DNA of 64,000 nt from Streptomyces pacificus (GTDB lineage: Bacteria; Actinomycetota; Actinomycetes; Streptomycetales; Streptomycetaceae): the NCBI RefSeq assembly GCF_011766325.1, contig NZ_BLLG01000005.1, forward strand, positions 372,001-436,000, given 5' to 3'. The first letter of the stretch is position 1; every line of letters starts with the position of its first letter. Of the stretch, positions 1 through 64,000 are shown piece by piece. Below the pieces are notes generated by a model. It had not been told where the DNA came from and searched no databases. It saw nothing but the letters and a program-made list of their open reading frames with translations. The translations under genes were made by a program, and so were the position numbers.

Positions 1-458
1 GCCTCGCTCGCCTTGTGGAGCCGCACGTCGAGCGAGAACGTGCGCCCCTCGGATTCCGCGATGATCTGCGGACTCTTCCCCACGCTGCCGTCCACACCGT
101 CCTTGCGGATCTCCCAACCGCTCTTGGGCAGCTCGCTCCGGAGGCGATCCATGGCCTTCTGCATGTCCGCAAAGGGGACTTGGTAGACACTCCACGGGTG
201 GCGTGCCCGGTAGACGTGCTGGCCGGAGTCATAGTCGGCGCACCGCGCCGTCATCGCGCCCGATTCGGTGACTTTCCCTCCCAGTGCCAGCATTTCGAGG
301 ATTCGACTCGATGCCTGCTCGACATCCGCCTCGACGGCCTCGCGGTCACGGATCTCCACCGGGACCTCACCCCCACCTGAACACGCCGCAACAAGAACAC
401 AAGCCGCCAAAACGGATACCACCCCCGTGGCTCGCCTACTCAAGTTCCACCTGACCAT
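1..458 (-). CDS. Putative lipoprotein, C-terminus cut by window edge
   Basis: I read this gene directly on the minus strand; it has no stop inside the window, so about 152 residues are visible. The ATG at 456-458 gives an N-terminus with arginines, a hydrophobic stretch and a lipobox (LVAAC, lipid-anchored Cys about residue 26), then a Ser/Gly linker. It is therefore probably a lipid-anchored protein on the outer face of the membrane. The mature part is polar and mixed alpha/beta with no motif I recognise. The start overlaps the end of the upstream hydrolase gene by 23 bp, which suggests translational coupling and membership of the same operon. The function is unknown. Confidence is high that it is a gene and moderate that it is lipidated. 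Confidence 0.75.
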   Translation of the reverse strand, partial: MVRWNLSRRATGVVSVLAACVLVAACSGGGEVPVEIRDREAVEADVEQASSRILEMLALGGKVTESGAMTARCADYDSGQHVYRARHPWSVYQVPFADMQKAMDRLRSELPKSGWEIRKDGVDGSVGKSPQIIAESEGRTFSLDVRLHKASE

Positions 459-2241
459 ATCTCCCGGCAATCACAGCCGCCTGATTCCTCATACTCAGAG
501 AGTCCGTGTCCCAAAATCCCGAATGTCCACCGGAATCACTTGTCATTCTTCGTCCACCGAACGACTCGTCGGTCGGGATGATGCCATTGTCGCCGAGGCC
601 CATGAGGCGACCGCCCTGCCGAACCACCTGGTCGTCCCAGGGACCACCCATCGCCCAGACGTGGTCGGCGCCGACGCCCAGGTCTGCCGCGTGATCCGCC
701 TGAACACCAGGGCTGCCGACCAAGACGAAATCGTCGACCGCCTCCGAGTGATCCCAGCTACCGGACTGCGCCGAGACTCCGACCACAGTGCTGCCGTAGC
801 TGTGGCCGATGACGGTCGTGTGCGCGCGAGCGCCCTGATCGCCCTCCTGCGCCACCCGGCTCCCCTGGAGAAAGTCGTACAGCCGGGGGCCGCCCTCCTC
901 TGCGTACCGGCCTCGCGTCGCCTGGGGCACGATGCTGTCCGGAGCGTTGTAGTCGAGCCAGGTGATGGTGGAGACCTTCTGACCTGGGGCGAGACGGCTG
1001 CTCTCGGCCCAGAGCCTGTCCCCTCGGCCGAGGTCCCCGTGGTCGTCCCCGTCACCAATGGATTCGAGCCCGGCGAAAGTCCCGGGGACGTAGACGCCGA
1101 CGTGATCGGCAGCGTCGGGGTTCCCCGTCGCCAAGATGACCTTGCCGTCCCCGAGGCCGGTGGGGTCGAACCCCAGGAGATAGGCCTCTGCAAGTCCGGC
1201 TCGGCCTGTCCGGTCGAAACGAGCCTGGATGGCGTCCATGCCCTTCAGCGCACCTTCCAGTCTCGCCTTCCTGTCCCCGTGCTCCTCCCGCCATTCCTGC
1301 CAGTCAGGCGTGATCAGAACCGCCGGGTAGGCGGGGTTGACAGCGTATTTGGCCGGCTCCTTCGGGATGGCATCGAGCTCCAGCCGATATGCCGCCCTCG
1401 TCTCCGCCAGGACCATGCGGTTCGCCTCGTCACGGATGTCCGAGGGAAGGCCGTTGGTCGCCCCGATGGCGCCGGGATCGACGGCGAGAAGGTCGGCGCG
1501 CTGCTCCTGGGTGAGGCCCTTCCACCACTCCGCGTTCTCCTCCGGGGTGCCGTTGTCCGGCCGGGCCGCGATGGTGTCCAGATACGTGTCGGCGGCCCGG
1601 CGCACGCCGCCCGTGTCGGACTTCGCGTCGGCCCAGTCCCGGGCCGAGACCACGGGGTCGTCGTCCGCGGTGAGCGCGCGCAGCCTGGGCGCCCACTTGG
1701 CGTCCGCGTCGCCGCCTTCCTCCAGCGCCTCCGCGATCCGGTTCGCATAGCCCACCGCGGCGCCGTAGTGCGGGTTCGGGTGGATGCTCGCCGCTTGCCG
1801 CTCCAGGGCATCGGATACCGGGCTGCCACCGGTGCTGCCGGTCACCGTTCCGCCCTCGGTGAGCTCGGTGTCACCGAGCTTGCGGCCCGTCGGATAGCTG
1901 ACCGAACCGTCCGCGTTCACTTTGCAGCCGCCCGCCCGTGCATCCTCGAGGGCGGCGTCCAGTCTCCGCTTGGCCAGCGCCATGTCGAAGGCGAATCCGT
2001 TCAGCGCCGTACTCACGATTCCGCATTCGGCCTGCACGCAGTGGAAGTTCTTCGACAGCTCTCTGAGCTGCTGCAGGGCGGCGCCGGCGGCCTCGCCCCG
2101 CAGCCGGTTGCGCATCCCGGCGCAGATCTGGTTGTCGACCGTGTCCTTGGCCGCACGCGCCATGTCACCGGTCGCTCGGTAGCTGTCGGCGGCTTCCTCG
2201 TACTGAGCGGGCTTGAAGGCGCTCAATGTCGCGAGATCCAT
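436..2241 (-). CDS. DUF1023 family alpha/beta hydrolase
   Basis: The protein has 601 residues. Roughly residues 1-130 are helical and resemble the WXG100-like leader found in actinobacterial proteins of this type. Residues 230-290 match the conserved PEENAEWW...DPGAIG...D.R..AN region that I associate with the DUF1023/Abhydrolase_8 family. Residues 365-590 form the alpha/beta hydrolase core, with the nucleophile elbow GHSYGS (Ser about 481) and a late SGGHSGFWD segment that probably supplies the catalytic His. No signal peptide is visible, so export, if any, would depend on a specialised route. It sits 9 bp after a small helical protein and overlaps a lipoprotein gene, so the three are probably co-transcribed. 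The substrate is unknown; esterase or lipase activity is a family-level inference only. Confidence 0.85.
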   Translation of the reverse strand: MDLATLSAFKPAQYEEAADSYRATGDMARAAKDTVDNQICAGMRNRLRGEAAGAALQQLRELSKNFHCVQAECGIVSTALNGFAFDMALAKRRLDAALEDARAGGCKVNADGSVSYPTGRKLGDTELTEGGTVTGSTGGSPVSDALERQAASIHPNPHYGAAVGYANRIAEALEEGGDADAKWAPRLRALTADDDPVVSARDWADAKSDTGGVRRAADTYLDTIAARPDNGTPEENAEWWKGLTQEQRADLLAVDPGAIGATNGLPSDIRDEANRMVLAETRAAYRLELDAIPKEPAKYAVNPAYPAVLITPDWQEWREEHGDRKARLEGALKGMDAIQARFDRTGRAGLAEAYLLGFDPTGLGDGKVILATGNPDAADHVGVYVPGTFAGLESIGDGDDHGDLGRGDRLWAESSRLAPGQKVSTITWLDYNAPDSIVPQATRGRYAEEGGPRLYDFLQGSRVAQEGDQGARAHTTVIGHSYGSTVVGVSAQSGSWDHSEAVDDFVLVGSPGVQADHAADLGVGADHVWAMGGPWDDQVVRQGGRLMGLGDNGIIPTDESFGGRRMTSDSGGHSGFWDTDSLSMRNQAAVIAGRYGQVELE

Positions 2242-2250
2242 GAGCGCGGA

Positions 2251-2712
2251 TCACTTGCCCTTCGTCTGGCCGCCGACGGGGGCCGTGTCCCGATAGTGCG
2301 CCGTGAGCCCGTCCAGCTCTTCCTTGACCGCCGCATCGCTCTTGGACAGGTCGTGCCCGGCTCTTTCCAGCAGTCCCCCCAGTGCCTCGCAGCGGCGTCG
2401 CACTTCGCCGACGTACGTCTTCCAGGACTCGTACAGCTCCTTCTGCGCAGCCGCGCTCCGGCACCCGGCAGGGTCGCCCAGCCCCGCCTGGCCCTCCTCC
2501 AGTGTCGTCAGTGCCTTGCCGATTCCCGACTTCAGACCGGTGACACCCTCACCGGCCGTCGCCCATGCCTTCTTGTCCGACCTCAGCTCCGCCGAAGCCG
2601 CGCCCGCAGGCGTCCCACCCGGCTCATCGCTCGGGAGCTGCTTCAGGTCCGTCCGGGCGGAGCCGCGTGCGGCCGCTTCGGTCTTGATCTGCTCCCACTC
2701 GTCCCACGCCAT
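2251..2712 (-). CDS. Small helical WXG100/ESAT-6-like protein
   Basis: A 153-residue, nearly all-helical protein with charged heptad-like stretches and no signal peptide or membrane segment. It begins MAWDEW and contains an ESWKTYV segment near residue 94 that could be the W of a helical hairpin, although a strict W-x-G turn is not present. Proteins of this kind commonly precede DUF1023 hydrolases in streptomycetes, and here the hydrolase gene starts 9 bp downstream. It is probably the first gene of the three-gene operon; an inverted repeat lies about 300 bp upstream. A structural or targeting-partner role for the hydrolase is inference. An unrelated coiled-coil protein remains possible. Confidence 0.7.
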   Translation of the reverse strand: MAWDEWEQIKTEAAARGSARTDLKQLPSDEPGGTPAGAASAELRSDKKAWATAGEGVTGLKSGIGKALTTLEEGQAGLGDPAGCRSAAAQKELYESWKTYVGEVRRRCEALGGLLERAGHDLSKSDAAVKEELDGLTAHYRDTAPVGGQTKGK

Positions 2713-3102
2713 CCCCGTACGCCTCCCTGTGCGTCAACGGCCTCGCGCCCCCGCTCCTCGGAGCCTCGACGGCCGCGCAGTCATGATCGCCAAACACTCC
2801 GCGCGGGTTCAAGCAGGTCTCCACGGGTACGGGCGGGCGCCGGACCCCGATCCCGCCCTCCGCCGCCGCGGTACCGGGCCGTTCGGCGATGTGCACGGCC
2901 CGGCGGGAAACCCCCGGGCCGAGGCCGGGCTGTCCGGTGAAGGGGGGAGCGGTCATGCGGCATGGTGCCCATCCAAGTCACCGCGTCCCGCCCGTGGCAG
3001 CGCTCAGGTACTCAGCTTCCGCCTGAGTACCTCGCAGGGGAGTCGTCCGGTCGGCCGACCGGGGCCCGTCGGCTCCCGAAGCCGGCCGGCCCGGGCACGC
3101 CA
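2713..3102. other. Intergenic region with two perfect inverted repeats
   Basis: I find no convincing gene here. Two symmetric elements stand out: a 9-bp inverted repeat GGTACTCAG/CTGAGTACC with a 7-nt spacer at 3007-3031, and a 16-bp perfect palindrome CCGGTCGGCCGACCGG at 3047-3062. The first has the size and symmetry of a repressor operator for the divergently placed minus-strand operon starting at 2712, but it is about 300 bp upstream. The second lies near the tuf terminator and could be part of RNA structure there. Confidence 0.45.
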
Positions 3103-3134
3103 AGGGGCCCCGCACCTTGCGGTGCGGGGCCCCT
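3103..3134 (-). terminator. tuf/str operon terminator
   Basis: A perfect 14-bp stem (3103-3116 with 3121-3134) and a 4-nt loop lie 46 bp downstream of the tuf stop codon. There is no long U-tract, as is usual for streptomycete terminators. Its place at the end of the operon makes a terminator role likely. Confidence 0.85.
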
Positions 3135-3179
3135 CGTGTGCGGCTCGCTGCGGAGCTGCCGGGTCAGACGGTCAAGGAC

Positions 3180-4373
<1,194 letters not shown>

Positions 4374-4524
4374 TGGGGTCCTCCTGTGGAGTGGTTCTGT
4401 ACGCCTTACTCATCGGCGCCAGGGTGATCTTTGCTGGTGGTGCCGACCGCCGGGACGGGCCTCACGGGTTCGCGGGAGCGCCCCGACGGTACGGCGTCAA
4501 GCCTAAAGCGTGTACTCGGCCGAG

Positions 4525-6651
<2,127 letters not shown>

Positions 6652-6691
6652 AAGGCTTCAGTCTTCTCTCGGTTCTCGATGGGGTCTGCGA

Positions 6692-7162
6692 CTACCAGCG
6701 GTAGTGCGCGAAGGCCTTGTTGGACTCGGCCATCTTGTGCGTGTCCTCGCGCTTCTTGACCGAAGCGCCGAGGCCGTTCGAGGCGTCGAGCAGTTCGTTC
6801 ATGAGGCGCTCGGTCATGGTCTTCTCGCGGCGGGCGCGCGAGTAGCCCACGACCCAGCGGAGCGCGAGGGTGGAGGCGCGACCGGGCTTGACCTCGATCG
6901 GCACCTGGTAGGTGGCGCCACCGACACGGCGGGACTTGACCTCGAGAGACGGCTTGACGTTCTCGAGGGCGCGCTTCAGCGTGATGACCGGGTCGGCACC
7001 GGTCTTCTCGCGGAGGCCTTCCATGGCGCCGTAGACGATGCGCTCGGCGGTGGAGCGCTTGCCGTTCAGCAGGATCTTGTTGATCAGCGAGGTCACCAGA
7101 GGAGAGCCGTAGACCGGGTCGATGATGACCGGGCGCTTCGGGGCGGGGCCCTTACGAGGCAT
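6692..7162 (-). CDS. rpsG: 30S ribosomal protein S7
   Basis: S7 nucleates assembly of the 30S head and contacts the E-site tRNA. The 156-residue protein starts [10 protein letters not shown] and contains typical S7 segments such as [19 protein letters not shown] and [11 protein letters not shown], ending FAHYRW. Its ATG is only 2 bp after the rpsL stop, so translational coupling is likely. It sits second in the str operon. The length and the bacterial C-terminus are normal. Confidence 0.98.
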
Positions 7163-7164
7163 TC

Positions 7165-7536
7165 TTACTTCTCCTTCTTGGCGCCGTAGCGGCTGCGGGC
7201 CTGCTTGCGGTTCTTGACACCCTGGGTGTCGAGCGAACCGCGGATGATCTTGTAGCGAACACCCGGCAGGTCCTTCACACGGCCACCACGCACGAGCACG
7301 ATGGAGTGCTCCTGCAGGTTGTGTCCCTCACCCGGAATGTAGGCCGTGACCTCGATACCCGAGGTCAGACGCACACGCGCGACCTTGCGGAGGGCCGAGT
7401 TCGGCTTCTTCGGGGTGGTCGTGAACACACGCGTGCAGACGCCGCGGCGCTGAGGGGAACCCTCGAGTGCGGGCGTCTTGTTCTTCTCGACCTTGTCCTG
7501 CCGGCCCTTCCGGACCAGCTGCTGGATCGTAGGCAC
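7165..7536 (-). CDS. rpsL: 30S ribosomal protein S12
   Basis: S12 lies at the decoding centre of the 30S subunit. The 123-residue sequence contains [13 protein letters not shown] and [13 protein letters not shown]. The lysines at positions 43 and 88, where substitutions classically cause streptomycin resistance, are the wild-type residues, so the sequence predicts a streptomycin-sensitive ribosome at these sites. The GTG start is preceded by GGAGAA five bases away. It is the first gene of the str operon, with a promoter about 190 bp upstream. Confidence 0.98.
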
Positions 7537-7728
7537 TACTTCTCCGGTTTCTGTGTGCCGTGTAGTAAAGCTAACCTGGAACGTCGCCGACCCACGCGGT
7601 CGGGTGTGTCGAATACCGCGGACCCCCGCCGAAGACGGAAAAGGCGCAGATTACGGTGGCCGATACAGGCTCCCCGCACGGTCGTAGGCACGCACGAGGG
7701 CCAGGGCACACCCCAGGCACAAGGTCTG

Positions 7729-7757
7729 AGCGTACCTAGCCTATGGACTCCGGTCAA
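7729..7757 (-). promoter_or_regulatory. Vegetative promoter of the str operon
   Basis: On the minus strand TTGACC (7752-7757) and TACGCT (7729-7734) are separated by 17 bp, close to the consensus of the main vegetative sigma factor. Start of transcription would be near 7722, leaving an rpsL leader of about 185 nt. Confidence 0.6.
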
Positions 7758-8421
7758 AACACATGAGACGGGGAGCGACACGCCGGAACAACGGCCGCCC
7801 CGGCCGGATACCCCGCCGCATGTCCCGGCGGCCTCCCGGGCGCCTCCCGGGCGCCTCGTGCCGACCGGGCACGGGGCGGCCCGCCAGGGCGGTACGCGCA
7901 CGTGGAGTGCGGCCGACGCGACACCGCCTCGCCGGTGCCGCCCCGCTCCATCGGGCCCGCGGGCACATGGTGGAGGCGGGGCGGAGCCGCGGCGCCGGGA
8001 CCGGAGTCGCCGGACATCCCAGGAGACGCTCGGCGGGAGACGGAAGCAGAAAGAGGCTCTGCAGCACGGCGGGGCTGCCCTTGAGCAGGGCAGCGAGACC
8101 GCGAAGGTGGGGCCACGCGACGCAGCGGCGTGCCATGGGCGCGACCCCCCCCCTGTCCGCAGCGTGACGATCGCCCATGCGAGCGCGAGCAGCCCCGGCA
8201 GGGTGCCCGTCCCCACCACCCACGACATGGTGCGGCTCCACTCTGACGCGAGGGACCCGGCACACGAGATGCGTCCGGGCCCGAAGACGCCGTCATCGTC
8301 GATGGCTCCGGTGGTACCGACATGCCGGAGCCAGCCGACCTTCGTCCCGTTCCACTGCCGTCACCCGGTGCGCTCAAGACCCGCCGGACGGTGCCCGACG
8401 GCCCGGCTCGGTCGGGCCGGA
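7758..8421. other. Intergenic region with a possible decayed ORF
   Basis: No intact gene is convincing. A minus-strand ATG at 8228 has a GGAG seven bases upstream and opens a hydrophobic, well-biased start (MSWVVGTGTLPGLLALAW and on). At a run of nine Cs (nine Gs on the sense strand, near 8144-8152) the reading frame loses its streptomycete codon bias. This may be a frameshifted small membrane protein or chance. The remaining sequence shows no further signal. Confidence 0.3.
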
Positions 8422-9306
8422 CTACTCGTCCGCGAAGATCGCGTCAGCCGAGGGAGCGGTGACGGCCCGCCGGAGCCAGCGACGCAGCGTGTCGGGGTCG
8501 CCGCAGCCGACCACGCGCTCACGAACCGCCTCGGGCACGGCGATACCGCGCTCCGCCAGGACGTCCAGGACGTCCTCGGCCGCGCGCCGCGCCTCACCCT
8601 CGGCACGGCCCTCGTCACGGAGTTCCTCGGAGAGGGGCGACTTGTAGAAAGAGAGGTCCACGGCCACCAGTTTCCTCCATGTATCTGCGGCTGGGTACGT
8701 GCCCAGACCCTGCGCGATGAGTTCGACGATCGGGTTGGCGAGGACTGCGGGCGTGTCCCGCAGCACGTTGGTCATTGCCTTGAGTATGGCCCCGATGTCC
8801 GGATTCGCGGCCTGGGTGATCGCGGACAGTGTGGCGAGCGCGAGATCCTTGCGCACGTCGGCGGGGTCGGTGAGCACCGGCATGTTGTGCGGCCCCGCGA
8901 CGAGCGGCCGCAGGGTGAGCAGCGGCCACTGGGGAGGGCCGAAGCGGACCGGCCTAGCCGCCCATTCGGCGGTAGCGCGATCCTGGCAGACCACCAGCAG
9001 CATCGGCTGGAGCCGGTACTTCGCGAGCAGGTACGAGGCGTAGTAGGCCCAGCTCGCGGGCTTGTCCGGGTCCCTCCTGCCCTGGGCCTCGACGGCGAGG
9101 AGAATCGGCTCGTCCTCTTCCGTCTCCAGCCTCAGCAGGGTGTCGACGCGTCGTTCGAGCGGGCGCGTCTCGGTGAGGTCTGTAGGCAGGACGGTGACCG
9201 AGGTGGGTGGGGCGAAGTCGACGCCGAGCACCTCGGACACCCCGGAGAAGAGGCCCGGGTGGTCCTGGAAGATGCGGTGCATCGCCTCGTGGGACGAGCT
9301 GACCAT
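8422..9306 (-). CDS. Rpn/transposase-like PD-(D/E)XK family protein
   Basis: The protein has 294 residues from the ATG at 9306, which I prefer over the upstream in-frame start at 9375 because an AGGA lies six bases before it. Near the N-terminus RRVDTLLRL (Asp about 55) and LLAVEAQGRRD (Glu 73, Gln 75) give the D...ExQ pattern of Rpn-type and transposase-associated PD-(D/E)XK nucleases. The C-terminal third is helical and charged (EELRDEGRAEGEARRAAEDVLDVL), as in other Rpn-like proteins. Known Rpn proteins act in DNA breakage and recombination or phage defence; whether that applies here is unknown. It stands alone between the str operon and a regulatory gene, with no transposon ends visible. 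A plain DUF protein without nuclease activity is the alternative. Confidence 0.7.
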   Translation of the reverse strand: MVSSSHEAMHRIFQDHPGLFSGVSEVLGVDFAPPTSVTVLPTDLTETRPLERRVDTLLRLETEEDEPILLAVEAQGRRDPDKPASWAYYASYLLAKYRLQPMLLVVCQDRATAEWAARPVRFGPPQWPLLTLRPLVAGPHNMPVLTDPADVRKDLALATLSAITQAANPDIGAILKAMTNVLRDTPAVLANPIVELIAQGLGTYPAADTWRKLVAVDLSFYKSPLSEELRDEGRAEGEARRAAEDVLDVLAERGIAVPEAVRERVVGCGDPDTLRRWLRRAVTAPSADAIFADE

Positions 9307-9652
9307 GAGCGTTCCTGTGATGGGCAGTGGGCGAACGGGAAGGCGCCGGGCACCTTCGACACATGCGGAAGGCATGTGCCGCCCGACGAAGGTAGCTGCG
9401 CAAAAGAGCCTGGATCAGGGCCAGTTGACGATGTTCACCCCAACAGGTGACCGAGCGCGGAGCCCCATGAGACGGCGCCCGGCGGTGCTCGGGTGTCATG
9501 CGCTCATGCCGGAAGGCGTGGCTTGCGGGCCGGCGCCCGACTCCGGTCGGCGAGACGCCGAACTGCTCCCTCACCCGGTCTCGGCACGTGAAGGCACTGG
9601 TCGGCTACGTTGAACTGGCGTGCCGCGCACCCGCGCTCGGCCCGCGCATCGA
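9307..9652. other. Intergenic region without visible features
   Basis: About 350 bp between two minus-strand genes. I see no coding signal with streptomycete codon bias, no strong hairpin and no clear promoter. Confidence 0.5.
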
Positions 9653-10918
9653 TCAGGAGAGCCGCTTCGACGGGATTTCCGGGATTCGGCCTCGCTCCGC
9701 GCACCCCGGGCAGACATCCGGATCCGGGCCCCGGTAGGCGCGGTCGCAACCGTCGCAGTTGCGGAGGGGATGCCGGACGGGCGGAGGCGCCTCGGGGGCC
9801 CGGAACGGCGGCAGGGGAGGAATCCGGTCCGCGAGGCGGTGGGCCAGCAGGGCGGCCGGGCGGCGCAAGGGCTCGGGCGGCAGGTGGCTGGTCAGCGCGT
9901 GGCGTACGGCGTCGGGCGGAAGGTCCCGTTCCAGCCAGGCGGCGACCCCGGGCGCGAGGTGTTCCGCATCGGCGGCGGAGAGCAGGAGCCGGGGATCGTC
10001 GTGGCGGAGGCAGGCGAGGACCTCGGCGGCGGTCCTGAGCAGGCTCACGGCGGGGTACGCGGGCTGCGGTACGGCCGGGAGGGCCGCTCGGCGCGGGGAT
10101 CGCCGGCGCGGGGCGGTGGCCGGCACCGCACGGGCCGGCGGCTTGGGCACGCTCTGCGCATCGTGGACCCGGCGCTCGTCGGTCACCCTGCGCGCATCCG
10201 GCGGCGCGGCGGGCACGGCGGGCGCGCCGGGCATAACGGCCGCTTCCTGCGCGTCCGCTGCCCGGTGCGCGTCGGTGGCGCCGTGCGCATCGGTGACGTG
10301 GTACGTGTCCGCCGCGCGGTGTGCGACGGCCGAGCCGTGCGCATCGGTGGCCCCGTGCTCGTCGGTGGCCCCGTGCTCGTCGGCGACGCGGTGCACAACG
10401 GCCGAGCCGTGCTCGTCGGTCGCGTCTCGGGCCGCGGTGGCCTCCCCATCGGGGGTGGCCTCGGGAGCAGCGGTGCACTCCCCACCGGCGGTGCCCTCAT
10501 TGGCCACGGTCGCGGCGCCGGAACGGCCCGGCTGGTTGCAGGAGATCGTGCGGGTGACCATGCGTCCGCTCGGGGTGCGCTCGCGAGGGCGCCGCAGATA
10601 GCCGTGGACTTCCAGTTCCCGCAGGGCGGCGGCGATACGGGCCTGGCCCTCGGGGAAGCGCCCGGCGAGGGTCCTGATGTCGACAAGGCTGCCGGCCTTG
10701 AGCGACTGGATGTGCACACCCAGCCCGATCGCGAGCCCCGAAAGCTCCCGGTGCTGGGCGAGATGGTTGCCGATCACCGTGAAGTGGCTGGTGTGCCGGG
10801 TGTTGTCGTGGATGACGCCGGCGGGACGTGCCGCGGAGCCGCCGGGGCGGCGGGGGTGGATTTTCCCGCTGATACGGGACTGGGCGTGCGGGCGCACGCT
10901 AGGGTTCTGGGTGTCCAT
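9653..10918 (-). CDS. Helix-turn-helix protein with His/Asp repeats and C-terminal CxxC pair
   Basis: From the ATG at 10918, just after an AAGGAAGAAGAG purine tract, the protein has 421 residues. Upstream in-frame codons are Pro/Arg-rich non-coding sequence and were discarded. Residues about 45-125 look like a winged-helix DNA-binding domain (LAGRFPEGQARIAAALRELE recognition region followed by a basic wing). Residues about 165-220 are low-complexity repeats of the type ATDEHG/ATDAHG. A second helical domain follows, and the end carries CDGC...CPGC (Cys 388, 391, 403, 406), a likely zinc site. Proteins with this plan are widespread in Streptomyces but uncharacterised as far as I know. A role as a transcription regulator is inference. 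Confidence 0.75.
   Translation of the reverse strand: MDTQNPSVRPHAQSRISGKIHPRRPGGSAARPAGVIHDNTRHTSHFTVIGNHLAQHRELSGLAIGLGVHIQSLKAGSLVDIRTLAGRFPEGQARIAAALRELEVHGYLRRPRERTPSGRMVTRTISCNQPGRSGAATVANEGTAGGECTAAPEATPDGEATAARDATDEHGSAVVHRVADEHGATDEHGATDAHGSAVAHRAADTYHVTDAHGATDAHRAADAQEAAVMPGAPAVPAAPPDARRVTDERRVHDAQSVPKPPARAVPATAPRRRSPRRAALPAVPQPAYPAVSLLRTAAEVLACLRHDDPRLLLSAADAEHLAPGVAAWLERDLPPDAVRHALTSHLPPEPLRRPAALLAHRLADRIPPLPPFRAPEAPPPVRHPLRNCDGCDRAYRGPDPDVCPGCAERGRIPEIPSKRLS
10255..10425. repeat. Degenerate 18-bp coding repeats
   Basis: Several degenerate copies of an 18-bp unit (core GGCCCCGTGCTCGTCGGT on the plus strand, two adjacent perfect copies near 10349-10383) encode the ATDEHG-type repeats inside the helix-turn-helix protein. 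The copy number probably varies between strains. Confidence 0.6.
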
Positions 10919-11075
10919 CGGGAAGGTCTCTTCTTCCTTGGTGGTCAGGCCCTCGCACTGGGATTGCCGTCCCGGCGAGGGCCGTTGCTTTTCGGTTGTG
11001 GTGGGGTGCCGCGTGTGGTGCCGCGCTGAGCGTAGAGCAGCGGACCGGCTCCGAATCCAGCTCAGTGGGGGAGGT

Positions 11076-11621
11076 TCACCCGTGAGAGTGAGCGGCTGCC
11101 GCGGGAGGGAGGGGTGGGGCTTGGTCGGGTTCTTTCTCTCCTCTCGGTTCCTGGTGGGGAGCGACCGGCGCACCGAAGTTCGGCTTTCCGGGATTCGGTG
11201 ACAGGTCGAGTTCGGCCCACACGGTCTTGCGGGGGACGGGACCCGGTTCGGCACCCCAGCGGTCGGCGAGAGCCTCGACGAGCACCAGCCCGCGTCCGGA
11301 CTCGGCGTCGGGAGCGGGCGGCCGGCGGTGGGGCAGGTCGTCACCGCGCGTGTCCGTCACCTCGATGCGGAGGGTGCCGGCGTCGGCGAGGAGCACGAGG
11401 CGGAACCCCCGCCCGGTGACGCGCCCGTGGATGGCGGCGTTCGAGGCGAGTTCTGCGACGAGGTGCGCGGCGACCTCGAGGGAGGAGTGCGGCAGGTCCC
11501 AGGTGCGGAGCCACTCGGTCGCGAGAAGCCGGGCGAGCCGGGCACCGCGTGGCGTGGGGGAAAGCAGCACACCGAAGTGACGTGTCCAGGGGTGAAGTTG
11601 GGTGGAATTTTTCCGGTTCAC
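11076..11621 (-). CDS. RsbW-like ATP-binding protein (anti-sigma/regulatory kinase type)
   Basis: A 181-residue cytoplasmic protein with a HATPase_c fold of the RsbW/SpoIIAB type. The N-box is ELASNAAIHG (about residues 57-66), the G1 box is VTDTRGD, and the glycine-rich G2 region is ESGRGLVLVEALADRWG. The last 40 residues are a Pro/Ala-rich tail without structure. Streptomycetes encode many such proteins beside XRE (DUF5753) and DUF397 genes, and here both lie directly across a 167-bp divergent promoter region. It could bind a sigma or anti-anti-sigma factor or act in the WhiJ-like circuit; the target is unknown. The start has no strong Shine-Dalgarno sequence that I can see. Confidence 0.85.
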   Translation of the reverse strand: MNRKNSTQLHPWTRHFGVLLSPTPRGARLARLLATEWLRTWDLPHSSLEVAAHLVAELASNAAIHGRVTGRGFRLVLLADAGTLRIEVTDTRGDDLPHRRPPAPDAESGRGLVLVEALADRWGAEPGPVPRKTVWAELDLSPNPGKPNFGAPVAPHQEPRGEKEPDQAPPLPPAAAAHSHG

Positions 11622-11738
11622 CTCACTGAGCGTGGCGGCATGCGCTTACCGTGAACAGTGACGCAGCCGATACGTACGGTGACCGTCCGGAGCTTGTCCG
11701 CTGCTGTCCGGGCTGTCGGAACGGGCGTTGCGGGTGCG

Positions 11739-11776
11739 GTACGGGCCGTACGGCACGGCGGTACGACGGTACGACG
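11739..11776. promoter_or_regulatory. Candidate operator in divergent promoter region
   Basis: GTACGGGCCGTAC (11739-11751) is an inverted repeat, followed by two tandem copies of GTACGACG (11761-11776) just before the ribosome binding site of the XRE gene. The position fits autoregulation by that protein, which is inference. Confidence 0.4.
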
Positions 11777-11788
11777 GAGGAGTGCGGT

Positions 11789-12664
11789 ATGTCGGTGGAC
11801 AACGAGGTGCGGCGGCCGACGACTGAGACGGACGAGCCGGGGTGGGAGGTGGAGCCGAACGACGACTGGGGCGTGGCCGTGGTCGCCACGGTGGGGCGGC
11901 AGTTGAGGCTGCGGCGGGAGGCGGCGGGCCTGCGGGCCGGTGAGTTCGGCGAGGCGGTGGGGTACGGGGAGGACCTGGTCTACAAGATCGAGGGCGGGAA
12001 GCGGATTCCCCGCCCCGAGTATCTGGACAGGGCGGACGAGGTGCTGGGGGCGGGTGGGCTGCTTGCGGCCATGAAGGAGGACGTGGGCAAGGTCAGATAT
12101 CCGAAGAAGGTTCGGGATCTGGCGCAGATGGAGGGGCGGGCGGTCGAACTCCAGTTGTACGACCCGCTGAACGTCCATGGGCTGCTGCAGACGCCGGAGT
12201 ACGCGCGTGGGCTGCTGCTGATGCGCCGCCCGGCCTACACCGGGGACGAGGTGGATCGGTTCATCGCCGCGCGGGTGGCCCGCAAGTCGGTGTTCGAGCG
12301 CGACCCGGCGCCTGAACTCAGCTTCGTTCTGGAGGAGTGGACGCTTCGGCGTCCCCTCGGCGGTAGGGCACTGGTGCGCAACCAGCTTGAACACCTTCTG
12401 GAAGTGGCCCAGTTGAGGAACGTTGAACTTCAGGTGATGCCGATGGACCGCGAGCAGCATGCCGGGCTGGCAGGCGGCATCGAGGTGCTGAAGTTCGAGG
12501 ACGGCTCGGTGGTCGGGCGCTCTCCGGCCATGGCCAACGGTCGACCGGTGACCGAGGCCCGGCAGCTCCGTATCCTGGAACTCCGCTATGGCATCATCCG
12601 GGCCCAGGCCCTCACGCCCCGTGAGTCGACTGCCTTCATCGAGCAACTGCTGGGGGATACATGA
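11789..12664 (+). CDS. XRE-family regulator with DUF5753 (WhiJ-like)
   Basis: A 291-residue cytoplasmic DNA-binding protein. The ATG at 11789 is chosen over an earlier in-frame ATG at 11651 because GGAGGAG lies six bases before it. Residues about 28-85 form the Cro/C1-type helix-turn-helix (GRQLRLRREAAGLRAGEFGE, then VYKIEGGKRIP). Residues 110-285 match the DUF5753 ligand or dimerisation domain (LNVHGLLQTPEYAR, VELQVMPMDREQHAGLAGG). In S. coelicolor, WhiJ of this class represses development and works with a DUF397 partner; here the DUF397 gene overlaps the end of this gene. This copy is a paralogue of unknown target. Confidence 0.9.
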   Translation: MSVDNEVRRPTTETDEPGWEVEPNDDWGVAVVATVGRQLRLRREAAGLRAGEFGEAVGYGEDLVYKIEGGKRIPRPEYLDRADEVLGAGGLLAAMKEDVGKVRYPKKVRDLAQMEGRAVELQLYDPLNVHGLLQTPEYARGLLLMRRPAYTGDEVDRFIAARVARKSVFERDPAPELSFVLEEWTLRRPLGGRALVRNQLEHLLEVAQLRNVELQVMPMDREQHAGLAGGIEVLKFEDGSVVGRSPAMANGRPVTEARQLRILELRYGIIRAQALTPRESTAFIEQLLGDT

Positions 12665-12873
12665 TGATCCGCAACACCTCGGCCGGGGACGCCCCCGACC
12701 TGATGTGGTTCAAGAGCAGCTACAGCAGCAGCAGCGAGGGTGACTCCTGCCTCGAGGTCGCCGCCGTGCCCGGCACGGTCCATGTGCGCGACTCCAAGTG
12801 CCTCGACGGCCCCCGACTCGCTCTGACGCGGTCGGCCTGGGCGGACTTCGTGACGTACGCCTCGGGAGGCTGA
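12661..12873 (+). CDS. DUF397 small protein, partner of XRE regulator
   Basis: A 70-residue protein with the family hallmarks WFKSSYSS, DSCLEVA, V.VRDSK and the tail AWADFV. Its ATG overlaps the stop of the XRE gene by 4 bp (a second ATG follows at 12664), indicating coupled translation. DUF397 proteins such as BldB-type or WhiJ-linked ones are thought to bind and modulate the adjacent helix-turn-helix regulator. The specific role here is inferred from the gene pair. Confidence 0.9.
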   Translation: MMIRNTSAGDAPDLMWFKSSYSSSSEGDSCLEVAAVPGTVHVRDSKCLDGPRLALTRSAWADFVTYASGG

Positions 12874-13222
12874 CCTCCGGACCGCACGGGCCCTGCGCCT
12901 GCTTGTCGGCGGGCACGGGGCCCATGGCCACCGCTCCCGGGCAGCTGGGTGGCCGGCTGCCCGGCCGCGCGCTGACCGTCGAACAGCTCGGGGACACGCA
13001 CCTTCGTGACGGCAGCGTAGTCGTCGTCCGCGTGGAGCAGGGCCGGCGGTGGTGTCCCGGGTGCGTGAGGCCCCCGGGCGCCGGAGCCCAGCCAAGGGAG
13101 CGGCTCCGCCGGACTGCCCGCGTCGGTCCGCGATCGCCGCCTCAGGCGTCCCCTGGTTCCCTCGGCCCCTCGTTCCTCCCCCACCGCCACCGCGCCCACC
13201 GCACACCGCACACCGCACGCCG
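12874..13222. other. Intergenic region between DUF397 gene and rpoC terminator
   Basis: I find no gene with acceptable codon bias. The end of the region (about 13190-13222) is a short CACCGCA-type repeat that runs into the rpoC terminator. Confidence 0.5.
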
Positions 13223-13254
13223 AAGGGCGGCCACCCCGGAGGGTGGCCGCCCTT
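13223..13254 (-). terminator. rpoBC operon terminator
   Basis: A perfect 14-bp stem (13223-13236 with 13241-13254) and a 4-nt loop lie 17 bp downstream of the rpoC stop. It could also stop the plus-strand DUF397 transcript. Confidence 0.85.
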
Positions 13255-13271
13255 GGCGTCAGACGTGCGCC

Positions 13272-17180
<3,909 letters not shown>

Positions 17181-17272
17181 TATGCGTCAATCCCTCTCAG
17201 GGTCGTGTCTCAATCAATGGTCTGATGGGGGTCCCTCCACGCCCACAGGGCGTAGGGGGAGGGTCCGGGGAC

Positions 17273-17301
17273 GGCCGGGGCTCCCGACGGGAGCCCCGGC
17301 C
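17273..17301 (-). promoter_or_regulatory. rpoB-rpoC intercistronic hairpin
   Basis: GGCCGGGGCTCCC pairs perfectly with its partner over 13 bp around a 3-nt loop, seven bases after the rpoB stop. There is no U-tract. It may stabilise or process the rpoB message or partly terminate before rpoC. Confidence 0.6.
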
Positions 17302-17308
17302 AGGCCCG

Positions 17309-20794
<3,486 letters not shown>

Positions 20795-21259
20795 GAGGGG
20801 GTCCTTCCGAGGGCTCGGACTCACTACGCGCGTACCGGTCCCAAGCCGGGCACAAAGACAGAAATCCCAGGTCAGGGCTATTCTGGTCAACGATGCTCAT
20901 GCGAGGGGATGCCCCTGGTGACGGGCAGGGAGCAGCTAACAGGCAGCGCAAAGGGTCAGTGTAGCCACTTGGCCCACTGATGTCCAGGGCGGGTTCACCG
21001 AGACCCTCGTTGTTCTCAACTCCGCGGTATGCCGCGCGCCGGGAGGCGCACACCGATACTGCCCGTTCGGTCGCCGATCCATGCCTCGAACTTGGACCGT
21101 TGTGACGACGCGTCCTGAGAATTGCGCGCTGCGTGCGGTTCGTCAAGGCCCCCCAGCCCATTCCCGGCTGCGGGGATCGTCACCTGGCGCACGGCGAAGA
21201 TCACCCTACTCCCCGCGACGGGCAGCGCAAGGCGCCCACCCGACGGTGCGGGCAACGCC
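20795..21259. other. rplL-rpoB intergenic leader
   Basis: A gap of about 540 bp without coding signal separates rplL from rpoB. From memory streptomycetes have a separate rpoB promoter and partial termination here. I see a hairpin at the rplL end but could not assign a single convincing -10/-35 pair. Confidence 0.5.
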
Positions 21260-21293
21260 GAAGGGCGACCACCCGAATGGATGATCGCCCTTC
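21260..21293 (-). terminator. Hairpin downstream of rplL (possible partial terminator)
   Basis: A 15-bp stem (21260-21274 with 21279-21293) and GAAT loop. Two positions are mismatched as DNA but pair as U-G in the minus-strand RNA, so the structure is oriented for the rplJL transcript. It begins 43 bp after the rplL stop. Confidence 0.7.
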
Positions 21294-21336
21294 AGTGCGT
21301 GCGCGTTACAGCGCAGGAGTCAGCGGACCCCCGAGG

Positions 21337-21723
21337 TCACTTGACCTCGACGGCCGCACCGGCGCCCTTGAGGGACTCGGCGGCCTTCTCCGCGGCCTCC
21401 TTGGTGACCTTCTCCAGGACCGGCTTCGGGGCGCCGTCGACGAGGTCCTTGGCCTCCTTCAGACCCAGCGAGGTCAGCTCGCGGACGACCTTGATGACCT
21501 GGATCTTCTTGTCGCCGGCGCCGGTGAGGACGACGTCGAACTCGTCCTGCTCCTCGGCGGCCTCGGCAGCCGGGGCACCCGGGACGCCGGCGGCGGCCAC
21601 GGCGACCGGGGCGGCGGCGGTGACGTCGAACTTCTCCTCGAACGCCTTCACGAACTCGGAGAGCTCGATGAGGGTCATCTCCTCGAACTGCGCGAGCAGG
21701 TCTTCCTGAGACAGCTTCGCCAT
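21337..21723 (-). CDS. rplL: 50S ribosomal protein L7/L12
   Basis: L7/L12 forms the stalk that recruits translation GTPases. From the ATG at 21723 ([19 protein letters not shown] eight bases upstream) the protein has 128 residues; the in-frame ATG at 21744 lacks family support. The N-terminal dimerisation helices are followed by an Ala/Pro/Val-rich hinge (residues about 38-58) and the globular domain, with [20 protein letters not shown]. It follows rplJ by 107 bp and is co-transcribed with it. Confidence 0.98.
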
Positions 21724-21830
21724 GATGGCGGTCCTTCCACTCATTCGGCTGGTGCCGGGATGTACATAACGGCGGGCGTACGGCCCGCTACGACCCGCGC
21801 CGGGCGGCGCGGATCAATGCGCGAGCCGAA

Positions 21831-22361
21831 TTACTCGGCACCGCCCTGCTCGGCCTGCTTGGCGCGAAGCGCGTCCACGGTGCGGACGAGCTTCGACGGA
21901 AGCGCCTGGAAGAGCGCGGCAGCCTGGGACTGCTTGCCCTTCATGGCGCCCGCCAGCTTGGCGAGCAGAACCTCGCGGGACTCGAGGTCCGCAAGCTTCT
22001 TGATCTCATCGGCGGACAGCGCCTTGCCGTCAAGGACACCGCCCTTGATGATGAGGTTCGGGTTGTCCTTGGCGAAGTCACGAAGACCCTTCGCCGACTC
22101 CACCGGGTCACCGGTGATGAAGGCGACCGCCGTCGGACCAGCGAACTGGTCGTCGAGCGAGGTGATCCCGGCCTCGTTGGCCGCAATCTTGGTCAGCGTG
22201 TTCTTCACCACGGCGTACTGGGCGTTCTCACCGAGCGAACGGCGCAGCTGCTTCAGCTGCGCCACGGTGAGACCGCGGTACTCGGTCAGCACGGCGGCGT
22301 TCGAGCTGCGGAACTTGTCCGTCAGCTCGGCGACCGCGGCGGACTTGTCGGGCCTCGCCAT
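21831..22361 (-). CDS. rplJ: 50S ribosomal protein L10
   Basis: L10 anchors the L7/L12 stalk and usually autoregulates its own operon. From the ATG at 22361 ([14 protein letters not shown]) the protein has 176 residues. A near-perfect GGAAGGAGG lies about ten bases upstream, and the in-frame ATG at 22397 was rejected. Conserved segments include [18 protein letters not shown] and [10 protein letters not shown]. The C-terminal helix ends in [11 protein letters not shown] leader with a terminator-like hairpin precedes it. Confidence 0.98.
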
Positions 22362-22419
22362 GAGCCTCGGCCTCCTTCCGGGTGATTCGGACCGCATGGG
22401 CTGAAGGAAGGAGAACCGG

Positions 22420-22456
22420 GCAAAACGAAACGCCCCGGCGCAGGCGCACGGGGCGT
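22420..22456 (-). promoter_or_regulatory. Terminator-like attenuator in the rplJ leader
   Basis: On the minus strand ACGCCCCG (22456-22449) and CGGGGCGT (22437-22430) form a stem directly followed by TTCGTTTTG, the only T-rich tail of this kind noted in the window. Its position 60-95 bp before rplJ fits an L10-leader type attenuator. L10 binding is inferred from other bacteria. Confidence 0.55.
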
Positions 22457-22587
22457 GGCTCCACCGGACGTATATCCGGGAACCTCATCCACAGTCACCT
22501 GCGCGGGTCGTCCGCAGCGAGCGGATCCTTCGGCCGCCGACACCCTGACGGGCACGGCAACGACCAGCGGTCTTTGGCTTCCGGGGA

Positions 22588-22617
22588 AGAGTACGCGAAC
22601 CGATCGCCGGCAAGCAA
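22588..22617 (-). promoter_or_regulatory. Candidate rplJ promoter
   Basis: On the minus strand TTGCTT (22612-22617) and TACTCT (22588-22593) are spaced by 18 bp, upstream of the rplJ leader. This predicts a leader of about 220 nt. Confidence 0.5.
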
Positions 22618-22741
22618 ATCGGGCGTCAGGGCCCGCCGGCCGCGGTCACGGCCTCCCGCGGTGGTGGCCGGCGGCGGGACCACCGGCCACCACCGGGAGG
22701 GCGCGACCGCGGGTCGGCCACGACCGGGAGCCGGGAACCGC

Positions 22742-23698
22742 TCAGCCGCCGAGACCGGCGCCGTCCTCCGCGCCGTCCTCCGCGCCGAGCTCCTCCAGCA
22801 GCTTGAGCATCTCGAACAGGTCGAAGGTGTCCTTCGCCGGCGGCGCCTGGACGGCGGCCTCGGCTCCGTAGTCGGAGTAGTGCGCCGTCATGTCCATCGT
22901 GCCCTGCGGCATCTTCATGCCGACGACCATCTTGACCGGGTAGTCGTCCTCGTTGACCCAGACCTCGGTGTCGTATCCCGTGATGCCGGCCTTCTTGACG
23001 CTGTCGACCAGCTCCTTGCGCTCCTCCGCCGAGAGCACGTCGAAGGCCGTGTTGGCGTCGAGCATCTCCTCCAAGGTCATCGTGCCCTTGTAGTGCCGTG
23101 CCTCGACGCCGTCGACCTTCTCGGAGCCGAGTTGCTTGATGTTGGGCGAACCGAGCAGCAGGGCGAGCTGCTGGGCCGGGTCCTGGTTCATGTTCTCCAG
23201 GCTGCCGGTCATCTGCTTCTGGAGTGCCTTGTCGCCGCTGGCCTCGGCGGCGGCCTCGAGGTCCAGCTTCATCCAGCGCTTGCCGTCCATCTCGGCGGCC
23301 TGCTTGGCGCTCAGCTCCATGTACATGGCGTCGTCCACCATCAGCATGCGGATCTGGGACGGCGCATCGGGGTCGCCCGCGCTGAGCATCGAGCCCTTGG
23401 CGGTGACGTCCATCACGACGGGGTCCCACCCCTGCACCCCGGACATCTCCATGGTGCCGCCCTCCATGCCGTCCGGCATGGCCATGGTCATACGGACCTT
23501 GACGGACTTGGCGTCCGACGTCTTCTTGTAGGCGGCCTGGATCACCTGGGTGATCTCGCCCTGCGACTGGCCGGCGGACTGCGAGGAGCCGGCGGCCTTC
23601 CTCTCGTCCTCGCCACCGCTCTGGCAGCCCGCGGCACCCGCGACGACGGCCACGGCCGCCAGGGAGACGCCCGCGCGCTTCCACGTCGACATGCTCAT
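22742..23698 (-). CDS. LppX/LprAFG-like lipoprotein
   Basis: A 318-residue exported lipoprotein. The ATG at 23698 has GGTGGGG just upstream and starts MSMSTWKRAG; an ATG six bases later would also work. The signal peptide ends in a lipobox GAAGC (Cys about 25), followed by a Ser/Gly/Gln linker. The mature domain has the pattern of the LppX/LprAFG/LolA-like superfamily (SDAKSVKVRMTM, MYMELSAKQ, GYDTEVWVNEDDYPVKMVV), a half-barrel that binds hydrophobic ligands in mycobacterial relatives. It sits between rplJ and rplA, where S. coelicolor, as I recall, also has lipoprotein genes. The ligand is unknown. Confidence 0.85.
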   Translation of the reverse strand: MSMSTWKRAGVSLAAVAVVAGAAGCQSGGEDERKAAGSSQSAGQSQGEITQVIQAAYKKTSDAKSVKVRMTMAMPDGMEGGTMEMSGVQGWDPVVMDVTAKGSMLSAGDPDAPSQIRMLMVDDAMYMELSAKQAAEMDGKRWMKLDLEAAAEASGDKALQKQMTGSLENMNQDPAQQLALLLGSPNIKQLGSEKVDGVEARHYKGTMTLEEMLDANTAFDVLSAEERKELVDSVKKAGITGYDTEVWVNEDDYPVKMVVGMKMPQGTMDMTAHYSDYGAEAAVQAPPAKDTFDLFEMLKLLEELGAEDGAEDGAGLGG

Positions 23699-23788
23699 GA
23701 AATCCCCACCCCGTGTTCTGTTCTGTTGCCTCAGTGAAGTCGGTCGAACCGTAGCGCGCCCGACCGACATCGTTGCAACGATAAACGA

Positions 23789-23824
23789 ACCCCCGCACCC
23801 CTCGTAAAGAGGAGGTGCGGGGGT
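23789..23824 (-). terminator. Terminator after rplA
   Basis: An 11-bp perfect stem (23789-23799 with 23814-23824), extended by CCTC/GAGG with one bulged A, lies 29 bp after the rplA stop. It separates the rplKA operon from the lipoprotein gene. Confidence 0.8.
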
Positions 23825-23852
23825 CGGTCCCAGCCGTGTGCGAGCCGCAGAC

Positions 23853-24575
23853 TCAGACCGCGGCCGGGTCCTCCTCGACGAGGAGGTTGCGGGTGCGGTT
23901 GGAGTCCAGCGGGATACCCGGACCCATGGTGGTGGTCAGGGTCGCCTTCTTGATGTAGCGGCCCTTCGCCGCGGACGGCTTCAGACGGAGGATCTCCTCC
24001 AGCGCCGCGGCGTAGTTCTCCACCAGCTTGGTCTCGTCGAAGGAGACCTTGCCGATGATGAAGTGCAGGTTCGCGTGCTTGTCGACACGGAACTCGATCT
24101 TGCCGCCCTTGATGTCGGTGACGGCCTTGGCAACGTCCATGGTCACGGTGCCGGTCTTGGGGTTCGGCATCAGACCACGGGGACCGAGCACCCGGCCGAG
24201 GCGGCCGACCTTGCCCATGAGGTCCGGGGTGGCGACGACGGCGTCGAAGTCCAGGCGGCCCTTCGACACCTCGTCGATCAGCTCGTCGGAGCCGACGATG
24301 TCGGCGCCCGCGGCCTCCGCGGCCGCAGCACGGTCACCGGTCGCGAAGACCAGGACCCGGGCGGTCTTGCCGGTGCCGTGCGGAAGGTTCACGGTGCCAC
24401 GGACCATCTGGTCTGCCTTGCGCGGGTCTACGCCCAGGCGGAAGGCGACCTCGACGGTGCCGTCGAACTTGGTGCTGGCGGTGTCCTTCGCAAGACGGAC
24501 GGCCTCGAGCGGGGCGTAGTTGCGCTCCCGGTCGACCTTGGCGTCCGCGTTGCGGAGAGCCTTGCTGCGCTTCAC
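23853..24575 (-). CDS. rplA: 50S ribosomal protein L1
   Basis: L1 forms the mobile stalk near the E site and in many bacteria represses its own operon. The 240-residue sequence starts [17 protein letters not shown] and has the L1 signatures [13 protein letters not shown] and [12 protein letters not shown]. It follows rplK by 81 bp. No anomalies are seen. Confidence 0.98.
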
Positions 24576-24656
24576 TTCTTCTCCTGTGGTGTCTCAGGCG
24601 TGGAGTTCGTGGTCCGGGCCAGCGCCTGGCCCTGCCACTGAGGTCTCGGGGGACTG

Positions 24657-25091
24657 TCAGCCCTCGACCGTGACGCCCATGGAACGGGCGGTGCCGGCGA
24701 TGATCTTCTCGGCGGCGTCCAGGTCGTTGGCGTTCAGGTCGGGCATCTTGGTGGTGGCGATCTCGCGGACCTGGTCGCGCGTCAGCTTGGCGACCTTGGT
24801 CTTGTGCGGCTCGCCGGAGCCCTTGTCCACACCCGCGGCCTTGAGGATCAGCTTGGCGGCCGGCGGGGTCTTGGTGATGAAGGTGAAGGAACGGTCCTCG
24901 TAGACCGTGATCTCCACCGGCACGACCATGCCACGCTGCGACTCGGTCGCGGCGTTGTAGGCCTTGCAGAACTCCATGATGTTGACGCCGTGCTGACCCA
25001 GCGCGGGGCCGACCGGCGGAGCCGGGTTGGCGGCGCCGGCCTGGATCTGGAGCTTGATAAGCCCCGTGACCTTCTTCTTCTTGGGAGGCAT
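24657..25091 (-). CDS. rplK: 50S ribosomal protein L11
   Basis: L11 binds the GTPase-associated centre of 23S rRNA and is needed for the RelA-dependent stringent response. The protein has 144 residues with typical segments [32 protein letters not shown] and [20 protein letters not shown]. The N-terminal Pro-rich region is intact. The start [11 protein letters not shown] is preceded by GGAGAGAG. It leads the rplK-rplA operon with its own candidate promoter. Confidence 0.98.
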
Positions 25092-25171
25092 TGCTCTCTC
25101 CGGGTCCAGTTGAGAGTGTGCTGTAACGGCATGGCATCCACCCGATCATCCGGATGGAGGCATACCGCACC

Positions 25172-25200
25172 ACGATAGCGGGTACTACCGTGGGGCCAAA
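25172..25200 (-). promoter_or_regulatory. Candidate rplK promoter
   Basis: On the minus strand TTTGGC (25195-25200) and TATCGT (25172-25177) are separated by 17 bp, about 80 bp upstream of rplK. The same stretch forms an inverted repeat CCACG...CGTGG, which might be regulatory. Confidence 0.5.
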
Positions 25201-25319
25201 AACCGCGCAGGTCAGCGCAGCCCGGGACCGCTCCGGCCCGGCCGGGCCCCCGCGGTCCCGCCAGGCGGGAAGTTCGCGCGCCGCCGGACGTACTCGGACG
25301 GCACCGGCAGCATGGGCGA

Positions 25320-25354
25320 CGCCCCTGCCGGCGGGAAGACCGCTGGGAGGGGCG
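25320..25354 (-). terminator. Possible nusG terminator
   Basis: CGCCCCT and AGGGGCG form a 7-bp stem with a 21-nt loop, starting 20 bp after the nusG stop. It is weaker than the other terminators here. Confidence 0.35.
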
Positions 25355-25374
25355 CCTTTAGCTCGTGATCAGGG

Positions 25375-26301
25375 CTAGTTCTTCTGGATCTGGTCGAAGC
25401 TCAGCTCGACCGGCGTCTCGCGACCGAAGATCTCGACAAGACCCTTGACCTTCTTCGAGTCCGGGTTGATCTCGTTGATCGTGGCCTGCAGGGTGGCGAA
25501 GGGGCCGTCGGTGACGGTGACCGAGTCGCCGACCTCGAAGTCCAGCACCTGGACCTCGACCTTGCGGGCGGGCGCCGGCTTGCCCTCGGCCTCGGCCGCC
25601 TCGCGGGCCGCCTTCTCCTCCAGCTCGGGGGCGAGCATCTTGACGATCTCGTCCAGGGTCAGGGGGTAGGGGTCGTACGCGTTGCCGACGAAGCCGGTGA
25701 CGCCGGGCGTGTTGCGGACGACACCCCAGGACTCGTTCGTCAGATCCATCCGGACGAGCACATACCCGGGCAGCTTGTTCTGCCGGACGTTCTTGCGCTC
25801 GCCGTTCTTGATCTGGACGATCTCCTCCTCGGGCACCTCGGCCTGGTAGATGAAGTCCTCGACGTTCAGCGAGACGGCACGCTGCTCCAGATTGGCCTTC
25901 ACCCGCTTCTCGTAGCCGGCGTAGGTGTGGATCACGTACCACTCGCCGGGCAGCCCGCGCAGCTCCTCGCGGAGTTCGGCGACGGGATCGGCCGGAGCCT
26001 CCTGCGCGGTCGCCTCGGCAGCCCCCTCGGCGGCGGGCTCCTCGTCGGCGGGCTCCTCGTCGGCAGTGGCGACGGCCTCGGGATCCCCGGGCCCGGCGTC
26101 CCCGGCAACGGCGTCCCCGGTCGCGGGCTCGCTGTCCACGTGGATCGCGGCCTGCTCGGCGGGCTCGCCCGCAGCGGCGTCAGCAGCTTCCGCCCGGTCC
26201 GGGCCGACGGAGTCCGCCGCCTCGACGATGTCGAGCGCGTCCTCAGCGGACTCGCGGCTCTCGCGCGGCTCAACGGCGTCGTTCAGGTTCGGGTCAGACA
26301 C
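25375..26301 (-). CDS. nusG: Transcription termination/antitermination factor NusG
   Basis: NusG binds RNA polymerase and couples elongation to Rho or the ribosome. From the GTG at 26301 ([16 protein letters not shown] about ten bases upstream) the protein has 308 residues; the in-frame ATG at 26340 is less likely. The first about 115 residues are an acidic Ala/Glu/Pro-rich extension typical of actinobacterial NusG. The NGN domain follows ([17 protein letters not shown], then [13 protein letters not shown]), and a C-terminal KOW domain ([13 protein letters not shown]). It is 75 bp after secE. Confidence 0.97.
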
Positions 26302-26375
26302 GGTGGCTGCTTCTTCCTGGATACAGATGGGGTGGAACATGCGAAAGAGGCGCCGGTCGGGCGCCCTCCGCGGGA

Positions 26376-26663
26376 TCAGCCGAAGACGTACTTGACGGCT
26401 GCCTGGAAGCCATAGTCCATCACGGTCACAAGACCGATCATGATAACGACGAAGATGATCACCACGGTCGTGTACGTCGTCAGCTGGTTGCGGGTGGGCC
26501 AGACGACCTTGCGCAGCTCGGCCACGATCTGTCGATAGAACAGCGCGAGGCGGCCCAGGGGGCCTCTCTTCCCACGCTTGCCGCCCTTGCGGGTCTTCTT
26601 GCGTGAGTCGGCCGCCTCGTCCTCGGCATCAGGCATGTCGATGGAGCCCACGGCGTCCGTCAC
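26376..26663 (-). CDS. secE: Preprotein translocase subunit SecE
   Basis: SecE clamps the SecYEG channel in the membrane. From the GTG at 26663 ([15 protein letters not shown]) the protein has 95 residues. It has a charged N-terminus, the conserved amphipathic segment [20 protein letters not shown] and one transmembrane helix (about residues 65-88). A longer ATG start at 26747 runs through non-conserved sequence. The secE-nusG pairing downstream of tRNA-Trp is the usual actinobacterial order. Confidence 0.96.
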
Positions 26664-26769
26664 GTCTCTCACCTGATTCCGGGTCGTGGCCGTGCCGCGC
26701 CCGGTCGAGCCGCACGGCGGTGCATCGAAGTACGTACATACGCACACATCCTGGCGAAGGCGTGTGTAG

Positions 26770-26842
26770 CAGGGCCGGAGGGACTTGAACCCCCAACCGC
26801 TGGTTTTGGAGACCAGTGCTCTACCAATTGAGCTACGACCCT
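26770..26842 (-). tRNA. tRNA-Trp (CCA anticodon)
   Basis: The minus strand folds into a 73-nt tRNA with acceptor stem AGGGTCG/CGGCCCT, anticodon arm CTGGTCTCCAAAACCAG (CCA), a normal T-arm GGGGGTTCAAGTCCC and discriminator G. No CCA end is encoded. It is 107 bp upstream of secE and may share its transcript. Confidence 0.97.
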
Positions 26843-26962
26843 ATGTGGTTCCCCCCAAACCTACCGCATCCGCGGTGGTGGTCCGTGAGGGCCAACGACA
26901 GGTGAGTGTACGTGGTCGGGAGCCGTGCGTCGAACAGATAGCTTCGAGGCGGTTCCCTTCCG

Positions 26963-27017
26963 CGTCCCTTCCACGTCCCGTCCGCGTCCCGTCCACGTCC
27001 CGTCCACGTCCCGTCCG
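26963..27017. repeat. Five 11-bp tandem repeats
   Basis: Five copies of CGTCCCGTCCA or single-base variants run head to tail in the divergent region between tRNA-Trp and aspC. Length polymorphism between strains is likely. Confidence 0.8.
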
Positions 27018-27127
27018 TCGCCCCGTCCACGCTGCGGGCGAGCGGCTCCCGTCCGGAACTGTCCGGCCGCCGCCCGGTCGGTGAATCCCCTGTGCCCGGG
27101 CGCTCGGCGTTCTGGGACCATGGCCGC

Positions 27128-28354
27128 ATGAGCGCTGCCACTTCTCCCGCCGAGCGCCGGGTCTCCGCCCGCATCGGCGCGATCTCCGAGTCCGCGACCC
27201 TCGCCGTCGACGCCAAGGCCAAGGCCCTCAAGGCCGCCGGCCGTCCGGTGATCGGTTTCGGCGCGGGCGAGCCGGACTTCCCGACCCCGGACTACATCGT
27301 CGAGGCCGCGATCGAGGCCTGCAAGAACCCGAAGTACCACCGCTACACCCCGGCCGGCGGCCTGCCGGAGCTGAAGAAGGCGATCGCGGAGAAGACGCTC
27401 CGCGACTCCGGCTACCAGGTCGACCCCGCGCAGGTCCTGGTGACCAACGGCGGCAAGCAGGCGATCTACGAGGCCTTCGCGGCGATCCTGGATCCGGGCG
27501 ACGAGGTCATCGTCCCGGCGCCGTACTGGACGACGTACCCGGAGTCGATCCGGCTGGCCGGCGGTGTCCCGGTGGAGGTGGCCACCGACGAGACCACGAA
27601 CTACCGGGTCTCCGTGGAGCAACTGGAGGCGGCCCGCACCGAGCGGACGAAGGTCGTCCTGTTCGTCTCCCCCTCCAACCCGACCGGAGCGGTCTACAGC
27701 CGGGCCGACACCGAGGCGATCGCCCGCTGGGCGCTCGAGCACGGCCTGTGGGTGCTGACGGACGAGATCTACGAGCACCTGGTCTACGGCGACGCATCGT
27801 TCGCCTCCGTCCCGGCGCTGGTGCCCGAGCTGCGCGACAGGTGCATCGTGGTCAACGGCGTCGCGAAGACGTACGCGATGACCGGCTGGCGGGTGGGGTG
27901 GATCATCGGCCCCAAGGACGTCGTCAAGGCCGCGACCAACCTGCAGTCGCACGCCACCTCCAACGTCTCGAACGTGGCGCAGGTCGCCGCGCTGGCGGCG
28001 GTCTCCGGCGATCTCGACGCGGTCGCGAGGATGCGTGAGGCGTTCGACCGCCGCCGGGGCACCATCGTGCGGATGCTCAACGAGATCGACGGCATGGTCT
28101 GCCCGGAGCCCGAGGGCGCCTTCTATGTGTACCCGTCGGTGAAGGCCCTGCTGGGCAAGGAGATCCGTGGGCGGCGGCCGCGGACCTCGGTGGAGCTCGC
28201 GGCGCTGATCCTGGAGGAGGTCGAGGTCGCCGTCGTCCCGGGTGAGGCCTTCGGCACGCCGGGCTATCTGCGGCTGTCGTACGCGCTGGGCGACGAGGAC
28301 CTGGTCGAAGGCGTCTCGCGTATGCAGAAGCTGCTGGCGGAGGCCCGGGACTGA
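27128..28354 (+). CDS. aspC: Class I pyridoxal-phosphate aminotransferase (aspartate type)
   Basis: A 408-residue cytoplasmic PLP enzyme. Recognisable residues include [10 protein letters not shown], the cofactor region [25 protein letters not shown] (substrate/PLP-binding Asn), [10 protein letters not shown] (Asp about 212) and the Schiff-base lysine in [14 protein letters not shown] (Lys about 247). The C-terminal [15 protein letters not shown] is typical of the AspC I-gamma group, which transfers amino groups between aspartate and 2-oxoglutarate. The ATG at 27128 gives [13 protein letters not shown]; there is no clear Shine-Dalgarno sequence. It is divergent from tRNA-Trp. Confidence 0.93.
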
Positions 28355-28398
28355 GGTTCCGTTTCCGCTCGGCGGGTCGGGGCGGGGCGGGCCCCGGC

Positions 28399-28451
28399 CG
28401 GAAGGGCTCCACCGGTGGTACCGGCGGGTCCGGACGACCGGGGCCCTTCCG
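28399..28451 (+). terminator. Probable aspC terminator
   Basis: CGGAAGGGC (28399-28407) pairs with GCCCTTCCG (28443-28451) around a G/C-rich loop that can fold further. It begins 45 bp after the aspC stop. Confidence 0.55.
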
Positions 28452-28540
28452 CTGCCCGGGGGTGCCGGTGCCCCGCGGCCAGGGCCGTTCCCGTATCGGG
28501 GACGGTCTTGAAGGGACGGCTCCGGGGCCCGGAGGCCCGA

Positions 28541-28661
28541 GACCGGGGCCGGGACCGGGACCGGGACTGGGACCGGGGCCGGGACCGGGACCGGGACTGG
28601 GACCGGGACCGGGGCCGGGACCGGGGCCGGGACCGGGGCCGGGACCGGGGCCGGGACCGGG
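28541..28661. repeat. GGGACC-type tandem repeat between aspC and add
   Basis: Two perfect 30-bp units (28541-28570 and 28571-28600) are followed by nearly five 12-bp units GACCGGGGCCGG. One frame would encode poly Gly-Pro, but codon context and position argue for non-coding sequence. About 590 bp separate aspC from add, and I find no gene in it. Confidence 0.85.
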
Positions 28662-28947
28662 GCACGAGGCACGGCCCCGGGTCTCTGCGGCCGGTCGCCA
28701 CAGCCCGGGCGTGCACAGCCCAGGAAACCCTCCCGGGGTGCCACGGCCCGGCGCCACGGCCCGATGCGAGGGCCCCGGGCGACCCGGTGCAACGGCCCGG
28801 GCGCCGTCCTCGACCGGGCCCGCTCCCCTCCCCCCGGGGCGTTCCGGTCGGGCGCCGTCCTCCGCGGACCGTGTTCTTTCGTTCGGGCAAGGACCCGATC
28901 GGGGAAAGGGGCTGCCGGATGCCCGGTGTGTGCGGCAAGATCCTTCA

Positions 28948-29967
28948 ATGGAGCGAGTACGCGACCTCAGCCTGCTGCCCAAGGCCCATCTGCATCTGCA
29001 CTTCACCGGGTCGATGCGGCCCGGCACCCTGCTCGAACTCGCCGACAAGTACGGCGTGCACCTCCCCGACGCACTGACCGGCGGAGAGCCGCCGAAGCTC
29101 CGGGCGACGGACGAGCGCGGCTGGTTCCGCTTCCAGCGGCTCTACGACATCGCCCGGTCCTGTCTGCGGGAGCCGGAGGACATCCGGAGGCTGGTGCGGG
29201 AGGCGGCGGAGGAGGACGTCCGGGACGGCTCGGGCTGGCTGGAGATCCAGGTCGACCCCACCTCGTACGCCCCGATGCTGGGTGGACTGATCCCCGCGCT
29301 GGAGACCATCCTCGACTCCGTGGACGAGGCGGCGCGGGAGACCGGACTGGGGATGCGCGTCGTGGTCGCCGCCAACCGGATGAAGCATCCGCTGGACGCC
29401 CGCACGCTGGCGCGGCTTGCGGTGCGCTACACCGGCCGCGGGGTGGTCGGTTTCGGCCTCTCCAACGACGAGCGCCGGGGCATGGCCCGGGACTTCGACC
29501 GCGCGTTCGCGATCGCCCGCGACGGCGGTCTGCTGGCGGCCCCGCACGGCGGCGAGTTGGCCGGACCGTCGTCGGTGCGCGACTGCCTGGACGACCTCCA
29601 CGCCTCCCGGATCGGCCACGGCGTCCGCGCGGCAGAGGATCCGCGGCTGCTGCGAAGGCTCGCGGACCGCGGGGTGACCTGCGAGGTCTGCCCGGCGTCG
29701 AACGTGGCCCTGGGGGTGTACGAGAAGCCGGAGGACGTACCCCTGCGGACGCTGTGGGACGCGGGCGTGCCCATGGCGCTGGGTGCGGACGACCCGCTGC
29801 TCTTCGGGTCGCGGCTGGCGGCCCAGTACGAGATCGCCCGGCGCCATCACGGCTTCACCGACGAGGAGCTGGCCGAGTTCGCCCGCCAGTCGGTCCGGGC
29901 CTCGGCGGCTCCGAGGCAGGTGCGCGAAGCCCTGCTGGGCGGGATCGACGAGTGGCTGAAGGACTGA
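28948..29967 (+). CDS. add: Adenosine deaminase
   Basis: The 339-residue protein has the adenosine/AMP deaminase fold and would convert adenosine to inosine. Metal ligands are visible in LHLHFTGS (His about 16 and 18), the catalytic region in AAPHGGELAG, then RIGHGV, CPASNVALG and GADDPLLFG (the Asp pair). The ATG at 28948 (MERVRDLSLLPKAH) fits the family start; longer in-frame starts run through the repeat. There is no Shine-Dalgarno sequence, and CAAGAT six bases before the ATG could be a -10 box, so a leaderless transcript is possible. Confidence 0.93.
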   Translation: MERVRDLSLLPKAHLHLHFTGSMRPGTLLELADKYGVHLPDALTGGEPPKLRATDERGWFRFQRLYDIARSCLREPEDIRRLVREAAEEDVRDGSGWLEIQVDPTSYAPMLGGLIPALETILDSVDEAARETGLGMRVVVAANRMKHPLDARTLARLAVRYTGRGVVGFGLSNDERRGMARDFDRAFAIARDGGLLAAPHGGELAGPSSVRDCLDDLHASRIGHGVRAAEDPRLLRRLADRGVTCEVCPASNVALGVYEKPEDVPLRTLWDAGVPMALGADDPLLFGSRLAAQYEIARRHHGFTDEELAEFARQSVRASAAPRQVREALLGGIDEWLKD

Positions 29968-30205
29968 CCGGGCCCGCTCGTGGGCCCCGTCGTCGGCGCC
30001 GGTGACGGGTGCCGGCGACGGGCCCCGTGCGGCGCAGGGCGCCCGGCGCGGAATCGGTCCGGCACGGAATGCGCCCGGGTCCCCGGACGTCCGGGGAGGG
30101 GAGGCGGGAGCCGAGGGCGCGGCCTTCCGCCCGCCCCGTCGCAGCGGACCCCGCGTGACGCCGCATGACGCCGCGCGAGGCCGTGCGGTGCCGCCCCGGA
30201 CGGCC

Positions 30206-31261
30206 TCAGATGCTGACGCCCACCGTCACGGGTTCGTTGACGAGCGTGACCCCGAAGGCGTCGCGGACCCCGGCGACCACCTCGCGAGCCAGGGCGAGGA
30301 GGTCCTCGGTGGTGGCCTCGCCGCGGTTGGTGAGGGCCAGGGTGTGCTTGGTGGAGATCCGGGCGGGGCCGCCGCCGTACCCCTTGGGGAAACCGGCCTT
30401 GTCGATGAGCCAGGCGGCGGAGGTCTTGGTGTGCCCGTCGCCGGCCGGGTAGGCGGGCGCGGAGGCGTCCTCGCCGAGCCGGTCCCGCACCCGGCCGAGG
30501 AAGGCCTCGTACTCCCCCGCCGACAGGATCGGGTTGGTGAAGAAGGAACCGGCCGACCAGGTGTCGTGGTCGTCGGGGTCGAGGACCATGCCCTTGCCGG
30601 CACGCAGCTTCAGGACCGTCTCTCGGGCCGCGGCCAGCGGCACCCGGTCGCCGGCCCCGACCCCGAGGGCCCGTGCGGTCTCGGCGTACCTGAGGGGAGC
30701 GGACAGGCCCCCCGCATCCTCCAGCCGGAAGCGGACGCGCAGCACCACATAGCGGTCGGGGGCGGCCTTGAAGCGGCTGTGGCGGTAGGTGAAACCGCAG
30801 TCGGCGTTCGGCACGGTGACCGTCCCGCCGGTGCGCCGGTCGTAGACGACGACCTCGGTGATGGTGCTGGAGACCTCCTGGCCGTACGCCCCGACGTTCT
30901 GGATCGGGGTGGCACCGGCCGAGCCGGGGATGCCGGACAGGCATTCCACTCCGGCGAGTCCGGCCTCGACGGTGCGGGCCACGGCATCGCTCCAGACCTC
31001 GCCCGCAGCGAGTTCCAGCTCCCCGCCCTCCAGCCGGAAGCCGGTGGTGGCGATGCGCAGGGCGGTCCCCTCGAACCCCTTGTCCCCGATCACCAGGTTG
31101 CTGCCGCCGCCGATCAGCAGCAGCGGGGTCCCGGCGGCGTCCGCCTCCCGCACGGTGGCGATCACCTCGTCGTCGGTGGTGGCCGTGACGAGACGGGTGG
31201 CAGGACCGCCCAGGCGGAAGGTGGTCAGCGGGGCGAGGGGCGCGTCGTGGAGTTCCAGCAC
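30206..31261 (-). CDS. murB: UDP-N-acetylenolpyruvoylglucosamine reductase
   Basis: MurB is the FAD enzyme that reduces UDP-GlcNAc-enolpyruvate to UDP-MurNAc in peptidoglycan synthesis. From the GTG at 31261 the protein has 351 residues and starts LELHDAPLAPLTTF, a common actinobacterial MurB start. FAD-binding signatures are LLIGGGSNLVIGD and SGIPGSAGATPIQNVGAYGQE, and the catalytic serine is in AGSFFTNPIL. The upstream in-frame ATG at 31501 was rejected because the extension has no similarity to known MurB. It is transcribed toward add and follows the dehydratase pair by 277 bp. Confidence 0.95.
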   Translation of the reverse strand: MLELHDAPLAPLTTFRLGGPATRLVTATTDDEVIATVREADAAGTPLLLIGGGSNLVIGDKGFEGTALRIATTGFRLEGGELELAAGEVWSDAVARTVEAGLAGVECLSGIPGSAGATPIQNVGAYGQEVSSTITEVVVYDRRTGGTVTVPNADCGFTYRHSRFKAAPDRYVVLRVRFRLEDAGGLSAPLRYAETARALGVGAGDRVPLAAARETVLKLRAGKGMVLDPDDHDTWSAGSFFTNPILSAGEYEAFLGRVRDRLGEDASAPAYPAGDGHTKTSAAWLIDKAGFPKGYGGGPARISTKHTLALTNRGEATTEDLLALAREVVAGVRDAFGVTLVNEPVTVGVSI

Positions 31262-31268
31262 GGGGACA

Positions 31269-31274
31269 AGAGTA
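31269..31274 (-). promoter_or_regulatory. Candidate -10 box for leaderless murB mRNA
   Basis: On the minus strand TACTCT lies seven bases before the murB GTG and there is no Shine-Dalgarno sequence. This spacing would start transcription at or near the start codon. A matching -35 is weak. Confidence 0.4.
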
Positions 31275-31538
31275 CGGTCCGGTCGGCAGCCGTCCGGGGC
31301 TGGCGGGACCCTGGGGCGGGCGGGACCCTGCGCTCGGGGAAGGCCCACCCGATCGTCCGCGAGCGTCCGGACTCCCCGGCAGGCCCTCTGCGTTTCCGCG
31401 TTCGCCCGGCCTGGCCCCGGACACAACGGGCGTACCCCGACCCGGCAGGGCCCCCGCAGGCGCGCCGCCGCGGCCGGGCGCACCGCCACGGTCGGGCGCA
31501 CCGCACCCCGGTGTCCGGCCGCACCCCGGTGTCCGGCC

Positions 31539-31967
31539 TCAGGCGAGGCGGACGACCGCCCGGGACATCCCCAGTACCTTCTGGCCCGCCGAGACCGCCG
31601 TCAGGTCGACGCGCACCAGGTTGCCGTCCAGCTTGGCCGCGACCTTGCCGCCGACCTCGATCACCGCGCCCTGGCCGTCGTCCGGCACGACCACCGGCCT
31701 GGTGAAGCGAACCCCGTACTCGACGACCGCACCCGGGTCGCCCAGCCAGTCGGTGACCACCCGCGCCGCCTCGGCCATCGTGAACATGCCGTGTGCGATC
31801 ACGTCCGGGAGGCCGACCTCCCTGGCGAACTTCTCGTTCCAGTGGATCGGGTTGAAGTCCCCGGATGCGCCCGCGTACCGGACCAGCGCGGCCCGGTCCA
31901 CCGGGAAGGTCCGCGCCGGCAGTTCGGTCCCGACCTCGACGTCCTCGTATGCGATCTTCGCCGCCAT
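31539..31967 (-). CDS. MaoC-like (3R)-hydroxyacyl dehydratase, HadB-type
   Basis: A 142-residue single hot-dog domain. The hydratase-2 motif is complete: YAGASGDFNPIHWNEKFA supplies the catalytic Asp and His, followed by GLPDVIAHGMFTM. In mycobacteria HadB with these residues forms a heterodimer with a non-catalytic HadA to dehydrate 3-hydroxyacyl-ACP. Here the HadA-like gene is directly upstream, ending 4 bp before this ATG (31967), so a heterodimer is likely. In a streptomycete it would serve ordinary fatty-acid rather than mycolic-acid synthesis, which is inference. Confidence 0.88.
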   Translation of the reverse strand: MAAKIAYEDVEVGTELPARTFPVDRAALVRYAGASGDFNPIHWNEKFAREVGLPDVIAHGMFTMAEAARVVTDWLGDPGAVVEYGVRFTRPVVVPDDGQGAVIEVGGKVAAKLDGNLVRVDLTAVSAGQKVLGMSRAVVRLA

Positions 31968-31971
31968 GGGG

Positions 31972-32424
31972 TCAGTCCTCCTCGGCGGCGCGCGCCACCA
32001 GCTTGGTCCACGCGGTGACGACATGCTCTCCGGCCTCGTCGCGCACCTCACCGCGAATGTCCAGGATGTCGTTGCCCGCGAGCGACTTGATCGCCTCGAT
32101 CGTGGAGGTGACCGTCAGGCGGTCCCCCGCCCGCACCGGACGGGCGTAGGCGAACCGCTGGTCCCCGTGCACCACGCGGCTGTAGTCCAGGCCCAGCTGC
32201 GGGTCCTCGACGACCTGTCCGGCCGCCTTGAACGTGATGGCGAACACAAAGGTCGGCGGGGCGATCACGTCCGGGTGTCCGAGCCGGCGGGCGGCCCCGG
32301 GGTCCGTGTACGCGGGGTTGGCGTCACCGATCGCCTCCGCGAACTCCCGGATCTTCTCCCGGCCGACCTCGTACGGCGCGGTGGGCGGATAGCTCCGCCC
32401 GACGAAGGACTGGTCGAGCGCCAT
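31972..32424 (-). CDS. FAS1-like/MaoC N-terminal dehydratase subunit, HadA-type
   Basis: A 150-residue hot-dog protein from the ATG at 32424, with AGGAGGT ten bases upstream. It matches the MaoC_dehydrat_N/FAS1-like family (SFVGRSYPPTAPYEVGREKI, AIGDANPAYTDPGAA). The segment where HadB has GDFNPIH reads GDANPAYTD, so the catalytic His is absent and this is probably the structural, substrate-binding partner. It is followed at once by the HadB-type gene. Confidence 0.87.
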   Translation of the reverse strand: MALDQSFVGRSYPPTAPYEVGREKIREFAEAIGDANPAYTDPGAARRLGHPDVIAPPTFVFAITFKAAGQVVEDPQLGLDYSRVVHGDQRFAYARPVRAGDRLTVTSTIEAIKSLAGNDILDIRGEVRDEAGEHVVTAWTKLVARAAEED

Positions 32425-32544
32425 GGACTCGCTACCTCCTGTTTTTCCCTTACTGGCCGATGGCACCGGAAGACCCGCCGGTAGCCCCGGGACAAACGAC
32501 ACGAGGCCGCCCCCGGTGGGGGCGGCCTCGCATACGAGCCTGAT

Positions 32545-32709
32545 TCAGCGCGTCTCGCGGTGCGCGGTGTGGGAGTTGCAGCGCGGGCAGTGCTTCTTCA
32601 TCTCAAGACGGTCCGGGTTGTTGCGCCGGTTCTTCTTGGTGATGTAGTTCCGCTCCTTGCACTCCACGCAGGCCAGCGTGATCTTCGGGCGGACGTCGGT
32701 GGCAGCCAC
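32545..32709 (-). CDS. rpmG: 50S ribosomal protein L33
   Basis: A 54-residue L33 from the GTG at 32709, with AAGGAG seven bases upstream. CVEC and CPRC are both present, so this is the zinc-binding (C+) form rather than the zinc-free paralogue that streptomycetes often induce under zinc limitation. It precedes the dehydratase pair and follows tRNA-Met. Confidence 0.96.
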
Positions 32710-32795
32710 GTGAGTGCTCCTTGGACGGATGGACGGATGGAACGCAGAAAAGAGTAGCCGATCGAAGGACCGACCCCGCAATCGGCTACTGTGCG

Positions 32796-32868
32796 TAGCG
32801 GTGACCGGACTTGAACCGGTGACACAGCGATTATGAGCCGCTTGCTCTACCGACTGAGCTACACCGCT
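32796..32868 (-). tRNA. tRNA-Met (CAT anticodon)
   Basis: A 73-nt minus-strand tRNA with acceptor stem AGCGGTG/CACCGCT, anticodon stem-loop GCGGCTCATAATCGC (CAT) and T-arm ACCGGTTCAAGTCCGGT. Its first base pair is A-U, so an initiator role is not excluded by the stem alone, but the overall sequence resembles elongator tRNA-Met. Confidence 0.95.
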
Positions 32869-32882
32869 TTGATGCAGGATCC

Positions 32883-32900
32883 CCTCGCCCGAAGGCGAGG
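32883..32900 (-). terminator. Hairpin between tRNA-Thr and tRNA-Met
   Basis: CCTCGCC pairs with GGCGAGG around a CGAA tetraloop in the 47-bp spacer. It may act in processing of the tRNA precursor or in weak termination. Confidence 0.45.
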
Positions 32901-32915
32901 ATCACCCAACACCAG

Positions 32916-32988
32916 AGCCCCAATACGGAATCGAACCGTAGACCTTCTCCTTACCATGGAGACGCTCTGCCGACTGAGCTATTGGGGC
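32916..32988 (-). tRNA. tRNA-Thr (GGT anticodon)
   Basis: A 73-nt minus-strand tRNA with acceptor stem GCCCCAA/TTGGGGC, anticodon arm TCTCCATGGTAAGGAGA (GGT), T-arm TACGGTTCGATTCCGTA and discriminator T on the DNA. It lies 47 bp upstream of tRNA-Met. Confidence 0.96.
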
Positions 32989-32999
32989 GAGCGATGAAG

Positions 33000-33029
33000 A
33001 CATTACACGGTCGCCCACCGATCGCCCAA
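33000..33029 (-). promoter_or_regulatory. Promoter of the tRNA-Thr/tRNA-Met/rpmG unit
   Basis: On the minus strand TTGGGC (33024-33029) and TAATGT (33000-33005) are spaced by 18 bp, just upstream of tRNA-Thr. Confidence 0.6.
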
Positions 33030-33412
33030 ATCCGTTCACAGGCGACGCTGACCCCCTTCGAGGCGGACCGCTACACACCGATACAACCCTGTGCATGGTG
33101 ATGTGTTCCGGCGTGGTTCCGGCACAAGGCCGGCACGGTTGCCCAGCGGTCCGGGCACGCCCGCCGCCCCTACCCCTCGGCGGGCACCGCCGTCCCCACC
33201 CGCAGTCCCCACCCGTCGCCCCCACCCATTCACTCCACCCATCACCCCACCCCCCGCGCCCGCCCCCCTGCGCCACTTGCGGCCACACCGGTACGACTAT
33301 TGCGCTCTTCCTCGATGCGGGGTCGGGGCGCCCCTAAGGTCTGTCACACGCCGGGTGATCTTGATCGTCCCGCGGGCCGACCGCAGGCCACTCCCCCGCC
33401 CTCAGGAGCGCG
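33030..33412. other. Intergenic region upstream of the amidohydrolase
   Basis: About 380 bp, strikingly C-rich on the plus strand between 33150 and 33280, with no gene or clear promoter. Confidence 0.5.
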
Positions 33413-34660
33413 ATGCCCGACAGCCAGGCGCAGCCGCCCGACGGCGCCACCGCGGACAGCACCACACTGCTCCTGAGCGGCGCCAGGCTCACCGACGGAC
33501 GCACGGTCGACGTGCGGCTGAGCGGCGCGCGCATCGAGGCCGTCGGCACCGCCGGCAGCCTGAGCTCCGCGGCGACGGCGCGCTCGGCCCGCGTGGACCT
33601 CGGCGGCTATCTGCTGCTGCCCGCCCCCGCCGAGCCGCACGGCCACGCCGACACCGCGCTCACCGCGCTCGCGCCGGAGGGGCCGGTGTCGTACACCGCC
33701 GAGGACGTGCAGAGGCGCGCCACCGAGGCAGCGCTGCTCCAGCTCGGGCACGGGGCGACGGCCCTGCGCTCGCACGTGCGGATCGGCGATGTCCAGGGAC
33801 TCGGCCCGTTGGAGGCCGTACTGGAGGCACGACGGGCGCTGCGCGGACTCGCCGAGGTGACGACCGTCGCCGTACCCCGGCTGCTGACCGGGGTGGCGGG
33901 CGCGGACGGCCTCGCGATGCTGCGGGACGCGCTGAAAGCGGGCGCTTCCGTGGTGGGCGGCAGCCCGGACGCCGATCCGGATCCGACCGGCTACACGGAG
34001 GCGGTACTGGAGGCCGCTGCCGAGCACGGCTGCCCGGTGGACCTGCACACCGACGGCGACGATCCCGCGCGGCTGGCCCGGCTCGCCGCCATGGCCGGGG
34101 GCCTGCGTCCCGGGGTGTCGATCGGCCCGTGCGCCGGTCTTGCCCGGTTGCCCGCGGATGTGGCATCCCGGACGGCGGACCAGCTGGCCGCCGCCGGGGT
34201 CACGGTCGTCTGCCTTCCGCAGGGCGGCTGCGCGGGCTCCGAACTGCGCGGGGTCGCTCCCGTGCGGCTGCTGCGGGCGGCAGGAGTGCCCGTCGCCGCG
34301 GGCAGCGGGGCGATGCGGGACGTGGCGAATCCGGTGGGCCGCGGCGACCCGCTGGAGGCTGCCTTCCTGCTCGCCTCGCAGGGCGGGCTGCGGGTCCCGG
34401 ACGCGTACGACGCCGTCAGCGCGGCGGCGCGGGCGGCGATGGGCCTGCCGGAGGTGCGGCTGGAGGCGGGCTTCCCGGCGGAACTCCTCGCCGTCCGGGG
34501 CGAGCGGCTTGCGGGCGTCCTCTCACTCGCATACAGCCGGATCGTCATCCACCGGGGACGCGTGGTGGCCCGGACCAGCGCGGTACGGGAGTACTGCGAC
34601 TCGGCGGCGGCGGTGGCACTGGAGCTGCCACGACAGGGGCGTCCCGATCCGAGGCCGTGA
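33413..34660 (+). CDS. Amidohydrolase-like protein (cytosine-deaminase group), active site degenerate
   Basis: A 415-residue protein with AGGAG four bases before the ATG. The composite-domain N-terminus, the metal motif AEPHGHAD (His 76 and 78) and the C-terminal LAVRGERL..V...RIVIHRGRVV tail identify the amidohydrolase superfamily near cytosine deaminase. His 212 is kept in VDLHTDG, but the expected following Glu (HCDE in E. coli CodA) is Gly 215. The usual SH motif reads SIGPC, and the metal-binding Asp of the late strand is Gly 299 in GSGAMRD. A normal deaminase reaction therefore looks unlikely; a pseudoenzyme or altered chemistry is inferred. It is monocistronic and followed by a repeat-rich gap. 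Confidence 0.8.
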   Translation: MPDSQAQPPDGATADSTTLLLSGARLTDGRTVDVRLSGARIEAVGTAGSLSSAATARSARVDLGGYLLLPAPAEPHGHADTALTALAPEGPVSYTAEDVQRRATEAALLQLGHGATALRSHVRIGDVQGLGPLEAVLEARRALRGLAEVTTVAVPRLLTGVAGADGLAMLRDALKAGASVVGGSPDADPDPTGYTEAVLEAAAEHGCPVDLHTDGDDPARLARLAAMAGGLRPGVSIGPCAGLARLPADVASRTADQLAAAGVTVVCLPQGGCAGSELRGVAPVRLLRAAGVPVAAGSGAMRDVANPVGRGDPLEAAFLLASQGGLRVPDAYDAVSAAARAAMGLPEVRLEAGFPAELLAVRGERLAGVLSLAYSRIVIHRGRVVARTSAVREYCDSAAAVALELPRQGRPDPRP

Positions 34661-35158
34661 GGGAGGCGGGCCGGAAACCGGGCAGAGGGCGGGCGGGGTG
34701 CGTGTGGAGACCGGGCAGCGGGCGGGCGAAGCCGGTTCGGGGACATGGGCGGGAGTGGGGCATGGCGGAAAGAGCCGGGCCGGGAGGCACGGGGCGCGGG
34801 TGGAGGCGGGAGCCAGGAGCCGGGAGCCGGGAGCCGGGAGCCGATAGACGGGAGCCGATAGACGGGGGACGCGCACGCGATCGGACCCGGTCGGGGCTGC
34901 TGGTTGGACCGGCTGGAGCCGAAGCCGCTCCAGCCGGCGCGTCCGGGCCGGACCGGGCCGCCCGGGCCGAACCAGGCCCGTATACGCCGCTGCGCCGCCG
35001 GGTGCCGTGACCCGTGACTCCGACACGGCGGGCGAAAGCCAAGAAAACGGGTGAAAGACAAGAAAACGGGGCGCGCTCCGGCGCCCGGCCGACATCAGCC
35101 CCTCCGGGTCCCCGGCCGGCGCGCGCACGGGGAGCCGGACGGGCGTACGGTCGGGAGC
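34661..35158. other. Intergenic region with short G-rich repeats
   Basis: About 500 bp without a convincing gene. Positions 34808-34866 hold tandem GGGAGCC units, ending in two copies of a 14-bp variant GGGAGCCGATAGAC. The sequence resembles replication-slippage repeats seen in other gaps of this window. Confidence 0.7.
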
Positions 35159-35815
35159 ATGCGGATAGTCATCGCCGGAGGACACGGCCAGATCGCGATG
35201 CGCCTGGAGCGGCTGCTCGCCGCCGGCGGGCACGAGCCCGTGGGCATCATCCGGAAACCGGAGCACGGCGACGACCTACGGGAGGCTGGTGCGGAGCCCC
35301 GCCTGCTCGACCTCGAGTCCGCTTCGGTGGAGGAGGTCGCGGCGGTGCTCCAGGACGCGGACGCGGCGGTGTTCGCGGCGGGCGCCGGTCCGGGGAGCAG
35401 TGCCGAGCGGAAGAAGACGGTGGACCGGGACGCCGCGGTCCTCTTCGCCGACGCGGCCGAACGGGCCGGGGTGAGGCGGTACGTCGTCGTGTCGTCCATG
35501 GGCGCCGACCCCGGCCACCGGGGCGACGAGGTGTTCGACGCGTACCTGCGGATGAAGGGCGAGGCGGACGCCTACGTCATGGGCAAGGAAGCCCTGGACT
35601 GGACGATCCTGCGCCCCGGGATGCTGACGAACGACGCCGGCAACGGGCTCGTCCGGCTGGAGGCCGGCACCGGGCGCGGGACCATCCCCCGGGACGATGT
35701 GGCCGCTGTGGTGGCCGAACTGCTGGACGGTTCGGCGACGGCGGGGCTGGTCCTGGACGTGATCAGCGGCAATGTGCCCGTCACGGTCGCGGTGAAGGCG
35801 ATCGCGGGCAACTGA
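35159..35815 (+). CDS. NAD(P)H-binding atypical short-chain reductase-like protein
   Basis: A 218-residue Rossmann protein from the ATG at 35159 (MRIVIAGGHGQIAMRLERLL), preferred over an upstream in-frame ATG at 35051. The glycine motif GGHGQIA is the GxxGxxG-like form of the SDR_a5/NmrA-like group. VSSMGAD is near the usual Ser, and YLRMKGEADAYV looks like the YxxxK region in altered form. The substrate is unknown; members act as reductases or NAD(P)-sensing regulators. GGGAG lies close to the start. Confidence 0.85.
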   Translation: MRIVIAGGHGQIAMRLERLLAAGGHEPVGIIRKPEHGDDLREAGAEPRLLDLESASVEEVAAVLQDADAAVFAAGAGPGSSAERKKTVDRDAAVLFADAAERAGVRRYVVVSSMGADPGHRGDEVFDAYLRMKGEADAYVMGKEALDWTILRPGMLTNDAGNGLVRLEAGTGRGTIPRDDVAAVVAELLDGSATAGLVLDVISGNVPVTVAVKAIAGN

Positions 35816-36287
35816 GCCCCCGCCGCTTCGGCGCCCGGCCGTGAGGAGGCAGGCGCCCCGGGCGGGCCTGGACGGGGCCCCGGGCAACTACACACGCGCC
35901 CCGTCCCGAACCCCGCCCGAGTCAGGGCTCGGCTAGGGGCTCGGGTAGGGCCAGTACGGTTGGGGCCCGGGGCCAAGCCCGGATGAACGGGGGGGACGGG
36001 ACAGCCCCCCATCCGGCCGATCCGACCGGCCACCGGCGTGCGGGACGTGTGACGCGGCGGCGCGGAGCGCGGGCAACCGCCGACTCATCGTCATCGACGC
36101 TGCCCGGAGCACGAGTTGCCCCAGGGACCGCCCGCCGGTCGGCCGCTACCCGCTCCGGCGGCATTCCCCCTCTCCGTACACCGCGCCGGCGCCCCCACGT
36201 TCCGCCGGTGTCTCGAGCAGCAGGCTCGCTGCATGCAGGCCGAGCCGGTCATCCCGGGGCGACACCCGACGGCACCAGCCCGCCCGA
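35816..36287. other. Intergenic region upstream of the SLT gene
   Basis: About 470 bp with no gene that I can support. A 10-bp palindrome CTGCATGCAG at 36229-36238 is flanked by GGCTCG/CGAGCC. I looked for a c-di-AMP (ydaO) riboswitch, often found before streptomycete cell-wall hydrolases, and did not find its conserved core. Confidence 0.45.
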
Positions 36288-36304
36288 CCCGTCACCGTGA
36301 CGGG
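36288..36304. promoter_or_regulatory. Perfect 17-bp palindrome before the SLT gene
   Basis: CCCGTCAC-C-GTGACGGG is an exact inverted repeat just upstream of an unusually A/T-rich 55-bp stretch (36305-36360) that probably holds the promoter. It looks like an operator for a dimeric regulator. Confidence 0.5.
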
Positions 36305-36480
36305 AAACACACCCCATATGACACGGTATTTATTGCCTTGTGGCGCCAATCACAGAATTGCCCCTTGCCGCCACCCACCCTCATTCGGATGCTGAAACCC
36401 CCGGCGGCGGAAACCCCCATTCCCGATTAACCGCCCCACATGGGATCAGACCTTCAGCATTCATGCGAAAGGGCGGCGTC

Positions 36481-36939
36481 ATGCGGCTTTCCCCCCTCCC
36501 CCGTAGAGCGACACCCAAGATCGCCCGATACCTCGCGGCCGGTCTCGCGGCGGCCACCGTCGCGACCGGTGCGACCTGGGTGGTCACTCCATCCCAGGCC
36601 TCCGCGGCCCCTGTCGGCGCACAGCGGATCGACGGCTGGATCACGCACTCCCTGGCGGTCATGGAGGCCAAGGGAATCCCCGGCAGCTACCACGGGATCC
36701 ACCGCAATCTGATGCGCGAGTCGAGCGGCGATCCCTACGCGATCAACCTCTGGGATTCCAACGCGAAAAAGGGCATTCCCTCCAAGGGCCTCATGCAGGT
36801 AATTGAACCGACATTTCGGGCATACCATGTCGAAGGCACCTCATGGGATATTTACGACCCCATTGCCAATATCACTGCGGCATGCAACTACGCGGCCAAG
36901 CGCTACGGGTCCATCGACAACGTCAACGGCCCCTACTGA
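36481..36939 (+). CDS. Secreted SLT-domain (lytic transglycosylase-like) protein
   Basis: A 152-residue exported protein from the ATG at 36481, with AAAGGG nine bases upstream; an in-frame ATG at 36463 lacks a ribosome binding site. Residues 1-37 are a signal peptide ending near ASA. The rest is a compact SLT/lysozyme-like domain: HGIHRNLMRESSGDPYAINLW holds the catalytic Glu followed by Ser, then PSKGLMQVIEPTFRAYH and NITAACNYAAKRYGS. It would cleave peptidoglycan outside the cell. At about 115 mature residues it is short, with no cell-wall-binding domain. Base composition is a little lower in G/C than its neighbours. Confidence 0.88.
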   Translation: MRLSPLPRRATPKIARYLAAGLAAATVATGATWVVTPSQASAAPVGAQRIDGWITHSLAVMEAKGIPGSYHGIHRNLMRESSGDPYAINLWDSNAKKGIPSKGLMQVIEPTFRAYHVEGTSWDIYDPIANITAACNYAAKRYGSIDNVNGPY

Positions 36940-37306
36940 ACCTCTGCCCCCCACCCACCCCCTGCGCCGTCTCCCCACCCGCCGGGCAGCCCGCGGTCCC
37001 CATGACGTGCCGGGTACCGCGAGCCACGGCCCGCACGTGCGACGGCCATGGCTCTGACGGCGCCCGCGCCCGTGTCTTGCGCAACGGCGCCCGTCTCCGC
37101 ACCCGTACCCGTACCCGTCCCTGGACGCGTCCCCTCAACCCTGCGGGTGCCCGTTCCCTCAGCGGCCTCCCTACCGGGTCCGCCCTTGCGTCCCGCCCGC
37201 CACGGGCATCTGACGGATCCGTCTGAGCTGCGGAGAAGCCCCCACCCGCAGACGTTAGGGTGGGCGCGACACGGCAGACCGCCCCCCCCAGGAGCCAGGA
37301 GCAGAC
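36940..37306. other. Intergenic region between SLT gene and nadE
   Basis: No gene is seen. A short CCCGTA repeat occurs near 37097-37115, and two AGGAGC-type sequences just before nadE provide its ribosome binding site. Confidence 0.5.
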
Positions 37307-38137
37307 GTGAGCGAGTCGGCGCCCATCGCCCTGCAGCAGGAGATAGCCCGGGAACTCCAGGTCGCCGAGACCTTCGATGCCGAGCACGAGATCGAGCGCC
37401 GGGTGGCCTTCCTCGCCGACCGCCTGACCTCCACCGGTCTGCGTTCCCTGGTGCTCGGGATCAGCGGCGGTGTCGACTCCACCACCACCGGCAGGCTCTG
37501 CCAGCTCGCGGTGGAGCGCGCCCGGGCGGCCGGGCACGAGGCGCGGTTCCACGCGATGCGCCTGCCGTACGGGGTGCAGGCGGACGAGCACGACGCGCAG
37601 CTCGCGCTGGCCTTCATCCGGGCCGACCAGGTGCTGACCGTGGACATCAGGCCGGCGAGCGACGCCGCCCTCGCCGCCTTGCCCGCCTCGGGGGTGGCCT
37701 TCCTCGACGCCCACCACCGGGACTTCGTGCTCGGCAACATCAAGGCCCGGCAGCGCATGATCGCCCAGTACGCGGTAGCGGGCGCGCACGACGGTCTGGT
37801 CGTCGGCACCGACCACGCCGCCGAGGCGGTCTCCGGCTTCTTCACCAAGTTCGGCGACGGCGCCGCGGACCTCGTGCCGCTGACCGGCCTGACCAAGCGC
37901 CGGGTGCGCGCCGTCGCCGACGCGCTGGGTGCGCCCGCCGAACTGGTGTGGAAGACCCCGACGGCCGACCTGGAGACCCTCGACCCGGGCAAGGCGGACG
38001 AGGACGCGCTCGGGGTCACCTACGACGACATCGACGACTTCCTGGAAGGCAAGCCGGTGGACGCGCGCGCCTTCGAGACGATCGTCCGCCGCTTCCGGGC
38101 CACCGGCCACAAGCGAGCGCTGCCCGTCGCCCCCTGA
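37307..38137 (+). CDS. nadE: Ammonia-dependent NAD+ synthetase
   Basis: NadE amidates nicotinate adenine dinucleotide to NAD+. The 276-residue length and lack of a nitrilase domain indicate the ammonia-dependent form. The PP-loop SGGVDST is at residues 53-59. [32 protein letters not shown] and KTPTADLE are further family segments. The GTG start at 37307 has AGGAG six bases upstream. It is followed by a strong bidirectional terminator. Confidence 0.96.
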
Positions 38138-38245
38138 GGGCCGGCGCTTCCCGCAGGGGCCGGGGCGCTGACGGCCCGTCGGGGACCACCGCCGCGACCG
38201 CCGTCGGACCGGGACCACCGCCGAAGCCGCGTCGGGCCGACGAGA

Positions 38246-38287
38246 AGACCCCCGCCGTCCTGCGCTTCCGCAGGTCGACGGGGGTCT
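38246..38287. terminator. Bidirectional terminator between nadE and tRNA-Tyr
   Basis: AGACCCCCG (38246-38254) pairs with CGGGGGTCT (38279-38287), and inside it CCTGCG-CTTC-CGCAGG forms a second perfect stem. It serves the converging nadE and tRNA-Tyr transcripts. Confidence 0.85.
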
Positions 38288-38296
38288 CACTTCGCG

Positions 38297-38378
38297 TGGC
38301 GGCGCCAGGATTCGAACCTGGGTAGGCTAAGCCGACGGATTTACAGTCCGCTCCCATTGGCCACTCGGGCACACCGCC
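38297..38378 (-). tRNA. tRNA-Tyr (GTA anticodon)
   Basis: An 82-nt class II tRNA on the minus strand, with acceptor stem GGCGGTG/CGCCGCC, anticodon loop CTGTAAA (GTA), a long variable arm, T-arm CCCAGGTTCGAATCCTGG and discriminator A. Confidence 0.96.
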
Positions 38379-38568
38379 ATGGGATGCCGCTCTGGAGCGG
38401 CTTGCGCGTGGTGCTCCGGGGCGACGACGTAAACGATACCCGATGCCCAGGGGTGCTCTGCCACCGGTTTGATCAGCACCTGCGGCGGACGCGGGTGGCT
38501 AGGCTTTGCCCTGGCGGTCCGGGCATCCGGCCGTGCGTACAGCCACCCGATACAAGGAGCCACAGGAC

Positions 38569-39057
38569 ATGGCCGACTCCAGTTTCGACATCGTCTCGAA
38601 GGTCGAGCGGCAGGAGGTCGACAACGCCCTCAACCAGGCCGCAAAGGAGATCTCGCAGCGCTACGACTTCAAGGGAACCGGCGCGACCATCGAGTGGTCG
38701 GGCGAGAAGATCCTGATGCAGGCGAGCGGCGAGGAGCGGGTCAAGGCGATCCTCGACATCTTCCAGTCCAAACTGATCAAGCGCGGTATCTCGCTGAAGG
38801 CGCTGGAGACCGGCGAACCGCAGCTCTCCGGCAAGGAGTACAAGCTCTTCGCCTCGATCCAGGAGGGTATCTCCCAGGAGAACGCGAAGAAGGTCGCCAA
38901 GACCATCCGAGACGAGGGCCCGAAGGGCGTCAAGGCCCAGGTGCAGGGCGACGAGCTGCGGGTCAGCTCGAAGAGCCGGGACGACCTGCAGGCCGTCATC
39001 ACGCTGCTGAAGGGCAAGGACTTCGACTTCGCCCTGCAGTTCGTCAACTACCGCTGA
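38569..39057 (+). CDS. yajQ: YajQ family cyclic-di-GMP-binding protein
   Basis: A 162-residue cytoplasmic protein, the normal family length, from the ATG at 38569 with AAGGAG upstream. Signatures are [30 protein letters not shown] and the C-terminal [17 protein letters not shown]. YajQ proteins have two ferredoxin-like domains; some bind c-di-GMP and act as regulators in Xanthomonas and Pseudomonas. The role in actinobacteria is not established. Confidence 0.95.
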
Positions 39058-39100
39058 TCAAGTGGCCTGACCTGCACGGGCGTAGTCAGGCTGAGCGGGC

Positions 39101-39160
39101 AGGGCACAACGGGGGACATATCCCCGAGGACTGCCTCAACGGCGGCCCCCGTTGTGCCCT
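39101..39160 (+). terminator. Long hairpin downstream of yajQ
   Basis: AGGGCACAACGGGGG (39101-39115) pairs perfectly over 15 bp with 39146-39160 around a 30-nt loop, 44 bp after the yajQ stop. It is probably the yajQ terminator, though the loop is large. The rest of the gap to 39415 shows no gene. Confidence 0.65.
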
Positions 39161-39415
39161 CCTCGTCCGGCCGCAGGTGTGCGGGTATGTGTCGAGCCTG
39201 ATCGACGGCTTGGGGAGGCCGGGCGCGGAGCGCCCCGCTTCGCGTACCGGCGGAGGGCCCCGTCCCCGGGGCAGCCGGGTCACGCCGGGTGGTCCGGCTA
39301 CCCGCGGCGGGATGCCGGGCCGGGGCGCCGTTGCCGCGTTCGAGAGATCTCCATCCGCCCGAGACCGCACCGACGACCCGATGCCGCGAGGGTCGCAGGG
39401 TCCGCCGGACAGGTT

Positions 39416-39685
39416 CTAGCGGGACCGGGAGTGGCCGAAGAGGATCCGGTACGCGATCAGCAGGACGAGTGCACCGCCGATGGCGGACACCCAGGTGGCC
39501 CCGTCATAGAAGTCCTGGGCGATCGGCCGGTCCAGGAAGCGGGACGATATCCAGCCACCGACGAAGGCGCCGGCGACCCCGATGAGAGTGGTGCCGATCA
39601 GTCCGCCCGGGTCCCGGCCGGGAAGCAGGATCTTGGCGACGATCCCCGCGAGCAGCCCGAGGATGATCCAGCTGATGATGCCCAT
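39416..39685 (-). CDS. GlsB/YeaQ/YmgE stress-response membrane protein
   Basis: An 89-residue membrane protein from the ATG at 39685 (MGIISWIILGLLAGIVAK). Family marks are the repeated Gly-rich helices, GRDPGGLIGTTLIGVAGAFVGGW and a third helix near the C-terminus. These Transgly_assoc proteins are linked to stress responses, with unknown biochemistry. It is divergent from the permease gene across 116 bp. Confidence 0.92.
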   Translation of the reverse strand: MGIISWIILGLLAGIVAKILLPGRDPGGLIGTTLIGVAGAFVGGWISSRFLDRPIAQDFYDGATWVSAIGGALVLLIAYRILFGHSRSR

Positions 39686-39801
39686 GCCATGACCTGCCTT
39701 TCGTTGTGCGCGTTCCCGGGTTTCCTCCCCGTAACGCGCTGCTGCCATGTAGGACGATCGTGGTACGGAGTGCGGTTGCGGCCGTGCGTAGGGTGCGGCG
39801 T

Positions 39802-41046
39802 ATGACACATGAGCTGCGCAGGTCGCTGGGCGTGTTCGACGCCGTGGTCATCGGTCTGGGCTCGATGGTCGGAGCCGGGGTGTTCGTCGCCCTGGCGCCC
39901 GCGGGCTCGGCGGCCGGCACCGGGCCGCTGCTGCTCCTTGCGCTGGGTCTCGCCGCGGCCGTCGCCTACTGCAACGCCACGGCGTCGGCCCGGCTCGCGG
40001 CCCGCTACCCGGCGTCGGGCGGGACGTATGTGTACGGGCGGGAGCGGCTCGGACCGTTCTGGGGGTATCTCGCGGGCTGGGCGTTCGTCGTCGGCAAGAC
40101 CGCCTCGTGCGCGGCGATGGCGCTGACGGCGGGGGCGTACCTGTGGCCGGAACAGGCGCACGCCGTCGCCGTGGCGGCTGTCGTGTCCCTGACCGCCGTG
40201 AACTACGGAGGCGTCCGGAAGTCCGCCTGGCTGACCCGGGCCATCGTCGCGGCCGTGCTCGCGGTGCTGGCGGCGGTCGCCACCGCCTCCCTCGCCTCGC
40301 CGTCAGCGGACCCGGAGCGGCTGCTGTCGGGTGGCCCCGGCGGCGGCACGGGCGGTGTGCTGCAGGCCGCCGGACTGCTGTTCTTCGCCTTCGCCGGATA
40401 CGCGAGGATCGCCACGCTCGGCGAGGAGGTGCGCGACCCGGCCCGGACGATCCCACGCGCGATCCCACTCGCCCTGGGCATCACCCTGGCGGTGTACCTG
40501 GCCGTGGCCTGCGCGGTCGTCTCGGTGCTCGGCGTCGGCGGGCTCGGCCGGGCGGCGGCCCCGCTGGCCGAAGCGGTACGGGCGGCGGGGGCGGAAGGGC
40601 TGGTCCCCGCGGTGACGGCCGGTGCGGCGGTGGCCGCGCTCGGCTCGTTGCTCGCGCTGATCCTCGGTGTGTCCCGGACGACGCTGGCGATGGCCAGGGA
40701 CGGTCATCTGCCGCGTACGCTCGCCGCCGTCCACCCCCGCTTCAGGGTCCCGCACCACGCGGAGCTGGCGGTGGGGTCGGTGGTGGCCGTGGTGGCGGCG
40801 ACGGCGGATCTGCGGGGCGCGATCGGCTTCTCGTCGTTCGGTGTGCTCGTGTACTACGCCCTCGCCAACGCCTCGGCCTGGACGCTCGGTTCCCGGGGGC
40901 GGGTGCTGACCGCCGCCGGGCTGGCGGGTTGCCTGGTGCTCGCGTTCGCCTTGCCGTCGTCGTCGGTGGTGGCGGGCGCGGCGGTGCTGGCTGCGGGAGC
41001 GGCGGCGTACGCGGTACGGGCACGGGCCGGCCGGGGACGGACCTGA
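39802..41046 (+). CDS. APC-family amino acid permease
   Basis: A 414-residue integral membrane protein with about 11-12 hydrophobic helices. The start MTHELRRSLGVFDAVVIGLG and GSMVGAGVF are the typical first-helix motif of the APC superfamily, and FFAFAGYARIATLGEEVRDP is the conserved sixth-helix region. The ATG at 39802 has no Shine-Dalgarno sequence, and TAGGGT seven bases before it could be the -10 of a leaderless message. The substrate is not predictable from sequence; amino acids or amines are likely. Confidence 0.9.
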   Translation: MTHELRRSLGVFDAVVIGLGSMVGAGVFVALAPAGSAAGTGPLLLLALGLAAAVAYCNATASARLAARYPASGGTYVYGRERLGPFWGYLAGWAFVVGKTASCAAMALTAGAYLWPEQAHAVAVAAVVSLTAVNYGGVRKSAWLTRAIVAAVLAVLAAVATASLASPSADPERLLSGGPGGGTGGVLQAAGLLFFAFAGYARIATLGEEVRDPARTIPRAIPLALGITLAVYLAVACAVVSVLGVGGLGRAAAPLAEAVRAAGAEGLVPAVTAGAAVAALGSLLALILGVSRTTLAMARDGHLPRTLAAVHPRFRVPHHAELAVGSVVAVVAATADLRGAIGFSSFGVLVYYALANASAWTLGSRGRVLTAAGLAGCLVLAFALPSSSVVAGAAVLAAGAAAYAVRARAGRGRT

Positions 41047-41150
41047 AGCCCCCCTCGCCCGGGAGCCGGTGGTACGGGCGCGGGCCGGCCGGGCGGAGGC
41101 CGGCCGTGCGCCTCGCCTCATGGCGGACGGCCGGTGGCCGCCTGGTGACC

Positions 41151-41208
41151 GGACGGCTGGCCGCTACCGCGTCGCGAACGGACGGCTGGCCGCTACCGCG
41201 TCGCGAAC
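41151..41208. repeat. Perfect 29-bp tandem duplication
   Basis: Two identical 29-bp copies (41151-41179 and 41180-41208) abut, and the second includes the stop codon and last codons of the minus-strand yccF gene. The first copy lies just outside it. Confidence 0.95.
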
Positions 41209-41585
41209 GGCTGGTCGCTCGGCACGATCTCCTTGCCCAGCGGCAGCAGTGACACGGGGATCAGCTTGAAGTTCGCGATGGCCAGGGGGATGCCGATGAC
41301 GGTGAGGCAGAGGGCGATGCCCGTGGCGATGTGCCCGAGGGCCAGCCACCAGCCGGCCAGCACCAGCCAGATCACGTTCCCGATGCAGGACGGGGCGCCC
41401 GCGTCCCGGCGCTCGACCACCGTCCGGCCGAAGGGCCACAGGGTGTAGCCGGCGATCCGGAAGGCCGCCAGGCCGAACGGGATGCCGATGACGGTGAGGC
41501 AGAGCAGGATGCCGGCCAGCAGATAGCCGAGGAACAGCCAGAATCCGCCCAGGACGAGCCAGATGACGTTGAGGACTGTCTTCAT
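41193..41585 (-). CDS. yccF: YccF-domain inner membrane protein
   Basis: A 130-residue membrane protein with two copies of the YccF (DUF307) repeat: [20 protein letters not shown]...LTVIGIPFG and [20 protein letters not shown]...LTVIGIPLA. Each has two helices. Its ATG overlaps the htpX stop by the ATGA pattern, so the two are translationally coupled. The function is unknown. The last four codons lie in a tandemly duplicated segment. Confidence 0.92.
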
Positions 41586-42445
41586 GGGCGGTGACCTGCC
41601 ATCTGTTCGAGACGGGCGATGCGTTCGGCCATCGGTGGATGGGTGCTGAAGAGCCTGGTGACGGCCTCTCCCGGCCGGAAGGGATTCGCGATCATCATAT
41701 GACTTGCCGTCTCGATCTTCGGCTCCGGCGGCAGGGGCAGCTGCCTCGTGCCCTGCTCGAGCTTGCGCAGGGCGCTCGCGAGGGCGAGCGGGTCGCCCGT
41801 GAGCCTGGCGCCGTCCGCGTCGGCCTCGAACTCGCGGGAGCGGCTGATGGCAAGCTGGATGACGGACGCCGCGAGGGGGCCGAGGATCATGACCAGCAGC
41901 ATGCCGAACAGCCCGGGGCCGTCGTCGTCGTCCGAGCGGCCCAGGGGAATCAGCCAGGCGAAGTTCACCAGGAACATGATCACCGAGGCGAGGGCGCCGG
42001 CCACCGACGAGATGAGGATGTCCCGGTTGTAGACGTGGCTCAGCTCGTGGCCGAGCACGGCCCGCAGTTCGCGCTCGTCGAGGATCCGCAGGATGCCCTC
42101 GGTACAGCAGACCGCGGCGTTGCGCGGATTGCGCCCCGTGGCGAAGGCGTTCGGCGCCTGGGTCGGTGAGATGTACAGCCGGGGCATCGGCCGGCGGGCG
42201 TGGGTGGAGAGCTCGCGGACGATCCGGTACAGCGCGGGTGCCTCGAACTCGCTCACCGGGCGGGCGCGCATGGCCCGCAGCGCGAGCTTGTCGCTGTTCC
42301 AGTAGGCGTAGGCGTTCGTCCCCAGGGCGACGACCACGGCCACGACCAGGCCGGTACGGCCGAACAGACTGCCGATGACGATGATGAGGGCCGACAGCCC
42401 TCCGAGGAGAACGGCGGTCCTCAGTCCGTTGTGCCGGCGGTGCAC
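41582..42445 (-). CDS. htpX: HtpX-like membrane zinc metalloprotease (M48)
   Basis: A 287-residue M48B protease that degrades misfolded membrane proteins. Two N-terminal membrane helices (about residues 8-45) precede the zinc motif HELSH (133-137). Further hydrophobic segments follow near 145-195, and the third ligand region is [13 protein letters not shown]. The GTG at 42445 has GGAGG about eight bases upstream. It is coupled to yccF. Confidence 0.94.
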
Positions 42446-42607
42446 GGTACGCCCTCCAAGTGGTTCGGCAGGGGAACCTCTGCGGTCGCGGTCCGCTCTC
42501 CAGTGGACCCTCCCGTACTGGTCAACGCCAGGCGGGAGCCGCGGGTTCCCCCGCCGCCAGGGGCGTGGACGGCGGCACCGCTGGGCCGTTCGGGCGACCC
42601 GGCCGGC

Positions 42608-43066
42608 TCAGCGCTGCGACGGGAGCAGCCCGGCCTTCTCGAGTGCCTCGGGGAGCGGCTGCACATCGCTGGTGCAGTGGGCGCAGCGGCTGGCGATCGC
42701 GGGGATCTCCGTGTAGCAGCGCGGGCAGTCGCGCACCGCGGCCTTGATCCCGGCCGGCTTCTCCTTGGTGAAGCGGTTCTGGACCTTCAGCATCGGGACG
42801 ACGACGAAGAAGTAGAGGACCGCCGCGGTGATCAGGAAGGCGATGGCGGCGCTGACGAAGAGGCCGTAGGGGAACTTCACCCCCTGGACGGTGAAGACGG
42901 CCTTGCTGAAGTCGCCGGCGCCCTTCGTGGCCACGCCGATCAGCGGGGTGATGAAGGCGTTGCTGAATCCCGTGACGACCGCTGTGAAAGCGGAGCCGAC
43001 CGCGAGACCGATCGCCAAGGTGATCACGTTCCCGCGGAGGATGAAGTCCTTGAACCCGCTCAGCAC
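42608..43066 (-). CDS. mscL: Large-conductance mechanosensitive channel with zinc-ribbon-like tail
   Basis: MscL releases solutes when membrane tension rises. From the GTG at 43066, with AAAGGAGT eight bases upstream, the protein has 152 residues. Residues 1-105 are a standard MscL: FKDFILRGNVITLAIGLAVG for the N-helix and TM1, a periplasmic loop, and TM2 at about 72-92. After the cytoplasmic helix region there is CPRC...CAHC (Cys 114, 117, 128, 131), a likely zinc ribbon absent from E. coli MscL. Five 13-bp tandem repeats begin directly at its ribosome binding site. Confidence 0.92.
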   Translation of the reverse strand: MLSGFKDFILRGNVITLAIGLAVGSAFTAVVTGFSNAFITPLIGVATKGAGDFSKAVFTVQGVKFPYGLFVSAAIAFLITAAVLYFFVVVPMLKVQNRFTKEKPAGIKAAVRDCPRCYTEIPAIASRCAHCTSDVQPLPEALEKAGLLPSQR

Positions 43067-43079
43067 AGCGGTACTCCTT

Positions 43080-43144
43080 TGCCGTCGCTGTTTGCCGTTG
43101 CTGTCTGCCGTTGCTGTCTGCCGTCGCCGTCTGCCGTCGCTGCC
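43080..43144. repeat. Five 13-bp tandem repeats in the mscL 5' region
   Basis: Five abutting copies of TGCCGTTGCTGTC or close variants run from 43080 to 43144, starting at the upstream edge of the mscL ribosome binding site. The rest of the 260-bp gap to nuoN has no gene. Confidence 0.9.
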
Positions 43145-43328
43145 GGCCCGGCCCTGTGCCAGGCCTGCACCGTGTCGGGCCTGCACCGCGTCCGGGCTGC
43201 CGCCATCCGTGTGCGGTCACCACCGTGCCCGTTGCGGGCGCCGCTTGTCGAACCGCCGGTTCCGCCCGCCCGGCGGCCCCGCCCGCCCGTGTCGTGGACG
43301 GGTCGGAGGGGTCGAACGCGCGGACGGG

Positions 43329-44918
43329 TCAGAAGAGGTCGATGGCGGCGAAGCGCAGGACGAGCTGAGGCCAGCCGGAGAGCACGACTCCCGCGGCGGC
43401 GGTGAGCACGATGGCGGTGGTGACCAGTGCGGGGCCGCGACGTCCGGCCGGAGAGCCGTCCTGCAGGGGCGCGGCTGCGGGCGCGGGCGCCTCGTGCGGC
43501 GCCCGGAAGAGCTGCGCGGTCCACTGCAGGTAGTAGTAGAGCGCGATCACGACGTTGACCGCCATGACGACGGCGAGCCAGCCGAGGCCGGCGTCGACCG
43601 CGGTCGAGAACACCGCGACCTTGGCGAAGAGGCCGATGACACCGGGCGGCAGACCGGCCAGGCAGAGCAGGAAGAAGCCAAGCGCCAGGGCGGCCGCGGG
43701 GCGCGTCGCATACAGGCCGCGGTAGTCCGCGATCCGGTTCAGCGGCTTCGTACGGGCGACCAGGGCGACCACGGCGAAGGCCCCGAGGTTCACGACGGCG
43801 TACATCAGGGCGTACGCGACGGTGGCGCCGATCGGTACGTCCCCCGACCAGGCGGACGCGGCGACCGGGACCAGGATGTAGCCCGCCTGCCCCACCGAGG
43901 ACCAGGCCAGCAGCCGTACGGCGCTGTGCGCGCGAGTGGGCGACTGGCGAACTGCGGCGACGTTGCCCGCGGTCATGGTCAGGGCCGCCAGTACGGCGAC
44001 GACCGGGCCCCACACACCGGCGTGGGCGGGGAAGGCGATGACCGTCACCAGGATCAGCCCGGAGAAACCGACGGCCTTGCCGATGACGGAGAGATAGGCG
44101 GCGACGGGCAGCGGCGCGCCGACATAGGTGTCGGGCACCCAGAAGTGGAACGGTACGGCGGCGGTCTTGAAGGCGAAGCCGACCAGGGTGAGCGCCACAC
44201 CGGCCGCGGCCAGCGTGTCCAGCCGGCCGGGGACGTCGTCCATCCGGGCCGCGATCCGGGTCAGGTGGAGGCTGCCGGTCGTCGCGTAGACGAAGCTGAC
44301 GCCCAGCAGCATCACGGCGGTGGCCGTGACCGAGGACAGGAAGAACTTGAGCGCGGCCTCGCTGGACATCCGGTCGCCCCGGCGCATGCCGACCAGTGCG
44401 AACGCGGGCAGCGAGGCGACCTCGAGCGCGACGACGAGGGTGGCCAGGTCCCGCGCGGCGGGCAGCAGGGCCGCTCCGGCCGCCGAGGACAGCAGCAGGA
44501 ACCAGTACTCGCCGGCGGGCAGCCGCTTCCGGGTCTCGGTCACGGAGAGCAGCGCGGTGACGAGCGCCCCGCCCAGCACCAGGAACTGGATCACGAGCGT
44601 GAACCGGTCCACCGTGTAGCTGCACACGTCGGGGGCGGTGGTCAGGCAGAACGTGGCGCGGTCGGCCGTGCGCAGCGGCACCAGCGAGAGCAGCGCGACG
44701 GCGAGGGCCGCGACGGCCGCGTAGCCCAGCAGCGTCTTCTTCCGCTCGGCGACGAAGAGGTCGGCGACCAGGATGAGCAGGGCGGCCACCGCGGCGATGG
44801 TGGGCGGGGCGATCGCGAGCCAGTCGACGGACTGGACTACGGACTGGACGACCGGCTGGGCGGGGAACTGGACGGGAGGCGCGGAGAGCGCATGCGGTGC
44901 GGCGGCGGCCAGGGTCAT
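43329..44918 (-). CDS. nuoN: NADH-quinone oxidoreductase-type subunit N
   Basis: A 529-residue antiporter-like proton-pumping membrane subunit with about 14 helices. Conserved points include the Glu in VALEVASLPAF (about TM5), the lysine in GFAFKTAAVPFHFWVPD and the late KVAVFSTA segment. The ATG at 44918 overlaps the nuoM stop in an ATGA arrangement. The N-terminal Ala/Val/Gln-rich stretch of about 25 residues is a little longer than usual. It ends the operon; mscL follows after a repeat-rich gap. Confidence 0.95.
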   Translation of the reverse strand: MTLAAAAPHALSAPPVQFPAQPVVQSVVQSVDWLAIAPPTIAAVAALLILVADLFVAERKKTLLGYAAVAALAVALLSLVPLRTADRATFCLTTAPDVCSYTVDRFTLVIQFLVLGGALVTALLSVTETRKRLPAGEYWFLLLSSAAGAALLPAARDLATLVVALEVASLPAFALVGMRRGDRMSSEAALKFFLSSVTATAVMLLGVSFVYATTGSLHLTRIAARMDDVPGRLDTLAAAGVALTLVGFAFKTAAVPFHFWVPDTYVGAPLPVAAYLSVIGKAVGFSGLILVTVIAFPAHAGVWGPVVAVLAALTMTAGNVAAVRQSPTRAHSAVRLLAWSSVGQAGYILVPVAASAWSGDVPIGATVAYALMYAVVNLGAFAVVALVARTKPLNRIADYRGLYATRPAAALALGFFLLCLAGLPPGVIGLFAKVAVFSTAVDAGLGWLAVVMAVNVVIALYYYLQWTAQLFRAPHEAPAPAAAPLQDGSPAGRRGPALVTTAIVLTAAAGVVLSGWPQLVLRFAAIDLF

Positions 44919-46492
44919 GCCTTTCCTCCAGAGAGGAGCTTCTGCACGGCCGGATCGGTGAGGCCGAGGAGGACCGCGGGCCAGAGTCCGGCGAGGAGGG
45001 TGAGGGCGACGAGCGGCGTCCAGGCGGCGAACTCGTAGCCCCGCACGTCGGCGAGCCGCGCCTCTCCGGCGGGCCGGGCGCCGCCCATGCAGACCCGGCG
45101 GACGACGACCAGCAGGTACGCCGCGGTGAGGAGGGTGCCGAGGCCGCCGATCGCCATGAAGGTGAGGAAGGCGGGACGGCTGAGGCCGTCGGCGGGATCG
45201 AAGGCGCCGAAGAGGGCGAGCATCTCGCCCCAGAACCCGGCCAGGCCGGGAAGGCCGAGCGAGGCCGCCGCCGCGAAGGCCAGCAGGCCGCCGAGGCGGG
45301 GGGCGCGGCCGTACAGCGCGGCGCCGGTGGCGCCGGCGAGGGTGTCGAGGTCGGCGGTCCCGTAGCGGTCCTTGACGGCGCCGGTCAGGAAGAAGAGCAG
45401 ACCGGTGATGAGGCCGTGCGCGATGTTGGCGAAGAGCGCGCCGTTGACGCCGGTCGGGGTCATGGTCGCGATGCCCAGGAGCACGAAGCCCATGTGGCCG
45501 ACGGAGGAGTAGGCGATCAGCCGCTTCAGGTCGCCTCTGGAGCCGGGCCTGGCGAGCGCGAGGCAGGCGAGGGAGCCGTAGACGACGCCCACGACGGCGA
45601 AGGCGGCGAGGTACGGGGCGAGGACCAGCATGCCGTCGGGCGCGACCGGCAGGAGGATCCGGACGAACCCGTAGGTGCCCATCTTCAGCAGCACCCCGGC
45701 GAGCAGGACCGAGCCGACCGTCGGGGCGGTGGTGTGGGCATCGGGCAGCCAGCTGTGCAGCGGCCACATCGGGGTCTTCACCGCGAGGCCGATCCCGATC
45801 GCGAGGACGGCGGCGACCTGCACGGAGAGGCTGAGGCCGCGGCCGTTGTCAGTGGCGAGTGCCAGCATGTCGAAGGTGCCGGCCTGCAGTCCCACGAGGA
45901 GCAGGCCGAGCAGCATGACGACCGAACCGAGCAGGGTGAAGAGGATGAACTTCCAGGCCGCGGGGCGCCGGCCGGCGCCGCCCCAGCGGGCGATGAGGAA
46001 GTACATCGGGATGAGGACCGTCTCGAAGGCGAGGAAGAACAGCAGCAGGTCGAGGACGGCGAAGGTGGCGAGAGTGCCGGACTCGAGCACGAGGATCAGC
46101 GCGACGAACGCCTTGGGGGACGGGCCCTCGGGCATCGCGAAGTAGCTGTACAGCGCGCAGAGGAAGGTCAGCAGCGCGGTCAGGACGAGGAGGGGGAGGG
46201 AAATGCCGTCGGTGCCGAGGTGGATCCGCACGTCCAGCGCCGGGATCCAGCTGATGTCCGTCGTGGCCTGCATCTTCGACGGCTGGTCGTGGTCGAAGCC
46301 CAGCGCGAGGACGATCGCCGCGGCGAGGACCGCGCCGGTGACGGTCACCCCGTGCCGCAGCACGGCCTGGTCCGGTGATTTCCCCTTCAGCCCGGGCGGG
46401 GCCGGCAGGAGGGCCGCTGCGGCGCCGATGAGCGGGCCGACGACGATGAACGCGAGAAGGAACTGCATCACGGATTCGCTGATATCGAGCAC
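44915..46492 (-). CDS. nuoM: NADH-quinone oxidoreductase-type subunit M
   Basis: A 525-residue antiporter-like membrane subunit of complex I. Conserved proton-path residues are seen in LAFETVLIPMYFLI (Glu) and GLAVKTPMWPLHSWLPDAHT (Lys), followed by LLKMGTYGFVRI and the AYSSVGHMG helix. The GTG at 46492 starts LDISESVMQFL, three bases after the nuoL stop. Overlap with nuoN indicates coupled translation. Confidence 0.96.
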   Translation of the reverse strand: MLDISESVMQFLLAFIVVGPLIGAAAALLPAPPGLKGKSPDQAVLRHGVTVTGAVLAAAIVLALGFDHDQPSKMQATTDISWIPALDVRIHLGTDGISLPLLVLTALLTFLCALYSYFAMPEGPSPKAFVALILVLESGTLATFAVLDLLLFFLAFETVLIPMYFLIARWGGAGRRPAAWKFILFTLLGSVVMLLGLLLVGLQAGTFDMLALATDNGRGLSLSVQVAAVLAIGIGLAVKTPMWPLHSWLPDAHTTAPTVGSVLLAGVLLKMGTYGFVRILLPVAPDGMLVLAPYLAAFAVVGVVYGSLACLALARPGSRGDLKRLIAYSSVGHMGFVLLGIATMTPTGVNGALFANIAHGLITGLLFFLTGAVKDRYGTADLDTLAGATGAALYGRAPRLGGLLAFAAAASLGLPGLAGFWGEMLALFGAFDPADGLSRPAFLTFMAIGGLGTLLTAAYLLVVVRRVCMGGARPAGEARLADVRGYEFAAWTPLVALTLLAGLWPAVLLGLTDPAVQKLLSGGKA

Positions 46493-46495
46493 GGC

Positions 46496-48523
46496 TCACA
46501 CTCCCGCGGCGACGAGTACGACGGCGATCGCCAGGACGACGGAGCCGGCCAGCAGTGCGCTGAGATAGGTCTGCACGTTTCCGGTCTGCGCACGGCGGAC
46601 GAGCCACCCGAGCCAGTTGGTGCCGGTACCCGCGCCGCGTACATAGGTGTCGACGACCTCCCGGTCGAGGAACCTGACCAGTTCGGCGCCGGCCGTGACG
46701 GGGCGGACGAACAGGGCGCGGTAGACGGCGTCGAGGTGGAAGCCCGCCGCGGCGGGCCGGTGCAGCGGGCCGAGCAGCAGCCGGCCGGGGTCGGCCGGTT
46801 CGGGTGCGGCGCCGATGTCCCCGTACGCGGGTTCGCGGCCGGTGACCGCCTCGGGGGCCGGGGCGACCGCGGGTGAGACCGGGGGTTCGGAGACCGGGGG
46901 TTCGGCCTTGCGGTGGGGCTCGGGATGGGCGGCGGCGCCGTTCGGGACGCGCGAGGCAAGAGCCGTGGTGTGCCGCCAGGTGGCATAGGTGACGAGCCCG
47001 CCGACGAGGGCGACTCCCGTGCCGAGCACGGCGGTGGTGAGGGTCGGCTGCAGCGGCCGGCCGTCGAACCAGTCGCCGATGAAGCCCGCGGTCAGCCCGA
47101 AGGCGAGCGACGGTACCGCCAGCGCCCAGAGGACCGCGCTCATCACCGCGGGCTGCCGGCCGTGGTCGGGGGCCCCGGGGCCCCGGCCGCGGAAGGCCAG
47201 CAGCCACAGGCGGGTGGCGTACGCGGCGGTGAGGAGGGCGGTGAGCAGACCGGAGACCAGCACGGCCCAGCCCGCCGCGACCGGGGCGGCGGACTCCCCG
47301 AGCGCGGTCCGCTCGGCGGCCACGAGCACGGCCTCCTTGGAGAAGAAGCCGGCGAAGGGGGGGATGGCGACGAGCGCCAGCAGGGCGATGGCCATCGTCC
47401 AGTAGGCGTCGGGGATCCGCCGGCCCAGGCCGCTCATCCGGGACATCGCGGCGAGCGAGTTGGTGCCGGCGGCGTGGATGACCACACCGGCCGCGAGGAA
47501 GAGGAGTGCCTTGAACGCACCGTGGGACAGGAGGTGGAAGAGGGCGGCGCCGCGGTCCCCCACGGCCAGCGCGCCCGACATATAGCCGAGCTGGCTGATC
47601 GTCGAGTAGGCGAGGACCCGCTTGATGTCGTCCTGGGCGAGGGCGGCGAGGGCGGCACCCGCCATGGTGATCGCCGCCAGCACGGCGAGGACGGTCAGCG
47701 CGGCGGCGGACGCGGCGAAGACGGGAAGGAGCCGGGCGACGAAATAGACACCCGCGGCGACCATCGTCGCGGCGTGGATCAGCGCGGAGACCGGTGTCGG
47801 GCCGGCCATGGCGTCGGGGAGCCAGGTATGCAGCGGGAACTGGGCGGACTTCCCCGCGACACCCGCGAGCAGCAGCAGCGCCACCAGGGTCGGGTGCTCG
47901 ATCGCCCCCGTGGCGACGGCGCCGAGGATCCCGGTGATGCGGAACGTTCCGGCGTCCACGGCCAGTGCGAACAGACCGAAGAGGAAGGGGACGTCGCCGA
48001 GTTTGGTGACCAGGAACGCCTTCAGGGAGGCCGCGCGCGCCTCGGGCGTCTCCCAGTAGTGGCCGACCAGGAAGTACGAGCAGATGCCCATGACCTCCCA
48101 GCCGACCAGCAGCACCATCAGGTCGCCGGAGTAGACGACAAGCAGCATCGCGGAGGTGAACAGTGAGACAAGGGCCGCGTAGGAGGGGTAGCGCGGGTCG
48201 TCGCGCAGATAGGCCGTCGAGTAGATCTGCACGCAGGAGGCGACGACACCGACCAGGACGGCGGCCAGGACGGCGAAGCCGTCGAGGTAGAGGGCCAGGT
48301 CGACGGGCACCGACCCGGTGGGGGTCAGCCGGGTGGACGCGCTGATCGGCCGTTCGCCGCCCTGGCGTACGGCGACCAGGACGGCGAGCGCGGCGGCGGC
48401 CAGCGTGGGCAGCACGGCCAGGGGCCGGGTGAATCCGGGTGACCTGCGGCCGAGGAGCAGGCCGGCTGCGGCGCCGAGGAAGGGAAGGAGGGGGACGAGA
48501 ACGGCGAGGGTCGTCGTGTTCAC
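46496..48523 (-). CDS. nuoL: NADH-quinone oxidoreductase-type subunit L
   Basis: A 675-residue subunit, the largest antiporter-like pump of complex I. The Glu of [17 protein letters not shown] and the Lys of [20 protein letters not shown] are present, as are the [12 protein letters not shown] and [13 protein letters not shown] helices. A Pro/Glu-rich linker (about residues 525-570, including PPVSEPPVS) precedes the final long helix region. The GTG start overlaps the nuoK stop by GTGA. The linker repeat is also visible in the DNA. Confidence 0.96.
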
Positions 48524-48879
48524 GCGGTGGCCTCGGCCTTCTCCGCCGGCGCGGGGCCGCCAGGTGGTTCACGGCCCTCGGCGGTGTCGCGGAGCCTGTC
48601 GATGTCCGAGGTGCCGCGGTTGCGGTACACCATCAGGACGATCGCCAGGCCGATACCGATCTCCGCGGCGGCGATGGCGATGGTGAACAGCGTCAGGGCC
48701 TGGCCGCTGTGCAGCGCGTCGCGCAGCCACACGTCGAAGGCGACGAGGTTGAGGTTGACGGCGTTGAGCATGAGCTCGACCGACATCAGGACCAGGATCG
48801 CGTTGCGGCGCGCGAGCACCCCGTACAGGCCCGTGCAGAAGAGGAGGACGGAGAGCACCGCCGGATAGACGAGATGCAT
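48520..48879 (-). CDS. nuoK: NADH-quinone oxidoreductase-type subunit K
   Basis: A 119-residue three-helix subunit. Conserved glutamates lie in [14 protein letters not shown] (TM2) and [17 protein letters not shown] (TM3). The last 25 residues are a polar extension ([15 protein letters not shown]). The ATG at 48879 shares its A with the nuoJ stop (TGATG), and its own stop overlaps the nuoL start. Confidence 0.96.
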
Positions 48880-49448
48880 CAGCTCTTCCCCTCCCGGCCC
48901 TCGGGGCTCCTGCGGGACAGGACGATCGCTCCGACCAGGGCGGCCAGCAGCAGCACGGAGAGCGCCTCGAACGGCAGCACCCAGTGCCGGAAGAGGATCT
49001 CGCCGGTGACCCGGGTGGAGCCCTGGGCCGGTCCTTCGAGGTCGATCCACGTCGTGCGGAACGCGTCGACGACCACCCAGACCAGGGCGGCGGCCGCGGC
49101 GGCCGCCACGGTCAGTGCGGCGGCACGGTTCCCGGAGTCGGCGTCGGGGGAGCGGCCGATGGGAGCCTTGGTGAGCATCAGCCCGAAGAGCAGGAGGACG
49201 ACCACGGAACCGACGTAGATCAGCACCTGCACCCAGGCGATGAACTCCGCGGTCAGCAGGAGGTACTCGACCGCCAGCCCGCCAAGCGCCACGACCAGCC
49301 ACAGGGCGGCGTGCACCAGTTGCCTGGTCGTCACGGTGAGGACGGCGGCGGCGAGGGTGGCGACGCCGACGAGCAGGAAGGCGATCTCGACGCCCGTCGG
49401 GGACAGGAAACCGTTCCCCGTCTGGGCGACGGCGTGGGCGAGGGTCAT
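48879..49448 (-). CDS. nuoJ: NADH-quinone oxidoreductase-type subunit J
   Basis: A 189-residue, five-helix membrane subunit. The ATG at 49448 ([17 protein letters not shown]) overlaps the nuoI stop in an ATGA pattern. The pi-bulge third-helix region is seen as [25 protein letters not shown]. The final helix [19 protein letters not shown] is normal. It belongs to the same operon. Confidence 0.95.
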
Positions 49449-50080
49449 GACCGGCCCCCCCGGTCCGGAGGAGTGGCCGGGCCCGTGGCGTCCGGTGTCC
49501 CGGTCGCCTGGCCGGCCCCGCCGTCCTGGGCACGCGCGGCGGCGAGCTTCTCCGCGGCCTTGCGGGCCGCGGCGAGTTCCTTGGGCTCCTCGGCGGACGG
49601 GTCCAGCGCGGGCGGCGCAGGAACCGTCCACATCCACTCGCGCAGCTTGTCCCGCTCATGGGTCAGCTCGCGGATGTCGGTCTCCGCGTACTCGAACTCC
49701 GGCGACCAGAACAGCGCGTCGAAGGGGCACACCTCGATGCAGATGCCGCAGTACATGCAGAGCGAGAAGTCGATGGCGAACCGGTCGAGGACATTGCGGG
49801 AGCGCTCACGGCCCCCTGGGGCGGCGGCCGGGACCGTCTCCTTGTGGGAGTCGATGTAGATGCACCAGTCGGGGCACTCACGGGCGCAGAGCATGCAGAC
49901 CGTGCAGTTCTCCTCGAACAGACCGATCACCCCCCTCGAGCGGGGCGGGAGTTCGGGCTGCACGTCGGGGTACTGCGCGGTGTGCGCGCGCTTCGTCATC
50001 GTCCGCAGGGTGACGGCGAGCCCCTTGGCCAGGCCGGATCCCGGGATGCGGGACCGGGACGGCGGATGGGAGCCGGTCAT
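49445..50080 (-). CDS. nuoI: NADH-quinone oxidoreductase-type subunit I (two 4Fe-4S ferredoxin)
   Basis: A 211-residue iron-sulfur subunit that carries clusters N6a and N6b toward NuoB. Two complete ferredoxin motifs are visible: [12 protein letters not shown] (about residues 50-61) and [12 protein letters not shown] (about 97-108). An Ala/Pro-rich tail of about 60 residues follows, longer than usual. The ATG at 50080 overlaps the nuoH stop. In the absence of NuoG here, NuoI would be the outermost electron-entry cluster subunit of this set. Confidence 0.96.
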
Positions 50081-51048
50081 GGCTGGATCACCACCTTGAC
50101 GACGCCGGTGAGGGCGATCTGGGCGAGGGCGAGCGGGACGAGCGCCGTCCAGGCGAGCCGCTGGAGCTGGTCCTCCCGCAGCCGCGGAGAGGACACCCGG
50201 ATCCAGATCACGACGAAGGCGAGCACCGCGGTCTTCAGCAGGGTCCACAGCCAGCCGAGGCCCTCGGCACCGAACGGGCCGTGCCAGCCACCGAGGAAGA
50301 GGACGGTGGTCAGACCGCAGAGGACGACGATGCCCGCGTACTCGGCGAGCAGGAACAGGGCGAAGCGCAGCCCGGTGTACTCCGTGTACGCGCCGAAGAT
50401 GATCTCGGAGTCGGCGACCGGCATGTCGAACGGCGGGCGCTGCAACTCGGCGAGACCGGCCACGAAGAAGACCAGGGCGCCCACGATCTGCCAGGGCAGC
50501 CACCACCACTCGAAGGCGTCGAGGATGCCGAGGAGGGAGACGGTACCGGCGGCCATGGCGACGGACGCGGCGGCCAGCAGCATCGGCAGCTCGTAGGCGA
50601 GGAGCTGCGCGGCGGTGCGCAGGGCGCCGAGGAGCGAGAACTTGTTCGCCGAGGCCCAGCCCGCCATCAGCGAACCCAGCACACCGACGCCCATGACGGC
50701 GAGCACGAAGAAGACGCCCGCGTCGACGACGACGCCGACCGCTCCCTCGCCGGGACCGATCGGGATCGCGACCAGCACGAGCAGATACGGCAGGAGCGCG
50801 ACGGCCGGCGCGAGCTGGAACACGCGGCGGTCGGCGGCGGCCGGGACCACGTCCTCCTTCTGCGTGAACTTCACCCCGTCCGCGACGAGCTGCGCCCAGC
50901 CGTGGAAGCCGCCTGCGTACATGGGGCCGACCCGGCCCTGCATATGGGCCATCACCTTGTGCTCGGTCTGCCCGACGACGAGGGGCAGCACCAGGAACAC
51001 GGCGAACACGGCGAGGAGCCGCAGGGCGACGTCGAGTGCGTCGTTCAC
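50077..51048 (-). CDS. nuoH: NADH-quinone oxidoreductase-type subunit H
   Basis: A 323-residue, eight-helix subunit that shapes the quinone chamber. Conserved features include [29 protein letters not shown] and the acidic [20 protein letters not shown]. The GTG at 51048 overlaps the nuoC stop (GTGA), exactly where nuoD to nuoG would normally be placed. All the glutamates of the funnel that I can check are present. Confidence 0.96.
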
Positions 51049-52607
51049 GCGTGGTCGCCTCCTGAGGCGTCGTCGGACCGCGGACCGGATCCTTCATCGG
51101 GCCCGCCGTCCGGCCGGGGAGCCGGGGATGCGGGAGGGGGGCCGTCGGGGCGTGCCGCCGGGCGCGGCCCGGGGGCGGCTGCCCGCCCGGGGCGCGGCCC
51201 CGGCTCGGACCCCGGCTCGGACCCCGGCTCGGACCCCGGCTCAGGGGCAGGCCCTGACTTTGACTCAGGTCCCGGCTCGGACCCCGGCTCAAGGGAAGGC
51301 CCTGACCCGGGACCTTGCCCAGGTTCCGGCTCGGGGGCAGCCCCTTGCCCGGTCGAAAGCTCGCGGGCAGATCCTTGCCCGGGCTCAGGGGCAGCCCCTT
51401 GCCCGGGCTCCGGCTTCGGCTCGGGGCGCGACTCGGGCTCTGGGGCAGACGCCGGCCCGGGCCCCCGCTCCGGCTCGGGTCCGGCCGCGGCGCCGGGTGG
51501 CGGCGGCGTCGGGCCTTCGCCCCGTCCGGCCTGATCCGCGGGGTCGGTCTCCGGCCGCTCCGGGTCGTCGAACGCCGGGCGGGCATGGTGCCAGGGAGCG
51601 TCGGTGGCGCGGGTGCGCGAGGCCGGGCCCGACGGGGGTTCGACCTCGCCGGGCCGGCCCGTTGGGCGATCCGCCGTGCCCTGGGCGCGTTGCGGTGGGG
51701 TGTCCGCCTGCTGAGCGGTCCCTCGCCGGCTGGCCGGACCTTCGGACGCGGAGCGCGAACGCCGTTCGGGCACCTGACTCGCCGACCCCTCGGCGGCGGA
51801 ACGGGACCGCCGCGCCGGAGGCCCGCCGCCGGCTGCCCGCGGCCCCTTCGCCGCAGCGGCCGGACCGCCCGAACGGGCCTGGCCCGCGGTGTCCGTCCGA
51901 CCGGCCGAAGCCGCGGGGCCGCCCGGCCCGGCCTGACTCGCCGACCCCTCCGCCACGCTGCGGGTGCGGCGCGGAGGGCGCTCGCCGGCGGCGCGCGGAG
52001 GGCGGGCTGTGCGGGCGGCTGCAGGGGGGAGCTGGCCCCTGAGGGGGCCCCACTCGTTCGGGTCCGGGACGCCGGGCGGCAGCATCTGGCGCCGCTTCGG
52101 ACCGCCGTGCTCCGACTCTCCCGGTTCCTTCGCCCCCGGCCATGCCTTGGCGACCCGCGCCGCGAGTACGAAGTCCTTGCGCAGCGGGTGTCCTTCGAAC
52201 GTTTCGGGGAGGAGCAACGGCACCAGATGCGGATGGCCGGTGAAGTCCACGCCGAACATCTCGTGGGTCTCGCGCTCGTGCCAGCCCGCGCCGGGGAAGA
52301 TCTCCACGGCCGTGGGAAGCACGGGTGCGTCGTGCGGAACGGTCGTACGCAGCATCAGCCTGCGCACGGAGGTCCCCTCCGCCGCCTTCTCCAGCGACAC
52401 GACGTGGGCGCAGACGCGGAATCCGGTGCCCGGTTCGTCGACGGCGCTGAGCCAGTCGAAGTAGGTGCAGCCGAGTTCGTCGCGGGCGATCCGAAGCGCG
52501 TCCGGCCACGCGGAGGCCGGAACGTCCACGGTCAGCAGCTCGTACGCCGCCTCGGCGGTCGCTTCCGGGCCGAAGCGCTCCGCGATGTCGGTCTCGAAGG
52601 TGCTCAC
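51045..52607 (-). CDS. nuoC: NADH-quinone oxidoreductase-type subunit C with long disordered tail
   Basis: The 520-residue protein is more than twice the usual length. Residues 1-190 are a complete Nuo[22 protein letters not shown], then [18 protein letters not shown] and [16 protein letters not shown]. Residues 191-520 are Pro/Gly/Ala/Ser/Arg-rich without hydrophobic core, including [11 protein letters not shown]-type and [15 protein letters not shown] repeats. The tail keeps one open frame with no NuoD similarity, so this is not a NuoCD fusion. The GTG at 52607 overlaps the nuoB stop and the 3' end overlaps nuoH. Confidence 0.92.
51202..51237. repeat. Three 12-bp tandem repeats inside nuoC tail
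   Basis: Three perfect copies of GGCTCGGACCCC encode the PGSE repeats of the NuoC tail. Further degenerate copies run to about 51480. Confidence 0.85.
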
Positions 52608-53353
52608 GAGGCGGCTCCTCCCCGGTCGGACCCGCGCCCGTCCTGCGCCTCGTCCTGCGACGGCGTCGCACCCGGCGCCGTCGCACCGAAGGGGGAGTCC
52701 GGGGCGTTCCCGGCCGGCCCGGGCGGGCTCACCAGCCCACTGCGGAGTTCGCTCACCGAGGCCCGCCCGGAAGCGGTGGCGTACCGCTCGCCCAGCGACT
52801 CGCGAGCGATCTTCTCCTGAAGTTTGAGAACGCCCCCCAGCAGCGCCTCGGGCCGCGGGGGGCAGCCCGGGACGTAGACGTCCACGGGGATGATCTGGTC
52901 GACGCCCTTGGTCACGGAGTAGGAGTCCCAGTACGGGCCACCGCAGTTCGAGCAGGCCCCGAAGGAGATGACGTACTTGGGCTCGGGCATCTGCTCGTAC
53001 AACCGCTTGACGGCGGGCGCCATCTTGTCGGTGACCGTGCCCGACACCACCATCAGATCGGCCTGGCGCGGGCCGGGCGCGAACGGGATCACGCCGAGGC
53101 GGATGAAGTCGTGCCGGGCCATCGACGCGGCGATGAACTCGATCGCGCAGCAGGCGAGACCGAAGTTGAAGACCCACAGGCTGTAGCGGCGGCCCCAGTT
53201 CAGGATCACCTTCATCGGCTCGGGTGCGAGCCGGGAGAGGGCTCCCAGCCTCCTGGGTTCCGGCAGCGGCACCGGCTCGGCTGCGGGTTCGGCTGCCGGT
53301 CCAGCTGCGGGTTCGGCGGGCTCCTGGCCCGGGGTCCGCGGGGTCACGTCCAT
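52604..53353 (-). CDS. nuoB: NADH-quinone oxidoreductase-type subunit B
   Basis: A 249-residue subunit carrying cluster N2, the last before quinone. The cysteine pattern [17 protein letters not shown] and [10 protein letters not shown] is complete. Pro/Ala-rich extensions are found at the N-terminus (about 40 residues) and C-terminus (about 40 residues). The ATG at 53353 ([11 protein letters not shown]) lies within the end of nuoA, overlapping by 10 bp. Confidence 0.95.
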
Positions 53354-53754
53354 GTGAGGACGCCCTTCTTCCATGCGTAGAGAATTCCCACGGCCAGGAA
53401 GCCGAGGAAGATGAACATCTCCACGAGTGTCGTCGCCCCGTATCCGGCCGCGGCGAAGACCGTGGCCCACGGGAACAGGAAGATCGAGTCCACGGCGAAG
53501 ATCACGTAGAGGAACGCGTACACGTAGTAGCGGACCTGGGTGTGCGCCCAGCCCTCGCCCACGGGGTCGACCCCGCACTCGTACGTGAGCAGCTTCTCCG
53601 GAGTCGGCACGACCGGCCGCAGCAGCCGTCCCGCGCCGAACGCCACGGCAACGAAGAGCACCCCGACGAGGGCGAGCAGCCCGACCACCGCGTAGCTCTG
53701 GAAGTAGTCGGCCGCGAGTACGGCCGGCGATTCGGGAAGTGTCCGCACGTCCAC
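53344..53754 (-). CDS. nuoA: NADH-quinone oxidoreductase-type subunit A
   Basis: A 136-residue, three-helix subunit and first gene of the operon. The conserved loop [16 protein letters not shown] and the segments [22 protein letters not shown] mark NuoA. The GTG at 53754 has AGGGAG/GAGG upstream; a second GTG six bases later is an alternative. The promoter should lie in the 186-bp divergent gap shared with the sensor kinase gene, but I could not assign it. Confidence 0.94.
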
Positions 53755-53940
53755 CCCTCGCTCCCTGCCCGTTCGACGATCTGTACGCACGGGAGTCTAG
53801 GCCCTGTTAAAGAAACGGTAAGCGGGCGTGTCAGTCATCGGACCGGAACAACGGGCACCGCACCGGTGGGGATATCCCCACTCCGCCTTCACCCCCATAC
53901 CCCATGGCGTGCGCGGACACGGGCGTGCAGGCTGTCCCGC

Positions 53941-55113
53941 ATGACCCCGACCAGCAGTTCCCCCGACGTCCGCGGGTGCGGACCCGACGGACCGCCGCCG
54001 GCCCGCTTCGCCTACGACCGGTGCACCTGGAAGGAGATCGCCCACCTCCTCCTGGATCTGCCGGTCGCCCTCGCCGGGTTCGTCTACACGTCGACCATGC
54101 TCGCGGTCGGCGCCGGACTGTCGGTGACGGTCGTCGGGCTGCCGCTGCTCGCGGGCGGACTGGCCGGCGCGCGCCTGTTCGGTCGCGGGGAGCGGGCCCG
54201 GGCCCGGGCGCTGCTCGGCGTGCGGGTGGACGAGCCGAGCCGGCTCCCCCGAACCCCGGGGACGGGGTTCCTCGGCAGGCTGTGGAACAGGCTGAAGGAC
54301 CCGGTGGGCTGGCGGACCGTGCTGTACGCGTTCGTCAGGCTTCCCTGGGCGGTCCTGTCCTTCACCGTCGTATCGGCGGGGCTTTTCGTGCTGTGGCCGG
54401 TGCTGCCCTTCCTCGTCCGGGCGCTGGCGAACGTCGACCGGGCGATGGTCCGGGGACTGCTCTCGCCGTCCGACGAGTTGGAGCGGCGCATCGCGGAGCT
54501 GGAGTCGGGTCGGGGCGTCGTCGTGGACACGGCAGCCGCCGACCTGCGCCGCATCGAACGCGACCTGCACGACGGCGCACAAGCCAGACTCGTCGCCCTC
54601 GCCATGGACCTCGGACTCGCCAAGGAGAAACTCCACCACGACCCCGACACCGCCGCCACCATGGTCGACGAAGCCCACGGCGAGGTGAAACTCGCCCTCA
54701 AGGAACTCCGCGACCTGGCCCGCGGCATCCACCCGGCCATCCTCACCGACCGCGGCCTCGACGCCGCACTCTCCTCCGCCGCCACCCGCTGCACCGTCCC
54801 CGTCCGAGTCCACGTGGACCTACCCACCCGCCCCACCCCGGCAACCGAAGGCATCGCCTACCTCACCGCCTCCGAACTCCTGCAGAACATCAGCAAACAC
54901 AGCCGGGCACACACCGCCTCCATCGACATCTGGCGCACCGAGAACCGCCTGCTCATCCAGGTCCACGACGACGGACACGGCGGAGCCGACCCCACCGGAC
55001 ACGGCCTCGCCGGCCTCGCCGAACGCCTCCAGGCAGTCGACGGACTCCTCCTCATCGACTCCCCCACCGGCGGACCCACCACCATCACCGCCGAACTCCC
55101 CTGGCGCACCTAA
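53941..55113 (+). CDS. NarL-class sensor histidine kinase 1
   Basis: A 390-residue membrane kinase. The ATG at 53941 (MTPTSSSPDVRGCG) lacks a Shine-Dalgarno sequence. Residues about 35-75 and 120-165 are two pairs of membrane helices forming the sensor part. Residues 186-390 are the HisKA_3/HATPase_c module: phospho-acceptor His in RRIERDLHDGAQARL (about residue 210), N-box ELLQNISKHSRA and G-box VHDDGHGGADPTGHGLAGLAERL. That entire module and 82 bp of 3' flank are almost identical to kinase 2. Its codons (AGA, GAA, CAA, AAA and many C-ending) differ from the N-terminal half. The signal is unknown. Confidence 0.92.
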   Translation: MTPTSSSPDVRGCGPDGPPPARFAYDRCTWKEIAHLLLDLPVALAGFVYTSTMLAVGAGLSVTVVGLPLLAGGLAGARLFGRGERARARALLGVRVDEPSRLPRTPGTGFLGRLWNRLKDPVGWRTVLYAFVRLPWAVLSFTVVSAGLFVLWPVLPFLVRALANVDRAMVRGLLSPSDELERRIAELESGRGVVVDTAAADLRRIERDLHDGAQARLVALAMDLGLAKEKLHHDPDTAATMVDEAHGEVKLALKELRDLARGIHPAILTDRGLDAALSSAATRCTVPVRVHVDLPTRPTPATEGIAYLTASELLQNISKHSRAHTASIDIWRTENRLLIQVHDDGHGGADPTGHGLAGLAERLQAVDGLLLIDSPTGGPTTITAELPWRT

Positions 55114-55195
55114 CCCCGCCACACCCCCCGGCCCACGAAGCGGCACCTCCACACAGACCCCTCCCCGTTCCGGGCCCGGACACCGGCCGCACACC
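54495..55195 (+). repeat. 701-bp direct repeat, copy 1
   Basis: This segment matches 56064-56764 with a single mismatch (54521 T versus 56090 C) by direct comparison of the two stretches. It covers the catalytic half of the kinase gene plus 82 bp after the stop, and similarity ends abruptly at both sides. Confidence 0.97.
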
Positions 55196-55374
55196 GGCCC
55201 TGCTCCACCCCCTGATCCGACGCACCCGCCGGCCGACGGGGTGGGGAAAACCCCCGGAGGAACACGGAGAAGCACCGCATGGTGCCTGCCCGGCGGCACC
55301 GCGAATGCTGGGCGTGCACACCGCGCCACCCGCGGCGTGCCACCGCCGACCGGACGAGCAGAACGGACGACACC

Positions 55375-56682
55375 ATGACCACGGCACACCGAGCCGGGCC
55401 CCGGGTCCACGGACTCCCCCCGGCGCTGCGGGCACCGTTCGAGGGCCGCACCTGGCGCGAGTTCGGCTACCTCCTGCTGAGCCTGCCCCTCAGCATCGTG
55501 TTCTTCGCCCTGGCCCTGTCGCTGACTGCGGCCGGCGCCGGACTGGTGGTCACGTTCCTCGGCATCCCGGTCCTCGCCGGAGCGCTCGCGATGTGCCGGG
55601 GTTTCGGCGCGTTGGAACGGGTCCGGGCGCGGGCGCTGCTGCGGCTCGATGTGGCGGATCCCGCGCCACTGCCGCCGGGGGGCAACGGCGCGCTCGGCCG
55701 GGTCACCGCCTTGCTGAAGAGCGGGACGTCCTGGCGGCACCTCCTCTACGCGCTGGTGCACATGCCGTGGGCGGTCTTCGCGTTCTCCGTCTCCCTGGTG
55801 TTCTGGAGTTACGGCTGGTGTCTGCTGACCTATCCGCTGTGGCAGTGGGTCTTCCCCCTCTACGCGGGGATCGACGGCCTGCAGATCTACGGTGACGACA
55901 CGCACGACGTCTACCTCGACTCCCCGCTCGAACTCGCCGCGACCAGCCTGATCGGCCTGCTGTTCACCCTGGCCGCGCCCTGGATCATCCGCGGACTCGC
56001 CACGGTGGACCGGCTGCTGGTCACCGGGCTGCTCGGCCCCTCCCGACTGGAGGGCAGGCTGGTGGAGCTGGAGTCGGGTCGGGGCGTCGCCGTGGACACG
56101 GCAGCCGCCGACCTGCGCCGCATCGAACGCGACCTGCACGACGGCGCACAAGCCAGACTCGTCGCCCTCGCCATGGACCTCGGACTCGCCAAGGAGAAAC
56201 TCCACCACGACCCCGACACCGCCGCCACCATGGTCGACGAAGCCCACGGCGAGGTGAAACTCGCCCTCAAGGAACTCCGCGACCTGGCCCGCGGCATCCA
56301 CCCGGCCATCCTCACCGACCGCGGCCTCGACGCCGCACTCTCCTCCGCCGCCACCCGCTGCACCGTCCCCGTCCGAGTCCACGTGGACCTACCCACCCGC
56401 CCCACCCCGGCAACCGAAGGCATCGCCTACCTCACCGCCTCCGAACTCCTGCAGAACATCAGCAAACACAGCCGGGCACACACCGCCTCCATCGACATCT
56501 GGCGCACCGAGAACCGCCTGCTCATCCAGGTCCACGACGACGGACACGGCGGAGCCGACCCCACCGGACACGGCCTCGCCGGCCTCGCCGAACGCCTCCA
56601 GGCAGTCGACGGACTCCTCCTCATCGACTCCCCCACCGGCGGACCCACCACCATCACCGCCGAACTCCCCTGGCGCACCTAA
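55375..56682 (+). CDS. NarL-class sensor histidine kinase 2
   Basis: A 435-residue membrane kinase starting at the ATG at 55375 (MTTAHRAGPRVHG). The N-terminal half has four hydrophobic helices and a longer extracytoplasmic loop (residues about 160-200, including YGDDTHDVYLDS). It is related to but clearly different from kinase 1. Residues about 231-435 form the catalytic module (His about 255), identical to kinase 1 except Ala for Val at one position. The gene lies 261 bp after kinase 1 and 266 bp before the single response regulator gene. Both kinases could signal to that regulator. Confidence 0.92.
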   Translation: MTTAHRAGPRVHGLPPALRAPFEGRTWREFGYLLLSLPLSIVFFALALSLTAAGAGLVVTFLGIPVLAGALAMCRGFGALERVRARALLRLDVADPAPLPPGGNGALGRVTALLKSGTSWRHLLYALVHMPWAVFAFSVSLVFWSYGWCLLTYPLWQWVFPLYAGIDGLQIYGDDTHDVYLDSPLELAATSLIGLLFTLAAPWIIRGLATVDRLLVTGLLGPSRLEGRLVELESGRGVAVDTAAADLRRIERDLHDGAQARLVALAMDLGLAKEKLHHDPDTAATMVDEAHGEVKLALKELRDLARGIHPAILTDRGLDAALSSAATRCTVPVRVHVDLPTRPTPATEGIAYLTASELLQNISKHSRAHTASIDIWRTENRLLIQVHDDGHGGADPTGHGLAGLAERLQAVDGLLLIDSPTGGPTTITAELPWRT

Positions 56683-56764
56683 CCCCGCCACACCCCCCGG
56701 CCCACGAAGCGGCACCTCCACACAGACCCCTCCCCGTTCCGGGCCCGGACACCGGCCGCACACC
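56064..56764 (+). repeat. 701-bp direct repeat, copy 2
   Basis: The partner of 54495-55195 at a fixed offset of 1569 bp. Both copies include the same 3' flank, including the CCCCGCCACACCCCCCGG segment. Confidence 0.97.
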
Positions 56765-56948
56765 AGTCGGCCCCGACACACCACCCGGGCCTCGCTCCAC
56801 GCCCGGGAGCGGGACCGGACCCGGCACCCGATCCGCGCGGCCCCTGATCCGAAACGCTCACCCGATCGTGTGAAGGGTGCGATGCTGGGGTCGACCGCCG
56901 GACGCAGGCCGCGGGCCGTGCACAACGACCGCAGGGGGACGCACCGCC

Positions 56949-57680
56949 GTGGAGCACGAGACAGACGCCCTCCCCGGGCACGCCGCACCGTCCGGTAGCG
57001 CCCCGTCCGGGCCGCGCGCCGTGCGGGTCGTCATCGCCGAGGACTCCGTGCTGCTCCGCGAGGGCCTCACCCGGTTGCTCGCCGACCGCGGTCACCACGT
57101 CGTCGCGGGCGTCGGGGATGCCGAGGCGCTGATCGGGGCGGTCGGGGAGCTGGCCGCGCGGGACGACCTGCCCGACGTCGTCGTCGCGGACGTACGGATG
57201 CCGCCCACGCACACGGACGAGGGCGTCCGCGCGGCCGTCCGACTGCGCAGGGACCATCCGGGCCTGGGTGTGCTGGTGCTGTCGCAGTACGTGGAGGAGC
57301 GATACGCCACGGAGCTGCTCGCGGGGAGCAGCCGCGGTGTGGGCTATCTGCTGAAGGACCGGGTCGCCGAGGTCAGGGAGTTCGTGGACGCGGTCGTCCG
57401 GGTGGCCGGCGGTGGGACGGCGCTGGACCCGGAGGTCGTGGCGCAGCTGCTGGGGCGGAGCCGGAAGCAGGAGGTACTCGCCGGCCTGACCCCCCGGGAG
57501 CGCGAGGTGCTGGGCCTGATGGCGGAGGGCAGGACGAACTCGGCCATCGCACGGCAGCTCGTGGTGAGCGACGGCGCCGTGGAGAAGCACGTGGGCAATA
57601 TCTTCCTGAAGCTCGGGCTGCCCCCCGGCGAGGGTGATCATCGGCGGGTACTGGCGGTGCTCACCTATCTGGATGCCTGA
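56949..57680 (+). CDS. NarL/FixJ-family response regulator
   Basis: A 243-residue regulator from the GTG at 56949, with AGGGGG about eleven bases upstream. The receiver domain holds the acidic pair in [13 protein letters not shown], the phospho-acceptor Asp about 81 in [10 protein letters not shown] and the conserved Lys in GYLLKDR. The C-terminal LuxR helix-turn-helix is [20 protein letters not shown] then [20 protein letters not shown]. It ends the kinase cluster and presumably controls genes near it; its targets are unknown. Confidence 0.94.
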
Positions 57681-57684
57681 TTAT

Positions 57685-57700
57685 TTGACACCCTGTCAGG
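57685..57700. promoter_or_regulatory. TTGACA with inverted repeat before korA
   Basis: TTGACACCCTGTCAGG combines a consensus -35 box with a TGACA/TGTCA inverted repeat, about 205 bp upstream of korA. A matching -10 is weak. It could be a regulator site shared with the end of the response regulator gene. Confidence 0.35.
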
Positions 57701-57904
57701 CAAGAGCGATCGATCAGGAACGGCGCCCCACCGAACGAATCCCCGGGGCGAACAGAACACGGCAAACCAGGACACGGCGGTATCTCAAATCGACGTCCGA
57801 CATGTGAGCAGTCCCGGGAAGGTGGTACTCACGGACGTAGGGTTGACCTTGGAGCGACCGGTGCGCCGGCCGCGAACCAGCCGCCTCGAGGGAGGTCCAG
57901 TTCA

Positions 57905-59843
57905 GTGACCAGCCAGGTCAGCAGCCCAGCAGAGCACGCGGACGAGGCAGACGGGCCCGGGGAGGCCCTCGTCGGGGGGCAACGGCAACCTCCCGGCGAG
58001 AAGGAAGTACGCCAACTGGATCGGGTGATCATCCGCTTTGCGGGTGATTCCGGTGACGGTATGCAGCTGACGGGTGACCGCTTCACTTCGGAGACGGCGT
58101 CGTACGGGAACGACCTGTCGACCCTGCCCAACTTCCCCGCCGAGATCAGGGCTCCCGCCGGCACCCTGCCCGGCGTCTCCAGCTTCCAGGTGCACTTCGC
58201 CGACCACGACATCCTCACTCCGGGCGACGCCCCCCATGTGCTGGTGGCGATGAACCCGGCCGCACTGAAGGCCAACATCGCCGATGTGCCGCGCGGCGGC
58301 GAGATCATCGTCAACACCGACGAGTTCGCCAAGCGCGCCATGGCCAAGGTCGGCTACGACACCTCGCCGCTGGAGGACGGCTCGCTGGACGGCTACAGCG
58401 TGCACCCCGTCCCCCTGACCACGCTCACGATCGAGGCGCTCAAGGAGTTCGGGCTCTCCCGCAAGGAGGCCGGGCGCTCCAAGAACATGTTCGCGCTGGG
58501 CCTGCTGTCGTGGATGTACCACCGGCCGACCGAGGGGACCGAGAGGTTCCTGAGAGCCAAGTTCGCGAAGAAGCCGGACATCGCCGAGGCGAATGTGGCG
58601 GCCTTCCGGGCCGGCTGGAACTTCGGGGAGACAACCGAGGACTTCGCCGTCTCCTACGAGGTCGCACCCGCCGGCACCGCGTTCCCGGCCGGCACGTACC
58701 GCAACATCTCCGGCAACCTGGCGCTGTCCTACGGGCTGATCGCCGCGTCCCGGCAGGCCGACCTGCCGCTGTACCTCGGCTCGTACCCGATCACCCCGGC
58801 CTCGGACATCCTGCACGAACTGTCCCGCCACAAGAACTTCGGCGTGCGCACCTTTCAGGCCGAGGACGAGATCGCCGGAATCGGCGCGGCGCTCGGTGCC
58901 GCGTTCGGCGGCTCGCTGGCCGTGACCACCACCTCCGGCCCCGGCGTGGCCCTGAAGTCGGAGACCGTCGGCCTGGCGGTGTCGCTGGAGCTGCCGCTGC
59001 TGGTGATCGACATCCAGCGGGGCGGGCCCTCGACCGGTCTGCCGACCAAGACCGAGCAGGCCGACCTGTTGCAGGCCATGTACGGCCGCAACGGCGAGGC
59101 ACCGGTGCCGGTCGTCGCCCCGCGCACCCCGGCGGACTGCTTCGACGCGGCGCTGGACGCGGCCCGCATCGCGCTGACGTACCGCACCCCGGTGCTCCTG
59201 CTCTCCGACGGGTATCTCGCCAACGGCTCGGAGCCGTGGCGGATCCCGGACCTCGACGAGCTGCCGGATCTCCGGACCCGGTTCGCCACGGGCCCGAACC
59301 ACACGCTCCAGGACGGCACCGAGGTGTTCTGGCCCTACAAGCGGGACCCGCGGACGCTGGCCCGCCCCTGGGCCGTGCCCGGCACGCCGGGTCTGGAGCA
59401 CCGGGTCGGCGGCATCGAGAAGCAGGACGGCACCGGGAACATCTCGTACGACCCGGCGAACCACGACTTCATGGTCCGCACCCGCCAGGCCAAGATCGAC
59501 GGCATCGAGGTCCCGGACCTGGAGGTCGACGACCCGGACGGCGCGAGGACGCTGGTCCTCGGCTGGGGTTCCACCTACGGGCCGATCACCGCGGCGGTCC
59601 GCCGCATCCGCCGGGAGGGCGGCGCCGTCGCCCAGGCCCACCTGCGGCATCTCAACCCGTTCCCGAGGAATCTCGGGGACGCTCTCGGACGTTACGACAA
59701 GGTAGTGGTACCGGAGATGAACCTGGGCCAGCTCGCCACCATGATCCGGGCGAGGTTCCTCATCGACGCACAGCCGTACAACCAGGTCAACGGAATGCCG
59801 TTCAAGGCCGAGCAGCTCGCGGCGGCCCTCAAGGAGGCCATCG

Positions 59844-59851
<8 letters not shown>
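57905..59851 (+). CDS. korA: 2-oxoacid:ferredoxin oxidoreductase, alpha (gamma-alpha fused) subunit
   Basis: The 648-residue subunit of a two-subunit KorAB-type enzyme that oxidatively decarboxylates 2-oxoglutarate to succinyl-CoA and reduces ferredoxin. Residues about 40-210 are the gamma domain (FAGDSGDGMQLTGDRF). The alpha domain follows with GSYPITPASDILHEL and FQAEDEIAGIGAALGAAFGG, and the C-terminal part includes VVPEMNLGQLATMIR. The GTG at 57905 has GGGAGGT about eleven bases upstream. The gene overlaps korB by 8 bp. Reduced ferredoxin from this enzyme could feed the nearby partial complex I (inference). Confidence 0.94.
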
Positions 59852-60905
<1,054 letters not shown>

Positions 60906-60929
60906 CGCCCGTCCCTGCTCCCGGACACC

Positions 60930-60961
60930 GGCCCGGACCCCCGCTGCGGGAGGTCCGGGCC
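60930..60961 (+). terminator. korAB terminator
   Basis: GGCCCGGACC (60930-60939) pairs perfectly with GGTCCGGGCC (60952-60961); the loop can pair further. It starts 24 bp after the korB stop. Confidence 0.8.
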
Positions 60962-61408
60962 CCGGCACGTCCCCGTCGCGCGTCGGGACGCGCCCCCTCC
61001 GGGCCCCGGCACGTCCGGCGCGATCCGCAAGCCCGGGCTGCGGGGTCTCCACCTCCAGGCCGCGACACCGCCCGGCCCGGACCAGTGCGGTGCCCGGGGT
61101 CCGCCCGCTCCACCGCGGCAGGGGGCGCCGGCCGTAGCGGACCCCGCCGCTCCCCTCCCGCCCTCAGACCGGCCACCCCGCTCGCGGAAACCCCCGCACG
61201 GGGAAAGGCAGCCCTGCCCGGGTGCACCGCCCCCGGTCCCCTGAGCCGCGCACCCGGGAACCAGCGGCCGGGAAGACCGTCGCGACGGCCTCGGCGGACC
61301 GGGCCGGACAGCCCCGTCATGACCGTATGGCGATACGAACATGACATCCCACCCCGCCCGGCGCTACCTTCGACCGGGACAGGGCGGCACGGTGCGGCAG
61401 GAGATTCG
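60962..61408. other. Intergenic region between korB and rarD
   Basis: About 450 bp with no gene supported by codon bias. The rarD ribosome binding site AGGAG lies at its end. Confidence 0.5.
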
Positions 61409-62410
61409 GTGAAGGCGGACAACGAGCAGCGCATGGGCCTGCTGTACGGGATGGGCGCCTACGGGATGTGGGGACTGGTCCCGCTCTTCTGGCCGCTGCT
61501 GAAGCCGGCCGGCGCCGTCGAGATCCTCGCCCACCGCATGGTCTGGTCCCTCGCGGTCGTCGGGATCGCCCTGCTGGTGCTGCGCCGCTGGGGATGGATG
61601 CGCCCGCTGCTCCGCGACCGGCGCAGGCTCGGCCTGATCACTGTCGCCGCCACAGTGATCACGGTGAACTGGGGTGTCTACATCTGGGCGGTCAACAATG
61701 GCCAGGTGGTGGCGGCGTCCCTCGGCTACTTCATCAACCCGCTGGTCACCATCGCGATGGGCGTGCTGCTGCTGAAGGAGCGGCTACGGCCCGCGCAGTG
61801 GACGGCCGTCGGCGTCGGCTTCGCCGCGGTGCTGGTGCTCACGGTCGGATACGGCCGCCCGCCGTGGATCTCGTTGGTCCTGGCCTTGACCTTCGCCGTC
61901 TACGGACTGATCAAGAAGAAGACCAACATCGGCGGCCTCGAGTCGCTGGCGGCGGAGACGGCGGTGCAGTTCCTGCCGGCCCTCGCCTTTCTGCTGTGGC
62001 TGGGCTCCCGGGGTACGGCCGATTTCGGCGCGCACGGAGCCGGCCACGCCGCACTGCTCGCCGCCACCGGGATCGTCACCGCCGTGCCGCTGATCTGCTT
62101 CGGCGCGGCCGCGATCCGGGTTCCGCTGTCGACACTGGGTCTGCTGCAGTACCTCGCACCGGTGTTCCAGTTCCTGCTGGGCGTCCTCTACTTCCACGAG
62201 GCCATGCCCGCCGAGCGGTGGGCGGGCTTCTCGCTGGTCTGGCTGGCGTTGACCATCCTCACCTGGGACGCGCTGCGCAACGCCAGGCGGGTCCGGGCGG
62301 AGGCGGCGCGGCTGGCCACCGCGGCGCGCGCCGCGGCCGCGGTCTCGACACCCGACACACCGGCGGCTCCGGAGGCGGCGTCCGGGCGGCACCCCGAGCC
62401 CGCCGCCTGA
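61409..62410 (+). CDS. rarD: RarD-type EamA family transporter
   Basis: A 333-residue membrane protein with about ten helices. From the GTG at 61409 (AGGAG six bases upstream) it begins KADNEQRMGLLYGMGAYGMW. The characteristic RarD segments are WGLVPLFWPLLKPAGAVEIL, HRMVWSL, NWGVYIWAVNNGQVVAASLGYFINPL and the late PLSTLGLLQYLAPVFQFLLG. A 50-residue Ala-rich cytoplasmic tail follows. RarD is an inner-membrane drug/metabolite exporter-like protein of unproven substrate; older reports link it to chloramphenicol sensitivity. Confidence 0.92.
   Translation: MKADNEQRMGLLYGMGAYGMWGLVPLFWPLLKPAGAVEILAHRMVWSLAVVGIALLVLRRWGWMRPLLRDRRRLGLITVAATVITVNWGVYIWAVNNGQVVAASLGYFINPLVTIAMGVLLLKERLRPAQWTAVGVGFAAVLVLTVGYGRPPWISLVLALTFAVYGLIKKKTNIGGLESLAAETAVQFLPALAFLLWLGSRGTADFGAHGAGHAALLAATGIVTAVPLICFGAAAIRVPLSTLGLLQYLAPVFQFLLGVLYFHEAMPAERWAGFSLVWLALTILTWDALRNARRVRAEAARLATAARAAAAVSTPDTPAAPEAASGRHPEPAA

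Positions 62411-64000
<1,590 letters not shown>

Follow-up and report, generated by a model that had tools for sequence, protein, structure and literature searches.

GRINS, the base-skewed repeats of polyketide synthase (PKS) genes, are commonest in actinobacteria and have been tied to gene conversion in the consulted sections of four accounts (PMC10394414; PMC9899208; PMC11907408; PMC11915812). As described in two of them, GRINS are near-identical repeats in related coding sequence that carry strong GC and TA skews of the same sign and are associated with conversion (PMC10394414; PMC9899208). They drive the diversification of antibiotic assembly lines. The consulted sections of the four accounts offer no mechanism that would set the sign of the skew, and a literature search, with subscription papers mostly outside its reach, found no paper that connects NucS with replication polarity and GRINS. 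Conversion between actinobacterial paralogues is also known from the mycolactone PKS (PMC2569948) and from paralogous genes of Mycobacterium tuberculosis, where an enrichment of T>C changes was reported (PMC13061034); unlike the tracts considered here, neither case is described as having a replication-polarised skew in the passages available to us.

Another system close to the locus studied here is AbrC1/AbrC2/AbrC3 of Streptomyces coelicolor (SCO4598/4597/4596), in which two adjacent sensor kinases of the PF13796 type accompany a LuxR-type regulator of antibiotic production that both kinases can activate. This arrangement is conserved across Streptomyces, but conversion or homogenisation goes unmentioned in the available portions of its published accounts (PMC4428217; PMC3098853). 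Relative to the GRINS accounts, as far as their consulted sections go, the analysis below adds a rule that gives the skew its sign, a proposed cause, and signalling genes.

An AbrC-like kinase pair and its shared catalytic half

The window, i.e., the whole 64,000-nucleotide stretch of Streptomyces pacificus DNA that was analysed, holds the following features:

53941..55113, forward strand: HK1, an abrC1-like sensor kinase of 390 aa; open reading frame with ATG start; Pfam PF13796 sensor, HisKA_3 and HATPase_c
54495..55195, forward strand: converted tract, copy 1, covering the catalytic half of HK1 and 82 bp beyond its stop; A+C-skewed
54521 (partner 56090), forward strand: sole difference between the copies, T in copy 1 (Val in HK1) and C in copy 2 (Ala in HK2)
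55114..55195, forward strand: non-coding 3' part of the copy 1 tract; GC skew -.47 and TA skew -.56, stronger than in the tract
55375..56682, forward strand: HK2, an abrC2-like sensor kinase of 435 aa; open reading frame with ATG start; Pfam PF13796 sensor, HisKA_3 and HATPase_c
56064..56764, forward strand: converted tract, copy 2, covering the catalytic half of HK2 and 82 bp beyond its stop; A+C-skewed
56949..57680, forward strand: LuxR/GerE-type response regulator, abrC3-like; Pfam Response_reg and GerE

The HATPase_c matches of both kinases score slightly below the curated Pfam cut-off, and the GTG start of the regulator at 56949 was picked by eye, the mechanical reading frame beginning at 56877. 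By gene order, domains and genus-wide conservation the locus matches AbrC: two tandem sensor kinases stand together with a LuxR-type regulator, the latter examined in the window only. Judged by their translations, the neighbours resemble nuo genes on the upstream side and genes for 2-oxoacid:ferredoxin oxidoreductase on the downstream side. On the reverse strand at 49445-53790, the presumed nuo genes are A, B, C, H and I in that order, H following C directly with D-G absent; the C-like gene has a long repetitive tail rich in Pro, Glu and Gly.

A first-pass annotation had reported a single difference between the two copies, identity running past the stop codons and clearly diverged sensor halves, and all three observations hold. 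The copies lie 1569 bp apart, their first full common codon is 186 in HK1 and 231 in HK2, the identity extends 82 bp beyond both stops, and the N-terminal halves share 36% protein identity. The unusual codon use that it described is also real in substance, being carried by the third positions (C.73, A.13, G.14 in the module, vs C.46-.49, G.43-.48 and A.04-.05 in the N-terminal halves) and by GAA (7) and AAA (3); AGA and CAA, which it had listed as well, occur only once each.

Set against GRINS, the tract shows more than the required >80-90% identity to a nearby region, with one difference in 701 bp, a length that compares with about 1 kb, or at least 500 bp in PMC9899208. Its GC skew of -.31 and TA skew of -.33 exceed the thresholds of.25 (PMC10394414) and.15 (PMC9899208) given in the consulted parts of these accounts, and they make it the most GC- and TA-skewed stretch of the window in 600-bp steps. 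Unlike GRINS, it lies not within one polyketide synthase but in two separate histidine kinase genes, and it includes non-coding flank. The kinase tract is thus the GRINS phenomenon in a signalling pair, and acts like GRINS outside their PKS-based definition.

Recurrent conversion and the skew of the converted tracts

A search with HK2 returned a match in 121 of 121 genomes, including the one under study. Among 96 Streptomyces loci taken from the 120 other genomes, nearly all picked for a strong HK2 match, 92 contain two modules and four contain one (L074, L079, L102 and L108). Trees were built from 161 pairs, i.e., these 92, the window and 68 further named loci (80 minus 11 duplicates and a single-module one). 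The sensor halves separate into HK1 and HK2 groups, 321 of 322 sequences being placed accordingly and no two from one genome being sisters, which indicates that the kinases are old tandem paralogues whose duplication is old in the genus. The module tree keeps the same split in 312 of 322 sequences and contains seven same-genome sister pairs, the window included. Both modules of the window fall in the HK2 clade, and HK1-type residues at module positions 151-152 mark them as mosaic.

Exact runs between the two modules of a locus reach at least 60, 100, 150, 200 and 300 bp in 83, 34, 19, 13 and 5 of 159 loci, respectively, the mis-framed L086 and L125 being left out here and kept in the trees above and in the per-base correlations and contrasts below. 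The runs cluster in the module's first two thirds and seldom cover its last 30%, the window being the extreme case. Identical tracts of at least 40 codons were found in none of 2500 cross-species comparisons of HK1 with HK2 modules, and chance is therefore excluded for the repeat in the window. Within-genome identity far above orthologue identity, mosaic structure and abrupt borders together indicate that the catalytic halves swap sequence by repeated short gene conversion, both recent and recurrent. Of the two events that the first-pass annotation had allowed, conversion or duplication of the module, the former is thus supported, whereas a recent duplication does not agree with the age of the pair. 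The comparison with relatives that it had recommended shows their two copies to be partly homogenised as well. Such exchange would let the sensors diverge and still leave both kinases matched to one regulator in their dimerisation, phosphotransfer and ATP-binding parts, and a two-sensor, one-regulator system would in this way keep its catalytic cores alike by copying.

The converted tracts are also unusual in composition. The excess of A+C over G+T is higher inside than outside the tracts in 75 of 82 loci (position-corrected means.333 vs.009, p 2e-12) and, for tracts of at least 40 codons, in all 36 loci (.525 vs.021). Across 161 loci, run length correlates with the third-position bases of the module (A +.32, C +.61, G -.56, T -.41), each base moving as expected of a keto-to-amino shift, and with those of the N-terminal halves all values lie within.15 of zero. 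For third-position A+C minus G+T in the module, rho is.70 in the 92 loci without the window,.42 (p 3e-4) in the 68 further named loci, and.60 in 158 loci from which the window and the two mis-framed loci were excluded; the third-position skew of the N-terminal halves does not correlate with run length (.20, p.06, in the 92 loci; -.03 in the 68). Phylogenetic contrasts retain the association for the module (r.435, p 8e-9; sign test 114/160; rank correlation.22, p.005) and give r -.01 for the N-terminal halves. In the 161 loci, longer runs further go with second-position G (+.38) and A (-.29) of the N-terminal halves, which counts somewhat against the explanation proposed below.

Three controls bear on the short tracts. 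Orthologue tracts among loci without conversion have no excess (-.091 vs -.064, p.3; 62 of 2500 pairs), a weak short-tract excess appears in orthologue pairs drawn at random with converting loci included (.145 vs.029, 82 of 5000, p.005), and cross-species HK1/HK2 pairs have one of.290 vs.081 (15 of 2500, p.017). Since two of the controls show some excess for short tracts, and no cross-species pair reaches 40 codons, chance composition may account for some of the signal in short tracts, whereas the long ones are beyond its reach. The unusual codons of the window are thus most likely a product of conversion itself.

Replication direction and the sign of the skew

Judged by dnaA positions, replication meets the kinase pair head-on in 34 of 34 genomes (31 directly, three in records with a shifted start), so that its coding strand matches the nascent lagging strand in sequence. 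PKS genes occur in both orientations, and the comparison of head-on with co-directional PKS genes was chosen before any PKS sequence was examined; this choice fixed the comparison alone, the expected sign following from the model presented below. Sixty PKS regions of at most 20 kb were taken from complete or near-complete Streptomyces genomes, among the KS-domain matches listed, by chromosome arm and strand, and 27 of them had the required 40 or more third positions in exact repeats of at least 100 bp.

In the 16 co-directional regions, mean third-position A+C minus G+T is -.446 inside repeats and.005 outside, with a downward shift in 15, vs.675 inside and.140 outside in the 11 head-on regions, all of which shift upward (Fisher p 9e-7, by region). 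With repeats of at least 200 bp, 11 of 11 co-directional and 10 of 10 head-on regions behave as predicted; at 60 bp, 17 of 19 and 14 of 15 do, two and one disagreeing. Pooling by genome gives the predicted sign in 10 of 10 head-on and 14 of 14 co-directional groups (p 5e-7), i.e., in 24 of 24 genome-by-orientation groups, and four genomes (G031, G051, G058 and G096) contain both signs according to orientation. The single co-directional exception at 100 bp, L199, shifts the wrong way (+.33 inside vs +.19 outside). A and T move in opposite directions: in co-directional repeats A falls in 15 of 16 regions and T rises in 16 of 16, and in head-on repeats A rises in 10 of 11 and T falls in 11 of 11. 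Pooled third positions within repeats are A.013, C.265, G.581 and T.141 in co-directional regions, and A.113, C.718, G.154 and T.015 in head-on ones. The sign of the skew thus very probably follows the direction of replication, which now predicts the sign in GRINS.

A genome of another family, G225, agrees in part: four of its five co-directional regions (100-bp repeats) shift to G+T and the fifth, L266, shows no effect, with replication direction assigned on the assumption of a circular chromosome whose terminus lies opposite dnaA; no head-on repeats were found in it. In one of its co-directional PKS regions, L263 (G225:C1:1786000-1805900), third positions in repeats are almost all G+T (-.98). 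In the genome from which the window comes, PKS repeats of L276 (G000:C2:4500-24400) have -.37 inside vs +.16 outside, and the third-position A of L278 is.23 in repeats.

Outside the actinobacteria, a Janthinobacterium PKS plasmid chosen as a control for a MutS host contained no exact repeats of at least 30 bp. Exact repeats of at least 100 bp in NRPS genes on plasmids of Mycetohabitans, Bradyrhizobium and Variovorax (6 ORFs), a small sample of three records, have shifts of A+C minus G+T of only -.03 to -.13; A goes down there, and T goes down or stays level. A fourth stretch, L259, contained no NRPS gene.

Proposed NucS rejection and the competing explanations

All 13 genomes examined, that of the window included, carry nucS, and mutS1 was found in none of the 13. 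NucS prefers G-T, G-G and T-T mismatches and has little or no activity on others such as A-C (PMC8228993; PMC5290159; PMC11551744). In Mycobacterium smegmatis it blocks recombination of sequences that are not identical, by a factor of about ten at 90% identity, and its deletion in S. coelicolor raises mutation (PMC8228993; PMC5290159), all as given in the available parts of these papers.

These properties suggest how a polarity could arise. A single strand that is copied from one gene as the DNA replicates would anneal to the lagging-strand template of the other gene; for a head-on gene, the donor strand would have the coding-strand sequence. Where the donor has G or T and the recipient C or A, the pairing would produce G.G, G.T and T.T mismatches, i.e., NucS targets, and the exchange would be rejected. 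Where the donor has A or C and the recipient G or T, the resulting C.C, A.C and A.A mismatches would attract little or no cutting, and the exchange would survive. Over repeated rounds, the strand that has lagging-strand sequence would become enriched in A+C in both copies. The opposite movements of A and T fit this mismatch set, because it predicts that A and T move oppositely.

MutS is blind to C.C, and blindness to C.C alone would move only C and G. A toy two-copy simulation that rejects G.G, G.T and T.T with one donor strand gave an M-K of.51-.89 with C at.72-.89 and A at.04-.06; with either donor strand M-K was.03, and other settings gave weaker values (.18 and.29). In the simulation the mechanism would suffice, i.e., it can work, which does not mean that it does.

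Two reports count against the NucS step: NucS repair has been suggested to be reduced during recombination in M. tuberculosis, according to the consulted part of a 2026 preprint (PMC13061034), and is held unable to be strand-specific, in the accessible text of another study (PMC12999951). In the present model the asymmetry would have to stem from the donor strand; that such a strand pairs with the lagging template when conversion occurs naturally is assumed from oligonucleotide recombination. On balance, the polarity and the known mismatch preference favour NucS modestly as the mechanism of the skew, and the explanation as a whole, in which old paralogues undergo repeated biased conversion with NucS rejection on the lagging template, seems to us somewhat better than an even bet. 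Whether NucS imposes replication-polarised conversion wherever paralogues exchange DNA, which would make it the general origin of GRINS, extend GRINS to signalling genes and turn the sign of the skew into a record of both past conversion and gene orientation, is an even question. The sign rule, together with the match between NucS mismatch preference and the base changes, makes the cause directly testable in laboratory strains.

The skew could instead reflect a replication-strand mutation bias that is stronger in repeats, or strand-biased repair by a system other than NucS, such as base excision or polymerase errors in recombination synthesis. Either would follow replication direction too, and a small shift of the same sign is indeed present outside repeats (.005 co-directional,.140 head-on). 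The changes are, however, mostly a G-to-C exchange accompanied by A/T antisymmetry, which agrees with the NucS mismatch set and not with one common mutation type, and this explanation is rather unlikely.

The order of events might also be reversed, a pre-existing A+C-rich sequence promoting recombination so that conversion follows skew. That GRINS composition eases conversion is a view cited in the available part of PMC9899208, and under NucS rejection skew and conversion would reinforce each other. An initial skew would still need a cause, in separate lineages, limited to tracts and with its sign set by replication, so we regard skew as the starting point as improbable.

Merging of the two copies by the assembler could be suspected from their near identity and from the 120-contig draft in which the window, itself free of N, lies. 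Long tracts, however, also occur in single-contig genomes, where they measure 205-487 bp (G080 487 bp, G089 451, G065 287, G031 275, G058 244 and G051 205), and merging would not produce a base skew. An artefact is accordingly very improbable.

The first-pass annotation had read the codon use, which is sharply unlike the rest of both genes, as a sign of foreign ancestry, i.e., an A+C-rich catalytic half acquired from elsewhere and copied into both kinases. This ancestry is neither needed nor supported. Apart from the HK2-clade placement and the mosaic residues, the best other match in the same genome is 71% over 213 bp, leaving no close third copy; the best of the 92 relatives' module pairs reaches 85%; and other genomes have the same shift in their converted tracts but not in the rest of their modules. 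A foreign source thus has almost no standing, and odd codons in a repeated Streptomyces gene do not by themselves imply acquisition from elsewhere. The rise of C-ending codons in the module might point to classical GC-biased gene conversion or to selection for preferred codons. This reading is equally hard to credit, as GC-biased conversion would raise G and C together without strand polarity, whereas A rises and G falls in head-on genes, T rises in co-directional ones, and the sign flips within one genome.

Two further stretches of the window stand out. At about 40400-41150 the TA skew is strong and opposite (+.40), with no repeat noted, and a short tandem-like repeat at 28522-28685 consists of GGGACC/GGGGCC units in eight overlapping copies.
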